Shown here piece by piece: positions 1-26,031 of a DNA stretch of 26,031 bases (positions are counted from its first letter, which is position 1; the number at the start of each line of letters is the position of its first letter). This stretch comes from a virus. The stretch covers positions 1 to 26,031 of IMG/VR virus record IMGVR_UViG_3300024417_000004, one strand, 5' to 3'. The notes beneath the pieces were generated by a model that worked only from the letters and a program-made list of their open reading frames with translations, was not told where the DNA came from and ran no database searches. A program made the position numbers and the translations under genes.

Positions 1-1439
1 ATGTTACGATATTGTGCGTAACTAGCCAGCAGCTTCTGCTCGTTGACTGCATTCATGATCTCAGGTTTAACCTGTGCAAGTGGTGCGATGTCCTGCATGA
101 ATGCGCTGATATCTGAAAGTCGTGTAGCAAATTGAGACTGCGACGCAGGGCTGGAGTAAGATACCTCTAAGGATGCGCCAGCCAAACTTGCTGGTTTCTC
201 TGGTAGTTCTCCAGCTCGGTCAAGAAGCTCAAACGTTGCCTCAATGGCAGGTCCGAGGTACTCGGTCTCCATGCGATTAAGTAGGGGAGCTAGTTGGTTG
301 AGCATCTGCCCACGTACGTCTTGAATCTCTGTGACACTCTGACGTTCCTTCTTCTCTTGACGGATGATCTGGTCAACAAAGAATGAACGGTTAACAGAGT
401 CACGATACATGCGGATCATCTCCATCACATATTGTGGTTGATTACCTGCCATGATAGGCGACGGCTTTTCACTGCCTGCCTCATGGAACATAATCTGACG
501 AGAGCCGTACTTCATAGGAAGCATAATGCTGTCCTCTTCGGCTGTCAGTGTAGGGAAGTTCAAGTACTCAGCAGATGTCAAAGCCTCCTTGACCATCTTG
601 TTGAGTGCGCGGATCTGTGACAGACACGAGAATGCAGGACCACGTCCGTACACTTCATCTGCGAGTTTAGACCAGCGAGGTACTAAGAATGTAAAATAGC
701 TAGAGCCACTTTCTTGCAGGGGCTCTTTTAAAGCAGGACACCAGTAAGTTACCTTGTAAGGTCGTCCCTTACCGACGCGGCTTCCCTTCTTGGCTGCCTT
801 GTCGGTGTTTGGCTCAATCGTGTAGATCAGCTCGTACTTATTATGTACAGAGTTATCCTTGTTGAAGCCTTGCATTCCTTCTACGTTCGGGAACGCCTGC
901 ATAAGCTGACGTGCTGTTTTGTAGCAACGGTAGTAGACGGTATCTACTGTGCCGTACTGGTCTGTGTCGAAAAACACATCTGCCAGTGGTCGAGAGCGAA
1001 AGTTAACAACGCCGTTAACTTCTGAGATCTGGACTGGAGACGTACCGTACGCCCCCACATCAAGAAAGCACTCGTGGCTTGAACTGTAGAACTGAGACTG
1101 CGGTAACGCAAACTCGTGAAAAATGCGGTCAGCTACGCCTTGGAGATACTGTGTCTCTTCTGGCGTTACATCAGCGTTAGCCCGATTAGTGATGCGAAGG
1201 TAAAACCAACGATCAGACTTCGGGATCAAGTTAGAGCTGAGCCCATTAGCAAACATCTGATTACACCACACAGCTGTATCATCGTACAGCTCCCGTGAAC
1301 CATCCTCTTGCATAGGAGTATGCCCGTGGTCGAACTTATCAGAGTTCGGACGGACATACTTCTGGGCATCATAGAACATGCTGTCGAGGTTAGACCTCAA
1401 CACCTTCAGCTCCGCGTATCGCTGCTGCAGTCTAACCAT
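1..1439 (-). CDS. Portal (head-tail connector) protein, partial at its C-terminal end
   Basis: The minus-strand frame is open from an ATG at 1439 to the window edge, giving about 479 residues without a stop. The protein resembles the T7-like head-tail connector family (Pfam Head-tail_con). It opens with a helical stretch (QQRYAELKVLRSNLDSMF), then has an EDGSRELYDDTAVWCNQMFA-type segment, a DVGAYGTSPVQI segment, an internal VYGRGPAF segment, and the SFFVDQIIRQEKKERQSVTE region typical of the family's C-terminal half. In the virion it forms the dodecameric portal through which DNA is packaged and ejected. The start overlaps the stop of the proline-rich gene upstream (TATATGGTTAG), which suggests translational coupling. 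The order terminase then portal on one strand fits a packaging and morphogenesis operon. The C-terminus lies outside the window. Confidence 0.85.
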   Translation of the reverse strand, partial: MVRLQQRYAELKVLRSNLDSMFYDAQKYVRPNSDKFDHGHTPMQEDGSRELYDDTAVWCNQMFANGLSSNLIPKSDRWFYLRITNRANADVTPEETQYLQGVADRIFHEFALPQSQFYSSSHECFLDVGAYGTSPVQISEVNGVVNFRSRPLADVFFDTDQYGTVDTVYYRCYKTARQLMQAFPNVEGMQGFNKDNSVHNKYELIYTIEPNTDKAAKKGSRVGKGRPYKVTYWCPALKEPLQESGSSYFTFLVPRWSKLADEVYGRGPAFSCLSQIRALNKMVKEALTSAEYLNFPTLTAEEDSIMLPMKYGSRQIMFHEAGSEKPSPIMAGNQPQYVMEMIRMYRDSVNRSFFVDQIIRQEKKERQSVTEIQDVRGQMLNQLAPLLNRMETEYLGPAIEATFELLDRAGELPEKPASLAGASLEVSYSSPASQSQFATRLSDISAFMQDIAPLAQVKPEIMNAVNEQKLLASYAQYRN

Positions 1440-1662
1440 ATAAGCTAGTACCACCGCCGAGTGTAGAACGTCCTGAGACTTTCTTCTTTGCAGCGGTTGC
1501 CTTACGAGGCAACGCAGCACTTGCGCCCATTAAACCTGTGGAAGTCACACGCGTAGAGGGTGTGGCTGCCTGCTTAACTGGTCTCCGCGCCAACGGCGTC
1601 GGAGGAGGGGGAGGCGCAGGAGGTGGTGGTGGAGGGGGTGGTCTTTTTGGTTTTGAGCCCAT
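1432..1662 (-). CDS. Proline-rich small phage protein
   Basis: This 76-residue protein starts MGSKPKRP and then carries runs of eight and five consecutive prolines (residues about 8-21). A basic Arg/Lys/Ala/Ser/Thr-rich C-terminal half follows. No enzyme motif or membrane segment is visible. It overlaps the upstream hypothetical gene by 89 bases in another frame and overlaps the portal start by a few bases, so it sits between terminase and portal in the packaging operon. A low-complexity, disordered virion-associated or portal-associated protein is plausible, but the function is unknown. Polyproline runs usually stall ribosomes and need EF-P. The overlap with the portal start supports it being translated. 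Confidence 0.6.
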   Translation of the reverse strand: MGSKPKRPPPPPPPPAPPPPPTPLARRPVKQAATPSTRVTSTGLMGASAALPRKATAAKKKVSGRSTLGGGTSLYG

Positions 1663-2041
1663 ATCTTGATATACGTTTTAAAGTTTCCCAACCGAAAAAT
1701 TTTTCTGAATTGGGATTATTCATCCTGTGGTATCTGTTAAACATGACCCTGTCAAGCGGAAACGGCGCAAGTTCAAAAAAGAGGGAAACTTTTTTAGAGG
1801 GGTCTCGGCTGGCAGCGTATGCAATCTTCCAGTACCGACCTTTCTCATCTTCAAGTACCTCCGCCATCAGCATGTAGGTTGGTGTGCTCCAGTAGTACCG
1901 TTCCGCTCCGTGCGGACAGTTGATGTAGTAGTCCTGTAACCACACGAACTCCTGTCCCTGTGTGTGGTAGAGAACAACAGCCTCGTCCATCAAGGACAGT
2001 CGGTAGTCTTTACCAACTGATGTTTGCAACTTGGTACTCAT
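1574..2041 (-). CDS. Hypothetical phage protein between terminase and portal genes
   Basis: This is a 155-residue protein that I do not recognise. Residues 1-130 look globular and rich in aromatics (GQEFVWLQDYYINCP, GAERYYWSTPTYMLMAEVLE, EKFFGWETLKRISRYGL). The last 25 residues are a Ser/Thr-rich low-complexity tail that is read out of the same DNA as the proline tract of the next gene. The ATG at 2041 lies 32 bases inside the end of the terminase gene, so it is probably translated by coupling. Its place between large terminase and portal suggests a packaging or capsid-associated role, which is inference from position only. Confidence 0.65.
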   Translation of the reverse strand: MSTKLQTSVGKDYRLSLMDEAVVLYHTQGQEFVWLQDYYINCPHGAERYYWSTPTYMLMAEVLEDEKGRYWKIAYAASRDPSKKVSLFFELAPFPLDRVMFNRYHRMNNPNSEKFFGWETLKRISRYGLKTKKTTPSTTTSCASPSSDAVGAETS

Positions 2042-3323
2042 GCTTGGTCTTCTTCTTGTCTAGCTTCGGCTGCTTGAGCCCAACCGCCAGCGTCCTAAAA
2101 GCGTCTGCTCCGTGAGAGTTGGAATCATGGACAGGCGTTTTTCTAAACACACCACGGGAGCTGTCAAACTCCTTGTGGTATCCCTTCAAAGCTTCGATAC
2201 CTGCGTAGCAGTCTGTCTTTGAAAACCAACACTTCGGCAGAATGTTGCGGACGGCTTCGATGCCGTCAATGATCGACAGCTTCTTGACTGTCGTAAATTT
2301 TAAGCCAAGTCCTCTGGCTGTCTCTAGGCGTGACTTACCTGTTCCAAGTTCACGCACCTTGATGTCGTGCGGGGCATAATGCTTTCCGTACGTCACATCT
2401 TTCTGGACTGACCACTTGTGCAACTCACGTGCATAGTGCGGCAGACCTTCCCCGCTATTCTCGTAGTAGTTTACGATTCGTATCTCACTTCGATATAGCT
2501 GGACAAACCAAATGGTTGTTGCGTCGTCCATTCCCAAGTCCCACGCCGTGTGCACTGGAAGTAGGGGATCGACCGCAATAGTATCAATGATCCTCTTGTC
2601 CCTGTACGCCTTGTTGATCTGCGCTCCGTAGTACGCCCCTTCGACTGGTGTCTTGAACGAACACATGTACTCCGACTGGAATCGGGCTTCGTTGTTCAGC
2701 TCGTTCCGAGCCTTGCGAAGTTCGTCAGGGGCAATCGCCTTCGTGTCCTTGACCGACAGGTGACTGCTGTACCATGTGCTGTCGGCTTTTGCTTTCAGCA
2801 GCATCTTATAGAAGTGATTCTCACCACGGGGTGTTCCGTTGAACAAAGCCCAGCCGCCGTTCTCTGCAAGGATGGGGTTAATCAACTGCCACGCCGATGG
2901 GTCAGAGATACTGTACTCAGAGAACACCACGCCGATGGGGTTCGCGCCCACCATTTTATCGGGGTCGTCAGAGCCCATGAGCTGGATGATCGAGCCATTC
3001 TTCAGGTGAATGCGCATCTCCTGCTCACTTTTCTTCTCGACTAGCTCCCTTGGGAAGTAGTCGATAAACTTCTTGCCCTCGCCAGTCATGCCGTTCCATA
3101 CGATTCGGCGTGCCTGATTGCCGTAGGGCAACACATACCAGTAAGTGCCAACACGCTGCAATGCCTTGATTGCAACAATGTTCACGCAGGTCAGATCCTT
3201 ACCTGCACGACGATGCCAAGCGACTACCGCCCGTAGGCTCCGCTTCTTCTGAGACATGTATTTCAGTAGGGGGAGCTGGTACGGTCGCGGCTCCCACCCC
3301 TGTGCAGGTACACTAATATTCAT
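2010..3323 (-). CDS. Terminase large subunit (packaging ATPase and nuclease)
   Basis: This 437-residue protein is the motor that packages DNA into the prohead through the portal. An N-terminal EPRPYQLPLL segment acts as the adenine-binding Q region. Walker A is WHRRAGKD at residues 36-43 and Walker B is GVVFSEYS at 131-138. A FNGTPRG coupling segment lies at 161-167. The RNase H-like nuclease domain starts at AWDLGMDDATT (Asp262, Asp266, Asp267) and ends with a HGADAFR motif near the C-terminus, so both domains look intact. Length is normal for a short podovirus large terminase. The ATG at 3323 overlaps the preceding gene by 11 bases. The genes on either side are packaging genes on the same strand. 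Confidence 0.92.
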   Translation of the reverse strand: MNISVPAQGWEPRPYQLPLLKYMSQKKRSLRAVVAWHRRAGKDLTCVNIVAIKALQRVGTYWYVLPYGNQARRIVWNGMTGEGKKFIDYFPRELVEKKSEQEMRIHLKNGSIIQLMGSDDPDKMVGANPIGVVFSEYSISDPSAWQLINPILAENGGWALFNGTPRGENHFYKMLLKAKADSTWYSSHLSVKDTKAIAPDELRKARNELNNEARFQSEYMCSFKTPVEGAYYGAQINKAYRDKRIIDTIAVDPLLPVHTAWDLGMDDATTIWFVQLYRSEIRIVNYYENSGEGLPHYARELHKWSVQKDVTYGKHYAPHDIKVRELGTGKSRLETARGLGLKFTTVKKLSIIDGIEAVRNILPKCWFSKTDCYAGIEALKGYHKEFDSSRGVFRKTPVHDSNSHGADAFRTLAVGLKQPKLDKKKTKHEYQVANISW

Positions 3324-3567
3324 CTATATCGTCGAGGTCGTCTTCGTCTAGTTCACTCCACTCCCAGTCATCATCCATCGCCCCACCATCACTGATGAAG
3401 TTCTCGTGATACTTGACTGCTGAATTTAGTAGACCAGCTGCAGCATAAGGATCGCTGAAACGTACGTCGTACGCTAGGGGAGACTCATCGTCAGACGCTA
3501 TGACTACATAGTGTCGGAAATGCTCTCCTAGTACGGCGACCGCCTGCTCAATTGGTTCAAGACTCAT
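3313..3567 (-). CDS. Small acidic hypothetical protein
   Basis: This is an 84-residue protein with a strongly acidic C-terminus (DDDWEWSELDEDDLDDIDEY). I chose the ATG at 3567 because an SD-like AGGAAG lies seven bases upstream. A GTG at 3582 is an in-frame alternative adding five residues. The N-terminal half reads SLEPIEQAVAVLGEHFRHYV and ends in an AAGLLNSAVKYHE helix. It lies between the putative small and large terminase genes and overlaps both, so it is probably part of the packaging operon. The family is not recognised. Such acidic small proteins often bind basic partners, but nothing in the sequence identifies one. Confidence 0.65.
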   Translation of the reverse strand: MSLEPIEQAVAVLGEHFRHYVVIASDDESPLAYDVRFSDPYAAAGLLNSAVKYHENFISDGGAMDDDWEWSELDEDDLDDIDEY

Positions 3568-4093
3568 TTTTTTCTTCCTCACTTAGAAACTCACCATATC
3601 CCTCGTCATTGTCAAGCACTTCTCCGTCAACTGCGGTCGCTAGGTCAGCTTTTGCCACCTTACTGTAGTCCACAGTCATTATCTTCATCTCGCCTGTAAT
3701 GTTCTGCTGGACATCCACGCTCTTGAGCTTGGGCTGTGTATAACTGGCAAGTTCTTTCCAAATAGATATCTTCTCCTTGAGAGGTACTTCCGAATTAGTT
3801 GTGTAACTCATCAGCTCCTCAATCGGATTGATGCCTTTATCTGCAAACATTGCAAGAAGCGCCTTCCGCTGCTGGGCAGGGGTTGGTGCTTGGCTCATCA
3901 TTTCTAGGAACTGTTGCTTGATGGTGAGATCCTTCTCCACCTTAACCAACTCCTTCTGGGCTTTCTTCATGTCCTCTTCTGCTTTCATACGTTTACGATG
4001 ACACCTTGTCCTTTTGGCATTTTGTTGTTTAACTACCTGCTTGGGTTTCTTACCTGCAGCATAGGTTCGTCCATCTGGTTTCTTGGTCGGCAC
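3557..4093 (-). CDS. Putative terminase small subunit
   Basis: This is a 178-residue protein, starting at a GTG at 4093 since no ATG is in frame. It has a very basic N-terminus (TKKPDGRTYAAGKKPKQVVK), a charged helical stretch at about 35-70 likely to form a coiled coil, and a segment KEKISIWKELASYTQPKLKS at about 104-123. That segment resembles the region of phage small terminases in which a helix precedes 'YxxPKLKSVD'. The tail is acidic. It is the first gene of the minus-strand packaging operon, directly upstream of large terminase, where small terminase usually sits. The assignment is therefore from position plus weak sequence resemblance. Alternative: a scaffold-like or DNA-binding accessory protein. 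Confidence 0.5.
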   Translation of the reverse strand: MPTKKPDGRTYAAGKKPKQVVKQQNAKRTRCHRKRMKAEEDMKKAQKELVKVEKDLTIKQQFLEMMSQAPTPAQQRKALLAMFADKGINPIEELMSYTTNSEVPLKEKISIWKELASYTQPKLKSVDVQQNITGEMKIMTVDYSKVAKADLATAVDGEVLDNDEGYGEFLSEEEKNES

Positions 4094-4131
4094 TTATGTA
4101 TGTAAAAACTATAGTGAACATAATGTCAAGT

Positions 4132-4383
4132 CTGTCACACTTATCACACTTGCATCACACTTTTTTAGGGGGGGTGTGACTAACTTTATTATATGAGTAA
4201 TAAGGACTTAGGGAATCTGTCACACAAATCACACTTTATTAGGGGGGGTAGTGCAAGCAAGTAGTAGGGGGTCAGAAAAAGTGTGATTTGTGTGATGAAT
4301 TACGTAAGTCGTTGGTAAAGGTACTGTTTAATAAGTCACACTTGTACTCAAAAAGTGTGATACAAGTGTGATAAGTGTGACAG
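4132..4383. promoter_or_regulatory. Nested inverted-repeat array of TCACAC/GTGTGA elements
   Basis: Twelve copies of the hexamer TCACAC or its complement lie within 250 bases. Plus-strand copies start at 4135, 4144, 4155, 4220, 4229 and 4336. Reverse copies start at 4174, 4281, 4290, 4355, 4366 and 4375. The outer arms 4132-4165 and 4350-4383 are inverted repeats of 34 bases with one mismatch. The inner arms 4220-4237 and 4278-4295 are perfect 18-base inverted repeats. Spacing inside clusters is 9 or 11 bases. G-tracts follow several copies. The array sits between the minus-strand packaging operon and the plus-strand genes. It could be a replication origin, a cooperative repressor/activator site or a cruciform-forming element. 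The sequence does not decide among these. Confidence 0.7.
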
Positions 4384-4861
4384 ATTTAGCAATAATTGCC
4401 AATACCTGTGAACACCTGTGCACTAGATCACCCAAATTCCTGAAAATTGAAAATTGGATTCGCAGGTAGGGACTCCTTGTTTGGTTCCGTTTCGATTTCC
4501 CCCAGTGGGGGGGACCCTTGACCCTGTCGCTTGAACCTCGTCTCCGTTCGTAGTGTACCCCCACCCCCAGATTCCTCGCCCAAAGTTACCCTGATCCACG
4601 GATTCTTTGTCAAGTTACCTTCATCCATGCCCAAGACCACGGAACGTTGACCCACTATCCATGACCCTCCAGACCCCACGACCTTTGGCGCAACCAACAG
4701 TGACGATCTAAGTCGTTGGTCGTCATGACCTTGTCTCCGCTTCGGGCTCCCGCACCAACAACCACGGCTCTCCAGCCACCCTATCTTGCACCTTCCAAGC
4801 CGCAACCCACGGCTCTGCAAGCACTTGCACCCCACAACCACCATACAACACCAACACACCA
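4384..4861. other. Non-coding stretch in the control region
   Basis: No gene here is convincing on either strand. The minus strand is G-rich. Short features are a CCCCC-AGT-GGGGG hairpin near 4499-4513 and two copies of TAAGTCGTTGGT-like sequence (about 4304-4315 and 4709-4720). There are also imperfect repeats of the type CCACGGCTCTsCA around 4762-4817. The open minus-strand frame at 4428-4862 has low-complexity composition. I regard it as non-coding, possibly decayed sequence of the same origin as the pseudogene copy to its right. Confidence 0.45.
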
Positions 4862-5194
4862 TTCAGCAGGGGAACTTTTCAGCCTTCCCCCTTGCTGAAG
4901 CTTGCCAAGTGATCGACGACTGCGCCCATCCAGCCCTTCGCTCCAGCTCATACGTCACTAGCAACGTCAGTGCCACGTCTGAGCTCCTCGTCGCGCCAGA
5001 CCAGTAACACTTGCCCCGTCTGAGCCACGACCTGAGCTTGGGCTCTTTGTTCCCGCGTCTTGCAGCCCAACGTCGACGACGACGCCTTCGTTATGGATCC
5101 ACGTCACTGTTGTATCTGCTCCTTCGTCACTTTTTCCGTATAAGATGTTTTTATGAGTTCTAGCTCGACATTGCTCACTCGTAATTGTCAATGG
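4862..5194 (-). pseudogene. Decayed inverted copy of the 5296-5620 transcription unit
   Basis: Read on the minus strand, this stretch aligns along its whole length with 5296-5620 on the plus strand. Matches include the leader (CCATTGACAATTAC, GTGAGCAATGTCG, CATAAAAACAT), then GATACAACAGT and CCATAACGAAGGCGT in the gene, GGTCTGGC-CGACG and CTCAGACGTGGCAC further on, and the terminator hairpin (GGCTGAAAAGT between the arms). The start codon of the intact gene is lost, a six-base insertion lies after the ACAGTGAC block, and the frame is broken before the end. The conserved reading frame survives only in part (DTTVTWIHNEGVVVDVG). It is a non-functional or at least strongly altered paralogue. An inverted duplication followed by decay is the simplest account. 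Confidence 0.8.
4864..4897 (-). terminator. Terminator-like hairpin of the decayed copy
   Basis: CAGCAGGGG pairs with CCCCCTTGCTG across an AACTTTTCAGCCTT loop. Read on the minus strand it matches the hairpin after the intact gene at 5591-5616, including the GGCTGAAAAGT loop. There is no T-run after it on the minus strand, so termination is uncertain. Confidence 0.5.
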
Positions 5195-5295
5195 ATTGCT
5201 GTGAAATTTATGCTTAGGGTCGTTCCTCCTCCTAAGCATGCTCATACGCCCCGACAAACAAGTTTGTTCGGTGGCGATGGCTAAATTTTCCCCGA

Positions 5296-5350
5296 CCATT
5301 AACAATTACTCTTTGGGTGAGCAATGTCGCTCTAGAACACATAAAAACAT
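5296..5350 (+). promoter_or_regulatory. Duplicated conserved leader upstream of the 76-residue gene
   Basis: The blocks CCATTAACAATTAC, GTGAGCAATGTCG, CTAGAAC and CATAAAAACAT recur in the same order on the minus strand at about 5194-5140, in front of the decayed copy. In that copy the first block reads TTGACAATTAC, a good -35-like hexamer. No canonical -10 is seen at the usual spacing. The leader lacks a Shine-Dalgarno sequence. It probably contains the promoter and translation signals of this unit. Confidence 0.45.
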
Positions 5351-5581
5351 ATGAAAAAAGATAACAAAGTATCCGATACAACAGTAACCCATAACGAAGG
5401 CGTAGTAGTAGCCGTCGGTCCACAATCCACGGACAAAGAGTACCCAATCACAGTTCGCAGCACAGACGGCGAGTATTACAAGGTCTGGCACGACGCATCA
5501 CTCAGACGTGGCACGTCCGTCACGATTGACGAAGTGATCTGGGCAAACGGCTGGAAGGACACATTCCTCGTAACTTGCTAA
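5351..5581 (+). CDS. Small hypothetical protein, intact member of the duplicated pair
   Basis: This is a 76-residue soluble protein, unrecognised. It reads as a beta-rich small domain (DTTVTHNEGVVVAVG, EYPITVRSTDGEYYKVWH, TSVTIDEVIWANGWKDTFLV), reminiscent of a small SH3-like or OB-like barrel, though this is only a reading of strand patterns. It is a single-gene unit: its own leader is at 5296-5350 and a strong hairpin terminator follows at 5591-5620. An inverted decayed copy lies just upstream. Being the first gene of the plus-strand side next to the control region, it may be expressed early. Confidence 0.7.
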   Translation: MKKDNKVSDTTVTHNEGVVVAVGPQSTDKEYPITVRSTDGEYYKVWHDASLRRGTSVTIDEVIWANGWKDTFLVTC

Positions 5582-5590
5582 GCCTCAGCG

Positions 5591-5620
5591 GCAGGGGGGC
5601 TGAAAAGTCCCCCTGCTTTC
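5591..5620 (+). terminator. Intrinsic terminator after the 76-residue gene
   Basis: GCAGGGGG (5591-5598) pairs with CCCCCTGC (5609-5616) across a loop containing CTGAAAAGT, and TTTC follows. It begins ten bases after the stop codon. The same element, inverted and partly changed, ends the decayed copy at 4864-4897. Confidence 0.75.
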
Positions 5621-5730
5621 TGGTGTTAAACCAACAGACACCCCCACACAAGATATACTACAAGCTATACCAATCATAGATAACAAAAGAGAGGTTATAG
5701 TGATTCTAATAACAATAACACACACATACA

Positions 5731-6681
5731 ATGCAAATCGAAATACAAGAAATCATCACTGAAATCAACTCCACTGAACGTTACTCTGACGAGAACAAAG
5801 CAGCATGGAGATCCCTGTTCCAAGCAGCTAAGCAACACGCCTACAAGATACGTACTCGTAACAAGTACACCCGTACAGGCATCAGAGTACCTCGCGACAC
5901 TGACGAAATCATGGTCTCCATCATCGTAGACCAGTGGATGGCAGAGTACAATGACCACTACATCGAGCACTCCAGCCCACAAGACGATCGCCAAACAGGT
6001 GACTGCAGCTGCGTACAAGCACTAGAGCAAGCAGCCAAAAATGAAGCCATCGCAGCCATCCAAGAAGTGTTCACTGACGACGACAACACGCTAAGCAGAG
6101 TAATTGTACGAGAACGTCTCTACGATCAAATAGCTGGATCAGCACCACGACTAGCTAACTTCCTCAAACACGCATCCGACCAATGGCTTGCAGACAACGC
6201 CTCTGAGATCGTAAGCAAAGCTATTCGCTACACCAACTGCGACATCACAGCTCACATATCCCACGAACACACCAATGAGCGAAATAATCTACACTATTCA
6301 GAGTACGAGTCACTAGAAGCAGCCGACCAACAAGCTATGACAGATGAGTACGCTGAGTCCTTCTATCAAGACCCAGAGTGTGACCCAGATGACGCCCGCT
6401 TCATCGGTACACCACCACGTAGTGACGACTGGGACGACAAGATGCGCTCCAACCACGTTGACCGCAAACGTGGATCAGGAGGTGTACTCAGTGGTCTCTA
6501 CACCAACAGCCTCCCAGAACCCAGCTACTACAGCAAAGAAGCTCGTAATCGCTTACGCATGTCCTACCTAGATTCAGATAACAAAGTAGATATTGAAGTA
6601 GGCTCTTGGATGAAGAGAACGGATCCTCTCCGTCGCAAACGTCTAGTAGCTAATCGTATCAAAACTAACATCGAAGCATAA
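5731..6681 (+). CDS. Hypothetical phage protein, 316 residues
   Basis: I do not recognise a family. The N-terminal 150 residues look helical (MQIEIQEIITEIN, NKAAWRSLFQAAKQHAYKIR, CVQALEQAAKNEAIAAIQEV). The middle is acidic and His/Asn-rich (about 195-225). The C-terminal part is basic (NHVDRKRGSGG, DPLRRKRLVANRIKTN), which could bind nucleic acid. Codon use and lack of long shadow frames support a real gene. The start has no SD, with an ACACATACAATG context like other genes here. It precedes a membrane protein and the Ubl cassette on the same strand, but hairpins at 7098-7180 separate it from the Ubl gene. Confidence 0.65.
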   Translation: MQIEIQEIITEINSTERYSDENKAAWRSLFQAAKQHAYKIRTRNKYTRTGIRVPRDTDEIMVSIIVDQWMAEYNDHYIEHSSPQDDRQTGDCSCVQALEQAAKNEAIAAIQEVFTDDDNTLSRVIVRERLYDQIAGSAPRLANFLKHASDQWLADNASEIVSKAIRYTNCDITAHISHEHTNERNNLHYSEYESLEAADQQAMTDEYAESFYQDPECDPDDARFIGTPPRSDDWDDKMRSNHVDRKRGSGGVLSGLYTNSLPEPSYYSKEARNRLRMSYLDSDNKVDIEVGSWMKRTDPLRRKRLVANRIKTNIEA

Positions 6682-6687
6682 ACAATC

Positions 6688-7032
6688 ATGGAAATCGTAA
6701 TCTTTTCATTCATCTCAGCACTAGGTCTACTCCTAGTGCTGACCCGTACGCTTGGTCTAAAGCGTACCCTAAAAATAAGAAAGATGTTGGATGTGATTGT
6801 GACGTTTGGCGTACCTGTCCTATTCACAGGTACGTTCAGCGGCATGATCACCGCGTTCTTTACAGGTCTTTGGTTTACATTACTTACCTGCTTACTCCAA
6901 GTAATTGTAAACCCACATCAGTATCCTCTGCTGGCAGCATCAGGATCTTATGGTAAGCAAGAAGACAACACAAACAGTTCTGAGGGTAATCGTCCCTCTC
7001 GCTCTCGACGTTCTAAAGTGTGCCCTCACTAG
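6688..7032 (+). CDS. Small membrane protein
   Basis: This 114-residue protein has hydrophobic segments at about 2-22 (IVIFSFISALGLLLVL), 35-55 (DVIVTFGVPVLFTGTFSGMI) and 56-75 (FFTGLWFTLLTCLLQVIV). They are separated by a short basic loop (RTLGLKRTLKIRK). The polar tail is rich in Ser, Asn and Arg and is likely cytoplasmic or periplasmic by topology. It starts six bases after the previous stop. No lysis or transporter motif is visible. Phage membrane proteins of this size are often early host-takeover or superinfection-exclusion factors, but that is a guess. Confidence 0.7.
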   Translation: MEIVIFSFISALGLLLVLTRTLGLKRTLKIRKMLDVIVTFGVPVLFTGTFSGMITAFFTGLWFTLLTCLLQVIVNPHQYPLLAASGSYGKQEDNTNSSEGNRPSRSRRSKVCPH

Positions 7033-7334
7033 ATATACGTTCAGAGTTTTAAGAGACAGTGATAATCGGAGACGACATCAGAACTATTAGTACAAAAGTA
7101 GCCCTTGGTTGTGATCACAGAGAGATGATCAAGGGCTACCCAGCTTTAGAAAAGCAGCCTGCCCCTAGAGACAGGCTGCTAAACCAAGTAACAATACAAT
7201 AACAACACAATCAAACCGTAACGACCCGACTGTAAAAAACAGTATGTGTGTCAAAGGTATACCTGTCAATAACAATTTAGATATTTTTGGACTCAAGTGA
7301 GTCTGAACAACAAGAACCAAGTAATAATAACAAA
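7033..7334 (+). other. Structured intergenic region ahead of the Ubl gene
   Basis: It contains no gene. Two perfect stem-loops lie in tandem: GTAGCCCTTG (7098-7107) with CAAGGGCTAC (7130-7139), and AGCAGCCTG (7153-7161) with CAGGCTGCT (7172-7180). Neither is followed by a T-run, so they could be processing or RNA-stability structures as well as terminators. A small ACTGT-AAAAA-ACAGT hairpin and an AT-rich stretch (ATTTAGATATTTTTGG) follow before the Ubl ATG at 7335 and could hold a promoter. Confidence 0.6.
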
Positions 7335-7568
7335 ATGGAAGAAAACATCACAGTAACCCTCCGCTACGGTCTCACTAACACAGTAACCCGCAGCTTCCCA
7401 GAAGATACTACAGTATCTGACATCCTCGCAGACCGTTCAATCCTTGCAGCACTGTCCGCTCCCGAATCAGTATCAGCCGTAGCCAACGGCGTTACTCTTG
7501 ACGGATCAAACATGCTTCACGGCTTAGGTACTATTACACTGGAGCAACAAGCCTCCAGCAAAGCGTAA
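7335..7568 (+). CDS. Ubiquitin-like (beta-grasp) small protein, Ubl
   Basis: This is a 77-residue protein whose order of segments fits a beta-grasp fold. A first hairpin is ITVTLRYGLTNTVTRSF (residues 4-20), then EDTTVSDILAD leads into a helix to about 38, and strands follow around VSAVANGVTLD and GTITLEQQ. The pattern FPxxTTVxDIL followed by VxAxxNGVxL resembles ThiS/MoaD/Ubl-type and PRTRC-C-like proteins. The C-terminus is LEQQASSKA, not Gly-Gly, so either the conjugated residue differs or the tail is trimmed. I prefer the ATG at 7335 (AATAACAAAATG) over a TTG at 7287, whose extra 16 residues are low-complexity. E2-like, E1-like and JAMM genes follow, which makes a conjugated modifier the best reading. 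A terminator separates it from them. Confidence 0.7.
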   Translation: MEENITVTLRYGLTNTVTRSFPEDTTVSDILADRSILAALSAPESVSAVANGVTLDGSNMLHGLGTITLEQQASSKA

Positions 7569-7617
7569 GTAGTACCGTCCTAAGCAAGACATGAAACTGC
7601 TTCCTCTTTTGTGTTAT

Positions 7618-7637
7618 CGTATACGTGCGTGTATACG
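7618..7637. promoter_or_regulatory. Palindromic element CGTATAC-n6-GTATACG
   Basis: A perfect 7-base inverted repeat with a 6-base spacer lies between the Ubl stop codon and the terminator. It could be a protein-binding operator or part of an RNA structure that modulates read-through into the enzyme genes. Confidence 0.4.
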
Positions 7638-7646
7638 TCGTGTGTA

Positions 7647-7678
7647 CCTGTCGTCTCTCCGTGAGGCGGCAGGTTTTT
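7647..7678 (+). terminator. Intrinsic terminator between Ubl and E2-like genes
   Basis: CCTGTCGTCTC (7647-7657) pairs with GAGGCGGCAGG (7663-7673) with two G-U pairs and a five-base loop, followed directly by TTTTT. It ends 14 bases before the E2-like ATG. Partial termination here would give more Ubl transcript than enzyme transcript. Confidence 0.8.
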
Positions 7679-7692
7679 ACCTTTAACTTACT

Positions 7693-8580
7693 ATGAATAA
7701 TCCACATCAAGAATACGTATTAAATGCCGACGGCAACTTCTACAAACGCACAGTCCTTGAGACAGTTGTGTGTGACCAAGAAGAAGCTATGGCTACTATC
7801 AAAACAAAGCCTTTGTTCTTCGTAAACAAGTTTACAAAGTCTTTTACAGTCGAATCCGAACTAACAGGTGGTGCTAAAAAATACAACATGTACTCAGCCA
7901 ACCACATCTCACCAACAGGTAACTCTCCTATTCAACTGTCCTTTGTAGAAGCACCTTACTTCTACTTCAGAGGTGCAAATATATTTTGCAGACGCCGTGG
8001 AGAAGAGTTCCCCGAACATTACAAGCTACACATCCCTCATCAAAACGATTCACCGCTTGAAGAATCACCAACACTCAAAGTTAAGAGTGCTGATGAACTA
8101 CAAAACCAAGTTCGCTGGCAACCATCGCTCGACGGTTTACGACTGTTTTTCATGTTCAGCCATTCTAAGCACCCATATAATGACTCTTTCTTAATTACAG
8201 CGCAGTCAAGCCCTTATGTCTTTGTATACGATCCCGTAACAAAACAAAGTTATGCACCACACCTAGCAAACGTTTTCGATCGCGGAGACATCTGCACAGG
8301 AGATACGTTTCCAGACAGTGCAAATAACTTTGAAAACATAGAAAACGACGACTTGCTTGGCTTAATTAAAAGAAGCATGCTGCACCTAAACACATCCCGC
8401 TGCAACAATGACTTACGTGCTGACCTACAGCTGGAAGCTGAAAACCTTAAGTTTGACGAAACAGGTAACAGCATCCGTGTACTGACTAGTGAAGGTGTAC
8501 CCAGCAAATCTAGTTTCTATCAACCAATTAACCACGACTCAATATTGAGCTTTACAACATGGCTGAACCAACAAACATAA
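7693..8580 (+). CDS. E2-like (PRTRC-B-type) conjugating protein, putative
   Basis: This 295-residue protein resembles PRTRC system protein B, which has been linked to the E2 ubiquitin-conjugating fold. The core lies at about 150-230: strands around LRLFFMFS and SSPYVFVYDP, then the segment APHLANVFDRGDICTGD, which corresponds to the E2-type 'HxN ... G.iC' active-site region. Cys201 (codon 8293-8295) is the candidate catalytic cysteine. The N-terminal 140 residues (KPLFFVNKFTKSFTVESE, PIQLSFVEAPYFYF) are beta-rich and typical of the PRTRC-B N-terminal region. The next gene starts 22 bases before its stop. The fold call is from motif reading plus gene context. An alternative is a PRTRC-B-like protein without E2 activity. 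Confidence 0.65.
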   Translation: MNNPHQEYVLNADGNFYKRTVLETVVCDQEEAMATIKTKPLFFVNKFTKSFTVESELTGGAKKYNMYSANHISPTGNSPIQLSFVEAPYFYFRGANIFCRRRGEEFPEHYKLHIPHQNDSPLEESPTLKVKSADELQNQVRWQPSLDGLRLFFMFSHSKHPYNDSFLITAQSSPYVFVYDPVTKQSYAPHLANVFDRGDICTGDTFPDSANNFENIENDDLLGLIKRSMLHLNTSRCNNDLRADLQLEAENLKFDETGNSIRVLTSEGVPSKSSFYQPINHDSILSFTTWLNQQT

Positions 8581-8885
8581 CAGACGCACTCCAAGATTGT
8601 CGAACCTCTATTCACCGATGGCACGAAAATCCATGGGAGTTTAGTCGTAATGACTTAGAACAGCTACACTCAGTACTACCTGGGAGAGAAGCAAAACATT
8701 TAGATACACATCCAATCGATCACGGACTCGACAAAGATGATCTCCGCATCTTATTCAAAATCCTTGCAAAAGATCTTCCTGAGTGTGGTCGTAAGCGTGG
8801 TGCAATACTTCGCTACATTGACGCATACAAACAACCAAAACAAGAACTAGGTAAGAACCTATACAGATTCTTAAAATCAAAATGA
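8559..8885 (+). CDS. Unrecognised small protein inside the Ubl-conjugation cassette
   Basis: This is a 108-residue, mostly helical, basic protein. It has a His/Trp-rich N-terminal half (SIHRWHENPWEF, His37, His47, His51, His55) and a C-terminal helix with DDLRILFKILAKDL and GAILRYIDAYK. It has only two cysteines (14 and 76), so it is not a RING-type E3. It overlaps the E2-like gene by 22 bases and the E1-like start by four (ATGA), which ties its synthesis to both. Position between E2 and E1 suggests an adaptor, a substrate receptor or a regulator of the pathway. The family is unknown. Confidence 0.7.
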   Translation: MAEPTNITDALQDCRTSIHRWHENPWEFSRNDLEQLHSVLPGREAKHLDTHPIDHGLDKDDLRILFKILAKDLPECGRKRGAILRYIDAYKQPKQELGKNLYRFLKSK

Positions 8886-9598
8886 AACCAAAACTCAACG
8901 CAGTAATTATCGGTGCAGGCGGCGTAACCAGCTACATGCTACCAGCTCTTAAAAACAGCTTCGACCTAACAGCTACTATCATTGACGGTGACAAACTTGA
9001 GAAACACAACCTTGACCGCCAGCTGTTCCGAAACAATGCAGTCGGACAGTACAAAGCAGTAGCATTACTCAAGCAGTACAACTTTCGTAAGAACGAAGGT
9101 CACGCTGTTCGAGAATACTTCAGCGAAGACATGCTCAACACCGAGTACAAAATATTCTTTGCTGATGCTGACGTATACATCTGCGCAGTAGACAACCATC
9201 CAGCTCGCAAAGCTGTACTGGCTGCAGCTAAGAAGTACAATAAACCCGTTGTTATATGTGCTAACGAGTACCACACAAGTCAGGCGTTCTACTACGACCC
9301 GTCGATGGAGTACGACTTCCCAATGATCGATCCAATCGCTCGCTACCCTGAGATTGCCACAGACAAGTCAGGCAGCCCAATCAGCTGTCAGGGTCTTGCG
9401 CTTGAGTCAGACCCACAACTTGCCATTGCAAATCAACTTGCAGCAAGCTTTGCCAACTACCTATTATGGTCTTGGCTCGGTATTCCTGCGCAACCCGATC
9501 TGCTGCCTTACATGCCTATCGAGTTTCAAAGTACATTCTCTCGTATGCAAACAATCACAGTTGAAGACTTAAAGAACATCGAACAAAAAGCATCATGA
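8882..9598 (+). CDS. ThiF/E1-like Ubl-activating adenylyltransferase
   Basis: This 238-residue protein is a minimal E1-like domain. The Rossmann glycine loop is AVIIGAGGVTS (GAGGV at 11-15). DGDKLEKHNLDRQLF carries Asp35/Asp37, Asn43, Arg46 and Gln47 of the adenylation site. Lys58 (GQYKAVAL) and Asp104 (CAVDNHPARK) complete the set typical of the family. Cys169 in SPISCQG is a candidate thioester cysteine. It would adenylate the C-terminus of the Ubl and pass it to the E2-like protein, or directly to a target. The closest named family is the PRTRC ThiF protein. It overlaps its neighbours by four bases on both sides (ATGA), a classic coupled arrangement. Confidence 0.85.
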   Translation: MKPKLNAVIIGAGGVTSYMLPALKNSFDLTATIIDGDKLEKHNLDRQLFRNNAVGQYKAVALLKQYNFRKNEGHAVREYFSEDMLNTEYKIFFADADVYICAVDNHPARKAVLAAAKKYNKPVVICANEYHTSQAFYYDPSMEYDFPMIDPIARYPEIATDKSGSPISCQGLALESDPQLAIANQLAASFANYLLWSWLGIPAQPDLLPYMPIEFQSTFSRMQTITVEDLKNIEQKAS

Positions 9599-10797
9599 AC
9601 CAAGAACAAATAATCTACGAAAACAAGTTATACAACGAAGTAAACACTGACTTGTTTACAACGTATCAAGAAGTAGAAACATTCTCTACAGAAAGCATTA
9701 CTCCTGTATTCAAAGGTGCTAAGATTCCACGTCACATGTGGAAAAACATCTTAGCCTTCATGAAACAATCATATGATCAGTTCAAGTCAGAAACACTAGT
9801 CTATCTGTTCTATGACGAAAAGTCCAAAACACCTTGGGACTGGTGGGTTCCCCCGCAAGAAACCGCAGGCATGACTGTTGAATCCTCACCCGAAGATCCA
9901 AAGTACCAAGAACAACGTAAGTTGTATTCAGACACCATGTTCGGCACTGTACACCATCATTGCTCTACATCAGCGTTCCAATCTGGTACTGACGAAGCCG
10001 ACGAGGTCAACCGAGAAGGTATCCACTTTACCGTTGGTCATATGGACAACGAAGAAGGATTTGACATACACTGTCGTATCACAATCGGTGGTTGTCACGC
10101 AGAGATCGACGCTGGTACTTACATTGAACAGGCTGGAGACCCGTTCAAAAAGACTGCAGCAATACCCGATCAAATGAAACAAGAAATTACAAAGTACTTG
10201 CATACAAAAGACATTGTAAATTTAAACCCAGACTATAAAAAAATCCCGTTTACTCAAATGAGTAACGTAACCAAAAGAACCTACACAGTAAAATCCTATA
10301 AAAATAAATACCCAACACAATTAGGTTGGAACTACGGCAACCACGAGTTATCGGCAAACTGGTACGACCACAACATATCAAAAAAAAACCAAACAGAAGA
10401 AATGGTAGAATGCGCAAGTGATTCTGAACTCACAGGGCATGACGCCCTAGCAGATGAACTAGTGAATTTAATCCAAACAGACTATGAATACGAAGACATT
10501 CTTATCAAGTATTATGATTACATCGGCGATAATGCAAGCAGCTGCCAAGTGTATACAGGGAAAATGCAAAACACAAGAATTGCAAAAGACCTTAAAGCAC
10601 TGTACGATAACAACAAGTTCCTTAGCTCAGAAGAAGGCAAAGAAGCTCTTATCCTCACTAAGGAATTCTTATTCGATTGGGCAAAAGGCAACGGACTTGA
10701 CACAACCATCAACGACCTCAAGTATGGACTCGGAGAGTTACAGTACTATGAAGACGGAGAAGGAATTCAATCAATGGTTACGGAGGATGTTTTATGA
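9595..10797 (+). CDS. JAMM/MPN+ (JAB) metalloprotease with C-terminal extension, putative deconjugase
   Basis: This 400-residue protein carries a complete JAMM zinc site: His120-His-His122, seven residues, then Ser130-Gly-Thr-Asp133 (HxHx7SxxD), with Glu66 in SETLVYLFYDE as the upstream acid. Residues 1-190 form the JAB domain (GIHFTVGHMDNEEGFDIHCR, CHAEIDAGTYI). Residues about 190-400 are unrecognised, mostly helical and acidic. JAMM proteases cleave isopeptide or peptide bonds after ubiquitin-like tails, so it would recycle conjugates or trim the Ubl precursor. In PRTRC cassettes the A protein is the JAB member. The gene starts on the E1 stop (ATGA) and its end overlaps the nuclease gene by 50 bases. 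Confidence 0.82.
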   Translation: MNQEQIIYENKLYNEVNTDLFTTYQEVETFSTESITPVFKGAKIPRHMWKNILAFMKQSYDQFKSETLVYLFYDEKSKTPWDWWVPPQETAGMTVESSPEDPKYQEQRKLYSDTMFGTVHHHCSTSAFQSGTDEADEVNREGIHFTVGHMDNEEGFDIHCRITIGGCHAEIDAGTYIEQAGDPFKKTAAIPDQMKQEITKYLHTKDIVNLNPDYKKIPFTQMSNVTKRTYTVKSYKNKYPTQLGWNYGNHELSANWYDHNISKKNQTEEMVECASDSELTGHDALADELVNLIQTDYEYEDILIKYYDYIGDNASSCQVYTGKMQNTRIAKDLKALYDNNKFLSSEEGKEALILTKEFLFDWAKGNGLDTTINDLKYGLGELQYYEDGEGIQSMVTEDVL

Positions 10798-11146
10798 AAA
10801 TATTCCTACTAAATGCCTTGTACAACGTATCGAGAATACTACGTCTAATGGCATCCCTGACATCATGGTTATCCTTCCAAATCGAATGGTGCTTGTTGAA
10901 AGCAAGTTTGAAACTAAAAAGATTCGACCAGAACAGGCTGCCTTCCAAATCAAAACCAACTCCATTATCAAAGACTCCCTCAACACCTGCATCACCCTCG
11001 CAGCCTACCCAAAAACCAACAGGTTTATAATGCTGCGCTTTGATACTGGATCTATCACAGAAGAAGGTATAAAATGTGAAAGCGAAGTAGTCTTTTCTCT
11101 CGACAAAGATGGTTTTAACGACTTTCTTAACTACATAACTTTATAA
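10748..11146 (+). CDS. VRR-NUC family nuclease
   Basis: This 132-residue protein shows the PD-(D/E)xK signature of VRR-NUC proteins: NGIPDIMVIL (Asp38), a strand, then MVLVESKFE (Glu51, Lys53), followed by RPEQAAF with the family's conserved Gln63. The acidic residues at the N-terminus (TEKEF) fit the first helix. Such single-domain phage nucleases act on branched or damaged DNA (Holliday junction or structure-specific). I chose the ATG at 10748 (MKTEKEF); an ATG at 10724 would add eight residues. It overlaps the JAMM gene, so it is co-translated with the Ubl cassette and could be a partner or just the next replication gene. Confidence 0.8.
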   Translation: MKTEKEFNQWLRRMFYENIPTKCLVQRIENTTSNGIPDIMVILPNRMVLVESKFETKKIRPEQAAFQIKTNSIIKDSLNTCITLAAYPKTNRFIMLRFDTGSITEEGIKCESEVVFSLDKDGFNDFLNYITL

Positions 11147-11291
11147 CAATTTTGACAGATACCGAAGTAAGTCACTGCGACCGAAATAGAGTACAACTCA
11201 AAAGAGCGACTCTTTACAGCTCTTCAAATTGTAAAGACTAGGCGACATCGCGCATACCAAAGAGGTCACTCGCACCGTCCTTCCTAGATAA

Positions 11292-11320
11292 CTGACTGTA
11301 TGCCCTAAGTAAACAGTCAG
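11292..11320. other. Stem-loop in the 195-base gap after the nuclease
   Basis: CTGACTGT (11292-11299) pairs with ACAGTCAG (11313-11320). It is followed by AATTTATTATACATACATT just before the next ATG. The rest of 11147-11341 holds no gene. A TTGACA at about 11153 could be a -35 element but no matching -10 is clear. Confidence 0.5.
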
Positions 11321-11341
11321 CCAATTTATTATACATACATT

Positions 11342-11587
11342 ATGGAACCAATACAACTAGACCACGTACAAGAGTTCGGCTCAATCAAAGAAACAATGGA
11401 CATTGTTAACAAAGGCACAGAGCGCCTACTGAAACAAGACGTTCTCGCTGAAGAAAGAGCAGCGGTAGCTTGGGGCTTTGCTAACGGACTCCTTCGAGTA
11501 AAAAGCGAATCTGAAATTAACTTAGAGCTAAGAGAAAAACCTTGGCTAAAGATCAACAAAACAATACAAGCTAATGAAGATCTATGA
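11342..11587 (+). CDS. Small hypothetical protein upstream of endolysin
   Basis: This is an 81-residue, mostly helical protein (FGSIKETMDIVNKGTERLLK, LAEERAAVAWGFANGLL), unrecognised. It ends four bases into the endolysin gene (ATGA overlap), so the two are translated together. It shows no signal peptide and no membrane span. It could be a regulator or a companion of the endolysin, but position is the only hint. Confidence 0.6.
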   Translation: MEPIQLDHVQEFGSIKETMDIVNKGTERLLKQDVLAEERAAVAWGFANGLLRVKSESEINLELREKPWLKINKTIQANEDL

Positions 11588-12024
11588 ACTCCCTATCAAT
11601 CATGACTCTAATACAAGCTTTAATCCTAGTAGAAAGCAACAACAATGACCGAGCAGTGGGCGATGATGGACTAGCATACGGTTGCTTACAAATACATAAA
11701 ATTTATGTAGAAGACGTTAACCGTATATTAGGTGAAGATAGATATGTACACGTTGACGCATTTAATCGACACGATTCGATAGATATGTTTATAACGTACA
11801 CAAGTCACTACGCTACATACACAAGACTAGGTAGAGAACCAACACCAGAAGATTTCGTTCGTATACACAACGGCGGTCCTAATGGGTGGAAAAAACCCGC
11901 AACAAAGAAACACTGGAACAAAGTTAAAGATACACTAGATGATTATGCAAAACGACCTTTTTCAAATCCCCCGCAGCGAAAAACCAGCACTAGACTTACC
12001 TCCAGTAATGCAGCCAAAAAGTAA
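11584..12024 (+). CDS. Lysozyme-like endolysin (transglycosylase-type fold)
   Basis: This is a 146-residue protein. ALILVESNNNDRAVGDDGLA contains the probable catalytic Glu17, and YGCLQIHKIYVEDVNRILG and HNGGPNGWKKPATKKHW follow. This combination (ESNNN...GD..AYG..QI...HNGG..G) is characteristic of phage lysozyme-superfamily muramidases. It would degrade host peptidoglycan at lysis. No clear signal peptide is present, so export would depend on a holin. Holin- and spanin-like genes are found on the minus strand at 24452-25070. The last 86 bases overlap the polymerase gene, and the C-terminal 20 residues (Ser/Thr/Lys-rich) are probably a tail created by that overlap. Confidence 0.78.
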   Translation: MNSLSIMTLIQALILVESNNNDRAVGDDGLAYGCLQIHKIYVEDVNRILGEDRYVHVDAFNRHDSIDMFITYTSHYATYTRLGREPTPEDFVRIHNGGPNGWKKPATKKHWNKVKDTLDDYAKRPFSNPPQRKTSTRLTSSNAAKK

Positions 12025-13819
12025 CTGGCGACCTCCTGCACAGCTACCAAAGTTCGACAAAGTCATTGCCATTGACTTAGAAACCTGCGACCCCAACCTA
12101 AAGAAAAGCGGACCCTCTTACAAACGAGGAGAAGGTAAAGTAGTTGGCATTGCTATTGCCGACGAGCATCAACAAGTTTATCTACCCATCGACCACCAAG
12201 GTGGTGACAACCTAGACAAAAAGCTAATATGTCACTACGTACAAAGCGTAATCAACGAAAGTACTGAGATACTATTTGCAAACGCAGCCTATGACCTAGG
12301 CTGGCTCGCTATCCTAGGCATGACAATTAACTGCCCAGTGCGAGACGTACAGATTGCAGAAGCATTGATTGACGAAGAACAGTTCTCATACAGCCTCAAT
12401 AATCTATCTAAGAAATACCTCAAGCGTACTAAGTTTGAAGACAACCTGAAGAAAGCAGCAGAAGCCTATGGAGTAGACCCCAAGGGTGGTATGTGGAAGC
12501 TACCAGCACGTCACGTAGGCGAGTATGCCGAGATAGATGCTCGTAACACTTGGGACATATACCAGCACCAAAAGCCTGTCCTACAAGAACAAGACTTGTG
12601 GACTGTATGGGAAATGGAGTGCAAGCTCACACCCGTACTTGTCCACATGACAATGAAAGGTGTACCTGTTAACGTCGACGGCGCTGATAAATTAAACGAA
12701 GAACTCAAGACAAAAGAAAAACAACTAAAACATCACTTCTCTGACCTAGACATCTGGTCTCCTGTACAACTAGCAAGGCATATCGAAAAGCTAGGCTTTA
12801 TCGTACCTAAGACAGAAAAAGGCAATCCTTCCGTAGATAAAGACTTCCTAATTAACTGCGACCACCCTGAAATTAAACTAATTCATGAAGCAAGAAGCAT
12901 TAACCGACTCCGAAAAGTCTTTGTTGAAGACATCATTCTCAACCAAAATTATAAAGGACGAATCCACGCAGACTTCAAACAGGTTGCATCGGACTCTGGT
13001 GGCACTCGTTCAGGGAGGTTATCTTCATCCAACCCAAACATGCAACAAGTCCCTAAGCGAAGTGATATCGGTAAAGCTATCCGAAGTCTCTACGTTGCAG
13101 AACCAGATACACTCTGGTGTAAAGCAGATTACAGTTCACAAGAACCACGACTCCAAGTACACTACGCACTCCTCGGAGAATTTGGACAGCCCCTGCCTAA
13201 AGCAGTACAAGCCAAAGAAGCATTCAAGCGAGGAGAAAAGCTATACACGTTCTTTGAAAAGACCACAGGACTCCCTTACGATACCTGTAAAATGTTATGT
13301 CTAGGTATCAGTTACGGTATGGGTATGAAGAAGATGGCAAAAACGCTCAACATATCTGAAGAAGAATGCAAAGCTACTATGCGTAAATTTAACAGCGAAG
13401 CGCCATTCCTAAAAGTCTTGTTTGATAACGCAATGAACGTTGCAAGCTCTCGTGGTTATATCAAAACAATTATGGGACGCAGAGCACGATTTGACTTCTG
13501 GACACCAAGCTTTGAAGAGAAACCAGTAAAAGGATACGGTCCAGCCAGAGGAAAGTACCCAGACAAACCACTCCAACGTTCTTTTACAAGTAAAGCACTA
13601 AACAGGCTTATTCAAGGAAGTGCGGCAGACCAAGCAAAGAAAGCTATGATTGACGCTTATGATGCTGGTTTTGACATGCGTTTGCCAGTACACGATGAGA
13701 TCAACGCTATGGTTACTTCAGAAAAAGAAAGTTTAGACTTGAAGTTGATCATGGAAAATGCTATACCGCTCAAAGTACCAGTTATTGCCGATATTGATCT
13801 CGGTCCTACTTGGTGCTAA
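11939..13819 (+). CDS. Family A DNA polymerase with 3'-5' exonuclease
   Basis: This 626-residue protein is the replicative polymerase. Exonuclease motifs are intact: Exo I AIDLETCD (Asp46, Glu48), Exo II FANAAYDLGW (Asp119) and Exo III YAEID (Tyr196, Asp200). Polymerase motif A is KADYSSQEPRL (Asp397, Glu402), motif B is KMLCLGISYG (Lys451 to Gly460) and motif C is PVHDEINA (His585, Asp586, Glu587). No 5'-3' exonuclease domain is present. In motif B the residue equivalent to E. coli Phe762 is Leu455. The start is the ATG at 11939, inside the endolysin gene; ATG 11945 is a near alternative. It heads a dense replication operon. Confidence 0.95.
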   Translation: MIMQNDLFQIPRSEKPALDLPPVMQPKSNWRPPAQLPKFDKVIAIDLETCDPNLKKSGPSYKRGEGKVVGIAIADEHQQVYLPIDHQGGDNLDKKLICHYVQSVINESTEILFANAAYDLGWLAILGMTINCPVRDVQIAEALIDEEQFSYSLNNLSKKYLKRTKFEDNLKKAAEAYGVDPKGGMWKLPARHVGEYAEIDARNTWDIYQHQKPVLQEQDLWTVWEMECKLTPVLVHMTMKGVPVNVDGADKLNEELKTKEKQLKHHFSDLDIWSPVQLARHIEKLGFIVPKTEKGNPSVDKDFLINCDHPEIKLIHEARSINRLRKVFVEDIILNQNYKGRIHADFKQVASDSGGTRSGRLSSSNPNMQQVPKRSDIGKAIRSLYVAEPDTLWCKADYSSQEPRLQVHYALLGEFGQPLPKAVQAKEAFKRGEKLYTFFEKTTGLPYDTCKMLCLGISYGMGMKKMAKTLNISEEECKATMRKFNSEAPFLKVLFDNAMNVASSRGYIKTIMGRRARFDFWTPSFEEKPVKGYGPARGKYPDKPLQRSFTSKALNRLIQGSAADQAKKAMIDAYDAGFDMRLPVHDEINAMVTSEKESLDLKLIMENAIPLKVPVIADIDLGPTWC

Positions 13820-13830
13820 TCAAATACAAT

Positions 13831-14112
13831 ATGCAAGATACAGAACAAGACATACTAGAAGAAGCCCTGAGTATCACTCAAGGCGACCGACAAGAGGACT
13901 ACGGAGACTGCAAAGTAGAGTTAGAGAGAGTTGCCACACTGTGGTCAGTAATCTTTAACACTACAGTAAACGCTAATCAAGTAGCCCTCGCAATGATTGC
14001 CTTAAAAATGACAAGGCAGATGAACAAAAACAAAAGAGATAATTGGGTTGACATTGCAGGTTATGCAAGAGTCGGCTATATCGCAACAAAACCAAATAAT
14101 AACAATGACTGA
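13831..14112 (+). CDS. DUF6378-like small phage protein
   Basis: This 93-residue helical protein matches a common phage family. The motif EALSITQGDRQEDYGD is followed by ATLWSVIFNTTVNANQVAL, ALKMTRQMNKNKRDNWVDIA and GYARVGY. This is the layout of DUF6378-type proteins found next to nucleotide or DNA metabolism genes. The fold resembles all-alpha NTP-pyrophosphohydrolase (MazG-like) proteins but key acidic residues are not clearly all present. The ATG at 13831 (AATACAATATG) is preferred to a TTG at 13810. Its stop overlaps the next start by eight bases. Confidence 0.7.
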   Translation: MQDTEQDILEEALSITQGDRQEDYGDCKVELERVATLWSVIFNTTVNANQVALAMIALKMTRQMNKNKRDNWVDIAGYARVGYIATKPNNNND

Positions 14113-14689
14113 TGAACTACTACAAGAAAGTGACGTTATACCTATTGCATCGATCGAAGGATTTGATACAGGGTCTGTCCCCGCTGGAGACTTGGCTGAA
14201 ATTAAAAATCTGGGCGAAGCTCTTAACGACTTGGATCAAAACATCCTTGAAGAAGAAGGTAAAATTAGTGCTCTTAAAGCTAATCGTAAAAAGATAGCAG
14301 AAGAGTTGCTTCCAGACTTAATGGAAAAAGTTGGACTTAAGCTTATTCAACTTAACGACGACACCAAGATTCAGCTTAACGACTTCGTTGACGCTCGAAT
14401 CAAAGACCCGCAAACTGCATTTGACTGGTTGCGTGAAACTAACAATGATAGTATCATCAAGAATCAACTTAGTATTACACTAGGACGAGACCAAGATGCA
14501 CTAGCAAAAGAAATACAAGATTTAATTGAAGAGTCGTTCAGTGTGACTGCTGATGCAAAGATCAGTATTCACCACGCAACTCTCAAGTCTTTCTGTCGTG
14601 ACGCTCTGGACAACCCAGAGCTGGCAGAATCCTTACCTCGTGAAGCCTTTGGTATCTACCAAGGAACACGAGCGAAAATAACCCGATAA
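14105..14689 (+). CDS. Replication-module protein with coiled coil
   Basis: This is a 194-residue protein starting MTDELLQ at 14105 (AATAACAATG). Residues about 25-70 form a charged coiled coil (LGEALNDLDQNILEEEGKIS, LKANRKKIAEELLPDLMEKV). It is followed by a small beta segment (LKLIQLNDDTKIQLNDFVDA) and a helical domain (PQTAFDWLRETN, REAFGIYQG). Similar proteins are widespread in phage replication clusters just upstream of an SSB-like protein, but I know of no proven function. It overlaps the DUF6378-like gene by eight bases and is followed 22 bases later by the SSB-like gene. Confidence 0.6.
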   Translation: MTDELLQESDVIPIASIEGFDTGSVPAGDLAEIKNLGEALNDLDQNILEEEGKISALKANRKKIAEELLPDLMEKVGLKLIQLNDDTKIQLNDFVDARIKDPQTAFDWLRETNNDSIIKNQLSITLGRDQDALAKEIQDLIEESFSVTADAKISIHHATLKSFCRDALDNPELAESLPREAFGIYQGTRAKITR

Positions 14690-14711
14690 ATAGAAAAGAG
14701 AAATAAGAATC

Positions 14712-15440
14712 ATGGCATTCGATATATCAACAGTAGCAGGTCAAGGAACAGAGAATCTGGACACAGGTTCTTCCTTGCCCTTCATCCGCATCCTGCAAGA
14801 CTTGAGCCCTCAGCTCAAACCACAAAAAGACGAATACGTAGAAGGCTCAAAGTCTGGCGATCTCTTCTTTGCTAAAACGCAAAGCATTGTAGATCAGCCC
14901 GCAGAGATCATCCCTTGTTACACTAAGTCCATCTATACTGAATGGGTTCCCCGTTCAAAAGGTGGCGGTTTCAAAGGTAATCACCCACTGAGTATTGTTA
15001 GTCATCCTGACTACGAAAAAGGTCGTGAGCGTCAATACGATGAATGGCTAGGAGAAAACGAGCTTAAGTTCACCACATACTGGTTTGTGCTGTTAAAGCT
15101 CAACGGTACATGGGAACAAGCAGTTATCCCCTTCACCTCTTCTCAGCTTCGCGTATCTCGCAAGCTGACAACAGACATCAACCGTTTCCGTTACGACGGA
15201 ATGGACGTTGTACCACCACTCTATGCCCAAGCATGGAAGCTGGTTTCTGTACTAGAAACAAGCAAAAATGGCGACGATTACTTCAACTTCGGATTTGAAG
15301 AACCCCGTGTTCTCGACTTCGAGAATGATGAAGAAACGCTGACCCTTGCCTCTGAGACGTACAACACTGCGTCCGACACTCCACTACTACAAACATCGGA
15401 GCAACCAAAGTTGGTTGCAGATTCCGCTGTACACTTCTAG
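14712..15440 (+). CDS. Putative single-stranded DNA-binding protein of phage type
   Basis: This is a 242-residue protein. LPFIRILQDLSPQLKPQ, SGDLFFAKTQSIVDQPAEII, YTEWVPRSKGGGFKGNH and LKFTTYWFVLLKLNG give a beta-rich core typical of a group of phage proteins often annotated as ssDNA-binding. The tail (FENDEETLTLASETY to the end) is acidic and polar, as in many SSBs that recruit partners by their C-terminus. It lies between a coiled-coil replication protein and the primase, and a strong terminator follows. Neither an OB-fold motif nor binding residues can be proven by eye, so the function is probable only. Confidence 0.5.
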   Translation: MAFDISTVAGQGTENLDTGSSLPFIRILQDLSPQLKPQKDEYVEGSKSGDLFFAKTQSIVDQPAEIIPCYTKSIYTEWVPRSKGGGFKGNHPLSIVSHPDYEKGRERQYDEWLGENELKFTTYWFVLLKLNGTWEQAVIPFTSSQLRVSRKLTTDINRFRYDGMDVVPPLYAQAWKLVSVLETSKNGDDYFNFGFEEPRVLDFENDEETLTLASETYNTASDTPLLQTSEQPKLVADSAVHF

Positions 15441-15453
15441 TAGTAACCCCACC

Positions 15454-15490
15454 GCCCCTAGTTCCTTACATGGAGCTAGGGGCTTTATTT
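15454..15490 (+). terminator. Intrinsic terminator after the SSB-like gene
   Basis: GCCCCTAG (15454-15461) pairs with CTAGGGGC (15476-15483), extended inward by TCC/GGA around a TTACAT loop, and is followed by TTTATTTT. It ends five bases before the primase ATG, so the primase, helicase and helicase genes depend on read-through or another promoter. Confidence 0.85.
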
Positions 15491-15494
15491 TCCA

Positions 15495-17036
15495 ATGATA
15501 CCTGTAGCCGATTTAGCATTTAAGTTTTACGATCTTTTCGTAAGCAACCCATCCGTACACGGACAGACTTCCCTCACAGGAAAGACTCGTGATCGTGATG
15601 GCAAACAAGATTCACGATCTTTTTTAGTCAAAACACCGCTGACCAATGAAATCTGGGAAGAGCACCTTAAAGGTGACAAGATCATCGGCTGCACTCCACT
15701 AATCAACGAAGACCGAGTTCGCTGGGGTGCACTCGACGTTGACGTATACCAAGACACCAACACAACAGAAGACATCGTAGCCAAAGTTAAAGAACACAAA
15801 CTACCCTTTGTTGTTTGCCGCTCTAAATCTGGTGGTGCTCACGTATACTTATTCTTTGCCGAAGAAGTTTCCGCAGCCGCTGTAATTGACAAGTTAAAGT
15901 CATTCAGCGCATTCTTCGGACAGGGAGCTTGTGAGATATACCCTAAGCAAGCAAAGATCAGCAACCGCAAAGACGACTCTAAGTATGGCAACTGGATCAA
16001 CATGCCATACAGTGGCAACCCTACCCTGCAATACGCATTCAACGACGACGGTGAGTTCCTTAACCCACTTGAGTTCCTAGAACTAGCAAATCAAAAACGA
16101 CTCAGCCAAGAAGACTTTGACAACTTAGAAGTACCAGTACTTGAGACCGAAGAGTTACCAGAAGGACCTCCGTGCCTTAACTATATCTTTCAAAACCGCA
16201 CACAACACAGCGAATCTCGAAACATCACTCTAGCTAATGTAGCCGTATACCTTAAGAAAGCTCAACCTTCCGACTGGAAACACCTACTACCTAAGTACAA
16301 CAAGAAGTTCTCCGAGCCGCTTGAAGACAGAGAAGTAGAAGCACTTGTTAGCTCGTACAGCAAGAAAGACTACAAGTACCAATGCTCTAGCCAACCTCTG
16401 TGCAAGTACTGTGACGCTAAACTGTGCGGACAGCGCAAGCACGGCATTGGCGGAGAAGAGTTCCTACCTAACAACAGGTCTCTTATGCAACTTAAGAGTG
16501 ACCCACCTTTGTGGTTCTTAACACTAGACGACTCTGAGCTACAGCTTACAACTGAACAGTTTGATAACTTCAATCTATTCAATCAAAAAGTAATGGAACG
16601 ACTGCTGTTCAAGTACCCACCAATCAAGCAAGAAGACTGGGTCAAGCAACAGAACCTGCTGCTTAAGAATTGTACACAAATAGAAATACCGTTCGAGATG
16701 ACTCCAATAGGTCAGCTCGTAGAGTACGTAACTATGTTTTGTGCTAGCGCCAGCGACAACCCAAACAACATTAAAAACGGACCCATAAAAGCTAACAAAA
16801 GTTTTTACTTCCGAATGGTTGATCTCAAAGACTACCTCAGCCAACAACGCTTTAAAGACCTACCAGATAACAGAATACTGTCCGTGATCAAGCAAGTGCT
16901 TAAAGCAGACGCAGTAACTCACACCATCAAAGAACCAGTAAGACTCAACGTGAGATGCTGGCGGGTGCATGAGACTGCTCTGCACATGGATCCTACAATA
17001 CCAATGCCTAACCTAAATGACCAAAACCAATACTAG
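15495..17036 (+). CDS. AEP-superfamily primase (primase-polymerase type)
   Basis: This is a 513-residue protein. The archaeo-eukaryotic primase core shows the DxD motif in WGALDVDVYQD (Asp81, Asp83), CRSKSGGAHVYLFF with the catalytic SxH-type His116, and CEIYPKQ...GNWINMPYSG (147-173). This layout matches AEP domains of the TOTE/PrimPol-like type. Residues 220-320 resemble a PriCT-like helical region ending in a cysteine cluster (Cys297, Cys303, Cys306, Cys311: C-x5-C-x2-C-x4-C) that would bind zinc or an iron-sulfur cluster, then RKHGIG. It would make primers for the family A polymerase. Its end overlaps the UvrD-like helicase gene by 20 bases. Confidence 0.8.
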   Translation: MIPVADLAFKFYDLFVSNPSVHGQTSLTGKTRDRDGKQDSRSFLVKTPLTNEIWEEHLKGDKIIGCTPLINEDRVRWGALDVDVYQDTNTTEDIVAKVKEHKLPFVVCRSKSGGAHVYLFFAEEVSAAAVIDKLKSFSAFFGQGACEIYPKQAKISNRKDDSKYGNWINMPYSGNPTLQYAFNDDGEFLNPLEFLELANQKRLSQEDFDNLEVPVLETEELPEGPPCLNYIFQNRTQHSESRNITLANVAVYLKKAQPSDWKHLLPKYNKKFSEPLEDREVEALVSSYSKKDYKYQCSSQPLCKYCDAKLCGQRKHGIGGEEFLPNNRSLMQLKSDPPLWFLTLDDSELQLTTEQFDNFNLFNQKVMERLLFKYPPIKQEDWVKQQNLLLKNCTQIEIPFEMTPIGQLVEYVTMFCASASDNPNNIKNGPIKANKSFYFRMVDLKDYLSQQRFKDLPDNRILSVIKQVLKADAVTHTIKEPVRLNVRCWRVHETALHMDPTIPMPNLNDQNQY

Positions 17037-18540
17037 TACAATCTTTGTAGCCAGTGCAGGTACAGGTAAGACCACAACCTTAATGGACTTACTTACCGAC
17101 TGCCTAGAAAAAACAACTCCCAATAGAATCTGCTTCACTACCTTTACCAAGGCTGGTGCTACAGAAGCAATTGACCGAGCGTTAGTCAAAAACGAAAGCT
17201 ATGCTCAAGCGGACTTTGAAGCCTTCAGCACACTGCACGCTCTCTGTTATCGACGTATACCTCGCAAACAGATGCTCACCGTGCAAGACTACCGACAAAT
17301 TGGCGAGCTAACAGGCTACCCAATCTCAGGTAGTGCAGCTTACTCATCTAAAGACGGGCTTGTGTACAACAGCAATGCAGGAGACAAGATCCTGTACTAC
17401 GACAGTCTCGTACGTAACTTAAAGTCTACACCCGAAGAAGTGATCAACTCACAGATTGGTGCTCGTGTAACAGCAGAGCAACTTGCAGACTTCAGTGCGT
17501 TTTACAAAGACTACAAGATGAAGAAAAACAAGTACGACTTTACAGACCAGCTAGAGACGTATCTTGCACAAGGAATCATCCCTGAGTTTGACTATGTGTT
17601 CATTGACGAAGCTCAAGACTTGTCCCCACTGCAGTGGGACATTGTTGATTTCATTAGTCAAAAAGCAAAAGAAGTATTCATCGCAGGCGATGACAAACAA
17701 AGTATCTTCAAGTTTGCAGGTGGTGATCCAAGTTCACTGATCAACAGACAAGGTAAGCGCATCGTACTCGATACATCTTACCGTCTACCACAACCTGTAT
17801 TAGACTATGCAGAAAAAGTTGCCGATCAAATATCAGAGAAACAAGATTACTCTGTGAAAAGCAACAAAGACCACGGGTCTGTTCAACACATTCACAGTCT
17901 AACAGACATAGACATGAGCAAAGGTACTTGGTTTCTACTCTGCCGCAACAAGGCGCACATGGAGATCTTTGAACACGCTCTAATGAAGAAGCAACAGTTA
18001 TTTGTATCAGCAAGTAGCCACTCACTATTCAATCAAAAACAAATTGACTTCATCCTTATGTGGGAGCAGCTACGCAGAGGTTACAAGTTCAAAGCTTCTC
18101 AGCTCAAAGTGCTGTACCGAGAGTTCCTTCCATCAGGACGAGTAGTCGCCCGTGGGTGTAAGAACCTTCTAGACTCAATGCCTGACAACGAATTGTTTGA
18201 CAAAGACCAACTTGTAGACAGCTTTGGTCTCAAGACGACAGTCAAGTGGGACTTAATATTCAAACTACCAGAGTTTACTAAAGAAGTCCTGTTGAAAGCT
18301 GAAGCAGAAGGTACACTAGAACGTAGTGCCGATGTTCAGATTAATACAATTCACGCTACCAAAGGTCGAGAGGCTGATAACGTAGTTGTTCTACCAGACA
18401 TCACAGAGACTACCTACAAAGGTATGCTTAAAGATATGGATAATGAACATCGTGTGTTTTATGTTGCAGCTACTCGTGCTAGACAGAACTTGTACATACA
18501 TGCTCCTACAACTAACAGATTCTACCAAATGCCAAAATGA
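17017..18540 (+). CDS. UvrD/Rep-type superfamily 1 DNA helicase
   Basis: This is a 507-residue ATPase with all SF1A motifs: Walker A ASAGTGKTTTL (GTGKT 15-19), Ia FTTFTKAGATEA, Walker B FIDEAQD (197-201), motif III IAGDDKQSIFKFAGG, motif IV TSYRLPQPV, motif V TIHATKGREADNVVV and motif VI RVFYVAATRARQNLY. It translocates 3'-5' on ssDNA and unwinds duplex. It is shorter than UvrD (about 700 residues) because the 1B/2B insertions are reduced, as in phage members. It overlaps the primase gene by 20 bases and the SNF2-like gene by four, so a replication or recombination complex is likely. Confidence 0.92.
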   Translation: MTKTNTSTIFVASAGTGKTTTLMDLLTDCLEKTTPNRICFTTFTKAGATEAIDRALVKNESYAQADFEAFSTLHALCYRRIPRKQMLTVQDYRQIGELTGYPISGSAAYSSKDGLVYNSNAGDKILYYDSLVRNLKSTPEEVINSQIGARVTAEQLADFSAFYKDYKMKKNKYDFTDQLETYLAQGIIPEFDYVFIDEAQDLSPLQWDIVDFISQKAKEVFIAGDDKQSIFKFAGGDPSSLINRQGKRIVLDTSYRLPQPVLDYAEKVADQISEKQDYSVKSNKDHGSVQHIHSLTDIDMSKGTWFLLCRNKAHMEIFEHALMKKQQLFVSASSHSLFNQKQIDFILMWEQLRRGYKFKASQLKVLYREFLPSGRVVARGCKNLLDSMPDNELFDKDQLVDSFGLKTTVKWDLIFKLPEFTKEVLLKAEAEGTLERSADVQINTIHATKGREADNVVVLPDITETTYKGMLKDMDNEHRVFYVAATRARQNLYIHAPTTNRFYQMPK

Positions 18541-19949
18541 TATACAAAACCAAACCATTCCAACACCAAGAAGACGCTGTAAACCGCTTTGTATCTAAGA
18601 AGTACGGAGCTCTGTTCTGCGAGATGGGTACAGGGAAAACTAAGATTGTACTAGACATCGTACAGAACGCAGAAGACATCGTTGACGTGCTAGTAACTGC
18701 ACCAAACGGTCTGCACCACAACTGGGCAATCAACGAGATTCCACGGCACTACGCTAAAGATGTAAATGTGTTCTGCTGGAAAGGACCAATCAAAACTCAG
18801 AAAGCAAAAAAAGAATTCAAGTGGTTTATCAACGATAACAGCAAGACCCGTGTCTTCTTAATCAATGTAGAAGCTCTTCGCACAGCGTCAGGCTTTGATA
18901 CTGCAACAGAGTTCTTTCGTTCCTCAGTGTGTACAAAGCACATGATCATTGATGAATCAACGTGCATTAAGAACCCAAAAGCACTACAGACTAAACGTGT
19001 TCTCAAACTTTCAGAACAGGCTCAGTGCAAGTGGGTGCTTAACGGTACACCTATTACGCAAAGCCCACTAGACTTGTTTAGCCAGTGCCGCTTCCTAGAC
19101 AAAAATGCAATCCCATATAACACTTACACTGCATTCAAGCACGCCTTTGCTATCGAAACTGTCATGACAATGGGTAGTCGAGCGTTTCGTAAGATCATAG
19201 GATACCAGAACCTAGAACAGCTGACCAAGATACTTGAACCATTTAGCTTAAGAATTGAAAAGAAGGACTGCCTAGACTTGCCAGACAAAACGTTTGTTAA
19301 GCAAGCAGTTGAACTACATCCAAAGCAAGAGCGCATCTATAACAGTATGAAAGATGACTGTTTAGCACTTCTTGAAAACGGAGAACTCGTCACATCGACC
19401 TTGGCATTGACCAAGATCGTAAAGCTACACCAGATACTCACTGGTTTTGTAACTGACGATGAAGGCACAGAACACCCAATAGACAACAACAGGATAGCTG
19501 CTCTCATGCAAATCGCTGAGACTACAAAGCCATTGGTAGTGTTCTGTGCCTACAAGTTCAACGTATCTCAAATTAAGGAAGAGTTACAGAAAAAGTTCCC
19601 TGATTCTAAGATCGTTGAGTACACAGGCAACATAACAGACTCAGTACGCAACGAAGGTGTTCGCCAGTTCCAAGACGGAGAGGCTGACTTCTTTCTTGCT
19701 ACATCTGCTGCTGCTAAAGGTCTCACGCTCCACCGAGCCTCAACAATGGTATACTACTCAAATAACTACAGCCTAGAGACTAGACTGCAGAGCCAAGACC
19801 GTATCCACCGTATTGGACAAGATAAGAAGTGTACATACATTGACCTCGTTGTGCCAAACACTGTTGACGAAGGCATTCTGTCTCGTCTCAAAGAAAAGAA
19901 AGAGCTGTCAGGTATGGTACTTGATGACTTAATTGAAATTATTAAATAA
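18537..19949 (+). CDS. SNF2-type superfamily 2 helicase/translocase
   Basis: This is a 470-residue protein with the Swi2/Snf2 ATPase core. FQHQEDAV is the Q-like motif, ALFCEMGTGKT holds Walker A (31-35), TAPNGLHHNW is motif Ia, and IIDESTCIKNP carries the Walker B variant DEST (139-142). LNGTPITQSPLDLFSQ is motif III. The second lobe has PLVVFCAYKFNVSQI, FLATSAAAKGLTLHRAS and LQSQDRIHRIGQDKK (motif VI). It moves along dsDNA and remodels protein-DNA complexes or fork structures. Phages often carry one next to the primase in place of a hexameric helicase. No DnaB-like helicase is in this window. It starts on the stop of the SF1 gene (ATGA). Confidence 0.9.
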   Translation: MIYKTKPFQHQEDAVNRFVSKKYGALFCEMGTGKTKIVLDIVQNAEDIVDVLVTAPNGLHHNWAINEIPRHYAKDVNVFCWKGPIKTQKAKKEFKWFINDNSKTRVFLINVEALRTASGFDTATEFFRSSVCTKHMIIDESTCIKNPKALQTKRVLKLSEQAQCKWVLNGTPITQSPLDLFSQCRFLDKNAIPYNTYTAFKHAFAIETVMTMGSRAFRKIIGYQNLEQLTKILEPFSLRIEKKDCLDLPDKTFVKQAVELHPKQERIYNSMKDDCLALLENGELVTSTLALTKIVKLHQILTGFVTDDEGTEHPIDNNRIAALMQIAETTKPLVVFCAYKFNVSQIKEELQKKFPDSKIVEYTGNITDSVRNEGVRQFQDGEADFFLATSAAAKGLTLHRASTMVYYSNNYSLETRLQSQDRIHRIGQDKKCTYIDLVVPNTVDEGILSRLKEKKELSGMVLDDLIEIIK

Positions 19950-20065
19950 GAAACAAAGTGTCCTCACTTATCAACAATCTCACATACACTAAGCACTGCT
20001 TCGATTATTCCCTACAGCCGTAGCTAGACTACAACAATAAGGGATAATCTAACCAATACACATCT

Positions 20066-20452
20066 ATGAAAAAACTAAGCGAAACACTAACAGAACTAGG
20101 GATTGCATTCACTCTTCCTATCGAGATTACAGATGACAATGACAGAGTGACTTATTTCGAGGACTGTGATGACTACTGGGAGAGGTACGAGCGTGATGTC
20201 AAGGGTCGCCCAACTTACCACGAAGACAGTAATGGCTTCTGGCAGAGGTGGGAGCGTGATTACAATGGTGATGTGGATTACTATGAGGACAGCACGGGTG
20301 TAAAGAAAGGCACACCTAATTCAGCCAAAGCCTACATCGCCATAGACAGGGAGTTTGCTGATATATTGAAAGCAGCATCAACACCGCCAACTCCAGAATT
20401 TAAACAAGCCCTAAGAGCCTACCGAGCTTTTATCATCAAACATAAGCAATAA
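20066..20452 (+). CDS. Small protein with Trp/Tyr-rich 21-residue repeats
   Basis: This is a 128-residue acidic protein. Three repeat units with a period of 21 residues begin at YFEDCDDYW, YHEDSNGFW and YYEDSTG, each followed by W/Y-ER-D-nG. The pattern 'YxEDSxGxWxxxERDxxG' resembles beta-hairpin repeats known from short phage and bacterial proteins. The C-terminal part is helical (FADILKAAS, FKQALRAYRAFIIK). The last 25 codons begin in a sequence that is repeated downstream at 21268-21301. Unknown function. It is the first gene after a 116-base gap without a gene behind the helicase, and its leader shares ATAATCTAAC with the region at 21027. Confidence 0.6.
   Translation: MKKLSETLTELGIAFTLPIEITDDNDRVTYFEDCDDYWERYERDVKGRPTYHEDSNGFWQRWERDYNGDVDYYEDSTGVKKGTPNSAKAYIAIDREFADILKAASTPPTPEFKQALRAYRAFIIKHKQ
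20375..20408 (+). repeat. Direct repeat, first copy (partner at 21268-21301)
   Basis: Thirty of 34 bases match 21268-21301. The conserved core is AACTCCAGAATTTAAAC. In this copy it codes for ASTPPTPEFK inside the repeat-protein gene. Confidence 0.75.
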
Positions 20453-20460
20453 TACATACT

Positions 20461-20895
20461 ATGGAAATTAGGAAAAAAGAACTAATTCAATACATTAAGG
20501 ACTGGGCAAAACGATCAGAGGAACAAGCCTATAATTGGAGTGACGATGGTTATTTTGACGAAGCTTACAAAGCTAAAGTGATTGCTGAGTTTTTAAGGGA
20601 AGACCTTGTGCGGGGTATCGAGATGGACTTGATGAACGAATATAAATCGATTTATATGCGCCACGAAGTAGCTCAATTTGTAAACAGACTCACGAAGCTT
20701 ATGCAGGAAACCCCAGACGCTGAGAAAAGGTCGGTGCTGTCGGCCGAACTCACTTGGCCTCTCCGTAGTCGCAACACGGCAATAGTGCACTGGAATAACC
20801 AGATACGTGTGACCAAGTGCCTTCAAAAAGCGATAAAAAGGAAGAATAAGCACATCAAAAGACTTCAATCGAACACTGAACTGAATCATGAGTGA
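20461..20895 (+). CDS. Hypothetical helical protein
   Basis: This is a 144-residue basic helical protein (RKKELIQYIKDWAKRSEEQA, EAYKAKVIAEFLREDL, CLQKAIKRKNKHIKRLQSN), unrecognised. It starts at an ATG in ATACATACTATG context without SD. A short gene in another frame overlaps its end by eight bases. It shows no membrane segment or metal motif. Confidence 0.6.
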   Translation: MEIRKKELIQYIKDWAKRSEEQAYNWSDDGYFDEAYKAKVIAEFLREDLVRGIEMDLMNEYKSIYMRHEVAQFVNRLTKLMQETPDAEKRSVLSAELTWPLRSRNTAIVHWNNQIRVTKCLQKAIKRKNKHIKRLQSNTELNHE

Positions 20896-21046
20896 GGAAC
20901 GAAACGAATTGAATCGAGTGGCTGGTTCTGGATACCTCGACGGCTTCCCAGAGCCAGAAGTGGCATACACGCGACACAATAGGTCAACTGGTCAAATACG
21001 CAGACACGATGGAATTTCAATTCAATATAATCTAACTAATAAATAA
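20888..21046 (+). CDS. Very small hypothetical protein (52 residues)
   Basis: The open frame starts with ATG at 20888 and reads MSEERNELNRVAGSGYLDGF to ...QYNLTNK before TAA at 21044-21046. It begins inside the end of the previous gene, an arrangement seen repeatedly in this genome. The composition is polar. No homologue is recognised, so it may or may not be expressed. Confidence 0.4.
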   Translation: MSEERNELNRVAGSGYLDGFPEPEVAYTRHNRSTGQIRRHDGISIQYNLTNK

Positions 21047-21058
21047 CTAACCAACACT

Positions 21059-21283
21059 ATGAAAAACACATTAAAACCACTGCCCTCTTTCGAGGTGGGT
21101 ACACCTAGAACAGATGCACAATCGCAGTTAGATGCAAACCGTTATCACGGACACAGCAGAGACTATGTGTCATTAAAGATTTTTACAGAGCAGCTAGAGC
21201 GTGAGCTTGCTGAACTTATAAGGGACAAGGAACGGCTGGATTGGCTGATTGATAACGCTATTATGCCGCACCAGCACCGCTAA
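21059..21283 (+). CDS. Small phage protein with C-terminal helix
   Basis: This 74-residue protein is of a kind frequent in phages: a flexible start (FEVGTPRTDAQSQLDANRY) followed by LKIFTEQLERELAELIRDKE and RLDWLIDNA, a strongly helical, charged stretch. The stop codon lies inside the 34-base direct repeat shared with 20375-20408, read in a different frame, so the C-terminus (MPHQHR) was probably made by a recombination event. Confidence 0.6.
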   Translation: MKNTLKPLPSFEVGTPRTDAQSQLDANRYHGHSRDYVSLKIFTEQLERELAELIRDKERLDWLIDNAIMPHQHR

Positions 21284-21301
21284 CTCCAGAATTTAAACGA
21301 G
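21268..21301 (+). repeat. Direct repeat, second copy (partner at 20375-20408)
   Basis: Thirty of 34 bases match the first copy. In the first copy's frame it would read APLTPEFKRDL and go on without a start, so it looks like a remnant of a paralogue's C-terminal end. Confidence 0.7.
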
Positions 21302-21340
21302 ATTTGACAATAGTAAAAAATACAACCACTATAAACCACA

Positions 21341-21541
21341 ATGACCAACAACAAAGCACCAGCAACTAACCGATCCATGTTCCATCAGAGCGAAGTAACA
21401 ATCCTAGAACGAGGCTTAAACTCACTAACACTAGCTTGTGATGCACTTACACGACTCAATGATCAACTAAAGAATGAAGTTGAAGAGTTAAAAGCCGAGA
21501 ACATTCGTCTTTTAAAGAGTGTAGAACTCTTACGTAGATAA
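21341..21541 (+). CDS. Small coiled-coil protein
   Basis: This is a 66-residue protein. The C-terminal two thirds form a coiled coil with regular leucines (LTRLNDQLKNEVEELKAENI, RLLKSVELL). The N-terminal 20 residues are polar. A helical oligomerisation or adaptor protein is likely. It lies 12 bases before the HTH-phosphoesterase gene and could pair with it. Confidence 0.55.
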   Translation: MTNNKAPATNRSMFHQSEVTILERGLNSLTLACDALTRLNDQLKNEVEELKAENIRLLKSVELLRR

Positions 21542-21553
21542 CCCCCAAATATT

Positions 21554-22711
21554 ATGTTAACCTCAGCCGAACAACGAGTCCTTGAAGCATTTCTAAAAGA
21601 AGGAGGTAAACGACCAGCCGCTAGAGCTTTAGGGATCAATGAATGCACTGTAAGACAGGCATTAAAACGAATTGAGCGCAAAGGACTTGCTCCTTGGCTG
21701 AGTGGTGCAGTCACACCCGATCATTTAAACGTAGCAAAAACCACTGTCCAGTACGGACCAGATGGTGAGGTGCAACGTGAATGGAAACGCCTTCTGCCAA
21801 ATGCAGAAGCAATGACAGATTTTGTTGACTCACTGTGTGAACGAGCCGAAGGAAAGCTCAAGATCAGCAAAGCACCCAAGACAACACGCCAGCGTAAAGA
21901 TATACTAGCAGAAATCTGCTGCTTTGACGCACACATCGGTATGTACGCCGAGGCGGGAGAAACCAACAGCCAAAATTACGACTCGGACATTGCTGTTAAA
22001 CGTATCCACAACACAACCGACGCTTTACTCTGTCGTATGAACAACCCAGAGCATATCGTTGTCACCTTCGGTGGCGATATGCTACACTCAGATACTCGGA
22101 GCAATAAGACAGAGATGAGCGGCAACGTACTAGACGTTGACAGCCGCTACCATATGGTTGTTGAGAAAGCTGTGACCGCTTGCTACGATGTTGTATCTAT
22201 GGCTGCTGAGGTTGCCAATGAGGTCACTGTAGTCATACTAGAGGGAAATCACAGCTGGCACTCCGAAGTCTGGCTTACTCAAGTGCTGAAGGCTGCCTAC
22301 TCACAATGTGACCGTGTCAATATTGTTACGCAACGCTCTGCTCGTAAGAAGCTGGTGTGGGGCGACAATTTGCTAGTGTGGACGCACGGTGACTCTGTAG
22401 CCATGAACAAGTGGCAGGGTATTATTTCAACTGAGTTTGCTCCACTGTGGGGCAAGACTAAGTGGCGTCACCTAAAGATGGGACACGTACACCACAAGAA
22501 ATCAAACAGTGCCAAGAGGGTTGTAACCTCTGATCAGAATGGCGGATGGGTCGAGAACCACGGTCTCTTGGTCGAGTATCTCCCTGCCCTGTCAGCCACG
22601 GATGCTTGGCATGCATCAAAAGGATTTATCGGTAGCCAACAAGCAATGACTGGCTTCGAGTACCATAAGAAACAAGGACTAATAACCAGACTATATGAAC
22701 CAGCGTGCTAA
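21554..22711 (+). CDS. HTH-fused calcineurin-like metallophosphoesterase
   Basis: This is a 385-residue protein. Residues 5-45 form a helix-turn-helix (PAARALGINECTVRQALKRI) like those that recognise DNA. The catalytic domain carries the metallophosphatase motifs: FDAHIG (Asp125, His127), GGDMLHSD (Asp175), EGNHSWH (Asn232, His233), WTHGD (His278) and GHVHHKK (His311, His313), binding two metal ions. Related phage proteins are often near terminase or replication genes and are thought to act as nucleases or phosphatases on DNA or nucleotides. The stop overlaps the convergent fibre gene by four bases (TAA/TAG), so no terminator separates them. Confidence 0.82.
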   Translation: MLTSAEQRVLEAFLKEGGKRPAARALGINECTVRQALKRIERKGLAPWLSGAVTPDHLNVAKTTVQYGPDGEVQREWKRLLPNAEAMTDFVDSLCERAEGKLKISKAPKTTRQRKDILAEICCFDAHIGMYAEAGETNSQNYDSDIAVKRIHNTTDALLCRMNNPEHIVVTFGGDMLHSDTRSNKTEMSGNVLDVDSRYHMVVEKAVTACYDVVSMAAEVANEVTVVILEGNHSWHSEVWLTQVLKAAYSQCDRVNIVTQRSARKKLVWGDNLLVWTHGDSVAMNKWQGIISTEFAPLWGKTKWRHLKMGHVHHKKSNSAKRVVTSDQNGGWVENHGLLVEYLPALSATDAWHASKGFIGSQQAMTGFEYHKKQGLITRLYEPAC

Positions 22712-23355
22712 GCAAGTTTAGTCAAGGTAAGAAATACATTAATCGATATTAGGCCTGCTCCAGAACTTCGTTGTAAATAAATATTTATATCTTTAGTGCT
22801 ACCTTCTGGTACTGTTAAAACCTGTGTAAAATTAATAGAACTATAGCTGCCTAGATTGGTAGTGTTCTCCCGAAATACTTCATTGACAAGCTGAGCATGA
22901 AGATTAGTACCTGATGAACGTAATATTACAGTATAGTAATCGTTTACGTCGTTATCATGCTCGTTAAACGACCCTGTAAAATTTATAAGGTAAGTTCCCG
23001 CACTTACCTGCACTCCGCCATCATATGCACCAGAAGTAACAACTGCACCTATGTTATTTGGATTATAAGATTCACTAAGTTGTACAATTGTACCACCAGA
23101 ATACTGACTATAAGTTGTATAAGCTGTGCGACTGTACGTTGCTACTTTAATTGACGCAGCAACCTCAGCAATATCAGCATCCACCCCATCAATACGGCTG
23201 TTTACAGTTGACACTTCCGTATCAACATAATTCTTAACACCACCACTAGTGACCATATTCTGGCTACCTGTTGATGGTATAGTCTCAGCTGCAACTACAC
23301 GAGAGATAGCCGAATCAATATCCGAAGCATTATTTGTAAGTGTATATGAAGGCAT
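22708..23355 (-). CDS. Tail-fibre-like protein with C1q/TNF-like head, paralogue A
   Basis: This is a 215-residue protein. Residues 1-60 (MPSYTLTNNASDIDSAISRV, SQNMVTSGGVKNYVDT, RIDGVDA) are shared with the next gene and form a likely anchor/trimerisation region. Residues 70-215 look like a jelly-roll head (GVQVSAGTYLINFTGSF, YYTVILRSSGTNLHAQLV, INFTQVLTVPEGSTKDINIY, INVFLTLTKLA). This would be a trimeric receptor-binding fibre or spike tip. The leader AACCAAAACAAATTATG has no SD. Its end is convergent with the phosphoesterase gene. Confidence 0.75.
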   Translation of the reverse strand: MPSYTLTNNASDIDSAISRVVAAETIPSTGSQNMVTSGGVKNYVDTEVSTVNSRIDGVDADIAEVAASIKVATYSRTAYTTYSQYSGGTIVQLSESYNPNNIGAVVTSGAYDGGVQVSAGTYLINFTGSFNEHDNDVNDYYTVILRSSGTNLHAQLVNEVFRENTTNLGSYSSINFTQVLTVPEGSTKDINIYLQRSSGAGLISINVFLTLTKLA

Positions 23356-23429
23356 AATTTGTTTTGGTTAAGCTGTGCGTTTCCACATGTAAACGACAAT
23401 GTATGGTTGTAGATTATTGTGAGATTGAC

Positions 23430-24032
23430 CTAAGCAGGAACTCCCAAAAAATGGGTAGCCTTTGCTCTTATATACCAATCGTCATTCCAAGCGTAAGTAT
23501 CGAAAGAAACGGTAAACGTCCCTTGGCTGAGACCAAGAGTGGGGACCCACAATTTGTCATGAAGTATCCAAGTCCCATCTAACGTCTGATTGGTGTAGCT
23601 TTGGTCTTTAGAACTAGCAGCTGCAACTACTCCGTTTGTTTTAAGAGTAACCCTTCTAATTGAGACTGAGTCGTGATTGCCCTGCATCACCCACAGCTCT
23701 ACAAGAACATAATCTACTTGTGATAACTCATCACTAGTATCTCTACCTATATAACCTCCAAGGTTAAGAGTAATATTGTTTACCCGATTTCCACCTGTAC
23801 TAGTAACATTTGAAGTTAGCCCAGTTATTATATTTGGGTTACCAGTAGCATTAGCCTCCACTCCATCAATACGAAAATCCAAGGCATCTACCTTGGTGTC
23901 CACGTAGTTCTTAACACCGCCACTGGTAACCATATTCTGGCTAGTAGCTGTAGGGGTGTTGTCCGCACCAACTACAGATGAGATTGCAGCATCAATAACA
24001 GCTGCACTATTACTTAGTGTATATTCAGGCAT
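23430..24032 (-). CDS. Tail-fibre-like protein, paralogue B
   Basis: This is a 200-residue protein. The first 60 residues (MPEYTLSNSAAVIDAAISSV, SQNMVTSGGVKNYVDT, RIDGVEA) match paralogue A closely. The C-terminal 140 residues are unrelated by eye (NPNIITGLTSNVTS, INNITLNLGGYIG-type strands, GTFTVSFDTYAWNDDWYIRA). The pair therefore shares an N-terminal adaptor and has swapped heads, the usual way fibres diversify for receptor binding. It lies 74 bases upstream of paralogue A, on the same strand, after the lysis and basic-protein genes. Confidence 0.72.
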   Translation of the reverse strand: MPEYTLSNSAAVIDAAISSVVGADNTPTATSQNMVTSGGVKNYVDTKVDALDFRIDGVEANATGNPNIITGLTSNVTSTGGNRVNNITLNLGGYIGRDTSDELSQVDYVLVELWVMQGNHDSVSIRRVTLKTNGVVAAASSKDQSYTNQTLDGTWILHDKLWVPTLGLSQGTFTVSFDTYAWNDDWYIRAKATHFLGVPA

Positions 24033-24272
24033 TTAGCATTTCCATTTGCGGAGAGCCAACGCCTTGCGTGTTGGTCTACCTTTTTTATCTTTCATGGGTC
24101 CTTTGACCCCCGACATACGAGCGCAAAAAGACTTGCGGCGACCCGCAGCCTTGGATCCTCGTTTAACCTTACCAGTAACAGGTGCTTTTAGGTTAGCACC
24201 CTCTTTGGCTTTAAAGTAACGACGACCAGCAGCAGTCAAACCACCAGTCTTGCTTTTGTGCTCTTTTCTCAC
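24033..24272 (-). CDS. DUF6321-like basic small protein
   Basis: This is a 79-residue, highly basic protein with a conserved block, AAGRRKSFCARMSGVKGPM, followed by DKKGRPTRKALALRKWKC. The block is typical of a small family (DUF6321) found in marine phages. Function is not known; the charge suggests nucleic acid binding or an internal virion protein. It starts at GTG at 24272, immediately after the stop of the preceding lysine-rich gene. Confidence 0.72.
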   Translation of the reverse strand: MRKEHKSKTGGLTAAGRRYFKAKEGANLKAPVTGKVKRGSKAAGRRKSFCARMSGVKGPMKDKKGRPTRKALALRKWKC

Positions 24273-24446
24273 TTATTTCTTTTTTGTCTTGGCTTTAACC
24301 TTTTTGCGCTTCTTTTCCATGAACTTTTTAAATTCAGGGTCAGATGCTTTAGCAAAGACAGGTAAAAGCTTTTTTATACCTTTTTGCGATTCTTGTTTTT
24401 GTTTAGCAAATTCAGCTAAATCTTTAGAGGTGTATTCTTTAGGCAT
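24273..24446 (-). CDS. Small lysine-rich protein (57 residues)
   Basis: The frame opens with ATG at 24446 (MPKEYTSKDLAEFAKQKQES) and ends in a poly-basic tail (KKRKKVKAKTKKK) before TAA at 24273. The next gene's GTG follows at once, which supports translation of both. Highly charged; it may bind nucleic acid. No family is recognised. Confidence 0.6.
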   Translation of the reverse strand: MPKEYTSKDLAEFAKQKQESQKGIKKLLPVFAKASDPEFKKFMEKKRKKVKAKTKKK

Positions 24447-24451
24447 ACTAT

Positions 24452-24640
24452 TTATTCGTTTTCTAGTTGGTTAACATACTCAAGGATCTCTCCTATCGTC
24501 TGTCTCTGTTCTGGGTTAAATTCGTGGTTGTTCAGTTCCTGTATGAACTCTGGTATCCTGCTTTGCTTTAGGGTTGCGCACCCACTGCTGAATATCAGCA
24601 TTGTGCTTATTGTAACGCCTAGTAGTAAGTTCTTTAACAT
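24452..24640 (-). CDS. Lipoprotein, putative outer spanin (Rz1-like)
   Basis: This is a 62-residue protein with a lipoprotein signal: basic start MLKN, hydrophobic LLLGVTISTMLIFSSG and lipobox Cys21 (SSGCATL). The mature part is short and polar. It begins inside the next gene upstream (24516-24716) in another frame. This overlap plus lipobox is the classic inner/outer spanin arrangement used to fuse inner and outer membranes at lysis. It implies a Gram-negative host. It is neighboured by a holin-like protein. Confidence 0.6.
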   Translation of the reverse strand: MLKNLLLGVTISTMLIFSSGCATLKQSRIPEFIQELNNHEFNPEQRQTIGEILEYVNQLENE

Positions 24641-24716
24641 ATGCAGTACGTACCTTCAGAAACATAGTCCCAATCTTCGGGAATGCTATTAGCAACTGAA
24701 CAATAACCGAGATCAC
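24516..24716 (-). CDS. Putative inner spanin-like protein
   Basis: This is a 66-residue protein. Residues 1-20 (ISVIVQLLIAFPKIGTMFLK) could be a membrane anchor. The rest is basic and polar (AYVKELTTRRYNKHNADIQQ). The ATG at 24716 overlaps the end of the holin-like gene by four bases, and the lipoprotein gene overlaps the second half in another frame. An Rz/Rz1-like pair is the best guess; the short soluble domain is unusual for an inner spanin. Confidence 0.5.
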   Translation of the reverse strand: MISVIVQLLIAFPKIGTMFLKVRTAYVKELTTRRYNKHNADIQQWVRNPKAKQDTRVHTGTEQPRI

Positions 24717-24901
24717 TTATCCTTTGCCTTTCCGACATTGAGTGCAAGCCAGTCAATGATCTTGTAAGCCTTAGCTACAAAGCTGTCATCCGTTGGCGTA
24801 GGGGTCAGTGCAGCTACAGCAGAAGCAGCAGCTACGATAGCAGTAAGGGCAGCAACAATGCTGTCCACGTTTGATACTAGGTATGTGATGATCTCTTTCA
24901 T
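24713..24901 (-). CDS. Holin-like small membrane protein
   Basis: This is a 62-residue protein with one long Ala-rich hydrophobic segment (SIVAALTAIVAAASAVAAL), a hinge with TPTPTDD, and an amphipathic end (FVAKAYKIIDWLALNVGKAK). Such small Ala-rich membrane proteins in lysis cassettes act as holins. It overlaps the spanin-like gene by four bases (ATGA). Confidence 0.62.
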   Translation of the reverse strand: MKEIITYLVSNVDSIVAALTAIVAAASAVAALTPTPTDDSFVAKAYKIIDWLALNVGKAKDK

Positions 24902-24905
24902 AATA

Positions 24906-25070
24906 TTATTTGTTTTTCAGTTCTTTAATTACCTTGATTGCCGAAGCTGTCATATAGACTAAAGTGGCAACACCCACAACTAGTCCTAGTAATTCATTGA
25001 TGTGACCGAGTTCGATAGTAGCGATAAAGCCCCCTGTTCCGATTGTAGATTTGTACACGATGTCCTGCAT
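24906..25070 (-). CDS. Second small membrane protein in the lysis cassette
   Basis: The 54-residue frame opens with ATG at 25070 (MQDIVYKSTIGTGGFIATIE) and ends with KVIKELKNK at TAA 24906. The hydrophobic segment LLGLVVGVATLVYMTASAI predicts one membrane span with a charged tail. Its position just before the holin-like gene suggests a holin partner or antiholin. Confidence 0.6.
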   Translation of the reverse strand: MQDIVYKSTIGTGGFIATIELGHINELLGLVVGVATLVYMTASAIKVIKELKNK

Positions 25071-25082
25071 TAGATTTAAACA

Positions 25083-25469
25083 TTAAGGTTGTACTGGGAA
25101 CTCTACTTCTCCATTTTCATCAACATTGTCAGTAAGGTCACGCAAGTCTTGGCGGTAAACAGCCCAAGCGTCACGTGCAATCTCATCAAGTGGCGAGTCA
25201 ATTAACTGTGTCCAGTCGGATGCGTCGAGCAGACGGTCACGCTCTGGACGTAGGGATGCTTTTACTGCTTCTGTATTTTCAGCCCAACGCTTTGCTTTAA
25301 AAGTAATTAGGTTCCCTTCAATAAGGAACAGTGCTTCATTAGAAGATTCAACTTGCTCCGCTTGCTCGTCGGTAAGTTCTACGACTTCTCTACCTTCGGG
25401 AGTAAATTTAAATTCCACTTCCGATGTGCGAAGGACTCGTCCTTTTGGGCTAATTAATGCGTATTTCAT
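25083..25469 (-). CDS. Tail-fibre assembly/APC-like protein
   Basis: This is a 128-residue protein. The end carries RPERDRLLDASDWTQLIDS, then an AWAVYRQDLRDL stretch, as in phage proteins that end with 'RdxLLxxSDWTxlxDxPl...WaxYRQaLRDl' and are linked to fibre assembly. The N-terminal half is small and beta-rich (YALISPKGRVLRTSEVEFKF). It overlaps the sulfotransferase gene by four bases. Assembly chaperone is likely but not proven. Confidence 0.65.
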   Translation of the reverse strand: MKYALISPKGRVLRTSEVEFKFTPEGREVVELTDEQAEQVESSNEALFLIEGNLITFKAKRWAENTEAVKASLRPERDRLLDASDWTQLIDSPLDEIARDAWAVYRQDLRDLTDNVDENGEVEFPVQP

Positions 25470-26031
25470 AAATTGTTTATCCAGTTAAATTTTTGATTAA
25501 GTTGTTCTGATAACGGGCGACCTAATGTCTCGTGCCAGTCTTTGACTAGGGGTTTAATTTCTTGACGGATGATGTGGTCTCCGTAGGGAAAGCCAACGTC
25601 ATACTCCTGAGTGTATTGCTCTACGTTAGAAGTATTGTGAATGAACGGGTCTTCTTCCAAATACTCCCAGACTTTGTTCATTACGTCCTGTGGATTCTCT
25701 GTTAAGTCCTCAGCGTGAACGAACATAAGCTTATCACCGAAGCGTTCCTTGGCTTCGTGCAAGCGTTCGATAGCAATTCCGATAGGTGGGCTTTGTAGCC
25801 AGCCATTTACACGCTTATCAATCGTCGTCCAGTTCTGCGGATTCTGTTGCTCGATGCCGTTGAATACTTCTGGATGCTGTCTGCGCTTCTTCTCCATACT
25901 GGACAGGATGCCTCGGATGTCCCGAACGGGGACAAGAACCTTAGCGTCCTCCCAGACTTTAAAGAGCTGGTCTAGATGACCAATCCAAGAACGGCACTTG
26001 TCTACGACCACAGGTCGGTCAGTGATACTGT
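25466..26031 (-). CDS. Sulfotransferase-family protein, N-terminus outside the window
   Basis: The frame is open to the right edge without a stop (ITDRPVVVDKCRSWIGHLDQ at its start in the window), so the GTG at 26011 is not likely to be the true start. Features of a PAPS sulfotransferase fold visible here are VLVPVRDIRGILSSMEKKRR (the 3'-phosphate-binding region with RDxRxxxxS) and LMFVHAEDLTENPQDVMNKV. The P-loop-like 5'-phosphosulfate motif should lie beyond the edge. It may modify host or virion glycans or other small molecules; phage sulfotransferases are common near fibre genes. The function in this phage is unknown. Confidence 0.75.
   Translation of the reverse strand, partial: SITDRPVVVDKCRSWIGHLDQLFKVWEDAKVLVPVRDIRGILSSMEKKRRQHPEVFNGIEQQNPQNWTTIDKRVNGWLQSPPIGIAIERLHEAKERFGDKLMFVHAEDLTENPQDVMNKVWEYLEEDPFIHNTSNVEQYTQEYDVGFPYGDHIIRQEIKPLVKDWHETLGRPLSEQLNQKFNWINNL

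Follow-up and report, generated by a model that had tools for sequence, protein, structure and literature searches.

A five-gene cassette of marine phages predicted to encode a ubiquitin-like conjugation and deconjugation pathway

The window (i.e., the whole stretch analyzed, positions 1 to 26,031 of IMG/VR virus record IMGVR_UViG_3300024417_000004; 26,031 nucleotides) contains five plus-strand genes at 7335-10797 that encode, in order, a ubiquitin-like protein (Ubl), an E2-like protein, an accessory protein (ACC), an E1-like protein, and a JAMM protein (Table 1). An earlier note on this DNA had described five such open reading frames, the last four overlapping by 4 to 22 bases. All five were recovered, with overlaps of 22 bases (E2/ACC), 4 bases (ACC/E1), and 4 bases (E1/JAMM), and the E1, E2, and JAMM residues that it cited are present and are invariant or nearly so among relatives. 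The mechanically called frame of the Ubl gene opens at TTG 7287; in most relatives, the start lies near 7335. The hairpin and T run 3' of this gene resemble an intrinsic terminator, and 26 of 51 loci have a hairpin at this position, versus 0.9 expected from shuffles.

Table 1. Features of the cassette (positions in the window)
Feature	Position	Strand	Description
Ubl	7335..7568	+	ubiquitin-like modifier, 77 aa, ATG 7335
Terminator-like hairpin and T run	7646..7674	+	between the Ubl and E2 genes
E2-like protein	7693..8580	+	295 aa, Cys201
Accessory protein ACC	8559..8885	+	108 aa
E1-like adenylating enzyme, ThiF family	8882..9598	+	238 aa, predicted catalytic Cys169
JAMM metalloprotease (predicted)	9595..10797	+	400 aa; JAMM part residues 1-185, extra C-terminal domain 186-400

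Relatives of the JAMM protein were found on 76 IMG/VR contigs, and the order Ubl, E2, E1, JAMM is constant wherever a contig has enough DNA. The search for the same gene order in other phages, which had been proposed as a check, returned dozens of contigs. Because the order recurs in this way and codon comparisons reveal that E1, Ubl, and JAMM are under purifying selection, a chance origin of the cassette is excluded. The cassette is a core component of its marine phage lineage: it is present in all 41 testable relatives (i.e., those with enough DNA whose DNA polymerase shows 68% identity or more). It had been placed between a control region and the replication genes, and replication genes do lie next to it. 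In the marine group, the cassette adjoins VRR-NUC, polymerase, primase, and helicase genes. A distant phage group has different replication genes, and its cassette adjoins RecT, exonuclease, and helicase genes; it also has a protein termed S2 in the ACC slot and an extra gene, X2, neither with a detectable relation to ACC or PRTRC proteins. A 125-kb contig of a Limisphaerales metagenome-assembled genome (MAG) carries a whole cassette approximately 1 to 2 kb from the Wadjet genes JetD/C/A and a SngC-like helicase gene; this copy could stem from an integrated phage or from a binning error. The E2 of the cassette had no significant match among cultured phages, so that the search yielded no relative in culture. 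Among cultured phages, the closest polymerases are 40% identical (Pelagibacter phage HTVC023P), and the 25 genes annotated around that polymerase include none with a cassette label. A suspected insertion in the polymerase of contig L170 was rejected as an artifact of joined matches. We found no description of a phage cassette of this kind in the open-access papers searched.

The assignments of the E1-like and JAMM proteins made in the earlier note were borne out. The E1-like protein matches PF00899 (ThiF family; 8.7e-16, 58.2 bits against a cut-off of 28.1), and its best NCBIfam match is PRTRC_ThiF (1.3e-13). The residues GxGG, N43-x-x-R46-Q47, K58, and C169 are conserved in 63 distinct sequences, and C169 aligns with C184 of Escherichia coli ThiF and C187 of MoeB. 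The protein carries the features of the E1/ThiF superfamily (a Rossmann GxGGxG motif, Arg-Gln, Lys, Asp, and a putative catalytic Cys). In the JAMM protein, E66 and H120-x-H122-x7-S130-x-x-D133 are invariant in 68 relatives and would form the metal site of JAMM/JAB proteases (E plus HxHx7SxxD); the protein matches TIGR03735 (PRTRC_A) at 4.5e-5.

The 77-residue protein had been proposed to be a beta-grasp Ubl, and structural modeling strongly supports a ubiquitin fold. Its AlphaFold2 model (pLDDT 91.7) has a predicted beta-grasp fold with a flexible, exposed C terminus (pLDDT of approximately 67 over the last 7 residues), and its structural matches in the PDB are ubiquitin, SUMO, and ISG15 (VIA Z score of 10.2 and Foldseek E value of 2.7e-4 against ubiquitin-like proteins). 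The protein ends in ITLEQQASSKA, and an alignment of 47 relatives shows no variation at K76 or A77; several distant Ubls carry a short tail after Lys-Ala. Since bacterial cGAS is conjugated through a C-terminal Gly or Ala (PMC10097602), an alanine terminus is compatible with conjugation.

For the 295-residue protein, the proposed E2-like identity was upheld by Cys201 and by homology to PRTRC_B, and the fold received modest backing. N193, C201, G203, D240, and L241 are invariant in 54 distinct sequences, and N238 is found in 53 of them. The AlphaFold2 model (pLDDT 91.5) weakly suggests a UBC/E2 fold: its best structural matches are Ubc13 (Z score of 4.4; 117 residues aligned, root mean square deviation of 4.3) and other E2s (Z scores of 4.3 to 4.4), and Foldseek alone gave no significant match. 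A phage protein of unknown function in BFVD, A0A6J5NI06, has a fold similar to this model. PDB sequence searches with E2, JAMM, and ACC returned nothing useful. Cys237, considered as a second key cysteine, was invariant in the first 19 relatives and is lost in distant ones. The weak fold scores, together with the replacement by Asn238 of a histidine conserved in PRTRC, would also suit an E2-derived binding protein that is not a working E2, with E1 handing Ubl straight to the target. We regard this as unlikely, given that Cys201, N193, and G203 stay invariant among relatives mostly 12 to 48% identical to the E2 of the window, as is expected around a catalytic cysteine.

The membership of E1 in the ThiF/MoeB superfamily, with Cys169 at the position of the ThiF/MoeB cysteine, and the occurrence of JAB, E1, and Ubl sets in sulfur operons (PMC1779556) are also consistent with sulfur transfer, in which Ubl would be a ThiS-like carrier charged by E1 and freed by JAMM, and the E2-like protein some other thiol enzyme. 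Such a role seems very unlikely: the annotated part of the window contains no sulfur metabolism or rhodanese gene, the E2-like protein with its invariant Cys is always present, and the structural matches of Ubl are ubiquitin-type modifiers.

ACC had no family match, and searches linked its sequence neither to the PRTRC proteins E and F nor to SAP-like or any other known domain. Its N-terminal half is variable, and its C-terminal half is conserved and basic (GRKRGAILRYI). A resemblance of the latter stretch to SAP motifs was considered and set aside for want of Pfam support. We propose that ACC acts as an adaptor.

The cassette had been likened to the PRTRC cassettes of plasmids (A, B, C, E, F, ThiF, and ParB), which correspond to operon type 6d of Iyer et al. 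2006 (PMC1779556). This comparison was correct: judged by sequence profiles, E1, E2, and JAMM are specific, distant homologs of PRTRC ThiF, B, and A. Profile comparisons gave 6.8e-26 for E1, 4.5e-7 for JAMM and PRTRC_A, and 5.8e-7 for E2 and PRTRC_B, the last over just 36 columns around the cysteine; unrelated pairs gave E values of 0.05 or worse. Both systems combine a stand-alone Ubl, an E2-like protein, a JAB protein, and a ThiF-type E1 in a single operon, and the Ubl terminus in both consists of Lys and a small residue, to which a tail is added in some cases. However, the phage proteins fall below the PRTRC-related cut-offs (E1, 50.8 versus 144.75 bits for TIGR03736; JAMM, 23.1 versus 101.8 bits for TIGR03735; E2, 12.6 versus 25 bits for Prok-E2_D PF14460), and of 20 phage contigs, 3 had weak matches to TIGR03737 (PRTRC_B), all under the cut-off. 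PRTRC_C (TIGR03738) was matched in none of 16 records at E values up to 1, and its hhalign comparison with Ubl gave 0.19. The ParB family (TIGR03734), whose absence had been claimed, was indeed missing from all 20 phage contigs (37.7 to 57.9 kb, some possibly incomplete), and the phage cassette has no E or F homolog. PRTRC_C ends in KG or RG, whereas the Lys-Ala terminus of the phage Ubl lacks the C-terminal glycine of type 6d. PRTRC_B mostly has a His downstream of the Cys, a type 6d feature, at a position that corresponds to Asn238 when read by eye across two alignments. The phage JAMM has an extra C-terminal domain (approximately 200 residues), the gene order also differs, and the phage-cassette E1s form a clade separate from PRTRC in the tree. 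Type 6d JABs have an N-terminal domain with a conserved Arg and Trp; in the phage JAMM, whose domain limits are uncertain, the conserved positions before residue 41 include no such pair.

The cassette genes differ in their rates of change. The dN/dS values, which rest mainly on a single close pair (the window and contig L002), are 0.49 for E2 and 0.51 for ACC, versus 0.027 for E1, 0.046 for Ubl, and 0.04 for the polymerase, with similar dS. In JAMM, 25 of 28 changes fall in the C-terminal domain, and those in ACC are confined to residues 1 to 54. The E2 loops, the N-terminal half of ACC, and the JAMM C-terminal domain change fast, and E1 and Ubl are nearly frozen. The earlier note had suggested that the cassette could modify a phage protein, tag a host defense protein, or counteract host Ubl-based immunity. 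Relaxed constraint could account for the contrast between the genes; the pattern favors a changing target.

Viruses with this cassette probably tag proteins in infected cells. On balance, we judge that the cassette is likely a complete phage-encoded pathway of Ubl conjugation and deconjugation; because its target-facing parts change fast and E1 and Ubl are almost fixed, the target would most likely be a variable host protein. We infer the chemistry, timing, and target as follows. E1 would adenylate the C-terminal alanine of Ubl and hold Ubl as a thioester on Cys169, from which it would pass to Cys201 of the E2-like protein, Asn238 replacing the usual histidine. E2, with ACC as the adaptor, would move Ubl onto target lysines, and JAMM would take it off again, also trimming the Ubl precursor in lineages with a short tail. 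The terminator-like hairpin presumably keeps the tag in excess over the enzymes. A host protein tagged early in infection would be disarmed or redirected. More tentatively, the pathway may be indispensable to the virus, and its writer and eraser recognition surfaces and the host target may be locked in an arms race.

The same chemistry might instead act on the phage's own replication, recombination, or virion assembly protein, as a life cycle regulator. Its presence in every testable relative and its replication or recombination neighbors accord with such a role, which we nevertheless consider rather doubtful: fast-changing E2 loops and a fast-changing ACC N-terminal half beside a slow polymerase are unexpected if only conserved phage partners are tagged, and replication genes are not the same in the two phage groups. 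Core status in the lineage is compatible both with a role in phage growth and with a host target.

Bacterial Ubl conjugation has so far been known mainly as an antiphage weapon, and Bil (bacterial ISG15-like) and Bub systems comprise a Ubl, E1, E2, and JAB set. A complete core pathway in phages would reverse these roles, with the virus writing and erasing the tag. Bil and Bub share their gene set with the phage cassette, but they form bacterial defense operons, whereas the cassette lies in a phage genome beside replication genes. PADLOC E1-E2 models match the phage E1 through the ThiF domain only, the sole Bil match was a marginal one to BilD (0.034), and the other four proteins had no PADLOC match. 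Type II CBASS (Cap2/Cap3) has the E1, E2, and JAB activities that are predicted for the phage cassette and conjugates through a C-terminal Gly or Ala; however, Cap2 is an E2-E1 fusion that conjugates cGAS itself, whereas the phage cassette has a beta-grasp Ubl and encodes its enzymes as separate proteins. Since related machinery protects bacteria (PMC10097602) and one MAG cassette lies near Wadjet genes, the cassette might shield the host from other phages (i.e., superinfection exclusion). We think this quite unlikely: marine-group genomes carry it as a constant part next to replication genes rather than as variable cargo, no effector gene travels with it, and the MAG copy has the possible origins noted above.

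With five small genes, Lys-Ala for Gly-Gly, and Asn for His, the cassette would be a simple system for studies of E1-E2 conjugation, and it offers a route to what the plasmid PRTRC genes do. Phage-encoded Ubl and JAB domains also occur in the tail assembly proteins I and K of lambda and T1 (Ubl plus JAB/NlpC; PMC1779556); those lie in a tail gene cluster, without E1 or E2, and have a C-terminal Gly, whereas the present cassette has a full E1-E2 set in a replication region.

The window, itself an IMG/VR virus record (26,031 bases), codes for a portal or head-tail adaptor protein, a terminase, polymerase A, a primase, helicases, and an exonuclease and thus represents a tailed phage, whose polymerase shares 40% identity with the one in Pelagibacter phage HTVC023P. 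All five open reading frames (ORFs) of the cassette, with the overlaps and residues named in the earlier note, are present. We regard it as a phage-borne ubiquitin-like conjugation cassette, related to PRTRC yet distinct from it; its parts are well supported, and we infer conjugation as its chemistry. Conjugation directed at a host target is the explanation that we favor, with moderate confidence, and conjugation without the host-target part is the more probable claim. A 19-kb contig binned in a Sneathiella MAG (L113) is itself a phage resembling the window in type, and this binning is a weak hint of an alphaproteobacterial host. The window also encodes a short protein matching PHROG families labeled phosphofructokinase (Table), a label that may be wrong because HTVC023P has an annotated endonuclease gene at this place, after the polymerase.

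Searches of IMG/VR retrieved 19 contigs by E1 protein, 27 by E1 profile, and 76 by JAMM profile; the loci are not all independent, as several represent one contig seen twice. The earlier note had proposed searching for the same gene order in other phages, and iterated profiles recovered Ubl, E2, E1, and JAMM on one strand and in this order at every locus not truncated upstream. Marine relatives also carry the ACC gene between E2 and E1. Members of a distant group (L085 to L102; contigs of up to 57.9 kb) have a different small gene in the ACC slot, and most have one or two additional genes between E1 and JAMM. One such gene family, X2 (L086 to L100; duplicated in L100), has an acidic C terminus and a conserved stretch like APxNPxxRxxLLxxLKxPVPExxDTFExIKxWIE; no known relatives of X2 were found. 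The 56,243-base record that contains the distant locus L088 (L185 to L187) has a direct terminal repeat (23 bases, exact) and an ORF of 2055 residues, and most of its large proteins lack a PHROG match.

In an independent polymerase search, the cassette was present in all 41 relatives with at least 68% identity and enough upstream DNA (cut contigs being scored on E1 and JAMM at least) and is therefore core to this marine lineage rather than cargo. It is present in a relative with 51% identity (L176) and absent from three others (L170, 58%; L180 and L181, both 38%). The cultured phages of INPHARED gave no full match. A human gut phage scaffold (L112; MT835919.1) carries distant JAMM and E1 genes, together with a weak match to E2, arranged in another order; on long branches, it clusters with an E1 from a cyanobacterial plasmid.

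Downstream of the cassette, the marine group has genes for a VRR-NUC domain protein and a lysozyme-like protein together with the polymerase operon, and the distant group has RecT, an exonuclease, and a helicase; both sets of neighbors indicate that the cassette lies in the early or replication region of the genome. In the distant locus L085, too, JAMM is followed by a VRR-NUC-like ORF. ParB of the PRTRC set, which the earlier note described as lacking from the cassette, was absent from 20 phage contigs. A whole cassette also occurs in a 125-kb Limisphaerales MAG contig (L119), where it adjoins an N6 methylase, Wadjet JetD, JetC, and JetA, and an SngC-like helicase. Terminase searches of this MAG genome gave no match, and this copy may therefore be bacterial or element-borne, or a binning artifact.

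Positions of features in the window and related loci
Sequence	Positions	Strand	Feature
Window	7097-7183		Two strong hairpins (by eye), intergenic, upstream of the Ubl gene; T run follows the second on the minus strand
Window	7335-10797	plus	Five-gene cassette
Window	7646-7674		Terminator-like hairpin 3' of the Ubl gene
Window	10484-11146		VRR-NUC domain protein (phrog_93-like endonuclease); gene overlaps the JAMM 3' end
Window	13810-14112		Short protein, PHROG label phosphofructokinase
L087 (distant group)	7284-7934		X2 gene
L119 (Limisphaerales MAG)	6916-20438		Whole cassette next to N6 methylase, Wadjet, and helicase genes

The Ubl sequence matched no family. Its AlphaFold2 model (47 relatives as input; pLDDT, 91.7) has a beta-beta-alpha-beta order with a loose C-terminal tail and matches Caldiarchaeum ubiquitin with its Rpn11 homologue, ISG15, SUMO, and BAG6 in the PDB (Foldseek, 2.7e-4; VIA Z, ≤10.2), which bears out the beta-grasp-like assignment. 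The only invariant columns are G12, K76, and A77. Lys-Ala is the exact end of all marine Ubls, and many distant ones continue for 1 to 30 residues, a pattern that suggests a processed C terminus. PRTRC_C proteins, in contrast, end in Lys-Gly or Arg-Gly, with tails in 2 of 11. In type II CBASS, the conserved cGAS C-terminal residue is glycine or alanine, conjugation occurs in an Ala-ending system, and a Gly-to-Ala change lowers but does not abolish conjugation (PMC10097602); an alanine end is thus usable.

The E1 protein matches Pfam ThiF (8.7e-16), with PRTRC_ThiF as its top NCBIfam match, and its Cys169 aligns to C184 of Escherichia coli ThiF and C187 of MoeB, whereas the paired zinc cysteines of the latter two are absent from the phage E1. 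One branch of the E1 tree separates all phage E1s from the other sequences, and another does so for all PRTRC E1s (support, 100/96); ThiF and MoeB of E. coli belong to neither group. For the protein called E2-like, the proposed cysteine stood: N193, C201, G203, D240, and L241 are invariant in 54 sequences, and profile comparison with PRTRC_B gave 5.8e-7 across 36 columns surrounding the cysteine (mismatched pairs, 0.05 or worse). Most PRTRC_B proteins have a histidine where the phage E2 has Asn238; this histidine was noted by Iyer et al. (PMC1779556). The E2 model is confident (pLDDT, 91.5; pTM, 0.83). Foldseek alone found nothing significant for it, and the top rows of a second-look alignment were Ubc13, a second Ubc13, and a Toxoplasma E2 (Z, 4.3 to 4.4), followed by TSG101-UEV. 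Since the score of CapZ chains (3.9) is only slightly lower, the model makes an E2 fold likely rather than established.

JAMM residues 1 to 185 match PRTRC_A (4.5e-5 by HMM; 4.5e-7 by profile), with all metal-site residues invariant, whereas residues 186 to 400 form an extra domain outside that profile. ACC matched no family or structure; its C-terminal half (residues 57 to 108) is basic and conserved, and its N-terminal half is variable. Between the window and its relative L002, dN/dS was 0.49 for E2 and 0.51 for ACC, compared with 0.027 for E1, 0.046 for Ubl, and 0.04 for the polymerase. All 15 ACC changes fall within residues 1 to 54, E2 changes cluster at residues 52 to 57, 116 to 138, 158 to 172, and 208 to 218, and 25 of the 28 JAMM changes lie in residues 186 to 400. 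Because dS is similar across most genes (0.13 to 0.20), a recent import of the E2-ACC region is argued against. Relaxed constraint is an alternative explanation; we read the pattern as one in which the target-facing surfaces of the writer and eraser would change while the chemistry stays fixed.

A strict scan detected a terminator-like hairpin in 26 of the 51 distinct Ubl-E2 gaps; shuffles gave 0.9 (maximum, 3), random windows drawn from these loci gave 1.1 (maximum, 3), and the minus strand gave 7. Its sequence varies between groups and is unrelated in distant ones, so that position rather than sequence is conserved. The simplest meaning would be that more Ubl than enzymes is made. Among PRTRC plasmids, 2 of 10 have a post-Ubl hairpin.
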